Assembly (NCBI GenBank): GCA_017302435.1
Contig: JAFLDL010000009.1
Coordinates: 1-64,000, forward strand
DNA: 64,000 nt
Direction: 5' to 3'
Source of the DNA: Candidatus Accumulibacter necessarius
GTDB taxonomy: Bacteria > Pseudomonadota > Gammaproteobacteria > Burkholderiales > Rhodocyclaceae
Shown here: positions 1 to 64,000 of the stretch, in pieces
Position numbering within the stretch: the first letter of the stretch is position 1
How the letters are laid out: every line of letters begins with the position of its first letter
Translations under genes and position numbers: made by a program
Notes under the pieces: generated by a model
Told to the model about the DNA's origin: nothing
Database searches by the model: none
The model's input: only the letters and a program-made list of their open reading frames with translations

Positions 1-298
1 TGGAAAACCCCAAAAAGACAGAAAACTACACAAATCAGGGGGATGTGAACAGACCCTTGGTAACTCATTGAGCGTAAACGATTATTTCGGAGGGTCAACG
101 ACGTTGGCATTCATGCGATTGCCCTGGCAGATTGGGTGACAACGGCGGTGGCGTTGGTACCGCACCGCCATCCATGCAGGCCGAGGCGGCAATGCTACGT
201 TCGGTTCGTGCGGGGTTGCTTGCTTGGGAGCGCTTCGTCAAGGCTTGTGGTGTGCCTTGCCTGCCAGAGCCCGGCGAAGCAGCCGAATTTCCGCCATA

Positions 299-319
299 GG
301 CGCACCATCATGGTGCGCC
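299..319. promoter_or_regulatory. NtrC-type palindromic enhancer site (predicted)
   Basis: A perfect 10-bp inverted repeat with a 1-bp centre (GGCGCACCAT-c-ATGGTGCGCC) is seen. Its core, GCAC-N7-GTGC, is the established NtrC (NRI) operator pattern known from enteric glnA. It lies about 119 bp upstream of the predicted start point of the sigma-54 promoter at 402-417, a normal enhancer distance. That it binds NtrC is inference from pattern and spacing. Confidence 0.6.
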
Positions 320-401
320 ACAGTCCGTCTGCGCACCGGTTTCTGGCATCAATCCATGCTGCCGACTTTCGCTTTCCTGACTTCCTGACGCGTCGAGCAT
401 G

Positions 402-417
402 TGGCATGTTTTGTGCT
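402..417 (+). promoter_or_regulatory. Predicted sigma-54 (-24/-12) promoter of the ATP-grasp/alpha-E operon
   Basis: The sequence TGGCATG-TTTT-GTGCT places GG at 403-404 and GC at 415-416 with exactly 10 bp between them, the invariant RpoN spacing. It differs from the consensus TGGCACG-N4-TTGC at one position in each element. The expected start point is near 428, 24 bp before the ATG at 452. Together with the NtrC-like palindrome at 299-319 it suggests control by nitrogen limitation. Confidence 0.6.
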
Positions 418-451
418 TGTCTTGGATAAACCTACACAGGCGGTGAGCATC

Positions 452-1870
452 ATGAGCGCAGATTTCTACAACGAGATGTACGATCCGGCCGGCACGCTGC
501 GGCCCCACTACAGCGCCTTTGCCGATTGGCTGGCAACCATGCCGGCCGAGCGTCTTGAGCGGAAGCGCGCGGAAGCCGATACAGCGTTTCACCGCGTCGG
601 TATCACCTTCGCGGTCTACGGAGAGGAGGCTGGCACCGAGCGCCTGATCCCCTTCGACATCATCCCACGTATCATCCCCGCGGCAGAGTGGCAGGCCCTG
701 CAGACCGGTCTGTGGCAAAGGGTGAAGGCGCTTAACGCCTTCCTCCACGATATCTATCATGAGCAGGCGATCCTCAGGACCGGTTGCATCCCGCCTGAGC
801 AGGTGCTTAACAACACGCAGTTTCGCCACGAGATGATGGGCGTCGACGTGCCGTCCGGCATCTACGCACATATCGCTGGCGTCGACATCGTTCGCGCCGG
901 TGCAGGTGAGTCCTACGTCCTGGAGGACAATCTGCGCGTGCCTTCTGGCGTTTCCTACATGATCGAAGACCGCAAGATGATGATGCGGCTCTTCCCCGAA
1001 CTCTTCTCACGGCACATGATTGCCCCGGTGCAGCATTATCCGGATATGCTGCTTGAAAACCTGCGCACGGTGGCGCCGAAAGGAGTCACCAACCCGACGG
1101 TTGTACTGCTCACCCCTGGTGCCTACAACAGCGCGTACTTCGAACACACCTTCCTGGCGCAGCAAATGGGCGTCGAACTCGTCGAGGGACGAGATCTGTT
1201 CGTCAAGGACGAAACCGTGTTTATGCGCACGACGCAGGGACCACAAAGGATCGATGTGATCTACCGCCGGCTTGATGACGATTTTCTCGACCCGCTGGTT
1301 TTCAACAAGGACTCGATGCTGGGTGTCCCGGGACTACTGTCCGCCTACCGTGCCGGCCACGTCACGCTGGCCAACGCCATTGGCACCGGTGTCGCCGATG
1401 ACAAGTCGATCTATCCCTATGTGCCGGAGATGATTCGTTTCTACCTCGGTGAAGAGCCGAAGCTGAACAACGTGCCCACCTGGATGCTGCGCAAGCCGGA
1501 CGATCTCAAGTACGTACTGGCACACCTTTCAGAACTGGTGGTCAAGGAAGTTCACGGGGCTGGCGGCTACGGAATGCTCGTCGGGCCTGCGTCGACCAGG
1601 GCCGAGATCGAGAATTTTCGCGCCCGTATTGTCACGGCACCCGAAAAGTACATTGCGCAGCCAACTCTGGCGCTGTCCAACTGCCCGACTTTCGTCGAAT
1701 CAGGCATTGCCCCGCGGCACCTTGACCTACGCCCCTTCGTTCTCTCCGGCAAACGCGGAATCGGTATGGTGCCGGGCGGCCTGACACGGGTGGCGCTGCG
1801 TGAGGGCTCGCTGGTCGTAAACTCATCGCAGGGTGGGGGCACCAAGGATACCTGGGTGCTGGAAGATTGA
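452..1870 (+). CDS. Circularly permuted ATP-grasp type 2 family protein
   Basis: The 472-residue product belongs to the circularly permuted ATP-grasp family (formerly DUF404/DUF407), predicted amide- or peptide-bond-forming ligases with unknown substrate. The segment with NLRVPSGVSYMIEDR and the later VKEVHGAGGYGML and KRGIGMVPGGLTRVAL stretches are typical of this family. I chose the ATG at 452 (MSADFYNEMYDP) because family members begin here; an in-frame start at 401 lies inside the predicted promoter. The alpha-E gene follows after 19 bp, a pairing seen in many bacteria, often with a transglutaminase-like protease that is absent here. The predicted NtrC/sigma-54 control points to a role in nitrogen metabolism (inference). 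Confidence 0.88.
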   Translation: MSADFYNEMYDPAGTLRPHYSAFADWLATMPAERLERKRAEADTAFHRVGITFAVYGEEAGTERLIPFDIIPRIIPAAEWQALQTGLWQRVKALNAFLHDIYHEQAILRTGCIPPEQVLNNTQFRHEMMGVDVPSGIYAHIAGVDIVRAGAGESYVLEDNLRVPSGVSYMIEDRKMMMRLFPELFSRHMIAPVQHYPDMLLENLRTVAPKGVTNPTVVLLTPGAYNSAYFEHTFLAQQMGVELVEGRDLFVKDETVFMRTTQGPQRIDVIYRRLDDDFLDPLVFNKDSMLGVPGLLSAYRAGHVTLANAIGTGVADDKSIYPYVPEMIRFYLGEEPKLNNVPTWMLRKPDDLKYVLAHLSELVVKEVHGAGGYGMLVGPASTRAEIENFRARIVTAPEKYIAQPTLALSNCPTFVESGIAPRHLDLRPFVLSGKRGIGMVPGGLTRVALREGSLVVNSSQGGGTKDTWVLED

Positions 1871-1889
1871 GAGCCACGGAGAACCCGAC

Positions 1890-2825
1890 ATGTTAAGCCG
1901 CACTGCTGATCACCTGTACTGGATGGCCCGCTATACCGAGCGGGCAGAGAACCTGGCACGACTGCTCGATGTGTCCTACCAGATGTCCCTGGTGCCGCAA
2001 TCCCTTGCTTCGCAGAACGAGAACTGGCGCGCGATACTCGCACTGAACAGTCTGGAGGACGCTTTTGCACGGGTCTACAGCGAAGTCAATGTCGAGAATG
2101 TCCTGCGCTTCATGGTTTCCGACGCGGCCAACCCATCGTCGATCTACAGTTGCCTGCGTGCCGCGCGCGAGAATGCGCACGCCGTGCGTGGCACTTTGAC
2201 TGCCGAGATGTGGGAGTCCGTCAACGGCACCTGGATCGAACTGCGTCAGCAGAACTTCGAGCACATTCTCGCCCGCGGCGTCAGCGAGTTTTTCGACTGG
2301 GTCAAGCTGCGAGCGGCAGTGACGCGTGGCGTAACTTTCGGGACCATGCTCAAGGACGATGCCCTGCATTTCATCCGCCTCGGCGGATTACTCGAGCGTG
2401 GCGACAACACGGCCCGGATTCTCGATATGCAATATCACATTCTTCGTCAGAATGATGACGAGGGAGCGAGCGATTTCTATCGCTGGGGCGCACTTCTGCG
2501 CTCCCTGTCAGCGTTTCAGGTCTACCGCAAGGTGTATCGCGACGCGATCACCCCGGCCCGTGTCGCCGAGTTGCTGATCCTGCGCATGGACCTGCCAAGA
2601 TCGCTGCATGCCTGCGCCGACGGCATCGTGCGCATGCTGCAGTTGATTGCCAACGGCGCTTCGGCGGAAACTGAACGGCAGGCTGGCGTCCTCCATGCCC
2701 GACTGCATTTCGCGCGCATCGACGACGTACTGGCTGGAGGGCTGCACGAGTACCTGACTGATTTCATGGATCGCATCTACGAACTCGGTGATGGCATCAG
2801 CCAGGACTTCCTGATTCCAGCCTGA
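1890..2825 (+). CDS. Alpha-E domain-containing protein (DUF403)
   Basis: The 311-residue, probably all-helical protein starts MLSRTADHLYWMARYTERAE, the hallmark N-terminus of alpha-E proteins, which are partners of the circularly permuted ATP-grasp ligases in predicted peptide-modifying systems. The start at 1890 follows the upstream stop by 19 bp, with a purine-rich stretch (ACGGAGAACC) as ribosome binding site. A longer in-frame start at 1833 would overlap the preceding gene and is not favoured. No signal peptide is visible, so it is expected in the cytoplasm. Its biochemical role is unknown. It is almost certainly co-transcribed with the ATP-grasp gene. Confidence 0.88.
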   Translation: MLSRTADHLYWMARYTERAENLARLLDVSYQMSLVPQSLASQNENWRAILALNSLEDAFARVYSEVNVENVLRFMVSDAANPSSIYSCLRAARENAHAVRGTLTAEMWESVNGTWIELRQQNFEHILARGVSEFFDWVKLRAAVTRGVTFGTMLKDDALHFIRLGGLLERGDNTARILDMQYHILRQNDDEGASDFYRWGALLRSLSAFQVYRKVYRDAITPARVAELLILRMDLPRSLHACADGIVRMLQLIANGASAETERQAGVLHARLHFARIDDVLAGGLHEYLTDFMDRIYELGDGISQDFLIPA

Positions 2826-3111
2826 GCCGTCGAGACAGGCTCCGCTGCGTGCCGCCAGGCCGCGGTCCTGCCAACCCTTCCAGGCCTCGGGACCTGGGCC
2901 GAGACAACCTGGTCGCGATGTCCTCGGATTGACCGCACGCCCGACCTGTGATGTAATTCCGCCTTCTGTCGGTCTGGTCGCACGGACAGCGCCTTGGTTG
3001 AACGACCTTCTGGTGCATCGCCGGTGTGAACCTCAATCGTACAGATGTCCCGCGCGTGACATCATGCCCGCTTGCGTCCTTGGACGCGGCGTAGCTAGGC
3101 GACTGAAACTT

Positions 3112-3186
3112 GGGCGATTAACTCAGTGGTAGAGTGCCACCTTCACACGGTGGAAGTCAGTGGTTCGAACCCACTATCGCCCACCA
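3112..3186 (+). tRNA. tRNA-Val (anticodon CAC)
   Basis: A complete cloverleaf can be drawn. The acceptor stem GGGCGAT pairs with ATCGCCC, followed by discriminator A and an encoded CCA. The D arm contains CTCAGTGGTAGAG, the anticodon stem is CCACC/GGTGG with loop TTCACAC (anticodon CAC, reading GUG), and the T arm is AGTGG-TTCGAAC-CCACT. It is an isolated single tRNA gene. Confidence 0.95.
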
Positions 3187-3542
3187 TCCGACCTACCAGG
3201 CACTTCGAAGCGCCATGTGCCGCGACGCTAAGGACGCCCGACGTATTTCGGCATCTCCCGAACATCACAATGCAGAAACACCGCCTTGCGCGAAGATGCC
3301 CGACAGGCGCAAGCAAAAGAGAGTGGCCCGCAGCATGGGGCTGCGGTCATACCGACGCCGCCCGAAACGAGGATAACATCCATCGGTCCGTCGTCCTCCC
3401 GACAGGTCCGAGAAGGCGCTGCAAGACCCGGCAAAGCCGCCACCTTTCTGGTAAAATGGGCCCGTCGGCCAGTTTGACAAGACCTTCAAGGACATCCCAA
3501 GAGAGTAATTCGCGGTTCACCTCGCTACCACATCACCGAGAT
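3187..3542. other. Intergenic region, no gene recognised
   Basis: The 356 bp between tRNA-Val and the DUF3579 gene hold several short overlapping open frames with arginine-rich, low-complexity translations and no recognisable family. A TTGACA hexamer occurs at 3474-3479, but no well-spaced -10 element follows. I see no supported gene or repeat. Confidence 0.4.
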
Positions 3543-3851
3543 ATGACCACTACGCCACACTCCTCTTTCATCATCGTCGGCCTAACCATCGCAGGCAGGA
3601 AGTTCCGCCCGAGCGACTGGGCCGAGAGACTATGTGGTGTGCTGTCGGCTTTTGGCGCCGAGAAGAGAATGCGCTATTCACCCTACGTTGGTCCGAGGAA
3701 CTACAAGGGTGAAAAAGCAGTTTTCGTGGATGGTCGACTCTACGACGTGGAGCCGATGGCCTATCGGTTTGTGCTTCACTTCGCGCAAGACAACGACCTG
3801 CAACTGATCCAGGATGTTGCCCCGCCCGCCAGCCCGAGCAAGTCAGCTTAG
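3543..3851 (+). CDS. DUF3579 domain-containing protein
   Basis: A small soluble protein of 102 residues beginning MTTTPHSSFIIVGLTIAGRK. It carries the conserved block FRPSDWAERLCG and, further on, YSPYVGP and VFVDGRLYDVEPMAYRFV, features of the DUF3579 family common in betaproteobacteria. The function is unknown. A much longer open frame extends upstream through the tRNA, so the ATG at 3543 is the plausible start. It is convergent with murA, whose stop lies 19 bp beyond this gene's stop. Confidence 0.75.
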   Translation: MTTTPHSSFIIVGLTIAGRKFRPSDWAERLCGVLSAFGAEKRMRYSPYVGPRNYKGEKAVFVDGRLYDVEPMAYRFVLHFAQDNDLQLIQDVAPPASPSKSA

Positions 3852-3870
3852 CTGTTGCCTGACGGGTTCG

Positions 3871-5139
3871 TCAACGGATCCGTCTGAGCTGCGCCCCGAG
3901 TTGTCCGAGCTTCTCCTCGATCCGTTCGTAACCCCGGTCGAGATGGTAAATGCGCTCTATCAGCGTCTCCCCCTGCGCTACCAGACCAGCGATGACCAGA
4001 CTGGCTGAAGCGCGCAGATCTGTGGCCATGACCGTTGCGCCATCTAGACGGTCAACGCCGGTAACCATGGCGTTGCTTGCATCGATCTTGATATCTGCCC
4101 CCAGTCGAATCAGCTCAACCGCGTGCATGAAACGGTTTTCGAAGATGGTTTCGCGAATCACGGCTGATCCCTCGGCCACACAATTGACCGCCATGAACTG
4201 CGCCTGCATGTCGGTCGGAAAAGCCGGATAGGGCGAGGTGCGCACGCTGACGGCCTTGAGCCTGGATGGCGCCTTGAGCCTGATCGCCTCGCGCTCGGCG
4301 ACGATGTCGCAGCCGGCGTCGAGCAGTTTGTCGACCACCGCGTCGAGATAGGCCGACGACGTCCTGGTCAGACGAACATTGCCGGCGGTTGCTGCCGCAG
4401 CACAGAGGTAGGTCCCGGTCTCGATACGGTCGGCCATGACCGCGTGGGACGCACCGTGCAGGCGCTGTACGCCGCGGATGCGAATCTTGTCGGTCCCTGC
4501 CCCGGAAACTTGCGCGCCCATCGAAACAAGACAATTGGCCAGATCGACCACCTCCGGCTCACGAGCGGCATTCTCGATGATCGTCTCGCCCTCGGCGAGT
4601 ACAGCCGCCATCATCAGATTTTCGGTACCGGTCACGGTGACCATGTCGGTCACCATGCGGGCCCCCTTGAGGCCGCCAGCTCCCACCCTTGCATGGATGT
4701 AACCCTGCTCGACGTGAATCTCTGCACCCATCGCCTGCAGCCCTCTGAGATGCTGTTCGACCGGTCGTGCGCCGATTGCGCAGCCCCCTGGAAGTGACAC
4801 CCGCGCTTCACCATGACGCGCGAGCAAAGGGCCCAGGACGAGGATCGAGGCGCGCATGGTCTTGACCAGGTCGTAGGGGGCAAGTGGGTTGTTGAGGCCC
4901 CGGCTGTTCAACACCACGCCGTCAGCGCCTTCGTGGGTAACCTCGACGCCCATTTGCTCGATCAGGCGCAGCATCGTCGACACATCCTTGAGCCGCGGCA
5001 CATTGCTCAGATGCAGGGAGTCGGACGACAGCAGGCTGGCACAAAGGATTGGCAGGGCTGCGTTCTTGGCACCGGAAATGGCGATTTCGCCACAGAGCGG
5101 CGTGCCGCCCTGAATCAACAGCTTATCCACGCGCTGCAC
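3871..5139 (-). CDS. murA: UDP-N-acetylglucosamine 1-carboxyvinyltransferase
   Basis: MurA transfers enolpyruvate from PEP to UDP-GlcNAc, the first committed step of peptidoglycan synthesis in the cytoplasm. The 422-residue length is normal. The N-terminal [12 protein letters not shown] motif and the active-site cysteine in [14 protein letters not shown] (about residue 117, the residue alkylated by fosfomycin) are present, so the enzyme should be active and fosfomycin-sensitive. The start is a GTG ([12 protein letters not shown]) that overlaps the end of the BolA-like gene by 17 bp. It is the last gene of the long minus-strand envelope operon. Confidence 0.97.
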
Positions 5140-5368
5140 TCCACTCTTCAGGGGTTTGGGTTTTCATCGACAGGGCATGCAACTCGCCGCTATTGAAATG
5201 TTGGCGCAGGACTTCGTTTACCCGTTGCTGCCGTTGCATGCGATTTTTGCCGGCAAATTCGGCACTGACAATCAGCGCCTCAAAGTGGTGGCCGTCGCCC
5301 GCTACCTGCAGGTGCTCGCAGGACAAGCCTGCAGCGATGATTTTCTCGACTTGTTCAGGCTGCATCAT
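5123..5368 (-). CDS. ibaG: BolA/IbaG-family protein
   Basis: An 81-residue BolA-family protein. These small proteins bind [2Fe-2S] clusters together with monothiol glutaredoxins, and the IbaG/YrbA subgroup usually sits directly upstream of murA, as here. The conserved helix-turn segment with [23 protein letters not shown] contains the cluster-ligand histidine region. The C-terminal [14 protein letters not shown] is typical. Two consecutive ATG codons (5368 and 5365) are possible starts. It follows the ABC permease by 3 bp and overlaps murA, consistent with one transcript. Confidence 0.9.
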
Positions 5369-5371
5369 GAT

Positions 5372-6124
5372 TCAGGACCTCAGTTTGTAACCACTCCGGA
5401 GCAGCGCCAGTGTTGCCGCCGATACCAGCACAAAGCTCGTGGCGACGACTGCCAGACTGGTTTCCGGCGCCACGTCGGAAACACCGAAGAAGCCGAAACG
5501 AAAGCCGTCGATCATATAGAACACGGGATTGAAACGCGATATCTGCTGCCAGAATTCCGGTAGCGAATGAATCGAGTAAAAAACGCCGGAGAGCATGGTC
5601 AATGGCATGATCAGAAAGTTCTGAAAGCCCGCCAGTTGGTCGAACTTGTCGGCCCAGATGCCCGCCACCATCCCCAGCGCTCCCATAATGGCGCCACCGA
5701 GAACGATGAACGTCAGAACCCATAGCGGGGCCTGCAGGTCCGGTACGGCAAACCAGATGGTGCCCAGCACCACCCCCGTCCCGACCATCAGACCGCGCAA
5801 CATCGCTGCCATGACGTAGGCGAGAAAGAACTCGACGTAAGAGATCGGCGGCAGGAGCACAAAAACCACGCTACCCGTCACCTTCGACTGGATCAGACTT
5901 GAAGAGCTGTTGGCAAAGGCATTCTGCAGTGCCGACATCATCACCAGCCCCGGGATCAGAAATGCGGGGTAGGGAACACCGTGCACCTGCACATGCGCCT
6001 CAAGGACATGCGAAAAGATCATCAGGTAGAGCATTGCCGTCAGAACCGGCGCCGCGACGGTCTGAAAGCTCACCTTCCAGAAACGCAATACCTCCTTGTA
6101 GAGCAGCGTTCGGAAACCAAGCAT
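5372..6124 (-). CDS. ABC-2 type transporter permease (YadH-like)
   Basis: A 250-residue integral membrane protein with about six hydrophobic segments and the ABC-2 signature. It begins MLGFRTLLYKEVLRFWKVSFQTVAAP and shows a late PLTMLSGVFYSIHSLPEFWQ segment, matching the E. coli YadH group. It pairs with the ATPase encoded immediately upstream as an exporter of unknown substrate. The ATG at 6124 overlaps the ATPase stop (TGATG); a GTG one codon earlier is an alternative. The pair sits downstream of the mla genes. Confidence 0.9.
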   Translation of the reverse strand: MLGFRTLLYKEVLRFWKVSFQTVAAPVLTAMLYLMIFSHVLEAHVQVHGVPYPAFLIPGLVMMSALQNAFANSSSSLIQSKVTGSVVFVLLPPISYVEFFLAYVMAAMLRGLMVGTGVVLGTIWFAVPDLQAPLWVLTFIVLGGAIMGALGMVAGIWADKFDQLAGFQNFLIMPLTMLSGVFYSIHSLPEFWQQISRFNPVFYMIDGFRFGFFGVSDVAPETSLAVVATSFVLVSAATLALLRSGYKLRS

Positions 6125-7047
6125 CACACTGCGGCCTTGTTCGGGCTGACGGTACTCTGCATGACGCCGAGAAAAACGTCCTCAAGATCGGTCTGCGTCA
6201 GTCGCAAATCCTCTATGCTGCAGCCCGCCTCGCGCAGCGTGCTCAGCAAGGGCTCGATCTCTCCGAGGTCAGCGAGTGGCAAGGTCCACCGCCCGCCACT
6301 TTCCGTTGCGCGGGCGCGCAGCGCCTCCGGCAGCGTGCCTGGCGACGCCAAGCGCAGATTCAGAGTCTGGCCGGCGAAGCGTGCCAACAGGTTGCTGGTC
6401 GAATCGAGGGCCACCACCCGTCCCTGCTTGAGCATTGCAATCCGCCCGCACAAGGCTTCGGCCTCTTCAAGATAGTGCGTGGTCAGGATCACCGTGTGCC
6501 CGTCACGATTGAGGCGCTGGACGAACTGCCACAAGCCCTGTCTCAATTCGACGTCGACGCCGGCAGTCGGCTCGTCGAGGACAATCACCGGCGGCTTGTG
6601 CACCAGGGCCTGGGCCACAAGCACCCGACGCTTCATGCCGCCGGACAGGCGTCGCATGTTGGTGTCGGCCTTGGCCGTCAGATCCAGGTTGGCAAGAATC
6701 TCGTCGATCCAGTCTCCATTGTTGCGAATTCCAAAGTAGCCCGATTGTATGCGCAGGGTCTCACGCACCGAGAAGAATGGGTCAAAGACCAGTTCCTGCG
6801 GTACCACGCCAAGCAGACGGCGGGCAGCGCGGTAGTCGGTGACGACATCGTGACCCATCACGACGAGCTTGCCGGTATCCGGACGGGCGAGGCCTGCCAG
6901 GCATGAGATCAGAGTCGTCTTGCCGGCACCATTGGGTCCAAGCAGACCAAAGAACTCGCCCTCGCCGATCTGCAGTGAAACGCCGGCAAGCGCCGAGACG
7001 GAGCCAAAGCGCTTTTCGACGCGATCAATCGCAACGGCGACGCTCAT
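6124..7047 (-). CDS. ABC transporter ATP-binding protein (YadG-like)
   Basis: The 307-residue nucleotide-binding subunit has a Walker A GPNGAGKTT, the signature RLSGGMKRRVLVAQALVH and Walker B VIVLDEPTAGVD followed by the switch histidine in TTHYLEEAE. A C-terminal extension of about 80 residues follows, as in drug/lipid exporter ATPases. I prefer the ATG at 7047 (MSVAVAIDRVEKRFG), just before the ABC fold. The frame is open back to a TTG at 7107, but that would overlap mlaB by 25 bp and adds a low-complexity tail. It forms an exporter with the overlapping permease. Confidence 0.9.
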   Translation of the reverse strand: MSVAVAIDRVEKRFGSVSALAGVSLQIGEGEFFGLLGPNGAGKTTLISCLAGLARPDTGKLVVMGHDVVTDYRAARRLLGVVPQELVFDPFFSVRETLRIQSGYFGIRNNGDWIDEILANLDLTAKADTNMRRLSGGMKRRVLVAQALVHKPPVIVLDEPTAGVDVELRQGLWQFVQRLNRDGHTVILTTHYLEEAEALCGRIAMLKQGRVVALDSTSNLLARFAGQTLNLRLASPGTLPEALRARATESGGRWTLPLADLGEIEPLLSTLREAGCSIEDLRLTQTDLEDVFLGVMQSTVSPNKAAV

Positions 7048-7082
7048 GGGATGTGCACTGGCGTGCGAGGCTGCAGGCGCAG

Positions 7083-7376
7083 TCAGGCGATCGGGAGTAG
7101 TTCGCAAACGCCGTAAAGCGTCGCCAGGCTGATCAGGCTTGCCGGCGGGCTAACGATGCGCAAAGCCACGCCGCGCTCACCGGCGGTACGCAGCCAGGCC
7201 AGAATGACACTCAAGGCCGAAGAATCGATCTCGTGGACGGCCGCAAGATCGAGCAGTGTCAGCTCTTGCCGAGCGCCCGAAAGCAGAAAACTCCGCCCGG
7301 CCTCAAGCAGGGCACGGGCGTTGGCAATGACCATCGGCACCGTCACGCGCAGGCTGGCGTCCCCGTGTTCAATCAT
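7083..7376 (-). CDS. mlaB: STAS-domain protein MlaB of the Mla lipid transport system
   Basis: A 97-residue STAS-domain protein that in the Mla system binds the ATPase MlaF and stabilises the MlaFEDB inner-membrane complex. The central LTLLDLAAVHEIDSSALSVILAWLRTA strand-loop-helix is the STAS phospho-acceptor-like region, with DSSA as its core. Its stop is 35 bp before the favoured start of the next ABC ATPase and its start overlaps mlaC by 4 bp. Position between mlaC and a YadGH-type transporter is the usual betaproteobacterial order. Confidence 0.85.
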   Translation of the reverse strand: MIEHGDASLRVTVPMVIANARALLEAGRSFLLSGARQELTLLDLAAVHEIDSSALSVILAWLRTAGERGVALRIVSPPASLISLATLYGVCELLPIA

Positions 7377-7987
7377 TTCTTGCCGGCTTCGAGCTGTCTG
7401 TTGCGATCGGCCAGCATCGCGATCAGTCCATCAATGCCCTTGTTGCTCACTTCCTGCCTGAAGGTGTCACGGTAATTGGTGACCAGGCTGACACCGCCAA
7501 CGATCACGTCGTAAACCTTCCAGCTGTCACCCTGTTTCTCGAGTGTGTAATCGAGGTTAACCGGCTTGCTGCCCGGCTGGACCACCTCGGTCCTGACCAC
7601 CACAGAGGTGTCGCCCGCATCCATCCGGCTCGGCTTGTAGACCACCGTCTGGTTCCGGTAGGAAGTCAGCGCATTGGAATAAGTCCGAACCAGCAGAGTC
7701 TTGAACTCCTCCGACAAGCGCTTCTTCTGTTCCGGCGTCGCCTTGTTCCAGTCGCGCCCTACGGCTAACGCCGTCATGCGCTGGAAATTGAAATACGGCA
7801 GCACCTTGGTTTCGACCAAGGCGATCGCTTTCTTGGTATTACCGTTCTGGATGTCCTTATCCTGGCGGACGACGGTCAACACATCCTCGGTGACCTGCCG
7901 GACCATGGCATCTGGCGCAAGCTCCTGCGCAACTGCAGGAGTCGACGCGATCAACAGACCAAACAACAGAGAAAATAGAGACTTCAT
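7373..7987 (-). CDS. mlaC: Periplasmic phospholipid-binding protein MlaC
   Basis: MlaC shuttles phospholipids between the outer-membrane MlaA complex and the inner-membrane MlaFEDB complex. The 204-residue product has a signal peptide (KSLFSLLFGLLIASTPAVA, cleavage before QELAPD) and conserved blocks DWNKATPEQKKRLSEEF and SWKVYDVIVGGVSLV of the Ttg2D/MlaC family. Two ATGs are close together; the one at 7987 has an AGGA ribosome binding site at correct spacing, whereas the ATG at 7993 overlaps that site. It overlaps mlaB by 4 bp. Confidence 0.94.
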   Translation of the reverse strand: MKSLFSLLFGLLIASTPAVAQELAPDAMVRQVTEDVLTVVRQDKDIQNGNTKKAIALVETKVLPYFNFQRMTALAVGRDWNKATPEQKKRLSEEFKTLLVRTYSNALTSYRNQTVVYKPSRMDAGDTSVVVRTEVVQPGSKPVNLDYTLEKQGDSWKVYDVIVGGVSLVTNYRDTFRQEVSNKGIDGLIAMLADRNRQLEAGKK

Positions 7988-8044
7988 GAACATTTCCTGG
8001 TGGCAAGCGTTCCCTGACTGGCGCCGCGAAGCGCGTCAGCGCAT

Positions 8045-8770
8045 CTACTTCGAGGACTCATCGTCAAGGACCTCATGTGGCAGCTCTCCGTCGAAAATCT
8101 CGCTGCGACGATGCTGCAGGTAGGCGTCCCGGATGTAGTCGTACCTGTCGAAGGCGGCCTCATCGACCACCTTGTCGGAGGGCAGGAGGCTGGCGCGCAT
8201 ATCAATATAGCGTACGCCGACCAGGGTATTCCGTAGCGAGATGTCGTCGATGCGCCACACCGGGTCGAAATAGGTATCAACCATCCAGCCGAAGGTGTCG
8301 CGCGTTGTCCTCGGCCCGATCAGCGGCCAGTAGAAGAAGGGACCGGGACCGACCCCCCATTTGCCGAGGGTCTGGCCGAAGTCCTCGGAATGCTTGGTCA
8401 GACCCATTTCTCCGGCGACGTCGAAGGCGCCGCCAATGCCAACCGTGCTGTTGATCAACACCCGACCGACATCGGAGACGGCCTGCTGGCCCTTGCCCTG
8501 CAGAAGGTTGTTCACCGCTGTCCAGAGATCCCAGATATTGCCGAAAAAGTTGCCGATGACCACCTTCAGTGGTAGCGGAGCGGCAGCATCATAGCCCCTT
8601 GCCACCGGCTTGACGACGACGTCGAGGCCTTCATTGACGGCGAACATCGCACGGTTGAAACCCTCGAAGGGGTCCTTCGGATTGTTTGCCGTCGTCGCAC
8701 AACCGCTGGCAGCAACCATTGCCGTGACGCAGGCCAAGCACGAGACACGAGTTGAAAAGTTTGCATTCAC
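8045..8770 (-). CDS. mlaA: Outer-membrane lipoprotein MlaA (VacJ)
   Basis: MlaA removes mislocalised phospholipids from the outer leaflet of the outer membrane. The 241-residue product has a lipoprotein signal with lipobox VAASGC (cysteine about residue 24), then the diagnostic KDPFEGFNRAMFAVNE segment and WGVGPGPFFYWPLIGP. In E. coli this gene lies elsewhere; here it is inside the mla operon between mlaD and mlaC, a common arrangement in betaproteobacteria. The C-terminal acidic tail is variable in the family. Confidence 0.95.
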   Translation of the reverse strand: MNANFSTRVSCLACVTAMVAASGCATTANNPKDPFEGFNRAMFAVNEGLDVVVKPVARGYDAAAPLPLKVVIGNFFGNIWDLWTAVNNLLQGKGQQAVSDVGRVLINSTVGIGGAFDVAGEMGLTKHSEDFGQTLGKWGVGPGPFFYWPLIGPRTTRDTFGWMVDTYFDPVWRIDDISLRNTLVGVRYIDMRASLLPSDKVVDEAAFDRYDYIRDAYLQHRRSEIFDGELPHEVLDDESSK

Positions 8771-8785
8771 CGCTTGTCCTCCCTT

Positions 8786-9259
8786 TTATTTTTCGCTTGA
8801 TCCTTCAGAGGCCTTGTTGAACATGAACTGACTGATCAGCTTTTCCAGTACGACTGCAGACTGCGTCTTGGCGATCACCTCGCCGGCCTTCAGCATCGCC
8901 TCGTCACCGCCGGGATCGAGCCCGACGTACTGTTCGCCGAGCAGACCCGAGGTAAGGATCAGGGCGAAGGTATCCTTCGGGAAACGATAGCGGCCGTCGA
9001 TGTTGAACGTCACCACCGCCTCATAGGTCTCCGGGTCGAAACGGATATCGCCCACCCGACCGACCACCACACCGGCGCTCTTTACCGGGGCACGCACTTT
9101 CAGGCCGCCGATGTTAACAAAGTTGGCGGTTAGTGGGTAAGTCTCCGAAAAATTGGCAGTCGCCAGATTTCCGACCTTCAGCGCCAGGAACAGCAACGAA
9201 GCCACACCCAGGGCAACAAACACACCGACCCACAGGTCGAGCAACTTGCGACTCATCAA
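8786..9259 (-). CDS. mlaD: MCE-family protein MlaD
   Basis: MlaD is the periplasm-facing, inner-membrane-anchored MCE subunit that forms a hexameric ring carrying phospholipids. The 157-residue product has one N-terminal membrane segment (LWVGVFVALGVASLLFLALKV) and an MCE domain with the conserved GLKVRAPVKSAGVVVGRV and LTSGLLGEQYVGLDPGG motifs. It overlaps mlaE by 4 bp. Length and composition are standard. Confidence 0.95.
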   Translation of the reverse strand: MMSRKLLDLWVGVFVALGVASLLFLALKVGNLATANFSETYPLTANFVNIGGLKVRAPVKSAGVVVGRVGDIRFDPETYEAVVTFNIDGRYRFPKDTFALILTSGLLGEQYVGLDPGGDEAMLKAGEVIAKTQSAVVLEKLISQFMFNKASEGSSEK

Positions 9260-10068
9260 GCCTCCCGGAACATGAACGAGGTCAACACAAAGTCAAGCGC
9301 CAGGATCGCCAAAGCCGACTTGACGACGGTGCCCTTGATCGAGCTTGAAACGCCTTCCGCAGTAGGTACCGCATCGTAACCCTCGAAGACGGCAATCAGG
9401 GAAACGGCAATGCCGAAGACAAAACTCTTGACGATACCGCTCCAGATGTCGTACCTGAAGTCGACCGAGGCCTGCATCTGCGACCAGAACGCCCCTTCAT
9501 CGACGCCGATGAAGACCACACCGATCAGGTAGCCACCAAACACGCCGGTGGCGGAAAACAGTGCCGCCAGCAAAGGCATCGAAATCACGCCCCCCCAGAA
9601 ACGTGGCGCCACGACGCGGGCAATCGGATTCACCGCCATCATGTCCATCGCGGTCAGTTGTTCGGTGGCCTTCATCAGGCCGATTTCAGCCGTGATCGAC
9701 GAACCCGCGCGCGAGGCGAAAAGCAAGGCAGCGACCACCGGCCCGAGTTCCCGCACCAGCGACAGCGCGACCAGAACGCCCAGCGCATCGGCAGATCCAT
9801 AGCGCTGCAGTGTTTCGTAGCCCTGCATGCCCAGCACCATGCCGATGAACAGTCCGGAAACCATGATGATCAGCAGGGACTGGAAACCCGAAAAATAAAC
9901 CTCCCGAATCGTGAGGTTGAAGCGCCGGAACGACTGCCCCGACCAGATCAGCAGCATCAGGAAAAAACGGGTGGCAAAACCCAGTCGCAGCAACGCCTCG
10001 TTGACCCGGTGGCCCAGACTGGCGACCGCCGACACGATCGCTCCCGAATCCTGCCTATTGTCGGCCAT
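9256..10068 (-). CDS. mlaE: Permease MlaE of the Mla system
   Basis: The 270-residue inner-membrane permease has about five to six membrane segments and the MlaE signature VRELGPVVAALLFASRAGSSITAEIG, where the coupling helix contacts the ATPase. I chose the ATG at 10068 (MADNRQDSGAIVS) because the longer frame to 10191 only adds antisense of mlaF. It overlaps the end of mlaF by 14 bp. With MlaF, MlaD and MlaB it makes the inner-membrane lipid-transport machine. Confidence 0.95.
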   Translation of the reverse strand: MADNRQDSGAIVSAVASLGHRVNEALLRLGFATRFFLMLLIWSGQSFRRFNLTIREVYFSGFQSLLIIMVSGLFIGMVLGMQGYETLQRYGSADALGVLVALSLVRELGPVVAALLFASRAGSSITAEIGLMKATEQLTAMDMMAVNPIARVVAPRFWGGVISMPLLAALFSATGVFGGYLIGVVFIGVDEGAFWSQMQASVDFRYDIWSGIVKSFVFGIAVSLIAVFEGYDAVPTAEGVSSSIKGTVVKSALAILALDFVLTSFMFREA

Positions 10069-10873
10069 GCGCGCCTTTCCCCAGCAGTTCCTGCGCGAGA
10101 GGAGTAGCCGGATAGTGGAAAGGGACCGGGCCGTCAGCTTCGGCAAACACGAACTGATGGACAAAGGGATGCTTCGAAGCGCGGATTTCATCCGGCGTTC
10201 CGAGCGCGACGATCTTCCCGTCAGACATGAAATAAATGAAATCGACGATCAGCAGAGACTCCTGAATATCGTGAGTAACCATGATCGTCGTCGCGCCCAG
10301 CGCATCATTGAGCTTGCGAATCAGCTGACCAATGACGCCCAGCGAAATCGGATCGAGACCGGCAAAGGGTTCATCATACATGATCAACATCGGGTCGAGC
10401 GCTATCGCCCGCGCCAGAGCCACCCGTCGTGCCATGCCGCCGGAAAGCTCGGCCGGCATCAGTTGATGCGCACCGCGCAGGCCAACCGCATTGAGTTTCA
10501 TGAGCACCATGTCGCGAATCAGTTCTTCCGTCAGATCAGTGTGCTCGCGCATCTGATAGGCGACGTTGTCAAACACCGAAATGTCGGTAAACAACGCACC
10601 AAACTGGAACAGCATGCCCATGCGCCGGCGCAACGCGTACAACTCGTCATTCGCCAACTGCGGCACCGACTGGCCATCGACCAGCACATCGCCACGGCTC
10701 GGCCTGAGTTGCCCACCGATCAGCCGCAACAGGGTGGTCTTGCCGCAGCCGGAACCGCCCATGATCGCCACAACCTTTCCGCGCGGGATCTCCAGGCTGA
10801 TGCCGTCGAGGATCGGTCGATCCTCGTAGGCAAAATCAAGATCCTTGATTTCGACAAGATTACCGGCAGGCAC
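10055..10873 (-). CDS. mlaF: ATP-binding protein MlaF
   Basis: The 272-residue ATPase has Walker A GGSGCGKTT, signature ELSGGMARRVALARAIALD and Walker B LIMYDEPFAGLD with the H-loop VTHDIQES. It powers retrograde (or anterograde) phospholipid movement with MlaE. The start is probably the GTG at 10873 (VPAGNLVEIKD), which has GGGA seven bases upstream; a TTG at 10891 extends the frame by six codons. A TATAAT-like hexamer on the minus strand at 10904-10909 may be the -10 of the whole ten-gene operon. Confidence 0.94.
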   Translation of the reverse strand: MPAGNLVEIKDLDFAYEDRPILDGISLEIPRGKVVAIMGGSGCGKTTLLRLIGGQLRPSRGDVLVDGQSVPQLANDELYALRRRMGMLFQFGALFTDISVFDNVAYQMREHTDLTEELIRDMVLMKLNAVGLRGAHQLMPAELSGGMARRVALARAIALDPMLIMYDEPFAGLDPISLGVIGQLIRKLNDALGATTIMVTHDIQESLLIVDFIYFMSDGKIVALGTPDEIRASKHPFVHQFVFAEADGPVPFHYPATPLAQELLGKGAHGRQ

Positions 10874-11005
10874 GGCAGTATCCCAGGACAAAAGCGAGCG
10901 CGAATTATACCCGACCGACTCCCCGGTCGCTGTGAATTACTTGGCGTTAATATAATTGTGGAATAATGCCGGGAAGACCCTCTCCCGAGAGACGACAAGC
11001 TTTTC

Positions 11006-12463
11006 ATGCTCACCCTGCCCGGACCCTCACTACCCGAAAAGCCGCTGCTGCTCATCGTTGACGACGACGCGCTGATCTGTGACAGCCTGAGTTTTTCGAT
11101 GACGCCGCTGTTTGAAGTGGTTACCAGCCATTCTCGCTCGCACTGCCTGCAACTGCTTCGACAATTGCGCAGAGCGCCTGAACTGGCGCTGGTTGACCTC
11201 GGATTGCCACCTGCGCCGCATCGCCCGGATGAGGGTTTTGCGCTGATTTCCGACCTGCTGAAAGTGGCGCCAGAGATTCGCATCGTTGTCCTCTCCGGCC
11301 AGAGCGATGACGGTAATGCGCGCCATGCCCGCACGCTCGGCGCAGCCGACTTTGTTGCCAAGCCCTGCGATCCCGGCGACCTGCAGCAGGTCCTCAAGGG
11401 CGCACTGGCCTTTCGTGCGCTGGACGAAAGGCACCGGGAAGGCGCTTCGCCCCTGATCGGCAACAGCCCGGCGATGCAGAAGCTCCGCGTGCAACTACGA
11501 CAATATGCCGATTTGCCATTCCCGGTCCTGATTGAGGGCGAGTCAGGAAGCGGCAAGGAGATCATTGCCTCCAGTTGTCTGCATTACGAAACCCGACGGC
11601 GACTGCGGCCATTTCTGGCACTTAATTGTGCCGCGATATCGCCCAATCTGGTTGAAGCCACCTTGTTTGGCTATGCGCGGGGCGCGTTTACCGGCGCCAT
11701 CACGACCAAAGCCGGCTACTTCGAAGATGCCGCCGACGGCACGCTTTTTCTCGACGAGATTGGCGAGCTGGCCCTGGACCTCCAGGCGAAGCTGCTGCGA
11801 GTGCTGGAGAACGGCGAGTACCAGCGGGTGGGTGAAACCCAGAAGCGGGTCAGCCAGGCACGCATCATCGCCGCCACCAACCGCGACCTGCGCAAGGAGG
11901 TCAGGTCCGGCAACTTCCGCGCCGACCTCTATCACCGCCTGTCGGTCTGTTCGATTGCGGCCCCGCCCTTGCGCGAGATGGGCGACGACAGGCTGCTCCT
12001 GCTCGACCACTTCCGGCGACACTATGCGGCACAGACGCAGCAACAGCCGTTCCGGCTGTCCCCGGCAGCGGAGGCCCTTTTTCTCGGCTATGCTTTTCCC
12101 GGCAATGTTCGTGAGTTGCGCAACATTGTCATCCGCCTGACCACCAGGCACTCGGGCCAGCTGGTCGATAGCGCGGCGCTAGAGGCAGAACTCGATCTGC
12201 CCGACGATCTGCCGGGCATCTCGGCCAGTCCAGCCACAGCTGACGAAGAGGCAAGCGGCGACGCGATCATCGCTGCGGCCACCCATCGCCTGCGGCAACG
12301 AGAACCCTTCAGCCTTGATCGGCTGCTCGACGCCACCGAACGTGGCTACATCGAGGCCGCACTGAAACTGGCACATGGTAACGTCAGTCAGGCAGCACGC
12401 CTGCTCGGCATCCACCGGACGACGCTCTACAACCGCATGGAAGCCACGGCACGCGAGCCATGA
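11006..12463 (+). CDS. Sigma-54-dependent response regulator (PrsR/NtrC class)
   Basis: A 485-residue NtrC-class activator. The receiver domain (about 10-140) has the acidic pocket LIVDDDA, the phosphoacceptor aspartate in ALVDLGLPP, and the lysine in FVAKPCD. The AAA+ domain (about 150-390) has Walker A GESGSGKE, the RNA-polymerase-contact loop GAFTGA and Walker [12 protein letters not shown]. The C-terminus has a Fis-type helix-turn-helix ([20 protein letters not shown]). It overlaps the next pilus gene by 4 bp, so it probably regulates this locus. The best candidate target is the sigma-54 promoter at 28100-28115, and the best candidate partner kinase is at 26258-27958 (inference). Confidence 0.92.
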
Positions 12464-13902
12464 TGTATCTCGACCATTTCGGACTGCAGCAAGCGCCGTT
12501 CCGCATCACGCCGCACACCGAGTTCTTCTTTGCCGGTGCCAACCGCGGCGCCACGCTCGAAGCACTGATCTACGCGATCACCCACGATGAGGGCATCGTC
12601 AAGGTAAGCGGCGAGGTCGGAAGCGGCAAGACCATGCTCTGCCGCATGCTGCTCGAAAGGCTCCCGGACAACGTTGAAACGGTCTATCTGGCCAACCCCA
12701 TGCTCTCGCGCGACGAGATCCTGTTGGCCATCGCCGCCGAACTTCGGCTGCCTCTGCCGGAAGGGCACGGGCATCTGCTGCTGCGCGCCTTGCAGGCGCG
12801 TTTGCTCGAAATCTATGCTGCCGGCCGCCAGGTCGTCGCCCTGATCGACGAGGCGCACGCCATGCCCGCGGAAGCTCTGGAAGAGATCCGTCTGCTTTCG
12901 AACCTTGAATCGAGCCAGCACAAGCTGCTGCAGATCGTGCTATTCGGCCAGCCTGAACTCGACCAGCGGCTGGGTGAAAACGCCATGCGTCAGCTCAATG
13001 ACCGGATCACGCACAATTTCAGGCTGGAGCCGCTGCACCGCCGGGACGTCGCGGTATACCTGATGTTCCGGCTGCGCGCGGCCGGCTACCGCGGGCCCGA
13101 CCTGTTCAGCAGGCAGGCGATCGAGCTGATCAGCAAGGCCTCCGAAGGGCTTACCCGGCGAATCAATATCCTCGCCGACAAGGCGCTGCTTGCTGCGTTC
13201 TCCGAAGGCGTGCACCAGGTCGACGGCAAGCAGGTTAGGGCGGCGATACGCGATGCGCAGTTCAGGCGAATCGATGGTCCCGCCGGAATCAGGTGGTGGA
13301 TCGGAGCAGGCGCGGCCATGGCCCTCGCTACGATCGCCGGTCTGGCCTACCTTGCCGGCAGCTACAGCGCGGCCCGCCAGACCAGGCCGGAGTCGACCAT
13401 CGACGCCGCGCAGACCACCACGGCGCCGGTGGTAACGGTGCCGCAGCCGCCAACGCCATCCGTCCCTGAGCCGTCATCGCCGTCTGCAGCCTCCGGGCCT
13501 TCTGCGGCACCGCCCAGGGGGTCTTCGCCGGAAGTGCCGACGCCCAGCGCGGCAGAACCCTTCAGCCTTGACGCGCGAATCGCCGCCACCGAACAGTGGT
13601 TGAAGCAGACTCCGGACAGCCACCATTTCATCCAGTTGCTCGTGACGGATGCTGCCAGCCACGAGCAAGTGGCGAATTTCATTGTCAATAACGCCGGAAC
13701 GCTCGACTTGCGGCAGGTCCGGGTCTATCGTTCCAGTATTGATGGCAGGAAGCGATTGGGCGTCATCTACGGCGATTACCCTTCCCGCGACCAGGCGAAC
13801 GCCGCGCTGGCAACGCTTGGCGAGATCAGCCCGTCGAGCAGGCCTTACGTGCGCGCAGTCGCCAGGTTGCGCTCGCCAGGGGCTGCCAAAGGAAGCTCGT
13901 AA
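12460..13902 (+). CDS. MshM/ExeA-like AAA ATPase with C-terminal SPOR domain
   Basis: A 480-residue protein beginning [21 protein letters not shown], the standard opening of ExeA/GspA/MshM ATPases. It has Walker A GEVGSGKT, Walker B VALIDEAHAM, and a membrane segment at about residues 286-306. A long Pro/Ser/Thr-rich periplasmic linker and a SPOR-like peptidoglycan-binding domain (about 385-470, with LRQVRVYRSS and KRLGVIYGDYPSR) follow. Such proteins help insert the secretin through peptidoglycan. It overlaps the response regulator by 4 bp and precedes the secretin gene. Confidence 0.87.
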   Translation: MMYLDHFGLQQAPFRITPHTEFFFAGANRGATLEALIYAITHDEGIVKVSGEVGSGKTMLCRMLLERLPDNVETVYLANPMLSRDEILLAIAAELRLPLPEGHGHLLLRALQARLLEIYAAGRQVVALIDEAHAMPAEALEEIRLLSNLESSQHKLLQIVLFGQPELDQRLGENAMRQLNDRITHNFRLEPLHRRDVAVYLMFRLRAAGYRGPDLFSRQAIELISKASEGLTRRINILADKALLAAFSEGVHQVDGKQVRAAIRDAQFRRIDGPAGIRWWIGAGAAMALATIAGLAYLAGSYSAARQTRPESTIDAAQTTTAPVVTVPQPPTPSVPEPSSPSAASGPSAAPPRGSSPEVPTPSAAEPFSLDARIAATEQWLKQTPDSHHFIQLLVTDAASHEQVANFIVNNAGTLDLRQVRVYRSSIDGRKRLGVIYGDYPSRDQANAALATLGEISPSSRPYVRAVARLRSPGAAKGSS

Positions 13903-13981
13903 CACAATTAAAATCATGTACTTGTATCGACATCCTGGCGTGATATGATGACTTCTGCCTTTGACCGGATCGAGCCTGAGC

Positions 13982-15793
13982 GTGTCTCCGAGAACCCTTG
14001 ACAGCATCCTCCTTGTGCTGCTGCTTGCCGGCTGCACACCGACCACACTCAGTACCGGGCCGTCTGCCGGACACCTGCAGGCAGACAGTGTTGCCCGCCC
14101 GCAGGGAGCGATTCCCCAGCCCGTTCAGCAAAGCGTCTCGCTACCCCGGCCGAGAACGGCCGCCAGGACCGAGACCTACAGCGTCGTTGTCAATAACGTC
14201 GAGGTTCACAATCTGTTGTTCGCGCTGGCGCGGGACGCCAAACTAAACGTGGACATCCACCCCGGAATAACAGGCCTGGTGACCCTCAACGCCATTGACC
14301 AGACGCTGCCACAACTGCTCACCCGTATTGCCAAACAGGTGGACATGCGCTTCGAAATGGACGGCCCGAACCTCGTCGTGATGCCCGACTCACCCTATCT
14401 CAAGAACTACAAGGTCGATTACGTCAATATCGCCCGCGAGGTTACCGGCACCGTATCAACCAACACGCAAATCTCGACCAGCAGCCTGGGTACGAGCGGG
14501 GCCGGGGGTTCCGGCAGCGCAAATACGTCGCGGCTACAGATCGAGAACAAGTCAAACAACCGCTTCTGGGGATCTCTCGAAAAGAACCTCAAGGATCTGC
14601 TGCACGAAACGGACAAGGTTTTCCCGGAAGGATCGACGGAAACGGTCACCGAGCAAAGCGCTTCACAAACGACGACCGGCACCGGTGCCCCAGCCCCGAC
14701 GGGAACCCCTGCGCGCGCCAACCAGACGGTCCAGACGCTGGCCGGCAGCCCCAATCCTGCGACGCTGCAGAACACCGGTGCTACCGTCGTCAAGCGAATG
14801 ACCTTCCGCGAAGCTGCGTCGGTCATTGCCAACCCCGAAGCCGGTGTAATTACCGTGAGGGCCACCTCACGACAACACGAAAAAGTCCAGGAGTTCCTCG
14901 ATAGGGTGATGAGCAGCGCCCGGCGACAAGTGTTGATCGAAGCGACGATCGTCGAAGTCACACTATCCGACGGCTATCAGCAGGGAATCGAATGGAGTCG
15001 CCTGACGAGTGGTACCGACTACAGTGTGACCCGGCCAACATTAACGACGAACGTGCCCAACCCCGTCTCCCCTTACGTATTGAAGTACCGCGACATCAAC
15101 CCGCTGAATCTGGTGGTAACACTGGAACTGCTGCGCTCCTTCGGTAGCGTCAAGGTGCTTTCCAGCCCAAAGCTCGCCGTACTGAACAATCAGACGGCCA
15201 CACTGAAGGTTTCCGAGGACTTCGTGTATTTCAACGTCTCTTCCAACACGACTACAACGGCCAACGTCGGCACAACGGTCGGCATTACGACCACCCCACA
15301 GTCGGTTTCCGTCGGCTTTTTCATGAGCTTGACCGCACAGATCAGCGATAGCGGCACGGTGACGCTCAACGTTCGCCCATCGATTTCGAGCATCTCGGAA
15401 CTCAAGCGTGACCCTAACCCGATCATTCCAAACAACATTCCAAACTATGTACCGCAGATAAAAACTCGCGAAATTGAGTCATTGATGCGGATTGAGAGTG
15501 GCGACATCGCAGTCCTCGGCGGCCTCATGGTGGACACGGTCGACAACAAGGCAGGGCGATTCCCAGGCTTGGGCGACATTCCATTCCTCGGCGAAGTATT
15601 GAATACGCGGGCGAACTCGTCGGCAAAGACGGAACTTGTCGTTCTCCTGCGGCCGACAGTGATCAGGGATGGTTCGATCGAGGGCGACTTCAGCAGCTTC
15701 AGGGAGTCTCTGCCCGGCAAGGATTTCTTCCGGGCCGACCAGGTCTTCCAGCCTTTCTCGCTTCCCGAACGGCGTCCGGAGCCGCTGCAGTGA
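13982..15793 (+). CDS. mshL: MSHA-type pilus secretin MshL
   Basis: An outer-membrane secretin of about 603 residues that forms the pilus exit pore. A lipobox LLLAGC lies near the N-terminus, followed by a short secretin/TonB N-domain (HNLLFALARDAKLNVDIHPG), N-domains separated by a Ser/Thr/Gly-rich segment, and the C-terminal secretin domain with LGGLMVDTVDNKAGRFPGLGDI. There is no ATG; the start is either GTG at 13982 (chosen, it puts a short basic segment before the lipobox) or TTG at 13961. It overlaps the next gene by 4 bp. Confidence 0.9.
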   Translation: MSPRTLDSILLVLLLAGCTPTTLSTGPSAGHLQADSVARPQGAIPQPVQQSVSLPRPRTAARTETYSVVVNNVEVHNLLFALARDAKLNVDIHPGITGLVTLNAIDQTLPQLLTRIAKQVDMRFEMDGPNLVVMPDSPYLKNYKVDYVNIAREVTGTVSTNTQISTSSLGTSGAGGSGSANTSRLQIENKSNNRFWGSLEKNLKDLLHETDKVFPEGSTETVTEQSASQTTTGTGAPAPTGTPARANQTVQTLAGSPNPATLQNTGATVVKRMTFREAASVIANPEAGVITVRATSRQHEKVQEFLDRVMSSARRQVLIEATIVEVTLSDGYQQGIEWSRLTSGTDYSVTRPTLTTNVPNPVSPYVLKYRDINPLNLVVTLELLRSFGSVKVLSSPKLAVLNNQTATLKVSEDFVYFNVSSNTTTTANVGTTVGITTTPQSVSVGFFMSLTAQISDSGTVTLNVRPSISSISELKRDPNPIIPNNIPNYVPQIKTREIESLMRIESGDIAVLGGLMVDTVDNKAGRFPGLGDIPFLGEVLNTRANSSAKTELVVLLRPTVIRDGSIEGDFSSFRESLPGKDFFRADQVFQPFSLPERRPEPLQ

Positions 15794-17043
15794 GCCTGCT
15801 GATGGATGCCCTGCGGCGGGCGGAGGAGGCCAAGCGGCTGGCCAACCCGAGCAGCCAGCCAGATCCCGTTACCTCGCCCGGAGACCTGACCCTGGCCCCG
15901 CTGGAAACCCCTCCGAGGCCACAAGGCCGGTCGCTGCCGCCGCTCGCCAGGCACCTCGATTCTGCCGACGCGGACCTGGCATCCGCAGCCACGACAGCGC
16001 CGCCTGGCAGGAGCGCGGCCAGGCCGGGAGCACCGCCGACAGATCCCGGCATGCGCGAAGCCGCCGAACGAACTGCGGCGAGAAATGTGTTTGCCGTCAA
16101 GCAGCCGCCACGGTCGCGCACTGCGCTCTGGCTTTTCCTGGGATTGGGAGGCCTGGCGACGCTGGCGATCGGAGGCTACTTCTGGTGGCAGTTGCAGTCG
16201 CTCTCGAACGGCGCGCTGGTCGTGGCACCGCCGCCGGTGCTGCCAACAAGCCCGTCGCCCGCCCCGGCATTGGCTGCCAACGTGGCTGCCACGCGTGTGC
16301 CGACGACGCCAACCACCCCGCAGCCCCTTCCGACATCCTCGTCAGAATCGCCGCAACTCCCGCCCCCGCCCAGGGCAGCGGCCCCCGTGTGGTCACCTGC
16401 GCAGGCACGAAAGGAAACTCCCAGCACCCTGCCACGGCAGGAGGCCGCCTTGTTCCGGGCGAGCAACAGCCGGGCTAGACACGACCAGACGCTCAACCAG
16501 GCCTACGAAGCCTGGCAGGCAAACCGGCTGGACGACGCCCGTCGCGGCTACGAACAGGTTCTGCGCAGCGATGCCTGGAATACCGACGCGCTCCTCGGTC
16601 TGGCAGCGATCGCCGCTCGCCAGGGCCAGGCCGAGCGGGCGCAGGATCTGTACCTGCGGGTGCTCGAAGCCGACCCTGGCGACGTCACTGCCCAGGCGGC
16701 GCTGATCAGCCTGCGTAGCCAAAGCGACACGGGCCCGTCGGAAAGCCGTTTGAAGACCTTGCTCGCCAGCCAGCCGGACGCGTCTGCACTGCATTTCGCG
16801 CTGGGCAATCTGTATGCCCGGCAGGGTCGCTGGAGTGAAGCGCAGCAGGCCTATTTTCAAGCCTACGCGCTGGAGCCGGACAACGGCGATTACCTGTTCA
16901 ACGTCGCCGTCAGCCTCGATCATCTGCGCCAGAACAAGCTGGCGGCACAGTACTACCGGATGGCCTTGAGCGCTGCCGAGACTCGGCGCAGCGCCTTCAG
17001 CGCGGATGCCGCCGGAAAACGCATTCTCGAACTGCAGCCCTGA
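15790..17043 (+). CDS. MshN-like TPR protein
   Basis: The 417-residue protein starts at a GTG overlapping the mshL stop and opens SLLMDALRRAEEAKR, typical of MshN and ExeB/GspB-like proteins. A single membrane segment lies at about residues 114-136, followed by a Pro/Thr-rich linker. About five TPR units then run from residue 235 to the end (NQAYEAWQANRLDDARRGYEQ, ALLGLAAIAARQGQAERAQ). It is expected to be an inner-membrane protein with a periplasmic TPR domain that assists secretin or pilus assembly. Assignment rests on architecture and position between mshL and mshE. Confidence 0.83.
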   Translation: MSLLMDALRRAEEAKRLANPSSQPDPVTSPGDLTLAPLETPPRPQGRSLPPLARHLDSADADLASAATTAPPGRSAARPGAPPTDPGMREAAERTAARNVFAVKQPPRSRTALWLFLGLGGLATLAIGGYFWWQLQSLSNGALVVAPPPVLPTSPSPAPALAANVAATRVPTTPTTPQPLPTSSSESPQLPPPPRAAAPVWSPAQARKETPSTLPRQEAALFRASNSRARHDQTLNQAYEAWQANRLDDARRGYEQVLRSDAWNTDALLGLAAIAARQGQAERAQDLYLRVLEADPGDVTAQAALISLRSQSDTGPSESRLKTLLASQPDASALHFALGNLYARQGRWSEAQQAYFQAYALEPDNGDYLFNVAVSLDHLRQNKLAAQYYRMALSAAETRRSAFSADAAGKRILELQP

Positions 17044-17091
17044 TGCAGGCCGCGTGCAGCAATCCGCCGATCTGAGTTGCCTGCCAAGCCA

Positions 17092-18807
17092 ATGATGAAC
17101 ACTCCTGCCCTGCATCCCCATCTGCGACTGCTGGGTCAGATCCTGATCACCAAGGGCATCCTCAGCGAGGATCAGCTGCGCATCGCCCTTCTGGAACAAA
17201 TGAAGTCGAATCAGCCGATCGGGAAACTCCTGGTTGCGCTGGGCTTCGTTTCCGAGGCCACCCTGCGCGATGCCCTCTCGGAAAGTCTCGGCAAACAGAG
17301 CATTGACCTGTCGAATGCGATCATCGACCCGTCGGCGCTGAAAGTCGTCCCGCGCGATCTCGCCAAGCGCCACCACCTGCTGCCACTTGACTACGATGCC
17401 GCCAACCACGTCCTGACAGTGGCCATCGCCGACATCAACGACATCGTTGCCCTCGACCGAATCCGGGTTCTCGCTGGCGAGGACATCGAGATCGACACGC
17501 TTCTCGCCGGCGAGACGGAAATCGATCGTGCCATCGACCAGTGCTACGGCTATGAACTGTCGATCGATGGCATCCTGCACGAAATCGAAACCGGCGAGAT
17601 CGACTTCCGCGGCCTGCAATCGTCCTCTGACGAGTACAGCCAGCCGGTCGTCCGCCTGATCGACTCGATCCTGACCGATGCCGTCAAGCGGGATTCGTCC
17701 GACATCCACTTCGAGCCGGAAGCAAGCTTCCTGCGCATCCGCTACCGCATCGACGGCATGCTGCGGCAGATTCGCTCCCTGCACAAGACTTACTGGCCAG
17801 CCATGGCGGTTCGCATCAAGGTGCTATCCGGCATGAACATCGCCGAAACCCGCGCGCCCCAGGACGGCCGCATCTCGCTCAACATGCGCGGGCGACAGGT
17901 TGATTTCCGCGTTTCGGCACAGCCGACGATTCATGGCGAAAACATCGTTCTGCGCATCCTCGACCGGCAAAAAGGAATCGTGCCGCTCGACGGGCTGGGT
18001 CTTGCCGAGAAGCAGCTTGACCAGCTCAAACTGATGATCGCCCGTCCGGAAGGCATCGTTTTCGTCACCGGGCCAACCGGCAGCGGCAAGACCACCACGC
18101 TCTACTCGGTGCTCAACCACATCAACTCCGAGGGCGTCAATATCATGACGCTCGAAGACCCGGTCGAGTACCCGATGACCCTGGTCCGCCAGACTTCCGC
18201 TGCCGACTCGGTCAAGCTCGACTTCGCCAACGGCATCCGCTCGATGATGCGTCAGGACCCGGACATCATCCTGGTCGGCGAAGTGCGCGACGCCGAAACA
18301 GCCGAAATGGCGCTGCGCGCGGCGATGACCGGTCATCAGGTGTATTCGACGCTGCATACCAACTCGGCCATTGGCGCGATTCCCCGCCTGCTCGACATCG
18401 GCATTCTGCCCGACATCATGGCCGGCAACATCATCGGCATCATTGCCCAGAGGCTGGTTCGGCGCCTGTGCGTTCACTGCAAGGTGCCCTATCAGGCCGA
18501 AGCCCACGAGACGCGCCTGCTCGGCAACCTGGCTGATGGACTGCGGCCGGTGATCTACCGCCCCGGCGGCTGTGAGCGCTGCGAATTCCAGGGTTATCGC
18601 GGGCGCCTGGCAATCATGGAATTGTTGCGTATCAACGGCGACATGGACGAGTTGATCGCTCGTCGCAGCACGGCCCGGGAAATGCGCCAGCTGGCCGACC
18701 GCCAGGGCTTTACCACCCTGGCTGATGACGGTCTGCGGCGCGTTCTCGACGGCTCGACCTCGCTCGAGGAAGTCGGCCGCGTCGTCGACCTGACCGACCG
18801 GATGTAA
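17092..18807 (+). CDS. mshE: MSHA pilus assembly ATPase MshE
   Basis: A 571-residue GspE/PilB-type hexameric assembly ATPase. The N-terminal MshEN domain contains two tandem motifs (LGQILITKG...ALLEQ, 5-residue spacer, IGKLLVALGFVSE) resembling the c-di-GMP-binding motif of Vibrio MshE, though an arginine in the first and a glutamine in the second are shifted or replaced. Walker A GPTGSGKTTT, the Asp box, Walker B (ILVGEVRD) and a CxxC...CxxC zinc site (CVHC, CERC) are present. The ATG at 17092 is favoured over a TTG at 17077. mshG follows after 5 bp. Confidence 0.94.
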   Translation: MMNTPALHPHLRLLGQILITKGILSEDQLRIALLEQMKSNQPIGKLLVALGFVSEATLRDALSESLGKQSIDLSNAIIDPSALKVVPRDLAKRHHLLPLDYDAANHVLTVAIADINDIVALDRIRVLAGEDIEIDTLLAGETEIDRAIDQCYGYELSIDGILHEIETGEIDFRGLQSSSDEYSQPVVRLIDSILTDAVKRDSSDIHFEPEASFLRIRYRIDGMLRQIRSLHKTYWPAMAVRIKVLSGMNIAETRAPQDGRISLNMRGRQVDFRVSAQPTIHGENIVLRILDRQKGIVPLDGLGLAEKQLDQLKLMIARPEGIVFVTGPTGSGKTTTLYSVLNHINSEGVNIMTLEDPVEYPMTLVRQTSAADSVKLDFANGIRSMMRQDPDIILVGEVRDAETAEMALRAAMTGHQVYSTLHTNSAIGAIPRLLDIGILPDIMAGNIIGIIAQRLVRRLCVHCKVPYQAEAHETRLLGNLADGLRPVIYRPGGCERCEFQGYRGRLAIMELLRINGDMDELIARRSTAREMRQLADRQGFTTLADDGLRRVLDGSTSLEEVGRVVDLTDRM

Positions 18808-18812
18808 CGCCG

Positions 18813-20015
18813 GTGCCGCTCTACACCTACAAGGCGGTCAGTCCCGAGGGACGGATGGTTTTCGGCAGGATCGACGCCATCAACCTGGTCGACCTCGAGA
18901 TGCGGCTGCGGCGCATGGAACTCGACCTGGTCAGCGGGGAGCCGGTCAGCAACCGGAGCCTGCTGGGCAGCGGCAGCGTGCCACGCCGGGAGATCATTCA
19001 CTTCTGTTTCCACCTGCAGCAACTGGTGCGGGCCGGTGTGCCCATTCTCGAAGGCTTGACCGACCTGCGCGATAGCCTCGAACACCCGCGCTTTCGCGAG
19101 GTCGTGGCCAGCCTGATCGAGTCGATCGAGGGCGGCCAGACCCTGTCGCAGGCCATGGAGAGTCATGGCCGCGTTTTCAGCAAGGTCTTTGTCAGCCTCA
19201 TTCGGGCGGGCGAAGCGACCGGCCGCTTGCCGGAAGTCCTGCACAGTCTGAACGAATCACTGAAATGGGAGGACGAACTCGCCTCGCAAACCAAAAAGAT
19301 GATCGCCTACCCGGCGTTCGTCGGGACGATCGTTCTGGCTGCAACCTGTTTCCTGATGGTCTACATGGTGCCGCAGCTCAAGCTCTTCGTTAAGAACATG
19401 GGGCAAACCCTGCCGCTGCAGACGCGGATCCTGTTCTTCATTTCCGACCTGATGGTCGCCTACTGGTACCTCCTGCTCGTGCTGCCCCTGATGGTCGCAC
19501 TCGGGCTGCGGCTCTTGCTGAACAGCAATCCCCTCGCTCGCTTTCGCTTTGATGGCATCAAGCTGAGGCTGCCGGTACTCGGCAGCATCCAGCGCAAGAT
19601 CATCCTCTCGCGTTTCGCCAACACCTTTGCCCTGCTTTACTCGTCTGGCATCCCCATTCTCGAATCCATCCGGACGACCCAGGACGTCGTCGGCAACCTG
19701 GTCATTCGTCAGGGACTGGAGCGCGTCGAACAGCGGATCGTCGAGGGTCAGAACGTGACGGCGGCCTTTCACAGCACGGGTTTCTTCCCACCGCTGGTGA
19801 TCCGCATGCTGCGCGTCGGCGAAAACACTGGCGCGCTTGATGAGGCGCTCCTAAATGTCAGTTACTTCTACAACCGTGACGTCAGGGAGTCGGTGCAGAA
19901 GATGCAGCAGTTGATTGAACCACTCCTCACCGTCGTCATGGGCAGCGTGCTCGGATGGATCATGCTGTCGGTACTCGGACCGGTTTACGACGTGATCAGC
20001 AAGATCAAGACCTGA
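18813..20015 (+). CDS. mshG: Pilus platform protein MshG (GspF/PilC family)
   Basis: The 400-residue inner-membrane platform protein contains two T2SF domains (about 65-190 and 270-390) with the conserved FCFHLQQLVRAGVPILEGL and FANTFALLYSSGIPILESI segments, and three membrane helices. It transmits motion of the assembly ATPase to pilin subunits. The start is a GTG at 18813. It is followed after 4 bp by the next msh-like gene. Confidence 0.94.
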   Translation: MPLYTYKAVSPEGRMVFGRIDAINLVDLEMRLRRMELDLVSGEPVSNRSLLGSGSVPRREIIHFCFHLQQLVRAGVPILEGLTDLRDSLEHPRFREVVASLIESIEGGQTLSQAMESHGRVFSKVFVSLIRAGEATGRLPEVLHSLNESLKWEDELASQTKKMIAYPAFVGTIVLAATCFLMVYMVPQLKLFVKNMGQTLPLQTRILFFISDLMVAYWYLLLVLPLMVALGLRLLLNSNPLARFRFDGIKLRLPVLGSIQRKIILSRFANTFALLYSSGIPILESIRTTQDVVGNLVIRQGLERVEQRIVEGQNVTAAFHSTGFFPPLVIRMLRVGENTGALDEALLNVSYFYNRDVRESVQKMQQLIEPLLTVVMGSVLGWIMLSVLGPVYDVISKIKT

Positions 20016-20019
20016 CGCC

Positions 20020-21561
20020 ATGTACGCCCGTCGCCTCATCTACCTCAGCGCGCATCAGATCACGGCCTTCAGCTGGCAAGCCGGCGTGCTGAGCGACGAG
20101 GGCTCCTTCGAGGCCACGGAGGCCGGCAAGCAGCGTTTCGCCAATTATCTCGCGCACCACTCGAAGAGCATCTTCTCGATCCTTGCCAACGTCTCCGACG
20201 AGAGTTTCCATATCGAAATGATTCCCTTCCTGCGCGGCGCGGATCGAAGCGCGATCATCGCACGCAAGCTCGGGCAACTCTTCTTCAACGCCACCCTGAC
20301 GACATCGATCTCCCTCGGGCACGAGAAGTCACGACGCAAGAACGAGCGCATCATGCTCGCCGCCCTTACCAACAACGAGCTCTTCGCTCCCTGGCTGGAT
20401 GCACTTGCCCGTGCTGGAGCGGCCCTCGCCGGCATTTATTCGCTGCCCCTGCTCGGCCCGTTGCTGCTCAGAAAGCTTGGTGTCTCTGACGAACACTGTC
20501 TGCTGCTGACCGTTCAGGATCAGAGCATCCGCCAGAGTTACCTGGAGAAGGGCGAACTGCATTTCAGCCGGCTGGTGCCCCTGCCGAACAACGGCATTGG
20601 CGGCATCGCTCAGACCTTCGCCACGGAAGCGCGCAAACTGCAACAGTATCTCGTCAGTCAGCGTGTCATCGGTCGCCAGCAACCGATCAAGGCCTACCTT
20701 CTTGCGCACGCGGACGCGAGACAAGCGGTGGAGGACAGTTGTGTCGACAGTGAATCCCTGTCGTTCGGCATTTTCGACATCGAGGACTGCGCCCACCGCT
20801 GCGGCATCAAGGCACTTCCGCCGGACATCCGCTGCGAAGCCCTGTTTCTGCAGCTCCTGGCCACTGCTCCCCCACGCACGCAGTTTGCCAGCGACCGACA
20901 ACGCCACGACTACCATCTCTGGCTCGCGCGCTCGACACTGCAGGGGGCCGGTGCTGTCGCGCTGTGCGCGTGCCTGCTGTGGGCCGGCAAGCAGTTGTAC
21001 GATACCTACCAGATCAACCGGGAAGTCGCGATCATCAGTTCGGAAGCCGGGCTGTCGCAACGGCGCTACGACGACATCGTCACGACTTTCCCGCCGATCC
21101 CGACCAGCAACGAGAGTCTCCGTCGGGTGATCGATCGCTACCACGAACTGGAACAGGGCAGCTCCTCGCCCGAGTATCTGTGGCGTGAAATCAGTCTGGC
21201 GCTGCGCGACGCGGCGCCGGTCGAAATCGATGGTATCGAGTGGAAGGCCACTCCTGCACAGTCGTCGCGGACATCCACTGATACGGATGACGCCCGCCGC
21301 ACACCACCTCCGGTTGCCAGCGAGACAGCCATCGTGCACGGCAAGCTGCGGCTTGGCCAGGAAAGCAACCCGCGACAGGTGCTGGCCGTTTTCAATCGCC
21401 TGGTTGAGGCGCTCAAACGCCACCCGAAACTGCAAGTTGAGGTGCTGCAACAGCCTTTTGACGTCGAGTCGGGGAAGTCACTCAAGGGGGGCGATGCGGT
21501 AGTCGAAGACCAGCAGCCGCGCTCATTCAAACTGCAAATCCGCAGAGCCATCGGATCATGA
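20020..21561 (+). CDS. MshI/PilM-PilN-like pilus assembly protein
   Basis: A 513-residue protein whose N-terminal 290 residues look like an actin-fold PilM/GspL-type cytoplasmic domain. One membrane segment (GAVALCACLLWAGKQLY, about 308-324) and a periplasmic PilN-like region follow. The name rests on this architecture and on location between mshG and a PilO/MshJ-like gene; I do not recognise strong sequence signatures. The start ATG is 4 bp after the mshG stop and its stop overlaps the next ATG. Confidence 0.65.
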   Translation: MYARRLIYLSAHQITAFSWQAGVLSDEGSFEATEAGKQRFANYLAHHSKSIFSILANVSDESFHIEMIPFLRGADRSAIIARKLGQLFFNATLTTSISLGHEKSRRKNERIMLAALTNNELFAPWLDALARAGAALAGIYSLPLLGPLLLRKLGVSDEHCLLLTVQDQSIRQSYLEKGELHFSRLVPLPNNGIGGIAQTFATEARKLQQYLVSQRVIGRQQPIKAYLLAHADARQAVEDSCVDSESLSFGIFDIEDCAHRCGIKALPPDIRCEALFLQLLATAPPRTQFASDRQRHDYHLWLARSTLQGAGAVALCACLLWAGKQLYDTYQINREVAIISSEAGLSQRRYDDIVTTFPPIPTSNESLRRVIDRYHELEQGSSSPEYLWREISLALRDAAPVEIDGIEWKATPAQSSRTSTDTDDARRTPPPVASETAIVHGKLRLGQESNPRQVLAVFNRLVEALKRHPKLQVEVLQQPFDVESGKSLKGGDAVVEDQQPRSFKLQIRRAIGS

Positions 21562-22160
21562 GGTTCAGCGCCGCGGATTTTCGCCAGCTGCAGGCCAGCG
21601 GCCTGGTTGCCGTGTCGATGATTGCGGTTGGTGTCGCTGCCCTGTATGTCTCGTACCAGGCCAGGGAGAGCGCAGAGCTGACCCGACTTGCCGTCGTCGC
21701 ACAACGCAACGAGGCCAATGCCAAGCTGAAGCAGGTCCGCGCAGAGGAGAGCGAGATCAAGCAGAAATCAATCCTCTTCAACCAGCTGCAAGAGCGTGGC
21801 ATCATTGGCGAAGAGCAGCGACTGGAATGGGTCGAGCTGCTCAAGGACATTCGTGACCAACGTCGCCTGATCGATCTGCGCTACGACATCTCACCCCAAC
21901 GTCTGCTCGATGGCGGCCCGGTTGGCGATTTTGCTTTCCACGCCAGTTCAATGAAACTAGAGTTGAAACTGCTGCACGAGGAGGACCTGACGCGGCTGCT
22001 TCGCGACTTGCAGCAGCAAGCCAAGGCACTCATCCGGGTCAACAGCTGCAAGGTTGAGCGCCTGCCGCCGACTGCTGACGAGCGCGCCGACAGTCGCGCG
22101 AACTTGCTGGCCGATTGCGAAATCGACTGGCTCACGCTGCGTGACGCAGGCAGGAAGTAA
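21558..22160 (+). CDS. MshJ/PilO-like pilus assembly protein
   Basis: A 200-residue bitopic membrane protein with a short N-terminus, one membrane helix (LVAVSMIAVGVAALYVSY, about 15-32), a charged coiled-coil (about 35-85) and a small alpha/beta domain, the layout of PilO/GspM/MshJ proteins. It overlaps the preceding MshI/PilN-like gene by ATGA, matching the usual PilN-PilO pairing. Sequence identity to known MshJ cannot be judged by eye. Confidence 0.65.
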   Translation: MRFSAADFRQLQASGLVAVSMIAVGVAALYVSYQARESAELTRLAVVAQRNEANAKLKQVRAEESEIKQKSILFNQLQERGIIGEEQRLEWVELLKDIRDQRRLIDLRYDISPQRLLDGGPVGDFAFHASSMKLELKLLHEEDLTRLLRDLQQQAKALIRVNSCKVERLPPTADERADSRANLLADCEIDWLTLRDAGRK

Positions 22161-22185
22161 GCATCGAAAGGAGTAAGGGCAGGCA

Positions 22186-22653
22186 ATGACCAGAGGCTCG
22201 GCTGTAAAGGAACGGAGCATCGCTCTGGCGTTTGGCGTTTGCTGCCTGCTGGTCACACCATGCTCGGCTGCCGATGACCAGGAAGCACTCGATCGCCTCT
22301 TCTTCACCCCGGAGCGCAGGCAGCAGCTCGATCGCCAGCGAGAAATGAACACGCTCGACAGTCAGCAGGTCGCGGCTGATCCAATGCTCACTGTCGACGG
22401 GATCGTGACGCGCAGCAGCGGCAAGCGCACGGCGTGGATCAACGGTAGCCCGCAGCATGAACTGGATACCGGAACCGGGGTTGTCGTCAGAATGACGCGC
22501 CAGCATCCCGGCAAGGTGATGGTCCATACCAACTCTGCGCCGGCAGCCAAAGCGCGGGTCGGTGAAACGGTGAACAGCAGCACGGGCCAAACGCAGGACC
22601 TGCTCAATGGGGGCACGCTCAGCGTCCATGCTAGACAAACGGGGGCCAAGTAA
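22186..22653 (+). CDS. MshK-like small periplasmic protein
   Basis: A 155-residue protein with a signal peptide (SIALAFGVCCLLVTPCSA, cleavage before ADDQ). A short domain with the segment LTVDGIVTRSSGKRTAWING resembles MshK/PilP-like pilus proteins. An AAAGGAGTAAGG ribosome binding site precedes the ATG. It sits 25 bp after the MshJ-like gene and 3 bp before the next gene. The exact role is unknown; in other systems PilP/MshK-class proteins link the inner-membrane subcomplex to the secretin. Confidence 0.6.
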   Translation: MTRGSAVKERSIALAFGVCCLLVTPCSAADDQEALDRLFFTPERRQQLDRQREMNTLDSQQVAADPMLTVDGIVTRSSGKRTAWINGSPQHELDTGTGVVVRMTRQHPGKVMVHTNSAPAAKARVGETVNSSTGQTQDLLNGGTLSVHARQTGAK

Positions 22654-22656
22654 CCG

Positions 22657-23643
22657 ATGCAGCAGGGGGCCGGTAGGGTGGTCGGGAGGTTGCCCGTAAA
22701 CCCACCAAAGCAGCAGGCTGGGGTCGCGCTGCTGGCACTGCTGACGCTACTCACGCTCTGGGGACTGTATCTGTTTGTCGGACAGCTCAACACGACGCAG
22801 TTCCAGATGGCGCGCAAGCAGGCGACGGCGGCAGCGCTTGCCGAGGCCAGGCAGGCACTGATCGGGCGCGCCGCTGCCGACGACAATCGGCCGGGCAGCC
22901 TACCGTGTCCGGCTCTTGACCCGAATGGCGTGGCGCCGCTGTTGGCCGGCAATCATTGTCCTGCCTATGTCGGCCGCCTGCCCTGGAAAACACTGGACGT
23001 GGGTGATCTGCGGGATGATGCCGGCGAGCAACTCTGGTATGCCCTTGCTGCGGCGTTGCGCGACGACAACTCTGCGCAGCCGATCAACTTCGCGACAATG
23101 CCGGAACTGAGGCTCGACGGGACGCCGAACGTCGCGGCAATCGTCTTTTCACCGGGGGTGCCGCTCGCCAACCAGAACGGCCGCCCCGGCAACTCGGTCG
23201 GAGACTATCTTGACGGCAGCAACAACGACGGTGATCAGGATTTCGTATCCGGACCACCATCTGCGAGCTTTAACGACCGTGTGGTGGCCATCACTCGAGA
23301 CCACCTCTTTCGTGCCGTCAATCAGCGAATCCTCGGCGAAGTTCGAGCGCATGCCGAAAGCGCAGCCCTTCCCAAGTATGGGTTGCTCGGTTACCATGCC
23401 TTCCACAGCGCCTTCCCCTGGGCTGACGGCGGCGCTGACGGGATCGGAGACTCAGGCACGACGGCAGGCCAACTGCCACACAACGATCTCTCACTCAGCC
23501 AGACCGCTCGCGATTGGCTGACCGCAAATGACTGGTGGCCGTTGATAAGCTACAGCCGAGTCAATAACTGCCTGGCAAGGATCGGCGTATTGGGCAGTAC
23601 CACGACCATGGACGTGCAGGGAACGAGTCCACCCTGCCCTTGA
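22657..23643 (+). CDS. Large pseudopilin-like protein (GspK/PilX-type N-terminus)
   Basis: The 328-residue protein has a hydrophobic helix preceded by QQAG (residues about 25-28) and lacking the Glu5 of ordinary prepilins (GVALLALLTLLTLWGLYLFVG). This pattern is seen in GspK/PilX minor pilins. The ectodomain contains GSLPCPALDPNG, a second cysteine in NHCPAYVGRLPWKTL, and YHAFHSAFPWADG. The LPCP...LPW...L pattern recurs in the prepilin at 24037. It is probably a minor tip pilin of this pilus. Function is inferred only from position and N-terminus. Confidence 0.6.
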   Translation: MQQGAGRVVGRLPVNPPKQQAGVALLALLTLLTLWGLYLFVGQLNTTQFQMARKQATAAALAEARQALIGRAAADDNRPGSLPCPALDPNGVAPLLAGNHCPAYVGRLPWKTLDVGDLRDDAGEQLWYALAAALRDDNSAQPINFATMPELRLDGTPNVAAIVFSPGVPLANQNGRPGNSVGDYLDGSNNDGDQDFVSGPPSASFNDRVVAITRDHLFRAVNQRILGEVRAHAESAALPKYGLLGYHAFHSAFPWADGGADGIGDSGTTAGQLPHNDLSLSQTARDWLTANDWWPLISYSRVNNCLARIGVLGSTTTMDVQGTSPPCP

Positions 23644-24036
23644 CCGCTGGCGGCAGGGCCAAGCGGGCCGTCCCTTCGCGCCGCCAGGACCCTCGTCCCG
23701 CATTTCACCAGCCGCAACAGGTTCGGCGCGCGCTGTGGTTCGGTCAACTGGCGAGCAGCAGTCACGCCCCTCAAGGCTCCTCGAAGGGGCCTGCGCCTTC
23801 TCGCTCAGCGTACCGCTTGCCGTCTCCCGCAACGCCATGGAGCCGTCGGCTTGGCTCTGGCAGGCGCGGTGGTCGGACAACAAGGGTTTTGTAATCGCAG
23901 GGATCGCCAGCTAGAGTGATAGACTTGTAAGCATGGCCGTCGAGACACCGCGCCGTGCTCGCCTGCCCTTATTGCTCCAGCGGCAACAAGGATTGCGCCG
24001 CTGCCGATCCGGTTTCAGACCTTGTGAGGTGCCCGC
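23644..24036. other. Intergenic region within the pilus locus
   Basis: This 393-bp gap separates two pilin-like genes. It contains an imperfect hairpin CCCCT-caaggctcctcg-AGGGG (about 23767-23790) and short antisense frames with no recognisable family. A promoter for the following prepilin is likely here, but I cannot identify a convincing one. A GG...GC pair near 23980-23997 has 11 rather than 10 bp spacing, so it is not called as sigma-54. Confidence 0.4.
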
Positions 24037-24786
24037 ATGAACAGACCGCCTTATCGCGCCAAGCCGAGTCAGGGATTCACCTTAACCGAGTTGGCCGTTG
24101 TCCTCGTGATCACCGGGCTGGTCCTTGGTGGCCTGCTCGTGCCGCTGTCGGCACAAATGGACATGCGCGCGACCGCTGAAACCAGAAGGGCCTTGTCTGA
24201 AATCCGGGAGGCACTGCTGGGGTTCGCCGCCGTAAACGGCCGCTTGCCGTGCCCAGCCGTTGCCAGCACGGGAAGCGGTGTTGACGGCGCGGGAGTGGAA
24301 GCCACTCATGACGTGGCCGGTAATTGTCCCACCGAGTCGGGAGTTCTGCCATGGGTGACGCTTGGCGTTAGCGAGACCGACGCATGGGGACAACGCTATT
24401 CGTATCGAGTCACACCCGAATTCTCGCGCAAGACCTTGCCGCCGCAGAATGCGGCCTTCGATCTGACCACGCCAGGAAAGCTGGATGTTTGGTCTGCCGC
24501 TGCCGGAGCTACTAACCGAGCCATGATCGCCAGCAACCTGCCGGCGGTGATCGTATCGCACGGCGCCAATGGCCAAGGCGGATTTACCAGACAGGGAACA
24601 CCGGTCCCTTCCGGCGAAGTAGCGGATGAGGTAGACAACCAGTTGACCAACAACGGCACAGCGATGGCCAACATGAACTTTGTCAGCAGAGAGCGGACCG
24701 CTGGCAGCGGCTTCGACGATGAAGTCGCATGGATTCCGCCTCCTGTCCTCATCAGTCGGATGATCACTGTTGGTAAAATTCCGTGA
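24037..24786 (+). CDS. Type IV prepilin-like minor pilin
   Basis: A 249-residue prepilin with a canonical class III signal: a basic leader ending QG, then FTLTELAVVLVITGLVLGGLL with Glu5 in place, so it should be processed by a prepilin peptidase (none is encoded in this window). The ectodomain shares NGRLPCPAVASTG, GNCPTESGVLPWVTLGV and DAWGQRYSYRV with related pilins. The LPCP and LPW blocks also occur in the neighbouring GspK-like protein. It is probably a minor pilin of the MSHA-like pilus. Confidence 0.82.
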   Translation: MNRPPYRAKPSQGFTLTELAVVLVITGLVLGGLLVPLSAQMDMRATAETRRALSEIREALLGFAAVNGRLPCPAVASTGSGVDGAGVEATHDVAGNCPTESGVLPWVTLGVSETDAWGQRYSYRVTPEFSRKTLPPQNAAFDLTTPGKLDVWSAAAGATNRAMIASNLPAVIVSHGANGQGGFTRQGTPVPSGEVADEVDNQLTNNGTAMANMNFVSRERTAGSGFDDEVAWIPPPVLISRMITVGKIP

Positions 24787-24959
24787 TCGAGCTTGTACCA
24801 AGCCGGCAGCAAACTCAAGGATTAGGCCAGACCCTTACCCGATAGACGCTGAATGCCGCAAGCGCGACGCAACCGGCCCCCTCTGCTTCTCTCATCTTGT
24901 CGAAGGCATGCCGCGTACCAGCGTACCCTGGGGCTGCAAGCCTTCGCCCTCGTCCCGGC

Positions 24960-26261
24960 GTGAGTCGAACTGCGGTGAATTCTGACGGAACCTTCCTCGA
25001 CCGGCTCCGCAACGCCGGCATCACGCCGACCGACTCGGAAGCCCTGCGCCTGCAGAAGTCGCTGCTGTTTTTTGCCACCGGGCTGATCTGCCTGGCCTCG
25101 ATCGTCTGGCTGCTGATCTACTGGCAGCTTGGACCGCGCTTTTCCTCCAACCTTCCCTTTGCCTTGCAGTTGATGCTGGTCTGCAATCTGCTGGTTTACC
25201 TGAAAACGCTCAACTTCAATGTCTTCCGGCTGATCCAGCTTTCGCTGTTCCTGTTTACGCCTTTCGTCGCGCAATGGAGCATCGGCAGTTTCATCACGGC
25301 CAGTGGCATCAGCCTCTGGGCGTTGCTGGCGCCCATCGGCGCGGTGCTGTTCATCGGCCCGCGCGAGTCCGGGGCCTGGTTTTTTGCCTATGCTTTCCTC
25401 ACGCTGCTCTCGGGTGGCTTCGACTACTACCTCGCCGACACGCTCGCCGCAGCACCGCACCAGGTGACGCCGCAGACTGCGGCCTTTTTCTTCGCCCTGA
25501 ACTTCGCCTCAGTATCGACCATTGTCTACCTGTTGCTGCGCTACTCGGACTCCGAAAAGCACAAGGCGCAGGAACGTCTACGGGAAGCTCTCCGCCTGCT
25601 GCAAATTGAACAGGATCGTTCGGAGAGGCTGCTCCTGAACATTCTGCCCGGTCCGATAGCCAAACGCCTGAAAGACAGCAATCAGACCATCGCCGACGGC
25701 TTTGCCGAGGTTTCGGTCATGTTCGCCGACATCGTGAACTTCACCCGGGTTGCCGAAGGTCTGACACCGCAGCAGGTCTTCGCCATGCTGAACAAGATCT
25801 TCTCCTGCTTTGACGAATTGGCCGAAAAGTATGGCCTCGAGAAGATCAAGACCATCGGTGATGCCTACATGGTGGCTGCCGGTCTCAACGACGCCTGCCG
25901 TGATCCGACCGCGTCCCTGGCCGATATGGCGCTGGAAATGTGTCGCCTGCTGCACGACGATTTCAGCATCAACGAGATGCGCCTCGAACTGCGCATCGGC
26001 ATCGGCACCGGACCGGTGGTCGCCGGTGTCGTCGGCAAGAAGAAGTTCATCTACGACCTCTGGGGCGATACGGTCAACATCGCCAGCCGGGTCACCACCG
26101 AAGGCGTTCCCGGCGTCGTGCAGGTCGATCAGAGAACCTACCAGCGCCTGCGCAATGGCTTCGATTTTCAGGAACCGCTGACGATTTACCTGAAGGGCAA
26201 GGGGAACATGGTGGTCCATCGCCTGATCGGCCGCCGAGCCGAAGCCACCGGCAGCGGCTAA
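24960..26261 (+). CDS. Membrane-bound class III adenylate cyclase
   Basis: About 433 residues: an N-terminal membrane region of five to six helices (about 30-195), a short coiled coil (EKHKAQERLREALRLLQ), and a class III cyclase domain. Metal-binding aspartates are visible in MFADIVNFT and KTIGDAYM. The lysine in EKIKTIGD and the aspartate in YDLWGD are the residues that select ATP over GTP, and NIASR carries the transition-state Asn/Arg. Active cAMP synthesis is therefore expected. The start is a GTG at 24960; a TTG at 24897 is possible. It converges with the kinase gene, overlapping by 4 bp. Confidence 0.87.
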   Translation: MSRTAVNSDGTFLDRLRNAGITPTDSEALRLQKSLLFFATGLICLASIVWLLIYWQLGPRFSSNLPFALQLMLVCNLLVYLKTLNFNVFRLIQLSLFLFTPFVAQWSIGSFITASGISLWALLAPIGAVLFIGPRESGAWFFAYAFLTLLSGGFDYYLADTLAAAPHQVTPQTAAFFFALNFASVSTIVYLLLRYSDSEKHKAQERLREALRLLQIEQDRSERLLLNILPGPIAKRLKDSNQTIADGFAEVSVMFADIVNFTRVAEGLTPQQVFAMLNKIFSCFDELAEKYGLEKIKTIGDAYMVAAGLNDACRDPTASLADMALEMCRLLHDDFSINEMRLELRIGIGTGPVVAGVVGKKKFIYDLWGDTVNIASRVTTEGVPGVVQVDQRTYQRLRNGFDFQEPLTIYLKGKGNMVVHRLIGRRAEATGSG

Positions 26262-27958
26262 ATGGATTGCGTGTTCCCCGGCTGGCACCGTCGCAGCTCG
26301 AAACACACCCGGCCCGGCGCGTTGCTTGCCAGCCGCAGTTCGTAGCCGCAGATCTCCGCCTGGCGCGCGGCGTGATAGAGGCCGATGCCGAGACCGCTCG
26401 CGGAGGGCACGGGTGCTCGCAGCAGGTCGCCCAGGACCTCGTTGCTGACCGCGCTCCCGGTATCGCAAACGCTCAACGACGATGCGTCGGCGGTCAACTC
26501 GACCCGGACCTGCAGACCGCTTTCCGCCTGCGCCTTGAGCAAGGCGTTTTGCAGCAGGTTGTCGGCGACGCTGTCGAACAGCGCGGTCGGCAACAGCACA
26601 TCGGGATCGAGGTTTGCCGCGGCAAACGTGACCGGAGAACTGGCGTAGCGCTGTTGCTGGATGCGCCACCACATCTCGGCCGGCAGCACCCCTCCCGCTT
26701 CGCTGTGCGGCTTCTGAAGCTTGGCCAGCGTCTGCTGCAGGCGCTGGATGATCTGCGGCAACTGGCGCTGCAGCAGCAGATCGAGTCGGTCGCCGTCCTT
26801 GCCGTTCATCGTCTGCGCCAGATAGCACAGGTTGTTCAGCGATTGCAGCAGGTTCTTCACGTCATGCGTCAGGCGAGCACCGGTTTCGTGTATCGCGCGC
26901 AGGTAACTCACCTGCAGCAACTCGCGAGCTCGCAGCTTGGCGACATAGTGTTCATTCGCGAGTTGCGCCAGGAGATGGAAATGCCAGACCAGCGCCGGGC
27001 TCAGCTTGTGGCGGGTGTGCAGCGTAAGCTGCAACGGTTGCCCTGTAAAATCGTGGTGAAAGCGCGACCCGGTGCCAAAAGTGCCGCTTCGCGCGCCAGC
27101 AACCCAGCTGCCGCCGACCACCCAGGGCAGATCGAGCATTTCGGTGAGTGCCTGCGGCAGGAACTTCTCCGGATCACTTTCGCCAGCCGCCAGAATCGTC
27201 AGACGATGCAGCCATTTCTCGAATGGCAGACCAATGGTCAATAGGTAGCGTGAGAAGAAGACGTCAATACCCGTGTAGCCAGGGCGCGTGTTCCACGTCC
27301 AGCCAATCAGCAACAGCAGCAGGGCAATCGAGATCAGCGCATAGAGTACGGCTTCGAAGTATCCCGACTGGCGCAGGAGCATGAAAGCCAGGCTGCCGAG
27401 CACCAGGACAGCAATCAGCAGAAAGATGAAGAGGCTGTAGAACAGATCGACCATCGCGCCGCCGGGCCGATCGCTTTCGGGCGAGAGCGGCAGCAGCAGC
27501 ATTACCAGCAGGAACGCGGGCATTCCCCAGGTGAACTCGCGCCCAAGCACCGGACCGATCAGGAGGGCATCGGGTACCACCCGGGGTACCAGCCAGAACA
27601 ACAGTGCCGCCAGCAGGTAGGCGAAGGCGATCAGGTAGAAAATGCGTGTCGGGCGATGATCGATGAACATCACCCGCCCGCCGACCAGGGCAGCCAACAG
27701 GATCACCCAGACGATCAGCAACCACCAGCCGTACCAAGCGGCACCGCAGGCCAGCATCAGCACAATCACCGCCAGCCCGCTGAAGTCGACTTTTCTTTCA
27801 GCGTAAATGAAGGGCTGCCAGAGGATGAACAGCCCGACATCAATCAGCCAATAGAGCAGACTAATCGTCGTACCGGCACCGGCCAGGAGCGCCAGGTGCA
27901 GGACGGCGAGCAGGGAAATCAACAGCCAGCGCTGACGCTGCCGCAGGGCGATCGCCAT
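26258..27958 (-). CDS. PrsK-like membrane sensor histidine kinase
   Basis: A 566-residue kinase with about ten membrane segments (residues 10-265), a GAF-like domain (about 285-390), a dimerisation/phosphotransfer helix with the histidine in ARLTHDVKNLLQSLNNL, and a HATPase domain (N box DNLLQNALLKA, G1 VCDTGSAV, G2 GLGIGLYHA). This order is that of PEP-CTERM-system kinase PrsK. The ATG at 27958 is chosen; the open frame continues to 28105 through the divergent promoter region. It is divergent from the prepilin with the sigma-54 promoter, and I infer it pairs with the regulator at 11006. Confidence 0.83.
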   Translation of the reverse strand: MAIALRQRQRWLLISLLAVLHLALLAGAGTTISLLYWLIDVGLFILWQPFIYAERKVDFSGLAVIVLMLACGAAWYGWWLLIVWVILLAALVGGRVMFIDHRPTRIFYLIAFAYLLAALLFWLVPRVVPDALLIGPVLGREFTWGMPAFLLVMLLLPLSPESDRPGGAMVDLFYSLFIFLLIAVLVLGSLAFMLLRQSGYFEAVLYALISIALLLLLIGWTWNTRPGYTGIDVFFSRYLLTIGLPFEKWLHRLTILAAGESDPEKFLPQALTEMLDLPWVVGGSWVAGARSGTFGTGSRFHHDFTGQPLQLTLHTRHKLSPALVWHFHLLAQLANEHYVAKLRARELLQVSYLRAIHETGARLTHDVKNLLQSLNNLCYLAQTMNGKDGDRLDLLLQRQLPQIIQRLQQTLAKLQKPHSEAGGVLPAEMWWRIQQQRYASSPVTFAAANLDPDVLLPTALFDSVADNLLQNALLKAQAESGLQVRVELTADASSLSVCDTGSAVSNEVLGDLLRAPVPSASGLGIGLYHAARQAEICGYELRLASNAPGRVCFELRRCQPGNTQSI

Positions 27959-28044
27959 ACGCTGGAGCACGATCACGGCGCGCCCCAGGCAACCCACGGC
28001 AGCCTGTCCCGCAGACCCGCCACTAGTCCAACTCCGGGCAATCG

Positions 28045-28060
28045 TGTCGAAAAATCGACA
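28045..28060. promoter_or_regulatory. Inverted repeat, candidate upstream activator site
   Basis: A perfect palindrome TGTCGA-AAAA-TCGACA is centred about 73 bp upstream of the predicted start point of the sigma-54 promoter at 28100. The position suits a dimeric enhancer-binding protein, and TGTC half-sites are reminiscent of PilR operators. Binding by the regulator encoded at 11006 is inference. Confidence 0.5.
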
Positions 28061-28099
28061 GCCTCGCGAGCGATGAAGGACAAATCGGCAGGATTTGGC

Positions 28100-28115
28100 T
28101 GGCACGAAACATGCT
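28100..28115 (+). promoter_or_regulatory. Sigma-54 promoter of the major prepilin
   Basis: TGGCACG-AAAC-ATGCT matches the RpoN consensus TGGCACG-N4-TTGCW at all but one position, with GG (28101-28102) and GC (28113-28114) separated by exactly 10 bp. The expected start point is near 28126, 29 bp before the ATG. It is the best promoter match in the pilus locus. Confidence 0.85.
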
Positions 28116-28154
28116 TTTATCCCATATCATCGTCGACACGGACTGGAAAACCAG

Positions 28155-28859
28155 ATGAACCAGCTCAAGAAGCAACAGTCAGGCTTTACCTTGGTGGAGA
28201 TCGCCATTGTACTCGTCATCATCGGGCTGCTGCTTGGCGGCGTCCTGAAGGGGCAGGAGCTGATCAACAGCGCCAAGGTCAAGAACATGATCGGCGATTT
28301 CCGCACGGTATCGAGCCTGGTCTATGCGTACCAGGATCGTTTTAAGGCCTTCCCCGGCGACCAGAATCAGAACCAGCTGAATGATGCTTTTGGTGCCAAC
28401 GTGGCGACGGTCTGCGCACCTGCCGCTGCCGGACTATGCGCGCAGAACAACGGCCGCACCGATGGCGCCTGGACTGCCGGTAACGCCACTGGCGCGGGTG
28501 TCGCGACGGACGAAAGCTCGGTCTTCTGGCAGCATGTCCGCCTGGCCAACCTGGCCACCGGCCCGACTGCTCTGGCCGATACCAACTACCGGCCGCGCAA
28601 TGCCGATGGCGGTTTCATCGGCATCGAAATGGCCGGAGCGGTCGCCCCCTATATTGCGGGCATGCGGGGTTCGTTCTTCATCTGCTCGGCCGGTGTTCTT
28701 GGCCGCTACGTGAAGCAGATCGATACCACGATGGACGACGGCAACACCGCCGGCGGCTCGGTGCAGGCAGTGGCGACGGGTGCCGCCCGTGGGGCTGCAG
28801 CTGTCGCCACGGCAGCCATCGTTGACGGCACCCAGTACACGGTCTGCGCCTCATACTGA
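28155..28859 (+). CDS. Major type IV prepilin (MSHA-like)
   Basis: The 234-residue prepilin has a short basic leader (MNQLKKQQSG), then FTLVEIAIVLVIIGLLLGGVLKGQ with Glu5, the class III signal. The ectodomain has four cysteines (two in the TVCAP...GLCAQ region, one in FFICSAG, one in the C-terminal TVCASY), consistent with two disulfides including a C-terminal D-region. A sigma-54 promoter and a strong terminator flank it, so it is transcribed alone and probably abundantly. I call it the major subunit from this; no mshA is seen elsewhere in the locus. Confidence 0.88.
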   Translation: MNQLKKQQSGFTLVEIAIVLVIIGLLLGGVLKGQELINSAKVKNMIGDFRTVSSLVYAYQDRFKAFPGDQNQNQLNDAFGANVATVCAPAAAGLCAQNNGRTDGAWTAGNATGAGVATDESSVFWQHVRLANLATGPTALADTNYRPRNADGGFIGIEMAGAVAPYIAGMRGSFFICSAGVLGRYVKQIDTTMDDGNTAGGSVQAVATGAARGAAAVATAAIVDGTQYTVCASY

Positions 28860-28901
28860 GCAGACCCAGTCCGAGCCAGACGTCGGCTCGCGCAGCCAGT
28901 A

Positions 28902-28929
28902 AGCCCGCCTCCGGCGGGCTTCTTTTCTT
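28902..28929 (+). terminator. Rho-independent terminator after the prepilin
   Basis: The hairpin AGCCCGCC-tcc-GGCGGGCT is followed by a T-rich tract (TCTTTTCTTCC). It lies 42 bp after the prepilin stop. Confidence 0.9.
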
Positions 28930-29133
28930 CCCGACAAGTAGCAGGCCCTGGTCGCCACAGCCGGTTCCTGGGCCAGGACATTGCGTCGGCGAACGCCCGC
29001 CAGTTCAAGGCCGAGGCACCAAGGCAACACCCGAACGGTCAGCAGCGTCTCCATCTTCGGTTGCCCTCGGTCGTGTGTCATCTTTTCATCGGACGCTGTG
29101 CAGCGGACGCGGAGTGAGAGCGTGAGGGGCTTC

Positions 29134-29142
29134 TGCTATACT
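29134..29142 (+). promoter_or_regulatory. Extended -10 promoter element of the kds/lpt operon
   Basis: TGCTATACT is an extended -10 (TGnTATAnT) 26 bp before the kdsD start. No good -35 is visible, as is usual for extended -10 promoters. Predicted by eye only. Confidence 0.5.
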
Positions 29143-29168
29143 CGCGGCATGATCACCGTTGCGTCCTC

Positions 29169-30152
29169 ATGAGCCAATTACAGCCATCATCGAAAGCGCT
29201 CGACCTCGCCCGCCAGGTGCTGCGCATCGAAGCCGACGCCGTACGGGTACTTGCCGAGCGTATCGACGGTGACTTCCTGCAGGCGCTGGTGCTGATTCTC
29301 AATTGCCACGGCCGCGTGATTGTCAGCGGCATGGGCAAGTCCGGCCATGTCGGACGCAAGATCGCGTCGACGCTGGCCAGCACCGGAACACCTGCCTATT
29401 TCGTTCATCCGGCCGAGGCCAGCCACGGTGACCTCGGAATGATCACCCGCGATGATGTGTTGATTGCGCTTTCGTATTCCGGTGAGAGTGCCGAGTTGCT
29501 GACCATCGTGCCGATCATCAAGCGGCAGGGCGCCAAGCTGATCAGCATGACCGGTCATCCGCAGTCGTCGCTGGCCGTCGAGTCCGATGTGCACCTGGAC
29601 GCCGCGGTGGCACAGGAAGCGTGCCCCCTCAATCTGGCGCCAACGGCCAGTACCACGGCGGCGCTGGCGCTGGGTGACGCGCTGGCGGTGGCCCTGCTCG
29701 ATGCGCGCGGCTTTGGCCCCGAAGATTTTGCCCGTTCCCACCCTGGTGGTTCGCTCGGGCGTCGCCTGCTGACGCATGTTCGCGATGTGATGCGAGTGGG
29801 GCCGGCGATTCCGCAGGTCTTCGCTGCCACCAGCCTGCCTGACGCCATCCTCGAGATGTCGCGTGGAGGGATCGGCATGACCGCTGTGGTGACTCCCGAG
29901 CGTCAGGTCAAGGGCATTGTGACCGACGGCGACCTGCGTCGGGCCTTTGCCAGGAACCTGGACCTGCGGACGCTGTCCGTGACTGACATCATGGGGCAGC
30001 AGCCACGCTCGATCGGCCCTGATCGGCTCGCCGTCGAAGCGGTCGAGATGATGGAGCAGCACAAGATCAATCAGTTGCCGGTGGTCGACGAATCGGGCAT
30101 TCTGGTCGGCGCGCTCAATATGCACGACCTGTTCAAGGCCAAGGTCATCTGA
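29169..30152 (+). CDS. kdsD: D-arabinose 5-phosphate isomerase KdsD (KpsF/GutQ family)
   Basis: KdsD interconverts ribulose 5-phosphate and arabinose 5-phosphate, the first step towards Kdo for lipopolysaccharide. The 327-residue product has an N-terminal SIS domain (SGMGKSGHVGRKIASTLAS, EASHGDLGMI, ALSYSGES) and two C-terminal CBS domains (from about residue 205, VMRVGPAIPQV and DIMGQQPRSIGP). Active-site Lys, Glu and His residues of the family appear to be present. The stop overlaps the kdsC ATG region by one base. Confidence 0.96.
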   Translation: MSQLQPSSKALDLARQVLRIEADAVRVLAERIDGDFLQALVLILNCHGRVIVSGMGKSGHVGRKIASTLASTGTPAYFVHPAEASHGDLGMITRDDVLIALSYSGESAELLTIVPIIKRQGAKLISMTGHPQSSLAVESDVHLDAAVAQEACPLNLAPTASTTAALALGDALAVALLDARGFGPEDFARSHPGGSLGRRLLTHVRDVMRVGPAIPQVFAATSLPDAILEMSRGGIGMTAVVTPERQVKGIVTDGDLRRAFARNLDLRTLSVTDIMGQQPRSIGPDRLAVEAVEMMEQHKINQLPVVDESGILVGALNMHDLFKAKVI

Positions 30153-30706
30153 TGTCAGACGTTCTCCAACAGGATCACGCGAGCGTGCGGGCGCGCCGGA
30201 TCAGGCTGATGGCATTTGACGTCGACGGGGTGCTGACCGATGGTTCGCTTTACTACACCGATCAGGGAATCGAGATCAAGGCCTTCAATACCCTTGATGG
30301 CCAGGGTCTGAAGATGCTTGAGCAGGCAGGAATCACGGTTGCCATCATCACTGGCAGGAAATCCCGCTGCGTCGAATTGCGAGCGCAGAATCTGGGTATC
30401 CGCCATCTCTTTCAGGCGGTCGACAACAAACTCGAGGTAATGAATTCTCTGCTTGCCGAGCTCAATCTTGTACCCGATGATGCAGGTTACATGGGCGATG
30501 ACGTGCCCGATCTGCCTGTGATGACGGCCTGCGGCTTTTCGGCCACAGCAAGCGACAGCCATTTCCTGGCACAAAGCCACGCTTTGTTCACCAGCAGACG
30601 CTGCGGCGGCCGGGGAGCGGTACGTGAAGTCTGCGAGTTCATTCTTGAGGCGCAAGGCAAGCTCGCCGAGACACTTGCCCCATACCTGACGATGGCCGGG
30701 CGATGA
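30152..30706 (+). CDS. kdsC: 3-deoxy-D-manno-octulosonate 8-phosphate phosphatase KdsC
   Basis: KdsC dephosphorylates Kdo-8-phosphate to Kdo. The 184-residue HAD-family C0 member has the nucleophile motif FDVDGVLTDGSLYY, the second motif IITGRKS, and the GYMGDDVPDLPVM metal-binding motif. As in other KdsC proteins it lacks a cap domain and should be tetrameric. It overlaps both neighbours (kdsD by one base, lptC by 4). Confidence 0.96.
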   Translation: MSDVLQQDHASVRARRIRLMAFDVDGVLTDGSLYYTDQGIEIKAFNTLDGQGLKMLEQAGITVAIITGRKSRCVELRAQNLGIRHLFQAVDNKLEVMNSLLAELNLVPDDAGYMGDDVPDLPVMTACGFSATASDSHFLAQSHALFTSRRCGGRGAVREVCEFILEAQGKLAETLAPYLTMAGR

Positions 30707-31290
30707 AAAAGTGGAGTACTGCGGTTTTGCCGCTGAGCATTCTGCTGGTTCTGGTTGCCCTGACGGCCTGGTTGCGCTACTCGACCGAGGGTCCGGAACC
30801 GGGGAGAGATGGCAAGAATCGTCATGATCCGGACATCATCATCGGCGATGCCAAGGGACAGAAGCTCGATGCATCGGGAAGGCTTCTGTACACGCTGACT
30901 GCGGCGGAGATTCGTCACTACCCCGACGATGATACAACCGAGCTGCTCAGGCCGAAGCTGGTCTATCTCCATCCAACACGGCCACCGGTGACCATCAGTT
31001 CAGGATCTGGACGTTCAACCGCCAAAGGTGAGCGGGTGGATCTCACGGAACAGGTTGAGATACAGCGGGCCGCCTCACCCAGGAGCGAGCAACTCTCAGC
31101 CGAGATGTCCGAATTGACCGTCCTGACGGATGAAGAACGGGCTTTCACCAAGAGCCAGGTGCTGATCACCCAGGGCAAGTCCTGGGTACAAGGTGTCGGC
31201 ATGCAGGTTGACAACAGGTTCCAGACCTACCTCCTGGAATCCAAGGTTACCGGACAAATCGAGAGTCATCTCGCCAGGAAGAAACCCTAG
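30703..31290 (+). CDS. lptC: LPS export ABC transporter periplasmic protein LptC
   Basis: The 195-residue bitopic inner-membrane protein has an N-terminal anchor (VLPLSILLVLVALTAWLRY) and a periplasmic beta-jellyroll with the LptC segment GDAKGQKLDASGRLLYTLTAAEIRH and late EERAFTKSQVLITQGKSWVQG. It receives LPS from LptBFG and passes it to LptA. It overlaps kdsC by 4 bp and is followed by lptA after 2 bp. Confidence 0.9.
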   Translation: MKKWSTAVLPLSILLVLVALTAWLRYSTEGPEPGRDGKNRHDPDIIIGDAKGQKLDASGRLLYTLTAAEIRHYPDDDTTELLRPKLVYLHPTRPPVTISSGSGRSTAKGERVDLTEQVEIQRAASPRSEQLSAEMSELTVLTDEERAFTKSQVLITQGKSWVQGVGMQVDNRFQTYLLESKVTGQIESHLARKKP

Positions 31291-31292
31291 AC

Positions 31293-31901
31293 ATGAAGAA
31301 TACCTACTGCCGCGCCGGCATGATCACTCTCCTGCTCGCCCTGTCGATGACGGCGCTAGCCGAGAAGGCGGATCGAGACAAGCCGATCAATCTCGAAGGT
31401 GACCGGCTGAGCATAGATGACCTCAAGAAAGTTCAGATTCTCGAGGGTAACGCAGTGCTGATCCAGGGCACGATGGAACTTCGCACCAGTCGCCTGGTGG
31501 TTACGCAGGATGCTGATGGCTTCCAGACGGCGGTCGCCACCGGCGGTGCGAACGGCCTGGCACGTTTCCGACAGAAGCGGGAAGGCGTCGACGAATACAT
31601 GGAGGGCGAGGCCGAGCGCATCGAGCACGATGCGCGAAGCGAAATAACCCAGTTCTTCAATCGCGCCTGGGTCCGGAACGGTCTTGACGAGGTGAAGGGA
31701 CAGTACATTTCCTATGATGCATTGAACGAGAAGTTCCTGGTCAATACGGGGACTGGGACAAGCAAGAGCGCCACGGGCGCAACCCAGGCGCGCGTGCGCG
31801 CGATCATCCAGCCAAAGTCCAGGAACGACAATACCGCTGACAAGAAAGGTGAGCCCCTTACCCTCAAGCCGGCGGCGAAGATCACCCCGCGAGTCGACTG
31901 A
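31293..31901 (+). CDS. lptA: LPS transport periplasmic protein LptA
   Basis: LptA forms the periplasmic bridge that carries LPS to the outer membrane. The 202-residue product has a signal peptide (ITLLLALSMTALA, before EKADRD) and the OstA/LptA beta-jellyroll with LEGDRLSIDDLKKVQILEGNAVLIQGTMELRTSRLVV. In most proteobacteria lptB and rpoN follow directly; here no coding sequence follows for nearly 400 bp. Confidence 0.93.
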   Translation: MKNTYCRAGMITLLLALSMTALAEKADRDKPINLEGDRLSIDDLKKVQILEGNAVLIQGTMELRTSRLVVTQDADGFQTAVATGGANGLARFRQKREGVDEYMEGEAERIEHDARSEITQFFNRAWVRNGLDEVKGQYISYDALNEKFLVNTGTGTSKSATGATQARVRAIIQPKSRNDNTADKKGEPLTLKPAAKITPRVD

Positions 31902-32134
31902 AACCGACCTTACTGGCGCAGGCGTCGTGCGAGCTTCCGTCGCGGTGGCTTCACAGGCAGACGCCCTTGAGCCTGCGCCGAATTGATTGGCACTAGTCCT
32001 TGGCTACCCACTCCCCGGTGGCAGCAGCCTCGACCGGCTTGCTGAACGATGCCGCAGGGCAGCAACCGCTCCATTTCCCCGTCAGCAGCCAGAACAACGG
32101 ACAAATCGTCTTAAAACCATAGCGTTAGTTACTT
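31902..32134. other. Intergenic region between lptA and the phasin promoter
   Basis: This stretch has no supported gene. Short frames on both strands are arginine-rich and unrecognised. Neither lptB nor a fragment of it can be read here in any frame that I recognise. The phasin control region follows. Confidence 0.5.
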
Positions 32135-32150
32135 TGGTGCGATGCAGCAA
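32135..32150 (+). repeat. TGC-rich 16-bp repeat, copy 1 (candidate PhaR operator)
   Basis: TGGTGCGATGCAGCAA lies just upstream of the -35 element of the phasin promoter. It matches copy 2 at 32194-32209 in 13 of 16 positions. Paired TGC/GCA elements resemble known targets of the PHB-responsive repressor PhaR; identity of the regulator is inference. Confidence 0.5.
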
Positions 32151-32157
32151 AAAACGC

Positions 32158-32185
32158 TTGACAAGACAAGCGGGAAGTTTATAAT
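32158..32185 (+). promoter_or_regulatory. Strong sigma-70 promoter of phasin gene 1
   Basis: Perfect TTGACA (32158-32163) and TATAAT (32180-32185) hexamers with a 16-bp spacer. The start point would fall near 32192, at copy 2 of the TGC-rich repeat, leaving a leader of about 105 bases before the ATG at 32299. Confidence 0.8.
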
Positions 32186-32193
32186 GCAGTCCA

Positions 32194-32209
32194 TGGTGCA
32201 GTGCAACAA
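32194..32209 (+). repeat. TGC-rich 16-bp repeat, copy 2 (candidate PhaR operator)
   Basis: TGGTGCAGTGCAACAA lies on the expected transcription start. Copies 1 and 2 are 59 bp apart start to start and bracket the promoter, so a repressor bound to both could occlude it. The inner GTGCAGTGCAAC is close to palindromic. Confidence 0.5.
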
Positions 32210-32298
32210 ATGATCTGGCCGCCGAAAGGTGCGCCGATCGGTGAGTTAAACATTGCACATGTTGTGTTGTGCCCATATTTTTATTGAGGAGATTGACC

Positions 32299-32850
32299 AT
32301 GTTTAATACCCCCGAACAATTCGCCGCCGCAAACAAGGCTTCCGTTGATGCGATGTTGACGCTCGCCAACACCGCTTTGGCGAGCGCCGAGCGCATCGCT
32401 GCGCTCAACCTGAATACTGCCCGCTCGATGCTGGAAGACGGCGTTGCCAACGCCAAGGCGATGCTCGGCGCCAAAGACCCGCAAGAGTTCTTCGCCGTAC
32501 AGGCCTCCCTTGCTCAGCCTGGGCTCGAAAAGGCTGTGGCCTACACCCGCAGTGTTTACGAAATCTCGGCTCAGTCAAAGGAAGAGATCTCCAAGCTGCT
32601 CGAAGCACAGTTCAACGACTTCCAGAAGCAGGTTCTCTCCCTGCTTGAAAAGGCGACCAAGAACGCGCCAGCCGGTTCCGACGTGGCGGTTTCCGCCGTC
32701 AAGTCGGCAATCGCCGCGGCCACCTCCGCTTTCGACAGCATGAACAAAGCTGCCAAGCAGGTTGCCGACATCGCCGAAGCCAACGTGGCCGCCGCCACCA
32801 ACGCCACCGTCAAGGCCGTTGGTGCGACAGCCGCAACAGCCAAGAAGTAG
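32299..32850 (+). CDS. phaP: Phasin family protein 1
   Basis: Phasins coat polyhydroxyalkanoate granules and control granule size. The 183-residue product starts MFNTPEQFAAANKASVDAML and has the phasin helical pattern with ERIAALNLNTARSMLEDG, a C-terminal half rich in alanine and lysine, and no cysteine. A GAGGAG ribosome binding site lies a few bases before the ATG. An unusually strong promoter and flanking repeats suggest high, regulated expression. Confidence 0.93.
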   Translation: MFNTPEQFAAANKASVDAMLTLANTALASAERIAALNLNTARSMLEDGVANAKAMLGAKDPQEFFAVQASLAQPGLEKAVAYTRSVYEISAQSKEEISKLLEAQFNDFQKQVLSLLEKATKNAPAGSDVAVSAVKSAIAAATSAFDSMNKAAKQVADIAEANVAAATNATVKAVGATAATAKK

Positions 32851-32905
32851 GCTTGTTTCAAGCGACGGGGGCACGCGTCAGCGGACTGAAACAGACGCGG
32901 CTGAA

Positions 32906-32940
32906 GAGCCCCCGAGACGGTTCGGGGGCTTCTTTGTTCC
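32906..32940 (+). terminator. Rho-independent terminator after phasin 1
   Basis: The 9-bp stem AGCCCCCGA / TCGGGGGCT with a short loop is followed by TCTTTGTT, 55 bp after the phasin 1 stop. Confidence 0.85.
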
Positions 32941-33077
32941 CTGCTCTGTAGCACGCGTTCAAGTACAACCGGAAGTCTGTACGCCCCACCAGAGCTGCAC
33001 GAGCGTCTGCCCCAATAGCACTTACGCTTCTTCACGCATTCAGCACAAGTCTTGCCACTGCCATTCACGGAGGTACC

Positions 33078-33626
33078 ATGAACACCATCAATCTCGAACA
33101 ACTCGCCCAGAGCCAGAAGGCCAACGCTCAAGTCATGATGACCCTGGTCCGCACCGCTTTCCACGGTCTGGAACAGTTATCCGCCCTCAACCTCGCCGCC
33201 AGCCGCGAATTGTTCAACACCAGTGCCAACGGCGCTCAGCAACTGCTGGAGGTCAAGGATCCGAAAGAGCTGGGAAGCGTCGCCGGGGCGATGGCCCGAC
33301 CCAGCGTCGACAAACTGATGGAATACTCCCGCAGCCTCTACGATCTGTCAGCCAACATGCAGCGTGAAATCACCTCGGTGATGGAAGAGCAGTACAGCAA
33401 CATGCGGCACAACGCTGCTGGCTTGATCGACAAAACGGGCATTGCTTCCCCGATTGCCGGTGATGTGTTCGGCTCGGCAATGAAGCAGATGATGAACGCT
33501 TCGACCACAGCCTTCGAGAACATTTCACAGATGGCCAAGCAGATGACGGACATCGTCGACACGAATGTGAAGGCTGCTTCCAACGCCACCGCGCAAGCTG
33601 CTGCCGCGCTGACCCCGAAGAAGTGA
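33078..33626 (+). CDS. Phasin family protein 2
   Basis: A second phasin of 182 residues (MNTINLEQLAQSQKANAQVM; LEQLSALNLAASRELFNT), related to but clearly diverged from phasin 1. The C-terminus ends in an alanine-rich stretch and PKK, like its neighbour, which suggests tandem duplication. CACGGAGGTACC before the ATG is a good ribosome binding site. It has its own leader after a terminator, so it can be expressed separately. I see no copy of the TGC-rich repeat upstream. Confidence 0.92.
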   Translation: MNTINLEQLAQSQKANAQVMMTLVRTAFHGLEQLSALNLAASRELFNTSANGAQQLLEVKDPKELGSVAGAMARPSVDKLMEYSRSLYDLSANMQREITSVMEEQYSNMRHNAAGLIDKTGIASPIAGDVFGSAMKQMMNASTTAFENISQMAKQMTDIVDTNVKAASNATAQAAAALTPKK

Positions 33627-33659
33627 TCCGCGCGACTGACGCCTGATCTGCCCTCCAGG

Positions 33660-33683
33660 AAACCCCGGCCACAGCCGGGGTTT
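33660..33683. terminator. Bidirectional hairpin terminator between phasin 2 and the CinA-like gene
   Basis: A perfect 10-bp stem AAACCCCGGC / GCCGGGGTTT with a 4-base loop lies between two convergent genes. The A and T runs are part of the stem, so it can serve both directions. Confidence 0.75.
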
Positions 33684-33702
33684 GCGCGTCTACTCAGGCG
33701 GT

Positions 33703-34458
33703 TCACGGCCGCCATTGCCAGTCGATTGCGCGCCGCTCAACCTCCTCGCGTATCGCCGCCATCGCCTGATCGACAAGTGCCGGCTCACCTTCGACCCCGA
33801 GTTCAAGGTGGCGCCGCTGTCCTTCGTCGGACATCGAAGGCAGGCTGAACAGCCTCAGACTCGGAAAATCGGCAACGATTCGTTCCATCAGATCAAGCAG
33901 CGCACTCTCGTAGCAATTCGCTCCGGTCAGCAGGAAGGCCTTTTCCACCATGGCCCGACGGTGGAACAGGTGGGCGTAGAAGGTGTCGAGCGTCCATTCG
34001 GCCATCGGGTGCGCCATCTGCGGAAAGCCCGGGAGGAAGTGATGATCGCCGACGCGAAAACCGGGAATGCGGTTGAAGGGATTGGGGATGATGTCCACGC
34101 CACGCGGAAAGGTGCCGAGCAGCAGGCGAACATCGGTTATCTCGGCACCAAAGCGGGCGCGGATCTCACGTTCGGCATCCGGATGCAGGACCAGGTCGAC
34201 GCCAAGAGCTACCGCCGCCGCCTGTCGCGTGTGGTCGTCAGGCGTGTTTCCGATGCCACCGAAGCTGAAAACGATGTCCCCAGCAGCCAGACTTCGTTTC
34301 AGCGTTGCCGCAATACGCGACCGTTCGTCGCCGAGGTACTCGACCCAGGCCAAGCGCAAACCACGACTGGACAGCAGTTCGGCTACTTTCGCAAAATGCC
34401 GGTCGACGCGTTTTCCCGACAAGATCTCGTCACCGATGATGATCGCTCCGAAACTCAT
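33703..34458 (-). CDS. CinA/MoaB-like molybdopterin-binding domain protein
   Basis: The 251-residue protein has the MoCF-biosynthesis/CinA N-terminal fold: IIIGDEILSGKRVDRHFAKV, FSFGGIGNTPDDHTRQA and FRVGDHHFLPGFPQMAHPM are its conserved blocks. Family members lack the C-terminal deamidase of full CinA; a role as a nucleotide pyrophosphatase-like or competence/damage protein is unproven. The ATG at 34458 is chosen because it opens directly into the domain; the extension to 34668 is antisense of the next gene. It overlaps the EI24 gene by 4 bp. Confidence 0.85.
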   Translation of the reverse strand: MSFGAIIIGDEILSGKRVDRHFAKVAELLSSRGLRLAWVEYLGDERSRIAATLKRSLAAGDIVFSFGGIGNTPDDHTRQAAAVALGVDLVLHPDAEREIRARFGAEITDVRLLLGTFPRGVDIIPNPFNRIPGFRVGDHHFLPGFPQMAHPMAEWTLDTFYAHLFHRRAMVEKAFLLTGANCYESALLDLMERIVADFPSLRLFSLPSMSDEGQRRHLELGVEGEPALVDQAMAAIREEVERRAIDWQWRP

Positions 34459-35207
34459 ATGGCTTCCTTTACTGTTGGCAGCTCGCCAATCACCGTCACC
34501 ACCGCCCCCTGCCGCAAGCCACGCAGCGCTTCCAGGCAATAATGGACATAGGCCAGTGCGGCCAGACTCGGCGTCAGCAGCCCAAGAACCGGAACATGTG
34601 TCAGCAGCGCCAGGGTTACGCCGAGCATCAGCAGAGGGAGACTGTGCTGGCGACGTAACACGCGCCACTCATCGTCTGTGGCATGTACGGTCAGAGCGTC
34701 GTAGGCAAACGTCCGGCGTGTCAGCCAGGCCATCCAGAGAATTGGCAACAGCAGCGCAAATCCCGGGATAAGCCACAGGGGCAGGGTGAGCAACCAGCCG
34801 CCTGCGAATAGCAGTACCGCAGAAACGCTATTCCACACCGCCCCGCTCACGCTATCCTTTCCGAGGCGCGCCAGTTCCGGATAGTCGCTCGCCGCCAGAT
34901 GTTCGCTCAGCATCGGCATGACGAAAATCGCCGCCAGGAGCATCGCCGTGACAAAGGCCGCGGCGAGCACCAGCAGCCAGCCGCCGAGGACTGCGCCGAG
35001 CTTGGCCAGCCAGAGCGCACCCCAACCGGCTAGCCAGGTCATTGGCGGCACTTCGACCAGGCTGGCAACCAACCATTCGAGCAGGAACAAGGCCAGGCCG
35101 ACCCAGACCAGCAGGGCAACCGCCGCTGGCCAGAGCAGCAACACCCAGACTCGCCTTCGCCCAAGCGTCTTGACAGTGCGCATCAGCGCCAGCACGACCT
35201 CTGTCAT
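34455..35207 (-). CDS. EI24 domain-containing membrane protein
   Basis: A 250-residue inner-membrane protein with about five to six hydrophobic helices (WVLLLWPAAVALLVWVGLALFLLEWLVA, KLGAVLGGWLLVLAAAFVTAMLLAAIFVMPML) and the conserved ILWMAWLTRRTFAYDAL segment of the EI24/CysZ-like family. The substrate is unknown; CysZ relatives transport sulfate. The ATG at 35207 gives the standard N-terminus MTEVVLALMRTVKTLGRR; the frame extends further upstream but without family resemblance. Confidence 0.83.
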   Translation of the reverse strand: MTEVVLALMRTVKTLGRRRVWVLLLWPAAVALLVWVGLALFLLEWLVASLVEVPPMTWLAGWGALWLAKLGAVLGGWLLVLAAAFVTAMLLAAIFVMPMLSEHLAASDYPELARLGKDSVSGAVWNSVSAVLLFAGGWLLTLPLWLIPGFALLLPILWMAWLTRRTFAYDALTVHATDDEWRVLRRQHSLPLLMLGVTLALLTHVPVLGLLTPSLAALAYVHYCLEALRGLRQGAVVTVIGELPTVKEAI

Positions 35208-35729
35208 TCTGCAGGTCCCCCTGTTGACGATCAGATGAAATGGATTGCCACATTCCCTGCAAGCACCTGCTCGACACCTGCATCGGCGTCCGCAGTTCCT
35301 GTGCGAACCACTGGACTCGCGACAGTTCTTCGAGCAATCAGCGACACTCTGCTTGGCCAGCATACTGGCGCGTCGGTCGCAGCTTGTCCATCATAGTGTT
35401 CTGGACACCTTCCGCAAGGCTCAACGCGCCCGCGCTGAACAGCTGCCAGATTGGCGAAGCGCTGGGGGGGCACGCAAGGGCGTGGAACGTTCCACAGTCA
35501 TGAGCGAGCGCAGGCGAAAGAACGCCAGTGAGGTTCAGGATCGCCTGGCGCGAACCGGGACCCTGATCCCTGCCGGCCGTGATGGGGCACGGCGCCGCTT
35601 GCGCGTTCGCGTGACACCTTCACACCGCCACGTTGTCCTCTGGCCGGTGGTTGCCGTGCCTCTACCAGTCCCGACTCACCGGGGCACGGGCGCACGTGCC
35701 GGCGATATCCCGGAAGATGTCTCCGTGGC
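35208..35729. other. Degenerate intergenic region upstream of the EI24 gene
   Basis: About 520 bp with no supported gene. Several long open frames occur on both strands because of high GC, but their translations are low-complexity. A stretch around 35670-35720 reads on the minus strand as DIFRDIAGT, which fits as a continuation of the IS1595-like remnant at 35730-35843 after a frameshift. Confidence 0.45.
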
Positions 35730-35843
35730 TCAAAAGGCCGACATTGTGCCTGTGCGCCATGCGGCGCAGTGCGGGCAGACAACTTCCTCCCCTTCGCCCG
35801 AGCGCATATGGCGGGACAGGGCAAAAACGTCATCGTCACTCAT
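35730..35843 (-). pseudogene. Remnant of an IS1595-like transposase N-terminus
   Basis: On the minus strand a 37-codon frame reads MSDDDVFALSRHMRSGEGEE, followed by VVCPHCAAWRTGTM. This is the pattern of IS1595-family transposase N-termini (acidic opening, an R.G.GEE.VCPHCG-type zinc ribbon). It stops early, and a downstream segment in another frame (DIFRDIAGT) resembles the HxFsxtsGT stretch that normally follows the second zinc-ribbon half. The catalytic domain is missing, so it is a decayed insertion sequence. Recognition is by pattern only. Confidence 0.5.
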
Positions 35844-36076
35844 GGCCAGGAGCTGAAGCGCGGACAGGGTGCGGGCTTTAGCTTTCAGCCAGAAATGCAA
35901 CCATCGCACGGCTCATGAGGGTGAATCATGAGCCAGTGCCGGGCTCTGTACGCTCGCAGAGTGACCCTGTCAGAAGACCCGCGATCTGACTGCCCCAGCG
36001 GCGAAAGCGCGGGCTTCCGGCAAACGGGTCCGATTCGGCACGGCCATGCGTCAGGGCTGGGAAAATCTCGTCCCCC

Positions 36077-36106
36077 TTGGAAATCGATCGAGACTATGGT
36101 TATAAT
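36077..36106 (+). promoter_or_regulatory. Sigma-70 promoter of rpsU
   Basis: TTGGAA (36077-36082) and TATAAT (36101-36106) with an 18-bp spacer, about 46 bp upstream of the rpsU ATG. This is the probable main promoter of the rpsU-dnaG-rpoD operon. Confidence 0.7.
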
Positions 36107-36152
36107 GCGCGGCTAAACTGTATCTCGATATTTTTGAACCTGGGAAGAGTCA

Positions 36153-36365
36153 ATGCCTGCTATTCGCGTGAAGGAAAATGAGCCGTTCGAAGTTGCGATT
36201 CGCCGTTTCAAACGCACCGTCGAGAAGACCGGTCTGCTGACCGAGCTGAGAGCTCGCGAGTTCTATGAAAAGCCCACCGCCGAGCGCAAGCGCAAGTTGG
36301 CAGCTGCGGTCAAGCGTCATCACAAGCGGATGCGCAGTCAGACCTTGCCACCAAAGCTTTACTAG
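36153..36365 (+). CDS. rpsU: 30S ribosomal protein S21
   Basis: A 70-residue, very basic protein ([20 protein letters not shown] ... [17 protein letters not shown]) of full length for S21, which helps mRNA base-pair with 16S rRNA at initiation. It heads the macromolecular-synthesis operon with dnaG and rpoD. In many betaproteobacteria a yqeY-like gene lies between rpsU and dnaG; it is absent here. Confidence 0.98.
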
Positions 36366-36388
36366 AACGGGATTCCCTTTGTGTCTGC

Positions 36389-36420
36389 AGCCGCCCGTCT
36401 CCAGACAGGCGGCTTTTTCT
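36389..36420 (+). terminator. Hairpin between rpsU and dnaG
   Basis: GCCGCC / GGCGGC stem with a 12-base loop followed by TTTTTCTG, 24 bp after rpsU. By analogy with E. coli this is likely a partial terminator that lowers dnaG/rpoD expression relative to S21. Confidence 0.7.
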
Positions 36421-36632
36421 GTTTGCGGAAACTGAACCTCGCGGTACCGTGTAGAGCAGCCTGGCGCAGGAGATGCGTGAATGGGGAAGGAGCCTCGCGA
36501 TGACCCTCAAGCTCCCGTGAGGACCAGCGGACCGCTCCGGGATGCGCCGGGCTTTGCACAGGGGACGGAGGTAGCTGCCGGGCACCTGAGCGCCTGCGAA
36601 CGGAAGCCGGCCGAAAGTCCAAGGGGCTCGAG

Positions 36633-38384
36633 TTGATCCCGGAGGCTTTCATCCAGGAACTGCTGTACCGCATCGACCTGGTGGCCCTGATTGACGGCCA
36701 TGTGCCACTGAAGAAGACGGGTGCCAACTTTGCCGCCTGCTGCCCATTCCACAGCGAGAAGTCGCCGTCCTTCACGGTCAGCCCGAGCAAGCAGTTCTAT
36801 CACTGCTTCGGCTGCGGTGCTCATGGGAACGCCATCGGTTTTCTCATGGAGTACTCTGGCATCGGCTTCGTTGACGCGATCAAGGAACTGGCGGGCGGGG
36901 TCGGAATGCAGATGCCTGACGATCAAGAGCATGCGCCGCAGCACGGCCCAAAATTGCAGGCGCTATCCGAAATAATGGCGCAGGCAGCAAAGTTCTACTA
37001 CGACCAACTCAAGTGCTCGCCAAAGGCAGTCACCTACCTCAAGCAGCGGGGCGTCAGCGGTGAGATCGCCCGCAGGTTTGGCCTCGGTTATGCGCCCGAT
37101 GGTGGCCACGCACTCGGTGCGGCCTTCAACGATTACGGCAGTCCCGAACTCCAAGTCGCGGGCCTGGTCATCAAGCACGAGCAAGGACGTCTCTATGACC
37201 GCTTTCGTGATCGGGTTATGTTTCCCATTGTCAATCACAAGGGTGAAGTGATTGCCTTTGGCGGCCGCGTGCTTGGGCAGGGCGAGCCAAAGTATCTGAA
37301 CTCACCCGAAACGCCGCTCTTTGAAAAAGGGCGCGAGGTATTCGGCTTGCCGCAGGCGCGCGCGGCCATCCGCCAGAGCAATGCTGTGATCGTCGTCGAG
37401 GGTTATCTCGATGTCGTGGCTCTGTCGCAGCACGGCCTCGGCAATGTCGTCGCCACCCTAGGCACGGCTACGACGGTCATGCACGTACAGAAGCTCTTGC
37501 GTCAGGCCGAGCGCATCGTCTTCTGCTTTGACGGTGACTCCGCCGGACGCAAGGCGGCGTGGCGGGCTCTGGAGAACAGCCTCGATGCACTCACTGAACA
37601 GAAGAGCATTGCCTTCGCTTTTCTCCCGGATGGCGATGACCCTGACAGCTTCGTACGCAAACATGGTGGCGAGGCGTTTCAGCGCATGATCATTGAGGCG
37701 ACACCGCTCTCCGATTTCCTGCTGAGGGAACTGTCGGCGCGCTGTGATCTGGCCAGCGCCGAAGGAAGGGCCAGGTTGGTCGCCGATGCCAAGCCGCTGC
37801 TTGGCCGTCTGCAACCGCCACTGCTGCGACTGCAACTTGTCAAGCGACTGGCCCAGACCAGCGGCTTTTCGCAAGCGGAGGTTGAACGTCTGTGCGATTT
37901 GAAAGCAACTTTCCGGCCCGCCCCGGCGCGCGCACCGCGACAGGCGCCTTCCCTTTTACGGCCCCTGTTGCGCCTGTTGCTACAGAAGCCGCAGTTGGCG
38001 CCACGCCTCCCGCTCGACTTGCTCCCTGACAGTTCGACAGAAGCCCGGGCGGTCCGGCTGTTATGCGAAACCATAGCCGCTGGTGGACAAGAGGAGCTGG
38101 CCTATCCCGCTCTCATCGAACGGCTGAGGGGTAACGAATGCGAGCACATCCTGCGTACAGCAGCGGCTGAACTAATGCACCAGCCTTTTGCCGAAGAAGG
38201 CATCGACGCAGAGTTCGAGGGCGCCGTCAGGCAGTTGCTTGAGGTCGACCACAAGCGGGCTTTTGCCGTACTGCAGGAGAAAGTCCAGAAACTCGGGGTC
38301 AGTGGATTATCAGCTGAGGAAAAACGGCAATACCTGGCGGCGCTTGGCAGCCGAGGTCTGCCGTCGGCAGCTCGCGAGGCGTGA
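36633..38384 (+). CDS. dnaG: DNA primase DnaG
   Basis: The 583-residue primase makes RNA primers at the replication fork. The CHC2 zinc finger (CCPFHSEKSPSF ... YHCFGCGAHG, residues about 40-65), the RNA-polymerase domain, and TOPRIM motifs (VIVVEGYLDVVAL and FCFDGDSAGRKA) are intact. A C-terminal helical DnaB-binding domain follows from about residue 430. The start is a TTG (36633) with AAGGGG upstream; no ATG gives the full zinc finger. rpoD follows after 39 bp. Confidence 0.97.
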   Translation: MIPEAFIQELLYRIDLVALIDGHVPLKKTGANFAACCPFHSEKSPSFTVSPSKQFYHCFGCGAHGNAIGFLMEYSGIGFVDAIKELAGGVGMQMPDDQEHAPQHGPKLQALSEIMAQAAKFYYDQLKCSPKAVTYLKQRGVSGEIARRFGLGYAPDGGHALGAAFNDYGSPELQVAGLVIKHEQGRLYDRFRDRVMFPIVNHKGEVIAFGGRVLGQGEPKYLNSPETPLFEKGREVFGLPQARAAIRQSNAVIVVEGYLDVVALSQHGLGNVVATLGTATTVMHVQKLLRQAERIVFCFDGDSAGRKAAWRALENSLDALTEQKSIAFAFLPDGDDPDSFVRKHGGEAFQRMIIEATPLSDFLLRELSARCDLASAEGRARLVADAKPLLGRLQPPLLRLQLVKRLAQTSGFSQAEVERLCDLKATFRPAPARAPRQAPSLLRPLLRLLLQKPQLAPRLPLDLLPDSSTEARAVRLLCETIAAGGQEELAYPALIERLRGNECEHILRTAAAELMHQPFAEEGIDAEFEGAVRQLLEVDHKRAFAVLQEKVQKLGVSGLSAEEKRQYLAALGSRGLPSAAREA

Positions 38385-38423
38385 TACAATCAAGAGTTTT
38401 TCCAGTCTAACGCTATTCGGGAA

Positions 38424-40382
<1,959 letters not shown>

Positions 40383-40493
40383 CACACGCCGACATTGAGG
40401 TATTGCCCCCTCGCCCGGCATCTGCACTTGGGCGAGCAGCGGAAGTCGGCTGTTTTGGCACGTAAGGCTGGTTTTTTGGGGTCTTTTCCCGGC

Positions 40494-40529
40494 CCAAAAA
40501 AAGAAGCGGCGCCAGTTGGCTGGCGCCGC
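40494..40529 (-). terminator. Strong terminator after tpiA
   Basis: A perfect 10-bp stem GCGGCGCCAG / CTGGCGCCGC with a TTGG loop is followed, on the minus strand, by TTCTTTTTTT. It ends the pgk-tpiA transcript 18 bp past the tpiA stop and faces the end of rpoD. Confidence 0.93.
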
Positions 40530-40547
40530 CCACTGGAAGTGCGGGGT

Positions 40548-41315
40548 TTACTTGCTGATCGACTCGCCGGGCGTCACGATACCCAGGAAGCTGTCGGCCT
40601 TGAGTGCCGCGCCGCCGATCAGGCCGCCGTCGATATCCTTCTGAGCCAGAAGGCCAGCAGCGTTCTCCGGTTTCATCGAGCCGCCGTACTGGATGCTGAT
40701 CGACTGCGCGACGTTGTCACCATAAAGCTTGGTCAGCAGGCTACGCACGAAAGCATGCGCCTGTTGAGCTTCGTCGTCGCTGGCGGTAACGCCGGTGCCG
40801 ATGGCCCAGACCGGTTCGTAGGCGATGACAGTGCGTAGGGCCTCATCGGCGGACAGCCCGGCATAGGCGCCGTCGACCTGGGTCGTCAGCACCGCTTCCA
40901 GTCGGCCACCCTTGCGTTCAGCCAGGGTCTCGCCGATGCAGATGATCGGTGTCATGTCGAGCGACTGGACCTTCTTGACCTTCTTGTTGACCGTTTCGTC
41001 GGTTTCGCCAAAGTACGTCCGTTGCTCGGAGTGGCCGATGATGACGAAATCAACGCCGATCTCTTTCAGCATATCGGCGCTGACCTTGCCGGTGAATGCA
41101 CCCTGGTTCTCCCAGTGCACGTCCTGCGCTGCCAGCTTGACGTTGCTGCCCTTGAGCACTTCGGCAACCTTGGCGAGAGCGAGGTAGGTCGGTGCGATGG
41201 CAACGACCACGTTCTTGATGTCCTTCGCGGCCGCGACCACGTCGGTTGCCAGTTTCACTGACTCTGCAACCGTCTTGTTCATTTTCCAGTTGCCGGCGAT
41301 AACGATTTTGCGCAT
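40548..41315 (-). CDS. tpiA: Triosephosphate isomerase
   Basis: TpiA interconverts dihydroxyacetone phosphate and glyceraldehyde 3-phosphate. The 255-residue product has the catalytic Lys in NWKMNK, the catalytic His in IIGHSEQR and the catalytic Glu in AYEPVWAIGTG, plus the phosphate loop near IQYGGSMKPENA. The ATG at 41315 (MRKIVIAGNWKMN) is the standard start. In many relatives tpiA is followed by secG; here it ends in a terminator. Confidence 0.98.
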   Translation of the reverse strand: MRKIVIAGNWKMNKTVAESVKLATDVVAAAKDIKNVVVAIAPTYLALAKVAEVLKGSNVKLAAQDVHWENQGAFTGKVSADMLKEIGVDFVIIGHSEQRTYFGETDETVNKKVKKVQSLDMTPIICIGETLAERKGGRLEAVLTTQVDGAYAGLSADEALRTVIAYEPVWAIGTGVTASDDEAQQAHAFVRSLLTKLYGDNVAQSISIQYGGSMKPENAAGLLAQKDIDGGLIGGAALKADSFLGIVTPGESISK

Positions 41316-41361
41316 GGTATTCCTCGAGGTTGTATTGCGGGGATGACTTGGCAAGCGGGTT

Positions 41362-41382
41362 GGCCCCGGCATCGCCGGGGCC
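41362..41382. other. Intercistronic hairpin between pgk and tpiA
   Basis: GGCCCCGGC-atc-GCCGGGGCC, a perfect 9-bp stem without a T tract, lies 8 bp after the pgk stop. It may stabilise the pgk transcript 3' end or tune tpiA expression. Confidence 0.6.
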
Positions 41383-41390
41383 GCGGGAGT

Positions 41391-42647
41391 TTACTTCTCG
41401 GATAGAGCGGCGACGCCAGGCAGGATCTTTCCTTCGAGGTACTCGAGGGACGCGCCTCCGCCGGTCGAACTATGCGTGACCTTCTTGTCGGCGCCGTATT
41501 TCTTCGCGGCGGTGGCTGTGTCACCGCCGCCGATGACGGTGATGGCACCCGCAGCGGTGGCCTGGACAACCGCATCGGCCATCGCCCTGGTGCCGGCTTC
41601 GAATTTTTCGAACTCGAAGACGCCGGCCGGGCCGTTCCAGATAATGGTCCTGGCCTTCAGAATCGCTTCGGTGAATATCCTGGTCGATTCGGGACCGCAG
41701 TCGAGCCCCAGCCAGCCATCGGGAACGCCATCGATATCGTTGGCGCTGCCGGTGCTGGCGTTGGCGTCGAACTTGTCGGCGATGATGAAGTCGACGGGAA
41801 GCAGGATCTGCTTGCCTTTTTCCTTGGCCTTCTTCATCAGGTCCGGTACGAGCTTGGCGCCTTCTTCGTCGAACAGGGAGTTGCCGATCGGCATGTCAGA
41901 GAGCACTTTCTTGAAAGTGAAGGCCATGCCGCCACCAATGATGATCTGGTCGGCCTTGTCGAGCAGATTGTTGATCAACTGGATCTTGTCAGCCACCTTG
42001 GCGCCACCGAGGATCGCCAGCAGCGGCCGTTGCGGCGATTCGAGCACGGCCGAGAAGGCGTCCAGCTCCTTGTTCATCAGGTAACCGGCAGCACGCTGGG
42101 GTAACTGGACGCCGGTCATCGACGAATGGTCGCGGTGGGCAGTACCGAAGGCATCGTTGATGTAGACGTCGGCAAGCCTGGTCAGCGAGGCGCGGAAGGC
42201 CTTCACGTCATCGGGGTTGGCCTTGAGCTTGGTGACCGTACCGTCGGCATTGGTTACGCTGGCTTTGCCTTCTTCCTCGATATGGAAGCGGAGATTTTCG
42301 AGCAGGATGACCTCGCCTGGCTTGATCTGGGCGCAGGCGGATTCGACTTCCGGGCCGACACAATCGCCAACAAACTTCACTGGTTGCCCGAGAAGCCCGG
42401 CGAGGGCGGTGGCAACCGGCGCAAGACTGTATTGCGGCATGGTCTTGCCGTCGGGACGGCCAAGATGAGACATGAGAATGACTGCGGCACCCTTTTCCAG
42501 AGCATACTTGATCGTCGGCAGCGCGGCCTCGATACGCTTGGTGTTGGTGATGGCGCCGGTCACCTTGTCCTGGGGGACGTTGAAGTCAACGCGAATCAGG
42601 GCGCGCTTGCCTTCGAGGGCGAGATCTTCGATGAACAGTTTGGACAT
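41391..42647 (-). CDS. pgk: Phosphoglycerate kinase
   Basis: The 418-residue enzyme transfers phosphate from 1,3-bisphosphoglycerate to ADP. Signatures include [36 protein letters not shown] and the C-terminal ATP-binding [11 protein letters not shown]. The ATG at 42647 ([20 protein letters not shown]) has CTCGAGGAAATC as leader. The arrangement pgk-tpiA in one transcript is unusual in betaproteobacteria, where pgk often precedes pyk and fba. Confidence 0.98.
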
Positions 42648-42869
42648 GATTTCCTCGAGAGTGAGTTGGTGTTGAAAAAGGCTGGAATCAGGATCGAAAA
42701 TGGCATGGTGTCTCCGTATTGGCTGCAAAACGACTCCTCAACAGAGCACTTTTCAGCCACTGCGTTGAGAAAATGAAACATGAGGGAAGGCGTTTCAACC
42801 ACGCAGACGAAGTATCGTTGGCGCCGCTTCCCGAGTCAATTGTCTCTTGTCAAGTGGCAGGTTCAGACT

Positions 42870-44465
42870 TCAGTAATAGATTCTGAAAGCACGCTGTATC
42901 TGCTCAAACTCGTGCAGATACGCTTTCGCTACCTCGCGATTGGTGGCCAGCACCGTCAGGTCATGGGAAAAAACCGATGTGTTGTACCAGTTGAAACTGC
43001 CTTCGATGACTGTCGCGTCGTCGATGATGCAGTACTTGGAATTGATCGGCGAATAGGGTACCGGGTGATCCGTCTGCCCGTAAACTAGTCCGACCGGAAT
43101 CCCGGCTGTTCTCAATCCCTGCACCGCCGGAAGCAATGGGCGGTTGAGTTCATCGGCCATCGATCGTTCTATGCCAACCCTACCTTGCCTGGCCAGATGA
43201 CCGTTGAGCAGGATGTGGACATGGACCCCGCGGTGCTTGGCGTGTATCAAGGCGTCGATCACGCTGTCGCCGTGCTCGCCGAGGAGGTTGCCAATCAGGA
43301 ACAGCGTCAGCTTGATTGAATGCCTTGCGCGGTGAATCTCGGCCAGGATGGCTTGGTGCGGAAGGTAGTGCCGGCCGTCGAGCAGCGAATGTCGGCCGTA
43401 GGTATAGAGCAGGTTGAAGGGACTGAGCGGGTCGATGCCATACTTCTGATTCACCCCGCCGCGCTCGCTCTGGAATACGTTGTCCAGCAGACGGCAAACG
43501 CCCTTCGAATGAAAGGTCATGCCCGATTCCCAATTCGCCCACCAGCGGTCGAAGGTGATGTTGAACGAGCCGAGTATGCAATCCTCATCGTTGAAGATGA
43601 TGAACTTGGTGTGCATGTCGGGATCGACCTCGATCAGGTGATGATGTGGCGTACAGAAAACGCCCACCAGTTCGACGCCGGCGCGCTTCAGTCGCGCATA
43701 GTTTTCGCTATTGGTGAGGGTCATCTTCCGCCAGTCGACAATGCACTGCACCCAGACCCCGTGGTGACTGGCATGCACCAGATGGCGCGTAAAGTCATGG
43801 TCGTCAATGCAGTCCACGCTCACCTTGATGGTGCAAAAGCGCGCGGGATGCTCGTGCTTGGAGCGAATGACCTTGTCGATGTGGTCGTGAATGAAACGCT
43901 TGGGATGATACGGATGATACTGCTGCCCCTTGGTAAACTTGGGAATCAGATGCAGGGAATCGAAATGATGGTTGTACCAGTCGACGTCGCTTTGCAATTG
44001 CCAGGCGTTGCACTCATGTGTGTGATAACCGTTGTGCGTGGCCCACTCCGAGGTGATTCTTCGGTATTGCGGGTGCTCGTCGCGCAACTGCGACCAATCC
44101 ATGAAGATGTACTCGAGCTGCGAGGACACGGAGTGCTCGTCGCGGTGCACGACGAAAGCGAACTTGACACAATTGATGGGCCCGAAACTGCGTGACGAGG
44201 GATGGATGTAGAAATCCCGCGTGCGCCGCTTGTGATGGTTCCACTGAATATCGTAGGGGTCGGTGTCAACAATGTAGGTTTCGCAAATATTGTTGTCCCG
44301 ATAGACCCGGAGGACAACCTTTACGTTCACCTGTACGCCGAACGATACATCGAAGATGATCTTGCCCCAGCGCAGATAGAATTTCTCGTTGAAGTCGTTG
44401 GTCCGCACGAAAGAACCGCCAAGGTTTCCGTGCACCGGGACCGCGTATTTTTCTGCTGTATCCAT
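42870..44465 (-). CDS. Phospholipase D-like protein with two asymmetric HKD motifs
   Basis: A 531-residue protein with two PLD-type repeats. The first motif has His285, Lys287 and then Asn292 where the family has Asp, followed by GSFN. The second has Asn475 where the family has His, with Lys477, Asp482 and GSFN. The two half-sites thus keep complementary catalytic residues. The N-terminal 200 residues are a beta-rich, histidine-rich region (HTHECN, YHPYHPKRFIHDH) I do not recognise. No signal peptide is seen. It is the last gene of a minus-strand run behind the CBM21 protein, separated by a strong hairpin. Substrate (lipid, nucleic acid or glycan) is unknown. Confidence 0.75.
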   Translation of the reverse strand: MDTAEKYAVPVHGNLGGSFVRTNDFNEKFYLRWGKIIFDVSFGVQVNVKVVLRVYRDNNICETYIVDTDPYDIQWNHHKRRTRDFYIHPSSRSFGPINCVKFAFVVHRDEHSVSSQLEYIFMDWSQLRDEHPQYRRITSEWATHNGYHTHECNAWQLQSDVDWYNHHFDSLHLIPKFTKGQQYHPYHPKRFIHDHIDKVIRSKHEHPARFCTIKVSVDCIDDHDFTRHLVHASHHGVWVQCIVDWRKMTLTNSENYARLKRAGVELVGVFCTPHHHLIEVDPDMHTKFIIFNDEDCILGSFNITFDRWWANWESGMTFHSKGVCRLLDNVFQSERGGVNQKYGIDPLSPFNLLYTYGRHSLLDGRHYLPHQAILAEIHRARHSIKLTLFLIGNLLGEHGDSVIDALIHAKHRGVHVHILLNGHLARQGRVGIERSMADELNRPLLPAVQGLRTAGIPVGLVYGQTDHPVPYSPINSKYCIIDDATVIEGSFNWYNTSVFSHDLTVLATNREVAKAYLHEFEQIQRAFRIYY

Positions 44466-44495
44466 GTAAAAGAAAGAACACCTATGTTATTTGGC

Positions 44496-44526
44496 GCGGA
44501 CGCGGCACCGCGGGTGCCGCGTCCGC
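44496..44526. other. Perfect 14-bp intercistronic hairpin
   Basis: GCGGACGCGGCACC-gcg-GGTGCCGCGTCCGC forms a very stable stem between the CBM21 gene and the PLD-like gene. It has no T tract on either strand, so it is more likely an mRNA-stability or attenuation element than a simple terminator. Confidence 0.75.
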
Positions 44527-44545
44527 GATGAAACTCGCCCGCCAC

Positions 44546-46051
44546 TCATGTTGGCTCGAAGGTCATCAGATAGCCGAAATGGTCGGACACTCTTCCATAA
44601 TCCTGCTCGGTAAACACCGCTCGGCCGGCGGTGGCCGCCAGTCCACTTCCCTTGCGGAGGAAAACATAATCAATACGATGATCCTCGTCGAGGTAGCGCT
44701 CCCAATGCGCGTCCTTTGCCGTGAAGATCCGGCGAAAAACCTGCGGCGAGTTTGCCGAAAGATACTGATCATCATATTCGCTGGAATCAACCACGAACTG
44801 ATAACCCCTTGAACCCGCCTTGATGTTGAAGTCGCCACACAGCATGGTCGTGGTGACCTGAGGGGTATGCTCATCAGCCGCCCATTGACGCAGATTCTCG
44901 AATTGCTCGGCGAACCCATCCTCCCACCAGCTCAAGTGTGAAGAGAAGACATTGATCAGGCCGATATAAGGAACCCTCACCTGAGCCATCACCACCTTGC
45001 GCGAGTGGATGCTGTAGGGGTCGCGGCTGCTTGAGACATATCTTCCCTGATGCCTCTCTAACGGGTATCTGCTCAGCACCGCGACCCCCTCGCGATAGCG
45101 GTCAAAACCCAGATGCGACCAATCAGTCACCAGATGATAGGGGGATTTGAGCCGTTCATTGATGATCCGCGCTGTATTGGTCTGCCAGTCGCCCTTGCCA
45201 TTGTTCCATAGCTCGGCCACTTCCTGCAGGCAGACGATATCGACATCCTGCGCGTCAATTGCCCTCGCGATCCGCGATAGCTTGTCATCCTGATTCTCTT
45301 CCTGACAGCAGTGCAGATTCAGGATCATCACCGTCAACGGCCGACGCTGAACCGAGTAGTTCTGGCCGAAGTTGTCATCCCATAGGACTTCCTGCCGGGT
45401 TTCACAAGAGATCCTGTATTGAACCCGACAGGCCGCGTCCACCTTCAGCACGGTATTCCAGATCTGACAACCGTAGTGATTGGGGTTTCTCGCGTTGCTG
45501 AGAAACTCGCTGTCCCAGTAGTTGCGCCCGTAGTGGCAGGCCGACTTGCGCGAGCTCCTCCAGTCGTCTCGCGTCCAGTGAATCGTGACTCTGCGCGCCT
45601 GCAAGGCAGCATCTGCCGCCACGACAACTGGCAAAAGGGTTTGGCCATCAGCCAGACGGCGCCCGAACTCAACATTCAGAAGCGGGCGCTTGTCAGCCAG
45701 CATGATCCCCGAATCTGCCTGCAACGAATGATTCTCACCCTGCTGGTTATCCCAGTACTCCGCCCCGGATACCCGGTAGCGCAAGGCGAACTGGACGCTG
45801 CCAGGAAGTGATTGATCCGTCGCGGCAGCAAAGGCGATCCGGGCGAACCAGTATTCCTGGTTCCGGCCGGCCTTGCCATGATAGGCAGCGGCCAGGGTAT
45901 GCCACACGCCATCTTCGCCGGCCCACGCGACATCAACGCTCTTGTCGAAGGCAAGATCGTCCACCAGAACAAGAAACGACAGGTCCTGCTCGGGCACCGT
46001 TGCTTTTCGGGTGATTACATTCTTTGCGTAGAGTAGATTGATCTTGTTCAT
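44546..46051 (-). CDS. CBM21-CBM21-endonuclease/exonuclease/phosphatase fusion protein
   Basis: The 501-residue product has two N-terminal domains with the CBM21 glycogen/starch-binding hallmark: YWDNQQGEN at about 99-107 and WDDNFGQNY at about 224-232, each ending a beta-sandwich of about 100 residues with an early VDDLAFDKSV-type strand in the first. From residue 240 there is an EEP domain: LNLHCCQEE, CLQEVAE (catalytic Glu), SSHLSWW, CGDFN, DYVFL and the catalytic SDH. No signal peptide is seen. The ATG at 46051 follows GGGGA; a TTG at 46066 overlaps the carbamoyltransferase stop. Substrate is unknown: DNA, RNA, phospholipid or sugar phosphate are possible. Confidence 0.8.
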   Translation of the reverse strand: MNKINLLYAKNVITRKATVPEQDLSFLVLVDDLAFDKSVDVAWAGEDGVWHTLAAAYHGKAGRNQEYWFARIAFAAATDQSLPGSVQFALRYRVSGAEYWDNQQGENHSLQADSGIMLADKRPLLNVEFGRRLADGQTLLPVVVAADAALQARRVTIHWTRDDWRSSRKSACHYGRNYWDSEFLSNARNPNHYGCQIWNTVLKVDAACRVQYRISCETRQEVLWDDNFGQNYSVQRRPLTVMILNLHCCQEENQDDKLSRIARAIDAQDVDIVCLQEVAELWNNGKGDWQTNTARIINERLKSPYHLVTDWSHLGFDRYREGVAVLSRYPLERHQGRYVSSSRDPYSIHSRKVVMAQVRVPYIGLINVFSSHLSWWEDGFAEQFENLRQWAADEHTPQVTTTMLCGDFNIKAGSRGYQFVVDSSEYDDQYLSANSPQVFRRIFTAKDAHWERYLDEDHRIDYVFLRKGSGLAATAGRAVFTEQDYGRVSDHFGYLMTFEPT

Positions 46052-46062
46052 TGTTCCCCACG

Positions 46063-47847
46063 TCAAGGGGCAAATGCAGAGGTTGGAGATTGGTCTGAAT
46101 CGGTCTTCGTCGCTGCTGGCGCTTTCACCACCAGTACATCTTCCATGACCAAATACTGCAGGTCGGACCCGAAGAACATGTTCAGGGCATCGGTCGGTGA
46201 GCAGATCATCGGCTCGCCGCGGCGGTTGAGCGAAGTGTTGAGAACGACACCATTACCGGTCAGCTTCTCGAGTTCTACCATCAGATCATAATAGCGTGGG
46301 TTGAACTCGCGCTGCAGCACCTGCGCGCGCGATGTCCCGTCCTCGTGCACCACTTCGGGAACGCGTTCCTTCCAGCCTTTGGCTACCTTGAAGGTGAAGG
46401 TCATGAAGGGCGCCGGATGTTCGCTGCCCAGCATCTGTGGTCCGACAGTGTCGAGCATGCTGGGGCAGAAGGGGCGCCAGCGTTCGCGGAACTTGATCTG
46501 GGCATTGATTCGGTCGGCGACGCCGGGGGCACTCGGGCAACCGAGGATCGAACGTCCGCCAAGGGCCCGCGGGCCAAACTCCATTCGCCCCTGAAACCAG
46601 GCCACCGGCTGCCCGTCGGCGAGCAGTCGGGCAATGTGCTGCGGCACGTCGCTCAACCGTTGCCATGCAGGCCGCGCCGGATGGCGAGCACAGGCGGCGA
46701 CGACGTCTTCGTTGCTGTACGCGGGGCCCAGGTAGACATGCTCCATCTTCTCAACTGCAACGCCCCGCTGTACGGACACATAGGCCGCGGCACCGACAGC
46801 GGTGCCGGCGTCGCCCGAGGCAGGCTGAACGAAGAGTTCGCGGACGTCCGAACGGGCAATGATCTTCTGGTTGAGCTTGACGTTCAATGCGCCGCCACCC
46901 GAAAAGGCAAGTCGGCCGGTCTCCCGCAGAATCTCTCCCAGGTAATGCTCGATCATCCGAAGGGAGAGGTCCTCGAAGAGCTTCTGCATGCTTGCTGCGT
47001 AGTGGATGTAGGGGTCGTCGGCGATGTCTCCCGAACGTTTGGGACCCAGCCATTCGACCAGCTTGGGCGAAAAGTAGTAGCCCTTGCCGTTCTCCTTGTA
47101 ACGACGGAAGCCGATCACGTTGGCATAGGCGGTGTTGACCGTCAGCTCGCCATCCTCGAACTTCGCCAGGCGCGAGAAATCGTATCGGTCAGGATCGCCG
47201 TAAGGCGCCATGCCCATTACCTTGTACTCGCCGTCGAGCATCTCGAAACCGAGATACTCGGTCAGAGCGCCATACAGGCCGCCCAACGAATCGGGATCGT
47301 AGAATTCCTTGAGCTTGTGGATCCTGCCGTTCTCGCCGTAGCCGAAGAAGGTGGTCGCGTATTCGCCCTTGCCGTCGATGCCGAGAATCGCCGTCTTTTC
47401 CTTGAAACCGGCGCAATGGTAAGCACTGGCGGCATGTGCGAGGTGATGCTCGACCGGCACGATGTCCGTCTTCTTCAGGTCGAAGCCAAGTTGCAGGAGG
47501 CACCACTCGATACGCTTACGGTAGCGATGGAAGCGCCGGTTGCCGGTCAGGATCGCGTCCAGTCCGCGGTCGGGAGCATACCAGTAGCGTTTCGCATAGT
47601 GCCAGCGCGCCGGTTCCGAAAGGCTGATCGGGGCAAAGGGGATAGCCACCGCGTCTACGTCCTGCGGCCTGAGGCCGGCAAACTCCAGGCAGAACTTCGC
47701 GGCCTCGTAGGGCATACGGTTCTTGGCGTGCTTGTCGCGAACGAAACGCTCCTCCTCTGCCGCTGCGACGAGCTTGCCGTCGATATAGAGCGCTGCCGAA
47801 GGATCGTGGGTCAATGCGCCGGACAGGCCGAGTAGGGTCAGTGCCAA
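46063..47847 (-). CDS. NodU/CmcH-family carbamoyltransferase
   Basis: A 594-residue O-carbamoyltransferase. The N-terminal Kae1-like domain has the metal-binding EHHLAHAASAY (His134, His138), GIDGKGEYATT and SGGGALNVKLNQ. The C-terminal carbamoyltransferase domain has FGPRALGGRSIL, FRERWRPFCPS and LNTSLNRRGEPM. Such enzymes make carbamoyl adenylate and transfer it to a hydroxyl of an antibiotic, Nod factor or glycan; the acceptor here is unknown. The start is a TTG (47847), as the family begins at this point and no ATG is available. It lies between an lpxL-like gene and the CBM21 gene on the same strand. Confidence 0.92.
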   Translation of the reverse strand: MALTLLGLSGALTHDPSAALYIDGKLVAAAEEERFVRDKHAKNRMPYEAAKFCLEFAGLRPQDVDAVAIPFAPISLSEPARWHYAKRYWYAPDRGLDAILTGNRRFHRYRKRIEWCLLQLGFDLKKTDIVPVEHHLAHAASAYHCAGFKEKTAILGIDGKGEYATTFFGYGENGRIHKLKEFYDPDSLGGLYGALTEYLGFEMLDGEYKVMGMAPYGDPDRYDFSRLAKFEDGELTVNTAYANVIGFRRYKENGKGYYFSPKLVEWLGPKRSGDIADDPYIHYAASMQKLFEDLSLRMIEHYLGEILRETGRLAFSGGGALNVKLNQKIIARSDVRELFVQPASGDAGTAVGAAAYVSVQRGVAVEKMEHVYLGPAYSNEDVVAACARHPARPAWQRLSDVPQHIARLLADGQPVAWFQGRMEFGPRALGGRSILGCPSAPGVADRINAQIKFRERWRPFCPSMLDTVGPQMLGSEHPAPFMTFTFKVAKGWKERVPEVVHEDGTSRAQVLQREFNPRYYDLMVELEKLTGNGVVLNTSLNRRGEPMICSPTDALNMFFGSDLQYLVMEDVLVVKAPAATKTDSDQSPTSAFAP

Positions 47848-47993
47848 AGTGTCGAGGTCTCAGAGGATCACATTTTCGGCCCACGGCGCGTGAAAGCGGC
47901 CGCTGACCGACGAATTCGCCAAGTATACCCGTGGCGGACCCTCTTCGGTTCCACTGCCGGAGGAAGCTGCCCGGCGATCGGCCCGGGGGAGGA

Positions 47994-48869
47994 TCAATAG
48001 GGGCGTGGCTCGCCCGCTGGCCGGGTCTTGAAACGACGATGGACCCAGTAGTACTGCTCAGGCAGGGTGCGCACGGCCGCTTCGATCCAGGCGTTCATGC
48101 GGCGGGTGTCGGCCTCGACGTCGTCGGTCGGAAAATCCTGCCATGGCTCGCCAACCGTCACGACATAGCCCTCGCCGCCGGGCAGGATGCGCGTCAGGCA
48201 GGGGACGACGGTAGCTCCGGCCAGGTGTGCCAGTCGCGACAGACCGGGAACGGTTGCCGCCAGGACACCAAAAAAAGGGACAAAAATCGAATCCTTGCGC
48301 CCGAAATCCATGTCCGGCAGGTAGTACAGCGGGCGCCCTGCCTTCATCGCCCGGATACTGGCGCGCACGCTTGCGTCACGCGACAGCAGCAGCTGATCGC
48401 CAAAACGACAACGGCCGCGTAGCAATAGGCGGTCAAAGACGGCGTTCGACTGTTCGGCGTAGATACTCGCGCTGTCGAAGCGCATGGCAATCCCGGCGCC
48501 GCCGGCGTCGAGCCCGACGAAGTGTGGCGTCAGCATCAGCACTGGCTGGCCGGCCGCGAGCAGCGTCCGCATTCGCTCTTCGCCCTCCACCCGAATCAGC
48601 CGCGACAGCCTCTCCGGACGGGCCCAGAGCAGCAGACTGCGCTCGAGCACACTGCGGCCCAGCACCCTGAAATGTGCTTTCGCCAGCAGTCGACGCTGTT
48701 CATCATCGCGTTCCGGGAAGCACAGGCGAAGATTCACCAGGACAATGTGCCGGCGCCGACGGGCAAGCAAGAAAAAGGCACTGCCGAGCGCATTACCGCA
48801 GGCCGCCAGAACGGACAAGGGCAGGAAATGCAGCAGCCAGAGCGCTGCGACGAGCAGTCGACTCAGCAC
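47994..48869 (-). CDS. LpxL/HtrB-family lysophospholipid acyltransferase
   Basis: A 291-residue lipid A late acyltransferase that adds a secondary acyl chain to Kdo-lipid A at the inner membrane. An N-terminal membrane anchor (LVAALWLLHFLPLSVLAACG) precedes the catalytic HX4D motif (HFVGLD, about residue 116) and the PDMDFGRKDSIFVPFFG block. The C-terminal EQYYWVHRRFKTRP is diagnostic. In many betaproteobacteria two such genes lie next to metK; metK is not present here. Confidence 0.92.
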   Translation of the reverse strand: MLSRLLVAALWLLHFLPLSVLAACGNALGSAFFLLARRRRHIVLVNLRLCFPERDDEQRRLLAKAHFRVLGRSVLERSLLLWARPERLSRLIRVEGEERMRTLLAAGQPVLMLTPHFVGLDAGGAGIAMRFDSASIYAEQSNAVFDRLLLRGRCRFGDQLLLSRDASVRASIRAMKAGRPLYYLPDMDFGRKDSIFVPFFGVLAATVPGLSRLAHLAGATVVPCLTRILPGGEGYVVTVGEPWQDFPTDDVEADTRRMNAWIEAAVRTLPEQYYWVHRRFKTRPAGEPRPY

Positions 48870-49254
48870 CGGCTCAGGTGGCAGCAGTCAGCCTCGCCTC
48901 GATACAGGTCTTTCATGCCAGGCAGCCTCATGCCACGGTTGGTTGGTCGGATGTTCAGGCGTCTTTGGCGCGGTATTGTACTTTCATCCAGGCGACGCCG
49001 ACGCGCTTTTCCGCATGCGCCATAGCGACACAGCGCATCCCGATGATGGTCAAGGCCGCACCGGCAGCCGTGCGGACCGCCTTGTTTGCGGGCATGCTGC
49101 AAGTCGTCAGTGCCGGCACCTTGCGCCAAGGTGTGTTGAATGGCTTTGAGCATGCCAAAGCGCTCTGCCTGGGTCGACTCTCCCTTGGCAGGGTCGCATA
49201 ATGGATGTGTATAATTAGTGTGTAAAGCAATAGATCACAAAGGGAGGGTGAGTC
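48870..49254. other. Intergenic region between lpxL-like gene and vapBC
   Basis: A minus-strand frame ending at 48955 translates to a plausible-looking tail (TAAGAALTIIGMRCVAMAHAE) but belongs to no family I recognise and runs antisense through vapB, so I do not call it. A TATAAT hexamer at 49210-49215 with two TGTGTA repeats around it (49206-49223) is the probable vapBC promoter/operator; TTGGCA at 49185-49190 could be its -35 with a long 19-bp spacer. Confidence 0.45.
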
Positions 49255-49482
49255 ATGGCTCATCGAGTCAATATCGTACTGGATGACGATGTTTGGCAAC
49301 GCTTCCAGGCCATTCCAGGTGGCGAGCGCAGTCGTTTTGTCAATGAAGTGATTTCGGTGGAACTGCTCAGGCGGCAGCAGCAGCAGGCGTGGGCAGGCAT
49401 ACAGTCCTTGCGCGGCACTCTGCCGCCAATTCCTGGGCGGAGCGAGGACTGGGTCCGGGAAGATCGGGATGCGCTGCCGTGA
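49255..49482 (+). CDS. VapB-like ribbon-helix-helix antitoxin
   Basis: A 75-residue protein opening MAHRVNIVLDDDVWQRFQAI, a CopG-type ribbon-helix-helix pattern, with ERSRFVNEVISVELLRR as the second helix. The acidic, tryptophan-containing C-terminus (SEDWVREDRD) is the likely toxin-neutralising segment. AGGGAGGGTG is a good ribosome binding site. Its stop overlaps the toxin GTG by 4 bp, the classic translational coupling of type II toxin-antitoxin pairs. Confidence 0.85.
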   Translation: MAHRVNIVLDDDVWQRFQAIPGGERSRFVNEVISVELLRRQQQQAWAGIQSLRGTLPPIPGRSEDWVREDRDALP

Positions 49483-49916
49483 ACACGGTGGTACTTGATG
49501 CATCGATACTGCTCAAATGGGTGTTGCCTGAGACGGAGGAGGATTTCATCGCTCAGGCGAATGACATTGGGGCGGCAGCTCTGACGGGCCGAGTGTGCTT
49601 GCTGGTTCCATCGCTCTGGTACTACGAAGTCGGCAATATCGTGGCGCGGAACATCCCCGACCACGCGAGTGCGGCAATGAATCATCTCAGCTCCCTTCTC
49701 GCGCCATGGACACGGGCGCCCACGCCTGAAGTCCAGACGCTGACCCTGGATTTGATGCGCAGCCACGGAGTGACTTTCTACGATGCCAGCTACCACGCTC
49801 TGGCAATCGCCAGTCGCGGCGTGCTGATCACAGCCGATGCACTTTATGTTCGCAAGGTGGGTGTAGGCGACAATCTCATGGCCCTCGCCGATTGGCCGCC
49901 ACACGGATCCGCATAA
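49479..49916 (+). CDS. VapC-like PIN-domain toxin
   Basis: A 145-residue PIN-domain ribonuclease toxin. The four acidic positions are visible: Asp in VVLDASILLKW, Glu in SLWYYEVGN, Asp in VTFYDASYHALA and Asp in ITADALYVRK. The GTG start at 49479 overlaps the antitoxin stop; an open frame extends upstream but only as a shadow of vapB. VapC toxins cleave tRNA or rRNA; the target of this one is unknown. Confidence 0.9.
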   Translation: MNTVVLDASILLKWVLPETEEDFIAQANDIGAAALTGRVCLLVPSLWYYEVGNIVARNIPDHASAAMNHLSSLLAPWTRAPTPEVQTLTLDLMRSHGVTFYDASYHALAIASRGVLITADALYVRKVGVGDNLMALADWPPHGSA

Positions 49917-49944
49917 GGAACTGGCGCCGTGAAGCCGATCAACG

Positions 49945-50056
49945 ATGCCTGAACTGCTGCCGCCACTGTTTCCGACACCGCTCAAAGAGACGCCTGTCGA
50001 TCCTCTATGTCGAATGCGGCCATCTCGACGTACCCGACGGCGCATTCATCGTGGAG
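49945..50056 (+). pseudogene. Frameshifted N-terminal remnant of type I-E cas1
   Basis: The ATG at 49945 reads MPELLPPLFPTPLKE. After a frame change near 49988 the adjacent frame reads RLSILYVECGHLDVPDGAF, then IVE. The joined sequence matches the well-known N-terminus of type I-E Cas1 (PLK-D/E-R-S-IF-Y/L-G-xIDV-DGAF-V) as found in E. coli. The nucleotide-level homology ends near 50056; the catalytic core is absent. No other cas gene or CRISPR array is in the window. This is a relic of a lost or displaced adaptation module (my recognition is from memory of the Cas1 sequence). Confidence 0.65.
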
Positions 50057-50359
50057 ACCACGATACCAAAGAGCCAGAGGTGCTGGCTGCGCAAGGCATT
50101 GCGCCAGCAGTGCCCAAGCTGACCCTGCGTAGCGGCGATGGCAAGCTGGTTAAGATCTCCCAGACCCTGCTCGATGAAGGCCCGGCAGGGCTCTGGACCG
50201 CTAACGTCGCTCAGTGATTGACTGTGCTCTAGTGGGCTCCGGAGGACCTGGACATTCAGGGCCGGGTGATGCTCCCGTGGGCACTTCTCGCTGGCGGCTG
50301 AGCAATTCCCTGCCAATCGACGGTGGCGTCCGAAGTCGACGCCAGCCCTGCCGATTCCG
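50057..50359. other. Remnant DNA between the cas1 fragment and hom
   Basis: One frame continues to a stop at 50217 with the segment LTLRSGDGKLVKISQTLLDE, which looks like a genuine protein C-terminus joined out of frame to the cas1 relic, but I cannot name it. The rest to 50359 has no gene. thrC, which usually follows hom, is not present. Confidence 0.4.
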
Positions 50360-51670
50360 TTAGAGGAGGTCTTCCAGCCGCAAGCGAATGATCCTGCCCT
50401 TGACCGCTGCCAGTGCCTCGATGCCGGCAATCGCGGTGTCGATATTCCGTTCACGCGTCTTGTGGGTGAGCATGATGATGTCGGTCTGCTCTTCGCCCTC
50501 GCCCGGCTCTCGCTGGATCATGGCGACGATCGAGATGCCATCGTCGGCGAGGATACGCGTCACGTCGGCGAGCACGCCCGGCCGGTCTTCGACGCGCAGG
50601 CGCAGGTAGTAGCTGCTGACGACGTCGGCGATCGGCAGAATGGCCAGATCGAGCATTGCGTCGGGCTGAAAGGCCAGATGCGGGACGCGGTGCTCGGGAT
50701 CGGCGGTGTGCATGCGCGTCACATCGACCAGATCGGCGATCACCGCCGAGGCGGTGGGCTCGGCGCCGGCGCCCTTGCCGTAGTACAGCGTGGCGCCGAC
50801 CGCGTCGCCCTTGACCAGTACTGCGTTCATCGCCCCTTCGACGTTGGCGATCAGCCGTTTGGCGGGAATCAGCGTCGGATGCACGCGCAACTCGACGCCC
50901 TCCGGGGTGCGCTTGGTGATACCGAGCAGCTTGATACGGTAACCGAGTTGTTCGGCGTACCTGATGTCGGCGGCGTCGAGCTGGCTGATGCCCTCGATGT
51001 ACGCCTGGTCGAAGCTCATCGAGTTGCCAAAAGCGATGGCCGACATGATCGAGAGCTTGTGCGCGGCGTCCACCCCTTCGATGTCGAAGGTCGGATCGGC
51101 CTCCGCGTAGCCGAGTCGTTGCGCTTCCGTGAGCACCGCTGCAAAAGACAACCCCTTGTCGCGCATCTCGGAGAGAATGAAGTTGGTCGTGCCGTTGATG
51201 ATGCCGGCAATCCATTCGATACGGTTGGCGGTGAGGCCCTCGCGCAGCGCCTTGATGATCGGAATGCCGCCGGCGACGGCGGCTTCGAAAGCGACCATCA
51301 CGCCTTTTTCCTGCGCGGCGGCAAAAATCTCGTTGCCATGCTTGGCCAGCAAGGCCTTGTTGGCGGTCACCACGTGCTTGCCATTGGCGATCGCGTGCAG
51401 CACTAGCTCCCTGGCAACGCCATAGCCGCCGATCAGTTCGACGACGATGTCGACTTCCGGGTCGCTGACCACGGCAAAAGCATCGTCGGTAACCCGACAG
51501 CTACCCCCAGTCAGTTGGCGCGTGCGTTCGAGGTCCCGGTCGGCAACGATGCTGACCTGAATGGGACGACCAGCGCGGCGGGTGATTTCTTCGGCATTGC
51601 GCTTGAGTACGGCGTAGGTGCCGCCACCGACGGTGCCGATGCCAAGCAGTCCAACGTTGATGGGTTTCAT
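50360..51670 (-). CDS. hom: Homoserine dehydrogenase
   Basis: A 436-residue enzyme reducing aspartate semialdehyde to homoserine for threonine and methionine synthesis. The N-terminal Rossmann motif GLLGIGTVGGGTY, the catalytic core GIINGTTNFILSEM ... EADPTFDIEGVDAAHKL, and a C-terminal ACT domain (RVEDRPGVLADVTRILAD) for threonine feedback are present. It follows two aminotransferase genes on the same strand. thrC, normally next in betaproteobacteria, is replaced by the accessory stretch with vapBC and the cas1 relic. Confidence 0.97.
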   Translation of the reverse strand: MKPINVGLLGIGTVGGGTYAVLKRNAEEITRRAGRPIQVSIVADRDLERTRQLTGGSCRVTDDAFAVVSDPEVDIVVELIGGYGVARELVLHAIANGKHVVTANKALLAKHGNEIFAAAQEKGVMVAFEAAVAGGIPIIKALREGLTANRIEWIAGIINGTTNFILSEMRDKGLSFAAVLTEAQRLGYAEADPTFDIEGVDAAHKLSIMSAIAFGNSMSFDQAYIEGISQLDAADIRYAEQLGYRIKLLGITKRTPEGVELRVHPTLIPAKRLIANVEGAMNAVLVKGDAVGATLYYGKGAGAEPTASAVIADLVDVTRMHTADPEHRVPHLAFQPDAMLDLAILPIADVVSSYYLRLRVEDRPGVLADVTRILADDGISIVAMIQREPGEGEEQTDIIMLTHKTRERNIDTAIAGIEALAAVKGRIIRLRLEDLL

Positions 51671-51736
51671 AGAGCAGTCAGGGAGGGTGAGTAGAGAAAA
51701 CGACCGCAGACCAGGCGAGCGGTGGACTCCCCGCAG

Positions 51737-52969
51737 CTACGCCGAGGTTCCGGCGCGCCTGCGATAAGCGGCAAGAAAACGCGCGATGCGGGCAATGGCG
51801 TCGCGCAGATCGTCTTCATAGGGCAGGAAGACGAGGCGGAAATGATCAGGTGCTGGCCAGTTGAAGCCGCTGCCCTGGACCAGCAGTACGCGCTCTTCCT
51901 GCAGCAGTTCGGCAATGAAGTCCTGGTCATTGTCGATCGGATAGATCTCGGGATCGAGCCGCGGAAACATGTAAAGCGCCGCTTTCGGCTTGACGCAACT
52001 GACCCCGGGGATGGCGGTGATCAGGGCATGTGCCAGGTCGCGCTGGCGGCACATGCGGCCACCCGGCGCGACCAGGTCGTCGATGCTCTGATAGCCGCCA
52101 AGCGCGGTCTGAATCGCGTGCTGCGCCGGCACGTTGGCGCACAGTCGCATCGAGGCGAGCATGTCGAGGCCCTCGATATAGTCGCGCGCCTCGCGCAGGT
52201 CGCCGGAAACGACCATCCAGCCGGCACGATAACCGCAGGAGCGGTAGTTCTTCGAAAGGCCGTTGAAGGTCACCGTCAGCACGTCCTCCGACAGTGAGGC
52301 GATCGCCGTATGCGTGGCGCCGTCGTAGAGCACCTTGTCGTACACCTCGTCGGCGTAGATGATCAGGTCGTGTTCGCGCGCGATGGCGACCAGGTCGCGC
52401 AGCACGCTCTCCGGATACAGCGCACCGGTCGGGTTGTTCGGGTTGATCACCACCAAGGCGCGGGTTCTTGGCGTAATCCTGGCTCTCAGGTCGTCGAGGT
52501 CGGGCAGCCACTCGTTCCCTTCGTCACAGAGGTAGTGACACGGCGTACCGCTCGACAGGCTCACGGCAGCCGTCCATAAAGGATAGTCGGGCGCCGGTAC
52601 CAGCACTTCGTCGCCGGCATTGAGGAGGGCGTTCATCGCCATCACGATCAGCTCCGATACGCCATTGCCGATGTAGATGTCCTCGAGCGTCACCCCCTTG
52701 ATGTGCTTCTGCTGCGTGTAATGCATGACCGCCTTGCGCGCCGAGAAGATGCCCTTCGAATCCGAATAACCCGCCGCATTCGGCAGGTTGCGGATCATGT
52801 CGAGCTGGATCTCCTCGGGCGCCTCGAAGCCAAAAGCGGCGAGGTTGCCGATGTTCAGCTTGATGATGTGGTGACCGTCGTCCTCCATCTGCCTGGCCTT
52901 CTGCAGCACGGCGCCGCGGATGTCGTAGCAGACGTTGTCGAGCTTGTTCGATTTGAGTACCGTTTTCAT
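51737..52969 (-). CDS. AlaA-like PLP-dependent aminotransferase
   Basis: A 410-residue fold-type I class I/II aminotransferase. It starts KSNKLDNVCYDIRGAVLQKA and has NPNNPTGALYP, the DEVYDK segment and the PLP lysine in FNGLSKNYRSCGYRAGWM. The sequence closely follows E. coli AlaA, a glutamate-pyruvate transaminase. It lies 9 bp downstream of alaC, so both alanine-forming enzymes are co-transcribed with hom. Confidence 0.9.
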   Translation of the reverse strand: MKTVLKSNKLDNVCYDIRGAVLQKARQMEDDGHHIIKLNIGNLAAFGFEAPEEIQLDMIRNLPNAAGYSDSKGIFSARKAVMHYTQQKHIKGVTLEDIYIGNGVSELIVMAMNALLNAGDEVLVPAPDYPLWTAAVSLSSGTPCHYLCDEGNEWLPDLDDLRARITPRTRALVVINPNNPTGALYPESVLRDLVAIAREHDLIIYADEVYDKVLYDGATHTAIASLSEDVLTVTFNGLSKNYRSCGYRAGWMVVSGDLREARDYIEGLDMLASMRLCANVPAQHAIQTALGGYQSIDDLVAPGGRMCRQRDLAHALITAIPGVSCVKPKAALYMFPRLDPEIYPIDNDQDFIAELLQEERVLLVQGSGFNWPAPDHFRLVFLPYEDDLRDAIARIARFLAAYRRRAGTSA

Positions 52970-52978
52970 CGTCCTGGC

Positions 52979-54163
52979 CTAGAGCAGGCCGTCCTTCCTG
53001 AACATGTCCTTGATGCCGCGAACGGCCTGGCGTGTGCGCTCCTCGTTTTCGATCAGCGCGAAACGAACGTGATCGTCGCCATACTCGCCGAAACCGACGC
53101 CGGGCGACACGGCAACCTTTGCCTCGCCGAGCAGCTTCTTGGCGAATTCGAGCGAGCCCATCTGCTGGTAAGCTGCGGGAATCTTCGCCCAGATGTACAT
53201 CGAGGCCCTGGGTATTTCGACCATCCAGCCGGCTTCGTGCAGCCCTTTGGCGAGCACGTTGCGACGGCCCTGATAGAGCTGGCGAACTTCCTCGACGCAG
53301 TCCTGCGGACCGTCGAGGGCGATCACCGAAGCGACCTGGATCGGCGTGAAGGTGCCGTAGTCGTGATAGCTCTTGATGCGCACCAGCGCGTTGCACAGTT
53401 CCTGGTTGCCGACCATATAGCCGACCCGCCAACCGGCCATGCTGTAGCTCTTCGACATGGTGAAGAACTCCACGGCGATCTCGCGCGCGCCGGGAACCTG
53501 CATGATCGAAGGTGCCTGGTAGCCATCGAAGACGATATCGGCGTAAGCGAGATCATGGACCACGAGGATGTCGTGCTGCCGGGCCAAGGCGATGATGCGC
53601 TCGAAAAACTCGAGGTCTACACAGCGCGCGGTCGGATTGCTCGGAAAACCGAGAATCATCATTTTTGGCTTCGGAATCGACTCGCGGATGGCCCGCTGAA
53701 CCTCCTCGATAAAGTCGACATCCGGCGTCATGCGTACCGAGCGAATGTCGGCGCCGGCGATGATCGCTCCATAGATATGGATCGGGTACGACGGGTTGGG
53801 CACCAGAACCGTATCACCACGGTCCAGCGTGGCGAGCATCAGATGCGCGAGACCTTCCTTCGAGCCGATGGTCACCACCGCCTCGGTCTCCGGGTCGAAG
53901 CTGACGTCATAGCGTCGCCGATACCAGTCGCAAATCGCCCGGCGGAGGCGCGGAATACCTTTGGAGATCGAGTAGCCATGCGTGTTCTCACGCAGCGCCG
54001 CCTCGACCAGCTTGTCGGTGATGTGCTGCGGCGTCGGACCATCGGGGTTGCCCATGCTCATGTCGATGATGTCCTCGCCGCGCCGGCGTGCGGCCATCTT
54101 CAGCTCGGCGGTGATGCTGAAGACGTAGGGTGGCAAACGTTCGATGCGGGGAAAGTCTCTCAT
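52979..54163 (-). CDS. alaC: Alanine transaminase AlaC
   Basis: A 394-residue PLP enzyme of the AlaC group making alanine from pyruvate and glutamate. It has [15 protein letters not shown] as N-terminus, the MGNPDGPTP motif, [11 protein letters not shown], the aspartate in [13 protein letters not shown] and the PLP lysine in [17 protein letters not shown]. The ATG at 54163 is chosen; upstream in-frame codons lack family similarity. It heads the alaC-alaA-hom group, the order commonly found in betaproteobacteria. Confidence 0.93.
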
Positions 54164-54293
54164 GATCCAGGCTCGGGAAATGGTCAACGCTACTCGCCGC
54201 GATCGACCGTAGTTGGCACAACGCATCGATCGACACCCGTCGCAGCGGAGCCAGCAGTCGCTGTCACCCTCTGAACGCGATTGGCAAAAAAGC

Positions 54294-54299
54294 TATAAT
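54294..54299 (+). promoter_or_regulatory. -10 hexamer upstream of the Mth938-like gene
   Basis: A perfect TATAAT 32 bp before the ATG at 54332; no convincing -35 at the correct distance. Confidence 0.45.
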
Positions 54300-54331
54300 C
54301 GTACTTCAACGCAATGTGCACCGCAATTTTC

Positions 54332-54703
54332 ATGAAACTGCAGCTCGACAAGACCGATGGTTTGAACACCTTCACCGCTTACGGTGAGGGCTACGTCTGC
54401 GTCAATGGTGTCCGTCACAACTGCAATCTGGCCGTGTTGCCCGATCGCCTGCTACCGAACTGGACAAAGGCGACCTTCGAAACACTGAGCGTTGCCGACC
54501 TCGAAGTTCTCGCCGCACTCGATGCCGAGATCATCCTGCTCGGCACCGGCAACCGCCTGCGCTTCCCGGCCCCGAACCTTCTGCGACCGCTGGCTCGCGC
54601 GCAGAAGGGGCTCGAAGTGATGGATCTGCCGGCCGCCTGCCGCACCTACAACGTCTTGATGGGTGAAGGCCGCAAGGTCGCCGTCGGCCTCCTCCTTGTC
54701 TGA
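54332..54703 (+). CDS. Mth938-like (DUF498/NDUFAF3-type) domain protein
   Basis: A 123-residue protein of the Mth938/Xcc1710 family, with a central LDAEIILLGTGNRLRFP and a later GLEVMDLPAACRTYNVLMGEGRKV. Eukaryotic relatives (NDUFAF3) help assemble respiratory complex I; the bacterial role is unknown. The ATG at 54332 (MKLQLDKTDGLNTFTAYGEG) is preferred over one at 54314. The deacetylase gene follows after 57 bp. Confidence 0.85.
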   Translation: MKLQLDKTDGLNTFTAYGEGYVCVNGVRHNCNLAVLPDRLLPNWTKATFETLSVADLEVLAALDAEIILLGTGNRLRFPAPNLLRPLARAQKGLEVMDLPAACRTYNVLMGEGRKVAVGLLLV

Positions 54704-54760
54704 CTGCTGTCCGCAGTCGACGGCTTCTTCCGCCCCCACTCAGCCACGGCTTCCCCTCCG

Positions 54761-55636
54761 ATGAAGCGCATTGCCCTCAAGATCGACGTCGACACCTGCC
54801 GTGGCACACTTTTCGGTGTGCCAGCGCTGATCGAACTGCTGCAGCGGCATGAGGCATCGGGCACTTTCTTCTTCTCACTCGGTCCCGACACCAGCGGTCG
54901 GGAAGCACGCCGGTTTTCACCAGGCCGCTACTACGACCTCGTCACGCGCCTCTACGGGCTGCTCCTGCCGGTACCCGATATCGGGGTTCGCGGCGCCGAC
55001 CGCATGCGGCAGGCGCGCGATGCCGGTTTTGAAGTCGGCATCCATGCCTGGCATCGTGTGCGCTGGGAAAAGCTCGTCCCGACTGCCGACAACGCCTGGA
55101 TTGAAGCCGAAATGGAACAGGCCAGCCGGCGTTTTGCCGCGGTTTTTGGTGCGCAGGCACAAGCCCATGCTGCGCCTGGCTGGCGAATGAATCGTCATGC
55201 CCTGCGCCTGACGCAGCGCCTCGGCTTCTGCTATGCCAGTGATTGCCGGGGGAATTTCCCCTTCATTCCGGTCGTTGATGGGGAACTCGTGCACTGTCCG
55301 CAGGTTCCGACAACGCTGCCCACGCTTGACGAACTCCTCGTCAGCGAAACGACTTCTGCCGCCCAGGCAGCCGAGCGAATTCTCGCCGAATCCGCCAGCA
55401 TCGACGGCGACCACGTATTCACCTTGCGTGCCGAGCTTGAGGGAATGAAGTACAAGGGTGCGTTCGAGGAACTGCTCGTCGGTTGGACGAGAAGGGGTTA
55501 TCGACTGGTCGCCTTGCGCGATCTGCTCAGCTCGCAAAACATCGCCACCCTGCCGCGCCACACCGTCGTTTTTGCCGAGATGCCGGGTCGCTTCGGCCAG
55601 CGAATGACACAGGGGCCCGCTTTCCTGGATACTTGA
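54761..55636 (+). CDS. ArnD-like polysaccharide deacetylase family protein
   Basis: A 291-residue NodB-homology enzyme. The metal-site Asp pair is in LKIDVDTCRGT, and FFSLGPD, GIHAWHRVRWE, SDCRGNFPF, PQVPTTLPT and LRAELEGMKY each align with E. coli ArnD, which deformylates 4-formamido-arabinose-undecaprenyl phosphate in lipid A modification. No other arn gene is in this window, so it may act on another formyl- or acetyl-sugar lipid. It has no signal peptide. Confidence 0.85.
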   Translation: MKRIALKIDVDTCRGTLFGVPALIELLQRHEASGTFFFSLGPDTSGREARRFSPGRYYDLVTRLYGLLLPVPDIGVRGADRMRQARDAGFEVGIHAWHRVRWEKLVPTADNAWIEAEMEQASRRFAAVFGAQAQAHAAPGWRMNRHALRLTQRLGFCYASDCRGNFPFIPVVDGELVHCPQVPTTLPTLDELLVSETTSAAQAAERILAESASIDGDHVFTLRAELEGMKYKGAFEELLVGWTRRGYRLVALRDLLSSQNIATLPRHTVVFAEMPGRFGQRMTQGPAFLDT

Positions 55637-55641
55637 ATGAA

Positions 55642-55665
55642 CAAGGGCGGCCGGAGCCGCCCTTG
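55642..55665. terminator. Hairpin terminator between convergent genes
   Basis: Perfect 10-bp stem CAAGGGCGGC-cgga-GCCGCCCTTG lies 6 bp after the deacetylase stop and 22 bp from the end of the convergent BAX-inhibitor gene. T tracts are weak on both strands. Confidence 0.7.
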
Positions 55666-55687
55666 CCTGTCAGACCACCGGATTCGA

Positions 55688-56380
55688 TCAGTCGCGATCG
55701 CCGCTGAAGACCATCAGCAGGTTGAGCAGGCTGACAAAGACGTTGTAGATGTCGAGATAGACCGCCAGCGTCGCCGAAATGTAGTTGTCCTCGCCGCCGT
55801 TAACAATCCGGCTGATGTCATAGAGGATGTAGGCCGAGAAGATCATCACGGCAATCGCCGAGATGGTCAGCGACAAGGCCGGAATCTGGAAGAAGATATT
55901 GGCCAGCGCTGCCAGCAGAATGACGACCATGCCGATGAACAGGAACTTGCCCATGAAGCTGAAGTCTTTCCTGGTCACCGTCGCCACGCCTGCGAGCGAG
56001 AAGAAGATCACCCCGGTACCGCCGGCAGCCATGGCGATCAGCGAACCGCCGTTGCTGAAGCCGAGCGCCACCTGCAGGATGCGTGACAGCATCAGGCCCA
56101 TGAAGAAGGTGAAAGCCAGCAACAGCACCACCCCCATGCCCCTGTTCTTGGTCCGCTCGATGCCCCACATGAAGCCGAAGGCGATACCGAGGAAGAGCAG
56201 GAACGACATGAACGGGCTGCCGGACATGAACGAGAATTGCATCTGTACGCCGACCAGTGCGCCGAGAACGGTCGGCACCATGGTCAGGGCGAGCATCATG
56301 AAGGTATTGCGCAGGACGCGGTTCTGTTGCAGCGCTAGCTCGCCGCTGGCCTGGCCTGTCATCTGAAACTGGGGTTGCAT
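55688..56380 (-). CDS. BAX inhibitor-1/YccA family membrane protein
   Basis: A 230-residue protein with seven membrane helices. It opens QPQFQMTGQASGELALQQNRVLRNTF and has the family's C-terminal region with FSAYILYDISRIVNGGEDNYISATLAVYLDIYN, including the paired aspartates of the di-aspartyl pH sensor. Bacterial members act as pH-gated calcium leak channels or regulate FtsH. It is a single-gene unit of full length. Confidence 0.95.
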   Translation of the reverse strand: MQPQFQMTGQASGELALQQNRVLRNTFMMLALTMVPTVLGALVGVQMQFSFMSGSPFMSFLLFLGIAFGFMWGIERTKNRGMGVVLLLAFTFFMGLMLSRILQVALGFSNGGSLIAMAAGGTGVIFFSLAGVATVTRKDFSFMGKFLFIGMVVILLAALANIFFQIPALSLTISAIAVMIFSAYILYDISRIVNGGEDNYISATLAVYLDIYNVFVSLLNLLMVFSGDRD

Positions 56381-56596
56381 CGTGTTCCTCCTGTGTATGG
56401 AAATGCGACTACGGCCCTAAGACTAGCCAAATAGGAAAAAAGTTTCAATGCTGGCAGTTCCTTGGCGAGCAAGGCCGTAGGGTGTCAGCGGGTCGCTGGT
56501 GGCTCTGGAACATCAGTGGCCATGCTATCATTCGCGTCGCACCGACGCGTGGCAGTGGCCTGAACCGGCTGCGAGTCGAGTCAGTGGGGATGTGCA

Positions 56597-56684
56597 GGAA
56601 GCGTGGCAGAGTGGTCGATTGCACCGGTCTTGAAAACCGGCAACGGGCAACCGTTCGTGAGTTCGAATCTCACCGCTTCCGCCA
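56597..56684 (+). tRNA. tRNA-Ser (anticodon TGA)
   Basis: A class II tRNA: acceptor stem GGAAGCG / CGCTTCC, discriminator G and encoded CCA. The anticodon loop is CTTGAAA (anticodon TGA) on the stem ACCGGT-type helix. The long variable arm AACGGGCAACCGTT and the T loop TTCGAAT are present. It marks the junction between conserved genes on the left and accessory genes on the right, a common integration point for genomic islands. Confidence 0.94.
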
Positions 56685-57020
56685 TATACGACATGTAACA
56701 AAATGATTATTATGGAGTTCGTGTCTTAGTTGTATTGTCGACTATCAATTCGACTATCAATTAGTGGCCTGGTTGGTAGGCTGTCGCCGTTTCGCCAGCG
56801 CCGACTATAGAGTTCTGCATTCGGCAATAGGGACAGTCCATCGCGACGGACAGCTTTGGCGACAGCTTCCTTTTCAATCGTACGATTTGGGTGGAAAAGG
56901 TCACGGTCCGGATCGGCGCCGAGTCGGCGCCAACAACCAGAGGGTAACGTACGATGTTCATTTGCCATGAATTAGTCGCAGCGGTCTGTGCGTGGCTCGA
57001 GTCTGCGGCGGCACGAACAG
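56685..57020. other. Region after tRNA-Ser with a 12-bp tandem repeat
   Basis: About 336 bp with no supported gene and no integrase. A perfect tandem duplication of CGACTATCAATT occurs at 56739-56762. GC content is locally lower just after the tRNA. A minus-strand frame at 56761-56961 contains a CPYC motif but otherwise has no recognisable features. Confidence 0.5.
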
Positions 57021-58997
57021 TCAGGTCATCTGAAGCGCCAGCTCCGGGTGAAGTTCGCGTTTCTCAGGGATAGCCAGGTCGACGTCTGCAGGGATTGGCG
57101 GATTGCTTTCTATGGTCAGCGCCCATTTCGGGATCGCAAGGCAATCTGAAATTCGATCTCGTATGCGCTCTGGGCTGACTCTTCTCCGTCGAGTCATTCC
57201 CGACCAGGCGTTCGGCTCCCTATCAACTGCGTTGCGCATAAGTTCAACTCCGTCAAGCGTGACTGAGCGAACCTCATGAGTTGGATGTGCCCCTTCGAAG
57301 GGCTGCGGTGCATCGTCTGCGGGTTGGGACACGGGCGCCGAATTAACACGGATCAACTTGCGGGTACGGTCCCCAGGCATGAACGTGAGGCGAGCCCTGT
57401 GATCGCGCAAGTGATAGGTGATGAATTCCAGAGCATCAGAGAATTCTCCATTTGTGACTATTGAGAGTGGCTTGTCGGCGTTGGTGAACTTGGCACCGTC
57501 ACGGAACTCGCCGCGGGAGTCGAAATACACCTCGAAGAGCATACCGGCGAGCAAGTGCTGTGCAGTCTCCAGGGGGAGTTGGTGGAGTTGCGTTTCGAGC
57601 CCAGCCATAAACTCCATCGCCTTCTGAGAGTTGCCGCAAGCCGCTTGATATATGTTGCGGCCGAGGACGAACCACGACGAGGGAGGGAACTCATCCTGCC
57701 GGATAGTGCGAATCTTTGTGATCGCGGGATTCTGGGTGTACCAATTCATGGACTTCAGGGCGCGAATAATCTCGTTGATATCCGAAGGCGCGTCTGCCTG
57801 GTACTCGCAGTCCCGGAGCGCGGCCTGGTCGTACTGAAGCCGGGGTAGGACGGGTTCGACAGGTACGGCCAGCACCACTTCAGGAGGTGGTACAACCGGC
57901 ACCGCCGGACCGCCGGGCAGCAAATCGTTGCCGGGGGGCACTGGCTGAGCTTCGACAGGCAATGGGACCTCTCTGCCGGTTGCTTCGATCGGCTGCCCAT
58001 TGGTGGGCGCTTCTGGCTCATCGGCAGTGGGTGGCAGTGGCGCCGACTGCTCGATGTTGATCTGAATCGCTGCTGCCAAGTGAGAGAAAGGAGCGGGATT
58101 GGCCCTTGACAAGCCTTCAACTAGGGTGTCGATGGTGGTGATCGTGATGTTGGCATGACCAGTCGCACGGCGGAACTCAACTACGAGTCTTGGATCTGCG
58201 AGCTTGATTTCGGGCGGTGAATTGCTCACTGCCTTGCGGACGCCTCGTACCAATTCCATACGCATCTTCGGCGCATATACCCAGTCATTCTTCTCGTCCC
58301 TGCTAATGAAAAGAATATGCGGAAAGGTCGTCGCACTGCTGGTGGATTTTTCGAGTATCTCGAACCATATGATGAGATCGCCAAGGCGATTCTCAGGCTT
58401 GCCTTCGTCACGAAAGCCTGGCGGGAGCCTGTGTTCAAACCGCCCGGGGCCTTCTTGAGTCGCACGAACGCACAGGGCGGCAAGATCAGAGTCGAGAATA
58501 GTTGGCGACAGGTGCGCCTCAATCTGTTGGTGTATGACCCCTGAGTCAAAGTCCTGCGAGAATACCCGCGTAAACGGGGCCAGAGCATCGATGGCGTTGC
58601 GGAATCCTGCAACAAAGGCCGCGCGATCGCCGGAAAAACTGATCCTTCGCAGTGAGGCATCATCAACAAACAATGATGCTGTTTCGAAGAGGCCATTGAG
58701 GAGTTTCGTGGCCTGATCTGCCTCCTTTTTCTTAGGCGTGTAAGAGTCGAGCGTCTTTGACGTTACTCTGGACAGGTACTCGTTGGCAGCCCATGCCGGA
58801 ACGACCAATCGGTTGGAGGTTGCCATTGCGTCTGACCAAACAAAGAACTCACGTCGCGCTGCTTCGTGCAGCTTATAGAGATACGAGAGGATATTGGTAT
58901 CAAGAAAGATGAGCGTTTGAGGATCGTTTGCAAGGGCAGCAATTTCGCCGATATGCTCGTCAACGGTCTTATCGATCACATGATGACCAAACAACAT
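57021..58997 (-). CDS. PIN-like domain protein with proline-rich linker and unknown C-terminal domain
   Basis: A 658-residue protein. The N-terminal 240 residues form a PIN-like (PIN_8/DUF4935 type) nuclease domain: Asp33 in IFLDTNILSYLY, Glu in VVPAWAANEYL, the aspartate in RLGDLIIWFEIL and LFISRDEKNDW. A proline-rich linker (about 320-390, PPGNDLLPGGPAVPVVPPP) leads to a C-terminal region of about 260 residues I do not recognise. PIN_8 proteins are often found in defence islands and may be effectors of growth arrest. It is alone on the minus strand just inside a possible tRNA-Ser island. A defence role is inference. Confidence 0.75.
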   Translation of the reverse strand: MLFGHHVIDKTVDEHIGEIAALANDPQTLIFLDTNILSYLYKLHEAARREFFVWSDAMATSNRLVVPAWAANEYLSRVTSKTLDSYTPKKKEADQATKLLNGLFETASLFVDDASLRRISFSGDRAAFVAGFRNAIDALAPFTRVFSQDFDSGVIHQQIEAHLSPTILDSDLAALCVRATQEGPGRFEHRLPPGFRDEGKPENRLGDLIIWFEILEKSTSSATTFPHILFISRDEKNDWVYAPKMRMELVRGVRKAVSNSPPEIKLADPRLVVEFRRATGHANITITTIDTLVEGLSRANPAPFSHLAAAIQINIEQSAPLPPTADEPEAPTNGQPIEATGREVPLPVEAQPVPPGNDLLPGGPAVPVVPPPEVVLAVPVEPVLPRLQYDQAALRDCEYQADAPSDINEIIRALKSMNWYTQNPAITKIRTIRQDEFPPSSWFVLGRNIYQAACGNSQKAMEFMAGLETQLHQLPLETAQHLLAGMLFEVYFDSRGEFRDGAKFTNADKPLSIVTNGEFSDALEFITYHLRDHRARLTFMPGDRTRKLIRVNSAPVSQPADDAPQPFEGAHPTHEVRSVTLDGVELMRNAVDREPNAWSGMTRRRRVSPERIRDRISDCLAIPKWALTIESNPPIPADVDLAIPEKRELHPELALQMT

Positions 58998-59331
58998 TTG
59001 ATGCCTCCCTTGCCCTCGTTCTTGATGGCGCTGCGCTCTGGCAGCACAAGGGCATAGTACTCCCCTACGAGGCAGGCGCGGCGGTTATCATTACTTCCAC
59101 CGGTTAATCCAAACTGATTCCGCATCCGATCCTGCTCTGCAAGCGAAACGCCCAGGGTTTGCGGGATGCCACGGTGCCAGTATCCGAACCTTGGGCCAAG
59201 GCAGGCTCTGTTCCAAGACGTTTGAGCTGAACGACGGCTTTGAGGTGATCTCATTTGACGCCTTGTGCGGCTGCTTAGGGTCGGCTATCGCCGTCCCACC
59301 AGCGCCGGCTTTCGGCTTTTGCCAAACAGAT
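58998..59331. other. Intergenic region upstream of the PIN-like gene
   Basis: 334 bp without a supported gene. A minus-strand frame (58976-59254) and an overlapping one (59091-59366) translate without recognisable motifs. It presumably contains the promoter of the PIN-like gene, which I cannot locate. Confidence 0.35.
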
Positions 59332-59988
59332 TCAGCCATCCCGGCCCACGTCATCAAGCGGATCAAGCCCCAAGTTTGCCATCCGCCGCTTCATCAGCCC
59401 AAGCCGTTCGGCCATACCCATCCATGACGCATTGGCGAAAGCATCATGCTCCGCTTTCAGCTGTTCAAAGGAGCGCCAGTGCATGCCCGCCGGTTTGCCG
59501 CCTTCGCGGTTGATGATGCCCGGTTGCCAACCCAAACGCTGCCTGATCTTCTCCGCCTGCCGCCGCGCACGATCGTCCTCCGCTTCTCGCTGACTCGCAT
59601 AGACCAGACGGTAGCAGTGGCGACAGGCAAACAGTCTGCCGGGACCGTAGACAACGGCGACGCGCCGACCGCAGGACGGACAGATCCACCAGCGCCTTGT
59701 CGCCCCGTAGCTGCAGGGCGTGTGATCGAAGCGAACCGGCTGTTCGACATCCTGCCAGGTTTCGTCATCACCGCCGCGGTGTCGGTAGAGAAGAATGACG
59801 CGATCAACTTCCACCCGACCCTGGATGTTGGCTACCGCACGGCCATCGACGGTCCACTCCCACCCAAAGCATTGCCCTTGGATCAGGACGCCGGCCCGTT
59901 GCAGCCTGCGTATGTCGAGCGGCGTCGAGTCTTCAGTGGTGCGCTTCGCGCCGTAATGCCAGCGTCGCCCGCTGCCGATACCGCCCAT
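59332..59988 (-). CDS. Zinc-ribbon hypothetical protein of mobile elements
   Basis: A 218-residue protein starting MGGIGSGRRWHYGAKRTTED, with LDIRRLQRAGVL, a mid-region VRFDHTPCSYGATRRWW, and a zinc ribbon CPSCGRR ... CRHCYRLVYASQRE. A basic helical C-terminus follows. I know this family as a common uncharacterised cargo protein of proteobacterial islands; its function is unknown. The ATG at 59988 is chosen because the GSGR opening is conserved; the frame runs to 60063. Confidence 0.75.
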   Translation of the reverse strand: MGGIGSGRRWHYGAKRTTEDSTPLDIRRLQRAGVLIQGQCFGWEWTVDGRAVANIQGRVEVDRVILLYRHRGGDDETWQDVEQPVRFDHTPCSYGATRRWWICPSCGRRVAVVYGPGRLFACRHCYRLVYASQREAEDDRARRQAEKIRQRLGWQPGIINREGGKPAGMHWRSFEQLKAEHDAFANASWMGMAERLGLMKRRMANLGLDPLDDVGRDG

Positions 59989-60105
59989 TTTCTTGCTCCC
60001 GGATTCTACCGAAATCATCAGGCAATTCTGCTGGATCATTGTTGCCTGAATCTGCTGAAACACTTGTCCTGCCTAGCATTGCGCCGGTTTCGATGGTGTT
60101 GCATT

Positions 60106-60909
60106 TCATGCGCCGCGCAGGTCTTTCAGCTTCAGAATCATGGCCAGTGTTCGCTCGAACTTGCGATCCAGGTGCGTTTCGTAGCGGCTAAGGTTCTCCA
60201 ACAGGTGCGGCCGCAGCCCTTCGCCCAAGATTTGCGCCTTGATCGCCGCGGCATGTTGGACTTGCTGCGCGATACCGGCGCACACGGGTTCCAGAGATTC
60301 ACGGATGAACCCCGCCAGCCCTTCAGCGGTGGCCGGGTACTCCTCCTCGTCGACCTGTATATCCCACCAATCACGCGAGTCTGGAATCAACGCCCGACGA
60401 GCCTTATCGTAGGCATTGGGGCCACCCTTGGCCAGAATCGCTGCCGCTTTTCGTGTCGCAGCAAGATCAACGTCTGCCTCCTGCCGCCGTTCGGCAATCC
60501 GCTCCGTCGTCGCGTTCAGCAAGTTTGGCAAGTCGACATGTTCTCCGGACAGATCAGATTGGAAAGGTGCAGCCGCAGGTATCACTGTCTTCGGGCTGCG
60601 CAAGGTGTTTTTCAGTCCCTCGTTGATCTTGGCACCCTCGGCCAGCAATACCCGCCGCTTGCGCCAGATGATCGTGGCAAGTTCATCGATCAGATGCCGC
60701 TCGGTAATGCCTGCCGGGCGATGCTCTTCGATCAAAGCGGCCAGTAGGTCGTCGAACTCGGCATGATCTTCGTGCGCCAATACGGCCAACTTGCAGAGAA
60801 TGCCGTGCCGCACGGCGTTGAAGCGAACGGCCTCGTAACTGCCATTCGGCGTCTCGCTGTCGGCGCTCACGCAGGCCACCGCTGTGGAATCGTGTTCAAG
60901 CGTTTGCAT
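60106..60909 (-). CDS. Transposon/island-associated hypothetical protein
   Basis: A 267-residue, mostly helical soluble protein with RFNAVRHGILCKLAVLAHEDHAEF, DELATIIWRKRRVLLAEG and a C-terminal RYETHLDRKFERTLAMILKLK. This pattern (NAxxHG near the start and YExxLDRxxxRxLxxLxxLQ at the end) is common in uncharacterised proteins next to mobile-element genes. The ATG at 60909 has AGGAG six bases upstream. The open frame starts earlier with TTG 60933, overlapping the previous gene. Function unknown. Confidence 0.7.
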   Translation of the reverse strand: MQTLEHDSTAVACVSADSETPNGSYEAVRFNAVRHGILCKLAVLAHEDHAEFDDLLAALIEEHRPAGITERHLIDELATIIWRKRRVLLAEGAKINEGLKNTLRSPKTVIPAAAPFQSDLSGEHVDLPNLLNATTERIAERRQEADVDLAATRKAAAILAKGGPNAYDKARRALIPDSRDWWDIQVDEEEYPATAEGLAGFIRESLEPVCAGIAQQVQHAAAIKAQILGEGLRPHLLENLSRYETHLDRKFERTLAMILKLKDLRGA

Positions 60910-61276
60910 GTTCATCTCCTGTATGCTTCTCAATCAGTTCCAGCAGTGCAGAGGCGTCGTAGTACGCCTGCGGAATGTTCAGCTCGAAGGTGGCGACGCT
61001 ACGGATAGCGATGGAGACGATCACCGGGTCCGTGTTCGCATCAAGCACCTCGATGGCGTAGCGAATGCCGGGGTTATCGCGCAGCATCGACAGCACTTTG
61101 GCGCGGCGACTCTCAAGCTGTAACTCGGCGATAATCGCGGCCTTGCTCTGCTTGATTTCTGGCAGCCAGCGATCGATGACTGCCTGATCACCTTTGGCTG
61201 AAATGCTGCCCGAGGGCGAGAGCGCCAACAGCACACCCTCCTCGGTTGCACGTTCGATGATCTCGGCGGGGCTCAT
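60896..61276 (-). CDS. TubC-docking-domain-like small protein
   Basis: A 126-residue protein opening MSPAEIIERATEEGVLLALS and continuing PSGSISAKGDQAVIDRWLPEIKQSKAAIIAEL. This is the pattern of the TubC N-terminal docking domain known from polyketide/nonribosomal enzymes, but it is also common as an orphan next to island primases. The C-terminal half (residues 60-126) is unrecognised. It overlaps the primase stop by 4 bp and the downstream gene by 14 bp, so it is co-transcribed with both. Its role is unknown. Confidence 0.7.
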   Translation of the reverse strand: MSPAEIIERATEEGVLLALSPSGSISAKGDQAVIDRWLPEIKQSKAAIIAELQLESRRAKVLSMLRDNPGIRYAIEVLDANTDPVIVSIAIRSVATFELNIPQAYYDASALLELIEKHTGDEHANA

Positions 61277-63496
61277 ATTTCCACCTCGACTTCTGTTACC
61301 TCTGGCGTGACAGTTTTCTCAACCGGCGGGGTGAAAGGCGGTGAAGGCGTTAAAGGGGGTGATTTCACAGCTACCACCCGCCAAGCCGTGCGACCATCGG
61401 CCTCCGCTTGCTGAAATTCATACCCGCGGACAATCCGATTCGCATTCTTTTTCAGCAGCCAGCCCAGTTTCGAGCGATTGATCTCGCCACGTTCTTCCAC
61501 TGGAAATTCACGCATCGCATCAAGCAGATTGGGCTGACTACCTTCCGCCGCTTCAACGGCCTTGCGCACCGTCGTCGCAGCCGATCCAAATGCCGCCCGC
61601 CACGCGGTCATCAAGCCACTGAGTGCATCGCCATCGGGATCATGACGCACCTGGTTCAGCAGCGCCGTGGCCGGGTCAGGCTGCCCCAGCCACATCAACG
61701 GATACCGGCAATAGTCCGACCACGCGCCACCGAACGTGACAATACTGTCGGCCGTCGCGCGGGGCATTCCAGCCTTGCGCCATGCCTGGATGATAGTCAG
61801 TACCGCCGCCACATAGACCCCACGGCAGCTTCGCACCTTATCGACCGGAAAGCCCTTGTAGGTCATCGTTGCCGGTGTCGCACAACGCGGGTCAATGTGG
61901 ATCGTCAGCACGCGCCGCAGCAGATCGCGGATCGGGCCGACGTTATTGCCCGACCCCAGAAACAATGTGCGCGTGCTCACCGTCGCGGTCTTGCTCACGC
62001 CCAGAATCCGGTCGGTGATCTGCTCCGCCGTCAGCATCCGTTTTATCGTGCCGTGCGGAATCCAGTCGGTGTCCATGTCGTCGAACTCGATGACGGCCGG
62101 GCTGGTCAGCAGCAAGGACAAAATCACCTTGGTAGCTTCCTCCGAAGTCGTCGGATAGCTGACCTTGGCATTGCCGGCCGGTCCGGCGAAGGCACCGATC
62201 AGTTCGCACAGATAGGTCTTGCCGCTGCCGGGCATGGGCGCACGGACATGAAACCCCGGCGCATGTGACAGCGACGGCCGCACCACGGCGGTGAAGATCG
62301 CCGACAGCGCAGCGGCCTTATCGGTGTCCGCAACAAAGTGAAACTCCGTGAGCAGGTCTTCCAGCAAGGCGAGCGCTGCCCGTGCGGCATCGGGTGTCGG
62401 GTCAGGGATCACAAACTGCCGTGAATCAAACACGCCGAAACGCTGTGCCGTCTTGTCGTACCCGGCCTGCGTAATCAGTTCGGCGTCAGACTCGCGGAAG
62501 TAAGGTTGCCGCGCCACACCGGCTAAGGGCGGCAGGTAACGGAAGCTCTGGGCATCGTAAAGAATCGCCGTGTGTCGCGTTGGCGGATCGCAGCGCACCC
62601 AGTCTTCCGCCCGTCCGTCGTATTTCTCCCAGGTAGCTGCCACCGACAATTCCCGGGTCAGCGCCGGTGCGCTGGTCGGCACGATCGACGGATCACCGCT
62701 GGTCGGGTCGGTCGAGACAGAGACGATCAGGCTCCCTGCCTGGTAGTGCCGCCCGCGGTTGGCCAATTCCTTCTCTGCCGCATCCACCACCCGGTGCAAG
62801 TCACCGGCTACCACACGGATCACCGGCTTGTGCCGCGCCTCGGCATTGCGCACACCCAGGAATTCGAGCAACTGCCGGATGTGGAACTTCTCGCGGTGCG
62901 AGTGCTGGCAGCAGAAGCCGCCCACCGAATAGAACTCGTCTGGCTCGAAATAGGCAGCACCGCTATCCAGTCCGTCGCTATGCTCCTGAGCCCACGGACA
63001 AGTGATATCGTGTTTTCCGGAACCCAGTGGCGTCTTGTACAACCCACGCGCCTTGAGTGCCGCGACCACAGGGTTCTCCGCCGCTCTGGGTGTCAGTACA
63101 TCGTCGGCGTCATTGCCGATACTGCGCAACGCATCGGCAGCCGCAGCAGAAGGTTTCGATGTTTTCTTCGGTCGCCCAGCCGGTGCCAGTTCCAGTTGCA
63201 GACGATCCTCAATCTCTTGTGGCGTATAGCGGGCGTCAGGTCGCCATTCGATCAGGCGGCACTGAAACGGCGTGCCGTCTTCGTCCGCATACTTTGGCTT
63301 GCCGTTGATCGCCACCGGCAGCCGCGCCCAGCGGCTCAATGGCCCGGTCGCGCCCGCATCGCACAGCCCCGAGTCGATCATCGCGTTAAGCAGTCGCACG
63401 GCAGCCGGACCATCGGTCATCGGTTCGGCGAGGATGATCCCGCCCTGATGATTGCCGGGGCTGGTCTCGATCAGCCAGGACAACTCGAACCCGGCT
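61273..63496 (-). pseudogene. RepB/DUF927-type primase-helicase, 5' truncated by an insertion sequence
   Basis: About 740 residues remain of a mobile-element replication protein. A primase-like part has LIETSPGNHQGGIILAEP and LSRWARLPVAINGKPKY, and a zinc-type region CPWAQEHSDG ... GGFCCQHSH follows. A P-loop NTPase then has Walker A PMPGSGKTY and Walker B VIEFDDMDTD, with the arginine-finger region IRDLLRRVLTIHIDP. The open frame continues to 63669, but the first 57 codons derive from the adjacent IS end: the catalytic start of the primase is missing. The remaining helicase part may still be translated. Confidence 0.75.
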
Positions 63497-64000
63497 AGCA
63501 GCCTGTCGGACTTGAGGTTTAGAAAACCGCCAAATTTCACAATGCGGAATGAACGGGCCGGATATTCTCGACTTTGCGGCCTTTTGGACGGTTTTCTCCT
63601 CGTTTTCCCTACTGTGGGCGCAATTTGGCCATGCGCTTCAAGTTCCACGCCAGGCAGACCAGCGTCCACTCGCCCGTGACCTTCTTCAATCCGCGCAGCG
63701 AGAACTGGCGAAAACCCATGACCGATTTGATGATGCCGAAGACCGGCTCGACCGTCTGCTTGCGCAAGGCGTAGAGCGCTCGTCCGGCTTTGGTCTTCAA
63801 ACGGTGAGACAGGGCCTGCACGGGTGTCGCATTTTCCGGCAGCGGCGCCGGTTCGCTGTGCCGCTCCCGCCAGTCAGGATGGTGCTCGTCGCGAGCCACC
63901 GCGATCACCGGATCAATGCTGGCCGCCTCGCACGCCTTGATGTTCTTCTCGCTGTAGAAGCCACTGTCGGCGATCAGACTTTCCACGGGGCCCAGTACCT
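63496..64000 (-). mobile_element. IS1182-like insertion sequence, partial (right end to window edge)
   Basis: The element starts near 63496, where TAGCAGCCTGTCGGACTTGAG begins. This looks like the terminal inverted repeat because primase homology ends exactly there and the transposase stop follows at 63609. The other end is outside the window, so the inverted repeat partner and any target duplication cannot be checked. Confidence 0.65.
63609..64000 (-). CDS. IS1182-family transposase, C-terminal part (incomplete)
   Basis: At least 130 residues of a DDE transposase; the frame stays open to the window edge. SLIADSGFYSEKN contains a catalytic aspartate, and RKQTVEPVFGIIKSVMGFRQF contains the catalytic glutamate. 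GEWTLVCLAWNLKRM at the end is typical of IS1182 C-termini. The GTG at 63986 is internal, not the true start. Confidence 0.88.
   Translation of the reverse strand, partial: VLGPVESLIADSGFYSEKNIKACEAASIDPVIAVARDEHHPDWRERHSEPAPLPENATPVQALSHRLKTKAGRALYALRKQTVEPVFGIIKSVMGFRQFSLRGLKKVTGEWTLVCLAWNLKRMAKLRPQ

Follow-up and report, generated by a model that had tools for sequence, protein, structure and literature searches.

A CBM21-EEP fusion protein as a candidate glycogen-tethered glucan phosphatase in Accumulibacter and Methylococcales

Introduction

What does a bacterial protein do that joins two CBM21 modules to an EEP-type hydrolase? The question is raised by a gene of Candidatus Accumulibacter necessarius located in the window, by which we mean the whole stretch of 64,000 nucleotides analysed here (contig JAFLDL010000009.1, positions 1 to 64,000). 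The original prediction, made from the DNA letters, was that an EEP-type enzyme (a phosphodiesterase, phosphatase or nuclease) is tethered to glycogen. The tethering is now supported, indirectly, by the sugar-contact residues, by the glycogen gene context of Methylococcales-type relatives and by an EEP domain of the MapP group, and of the three activities the evidence favours phosphatase. We propose, at a little below an even chance, that CBM21-EEP is a glycogen-tethered glucan phosphatase, analogous and not homologous to laforin, with an obligate partner of the PLD family.

The domains are each known, and the CBM21-EEP architecture, the PLD partner and the place among glycogen genes are new to the literature searched. 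No description of the architecture was found there by title or abstract start, most subscription journals lying outside the search, and the view that no CBM21-EEP fusion has been characterised still stands after it.

Domain architecture

The gene and its parts are as follows.

44546..46051, minus strand: CBM21-CBM21-EEP protein, 501 aa; ATG at 46051, stop at 44548-44546
45692..46051, minus strand: CBM21 module 1, residues 1-120; both alpha-glucan sites kept (W50, W100, N102, N107; F35, K37, Y57, E66)
45332..45685, minus strand: CBM21 module 2, residues 123-240; site I kept (W164, W224, N231), site II not; invariant loop SNARNPN at 185-191
44549..45337, minus strand: EEP domain of the MapP-like group, residues 239-501; catalytic residues present

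The coordinates 44546-46051 given originally are right and the strand is minus; the plus strand of this interval has many stops. The ATG lies 11 bases past the stop of the upstream gene and is preceded by GTGGGGA, and a promoter and terminator scan of 40400-49200 gave no more matches than were found in shuffles. Two stretches of the 501-aa protein match the Pfam family CBM_21 (PF03370; 65.7 bits against a cut-off of 28.9, E 5.5e-18), and the modules scored singly give 39.4 and 32.5 bits, both above the same cut-off, bearing out the two N-terminal CBM21 domains that had been proposed. Residues 245-491 match Exo_endo_phos (65.6 bits against a cut-off of 24.5, E 6.9e-18). Both the CBM21 and the EEP matches are far above chance. 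The possibility that the fusion is a chance match or an artefact was rejected, the architecture being kept in 97 loci (L131 is cut by a contig end). The YWDN hallmark attributed to both modules is present in module 1 (residues 99-102) but not in module 2, which has LWDDNFGQNY. No signal peptide is apparent by eye, in agreement with the original reading.

A profile of 48 orthologues compared with solved chains matches the Rhizopus glucoamylase structure 2djm (1.4e-7) and PPP1R3A 2m83 (5.3e-4) over module 1, and PPP1R3B 2eef (7.2e-7) and PPP1R3C 7qf7 (5.1e-6) over module 2. Structure prediction of residues 1-240, suggested at the outset as a check for two CBM21 folds, was run on the whole protein: the AlphaFold2 model (48 rows, mean pLDDT 90, pTM 0.80) is nearly all beta over residues 1-236, mostly with confidence, and EEP-like after 236, and the best Foldseek match of the whole model is 3teb, an EEP protein. 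Because the best 50 Foldseek matches listed are all EEP-type structures, the CBM21 fold assignment rests on sequence.

Sugar-contact and catalytic residues

The best solved match of module 1, RoSBD (the CBM21 of Rhizopus oryzae glucoamylase, 2djm), belongs to a fungal amylase, and both of its ligand sites align with the module; its ligand residues are taken from the available part of PMC3398936. At site I, W50, W100, N102 and N107 correspond to W47, Y94, N96 and N101 of RoSBD, and at site II, F35, K37, Y57 and E66 correspond to Y32, K34, F58 and E68. The sole site exception in the module 1 match is the position of RoSBD Y83, which is A89 in the window protein and A, G or S in 46/48 orthologues; the position of RoSBD N29 is D32 in the window protein and N in 43/48. 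Among the same 48 orthologues W50, K37 and E66 are kept in 48/48, N102 in 47/48, N107 in 46/48 and W100 in 44/48, position 35 is Y, F or H in 47/48, position 57 is Y, F, H or W in 48/48, and W68, W159 and W164 are invariant. Module 2 keeps the site I residues W164, W224 and N231 and lacks those of site II, with position 226 being N in 36/48 rows and D in 10. The site I contacts of PTG (Trp193, Trp246, Asn248 and Asn253, according to the part of PMC9582199 available) look like equivalents of the site I positions of the modules by alignment, the numbering being as read off the alignment. The PPP1R3 subunits of PP1 (PTG, GM and GL) thus resemble CBM21-EEP in a CBM21 with equivalent sugar-contact residues, as far as alignment can tell, but they recruit a separate protein phosphatase, whereas in CBM21-EEP the enzyme is fused.

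The EEP domain is intact, as had been claimed: its CLQEV, SSH, GDFN and SDH motifs are present, and the catalytic residues are kept in 48/48 orthologues, with N245, E277, H372, D407, N409, D461, D490 and H491 invariant. Because the catalytic and sugar-contact residues are kept, the protein looks, by sequence, both active and sugar-binding. From these residues and the gene context described below, we consider it likely that the CBM21 modules dock the protein on glycogen.

The SNARNPN loop of module 2 (residues 185-191, window 45479-45499) is invariant in 48/48 orthologues, although the model is less confident there; a contact with the EEP active site or with the glucan is possible.

Relationship of the EEP domain to MapP

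In Enterococcus faecalis the gene downstream of malT encodes MapP, a maltose-6-phosphate phosphatase that had earlier been suggested to be an EEP-family protein without assigned function, as stated in the available part of PMC3737437. In a plasmid collection the matches outside the CBM21-EEP group are EEP proteins, 37 of 62 from Enterococcus and nine each from Lactococcus and Leclercia. In the three plasmid loci examined, a PTS IIBC gene precedes the EEP gene, with GH65 and beta-phosphoglucomutase genes alongside, and the same PTS-EEP gene order is found in L185 (OR846610.1), which is filed as an Enterococcus phage with host E. faecalis and is probably host DNA, because the record contains a maltose-type operon. 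From its gene order we infer that the 274-aa EEP ORF of L185 is MapP.

This ORF is 29% identical to the EEP domain of the window protein over nearly the whole domain, and when compared with the window's genome, in which four EEP genes were found, it matches only CBM21-EEP (4.9e-18, and 5.85 for another segment of that gene). The solved chain 3teb ranks first both for the CBM21-EEP profile (3.8e-31) and for the MapP ORF (4.5e-30), with a wide gap to the next EEP. In an IQ-TREE analysis CBM21-EEP, EEP-only paralogues, MapP with two plasmid relatives, and L181 and L182 share a branch (support 96/97) that excludes L019 and the window genome's three other EEPs; the join of MapP with the EEP-only proteins carries a long-branch warning, and CBM21-EEP as one side of a branch has modest support (80/77). 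In these comparisons the EEP domain of CBM21-EEP groups with MapP, the closest characterised relative found for the catalytic domain. MapP differs in being a lone domain (274 aa in L185) in a maltose PTS operon, without binding modules and without a PLD; CBM21-EEP loci lack that operon context, their neighbours being glycogen or other genes. Points that count against a glucan phosphatase here are the identity to MapP of only 29% and the nearest solved structure, 3teb from Leptotrichia buccalis, an EEP protein that has no CBM and no stated function.

EEP-only paralogues of about 280 aa (L149-L160 and L172) occur in 39 of 201 Methylococcales genomes, with a shorter match in G813. In L172 an EEP-only gene lies directly downstream of CBM21-EEP, and the PLD of that genome is on another contig. 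The paralogues were rejected as a context clue: across 12 loci, the only cluster present in more than three is a family of small ORFs (6 loci).

Distribution of CBM21-EEP

Full-length CBM21-EEP is present in 17 of 28 sampled Accumulibacter genomes. It is missing from the other 11, three of them listed as 100% complete, and is therefore dispensable. It was found in 0/9 genomes of other genera of the family, one of which (G034) encodes three tandem-CBM21 proteins without EEP, and a CBM21 match of any kind occurs in 7/300 genomes of the window's order. In a sample of 369 genomes of the class, the full-length protein is confined to the window's own genome.

A pattern scan of GTDB contigs gave 117 loci. 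The 80 retained comprise 13 Accumulibacter-type and 67 Methylococcales-type loci. L066 was counted with the former though titled only Pseudomonadota bacterium, and the latter are Methylococcales by title except L129 (proteobacterium), L130 (gammaproteobacterium) and L140 (methanotrophic gill symbiont). In the order of Methylobacter the gene is present in 93 of 201 sampled Methylococcales genomes, counted from 95 with matches by leaving out G879 and G895 (EEP-only) and keeping G864 and G899 (partial matches). The search for homologues of the same architecture thus yielded orthologues in Accumulibacter and in Methylococcales, and the family reaches far beyond Accumulibacter, a point absent from the original prediction. 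In a FastTree tree of 97 different proteins, which is unrooted, the 14 Accumulibacter rows form one side of a branch with support 100. Lateral transfer of CBM21-EEP is plausible from this unrooted tree. Carriage as phage or plasmid cargo was rejected: pattern scans of viral contigs gave no relative of CBM21-EEP or of the PLD, and the listed matches in plasmid and phage records cover the EEP domain only.

Other genomes of the window's order (L055-L062) encode proteins of roughly 260 aa that consist of tandem CBM21 modules. Several appear to begin with a signal peptide, and three of these eight loci (L055, L057 and L059) have two such genes one after the other. These stand-alone proteins share the two CBM21 modules with the window protein (26-31% identity) but have no EEP domain and an apparent signal peptide.

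A PLD-family partner

The CBM21-EEP gene has a neighbour on which the original prediction was silent.

42870..44465, minus strand: 531-aa partner; two PLD (HKD) repeats and an N-terminal beta domain (about residues 8-136) that matches no known family

The partner lies directly downstream (PLDc_2 2.2e-32 in Pfam). Its N-terminal domain is modelled with strands over residues 8-136 (mean pLDDT 75.5), and it matches no Pfam family beyond two single-member matches of 29 (E 0.04 and 0.17) and no solved chain at E up to 10. The suggestion that it is a third CBM21 is unsupported, with hhalign probabilities of 1.1 and 0.5 against the two modules and 92.6 in the control comparison of module 1 with module 2.

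The PLD is directly downstream (same strand, within 700 bases) in 87 of the 92 loci with room to tell. It is next downstream in 74 of the 83 Methylococcales-type loci, not in five (L122, L125, L166, L172 and L173), and four have no room; for the 14 Accumulibacter-type loci, window included, the figures are 13 next downstream and one without room. The two genes are adjacent in 15/15 loci of other genomes, L049 ending too early, and in L045, L046, L053 and L054 the pair is intact although the other neighbours differ from the window's. In L166, L172 and L173 (genomes G774, G903 and G888) the PLD is elsewhere in the same genome.

All 93 CBM21-EEP carriers among the 201 Methylococcales genomes have the PLD, which is present in 95/201 overall and is found without CBM21-EEP in two, G808 and G895 (Fisher p 4e-56, shared descent ignored). 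The pair is adjacent on one strand in 82 carriers, on different contigs in seven (G727 and G891 have them at contig ends and perhaps adjacent), and on one contig but 17 kb to 1.6 Mb apart in four (G788, G848, G774 and G824). Because the genes are far apart in these four, linkage alone fails to explain the co-occurrence. No PLD relative was found at E 1e-20 in 397 other genomes of a phylum sample (0/397). Between the window and the Methylococcales-type proteins the PLD, at about 69-79% identity, is better conserved than CBM21-EEP at 52-61%. The best reading is that the PLD is an obligate partner of CBM21-EEP.

The HKD residues of the partner are nearly invariant (H285, K287 and K477 in 41/41, H475 in 40/41), and the sole exception in 41 rows is the window's own PLD, in which Asn475 replaces the His of the second HKD motif. 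This copy may be impaired, or the base responsible may be an assembly error; the substitution counts against the proposal.

A phosphatase alone leaves the obligatory PLD unexplained, which also counts against the proposal. In a two-enzyme system, which we think rather unlikely, the PLD would cleave phosphodiester-linked groups off glycogen and the MapP-type phosphatase would then remove the leftover monoester. If this were true, bacterial glycogen would carry phosphate esters or diesters relevant to branching and turnover, and there would be a dedicated glycogen repair system unrelated to laforin.

Structural comparison also lends something to other activities, and to that extent counts against glucan phosphatase action: the Foldseek matches listed for the predicted structures include nucleases for both proteins, together with sphingomyelinases for the EEP and lipases for the PLD. 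That the two proteins are a nuclease pair clearing nucleic acid from the glycogen granule is quite improbable in our view. Nucleases do occur in both superfamilies, the matches listed include TDP2 for the EEP and PLD3 and PLD4 for the partner, and weak profile matches of the partner include a Nuc-type endonuclease and NucT, but the EEP domain groups by sequence with MapP, apart from the genome's three other EEP genes, and there is no nucleic-acid theme in the CBM21-EEP neighbourhoods examined. A lipid-active pair, with a sphingomyelinase-type EEP and a phospholipase D working at a membrane or lipid layer that surrounds the granule, is very unlikely: no lipid-binding family was found in either protein by Pfam and profile searches and the closest characterised kin of the EEP is MapP. 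In favour of such a pair are the phospholipid hydrolases in both superfamilies, the Foldseek matches listed, with human neutral sphingomyelinases among those of the EEP and phospholipases D among those of the partner, and the N-terminal beta domain that plant PLDs also have. For CBM21-EEP itself, glucan phosphatase remains the reading that we prefer.

Glycogen genes and other neighbours

Directly upstream (same strand, within 500 bases of CBM21-EEP) the 83 Methylococcales-type loci have a GH57 branching enzyme in 39, GlgA in 17, neither in 23 and no room in four, so that a branching enzyme or glycogen synthase is the immediate upstream neighbour in 56 of the 79 loci with room. This is independent evidence in support of the glycogen target guessed originally. 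Some glycogen gene is present anywhere in the locus in 61/83, and Pfam assigns the neighbour representatives to GlgA, GH57 with BE_C, a GlgX-like isoamylase, GlgB, GlgC and a DUF4912 protein. Two gene orders are seen repeatedly, GlgC / GlgB-GlgA-CBM21EEP-PLD and GlgX / DUF4912-GH57BE-CBM21EEP-PLD, and for the most part they occupy separate regions of the tree. The state of the upstream gene (GH57, GlgA or none) changes at least 13 times on it, so the association with glycogen genes has arisen, disappeared or shifted repeatedly. A GlgA gene is found in 92/93 carriers versus 81/108 non-carriers, a difference that genome completeness may confound.

Some of these observations count against the proposal. 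Neither GlgA nor GH57 is directly upstream in 23/79 Methylococcales-type loci, and in Accumulibacter the count is 0/14; GlgA is also retained by the 81 of 108 Methylococcales genomes that lack CBM21-EEP. The best GlgA match of the window's genome is on another contig (C78). Also against the proposal, the analysis turned up no source of the phosphate on glycogen.

Two further explanations bear on this context. Acting at the granule, CBM21-EEP might use small soluble substrates (phosphorylated maltodextrins, ADP-glucose or another sugar nucleotide) and so tune precursor supply, which we judge unlikely. Such a role would fit the action of MapP on a disaccharide phosphate (PMC3737437, part available), GlgA upstream in 17/79 Methylococcales-type loci and the GlgC-type cluster in 16/67, but a soluble substrate would not call for two binding modules in which the polymer-contact residues are kept, and MapP removes a monoester and does not cleave a pyrophosphate bond. 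It is highly improbable that the modules bind another alpha-glucan and that the glycogen gene context is incidental; the stand-alone tandem CBM21 proteins of the window's order do look secreted, by eye, but CBM21-EEP has no signal peptide, glycogen genes lie next door in two different arrangements, and GlgA is nearly universal among the carriers.

A DUF4912 ORF upstream of the GH57 branching enzyme, often between GH57 and GlgX (L081:2754-3494; 13 of the 16 loci L161-L176), is possibly another glycogen protein.

Proposed role in glycogen metabolism

As a glucan phosphatase CBM21-EEP would be a cytoplasmic enzyme that docks on glycogen through its two CBM21 modules, and its metal-dependent MapP-type EEP domain would hydrolyse phosphate esters on the alpha-glucan, with the PLD-family partner working alongside. 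MapP dephosphorylates an alpha-1,4-glucose disaccharide, and the joining of a domain of its type to two glycogen-binding modules points to dephosphorylation of glycogen. By taking off phosphate, the enzyme would leave the glucan well suited to the branching enzyme, whose gene is a frequent neighbour of CBM21-EEP in methanotrophs. Branching enzymes bind alpha-glucans less tightly when these carry phosphate monoesters, and phosphorylation of glycogen in organisms without laforin, bacteria included, is left to speculation, at least in the part of PMC13011383 available. A glucan phosphatase whose gene comes right behind that of a branching enzyme would fit this picture. On balance we hold alpha-glucan phosphatase action to be possible, just short of probable.

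The protein would play in bacteria the part of laforin and SEX4, though its domains are unrelated to theirs. Laforin, as described in the parts of the literature available, shares the plan of CBM21-EEP in which an alpha-glucan binding module is joined to a phosphatase. The same plan is seen in SEX4. Laforin and SEX4 have a dual-specificity phosphatase domain, not an EEP domain, and CBMs of families other than CBM21. A Pfam search at E up to 1 found no dual-specificity phosphatase domain in CBM21-EEP, which is therefore laforin-like in plan but no laforin, the defining phosphatase domain being absent.

CBM21-EEP is a specific candidate for phosphate removal from bacterial glycogen, and the papers listed by our literature search (12 of 128) include no bacterial enzyme that removes glycogen phosphate. 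It occurs in two groups of ecological weight, the phosphorus-removing Accumulibacter and the methane-oxidising Methylococcales, and the co-occurring PLD points to a chemistry at the glycogen granule that has no description in the literature searched. A cultured host is available in Methylobacter tundripaludum SV96 (L087, genome G708), in which the CBM21-EEP/PLD pair comes after a GH57 enzyme. The strain accumulates glycogen and has two branching enzyme copies with opposite temperature patterns of expression, as reported in the part of PMC10030640 available.

Other genes at the Accumulibacter locus

The gene immediately upstream of CBM21-EEP in the window is the following.

46063..47847, minus strand: NodU-like carbamoyltransferase, 11 bases upstream of the CBM21-EEP ATG

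Many Accumulibacter loci have the order NodU-like carbamoyltransferase, CBM21-EEP and PLD, ahead of Pgk and TpiA, and the carbamoyltransferase together with a lipid A-type acyltransferase (window 46063-48869, minus strand) accompanies the pair in many of them. By tblastn neither was found in the Methylococcales-type loci, and for this reason the NodU-like carbamoyltransferase is probably not part of the CBM21-EEP/PLD module. A PIN-domain ORF (9.9e-8 in Pfam) is located on the plus strand of the window at 49389-49916.
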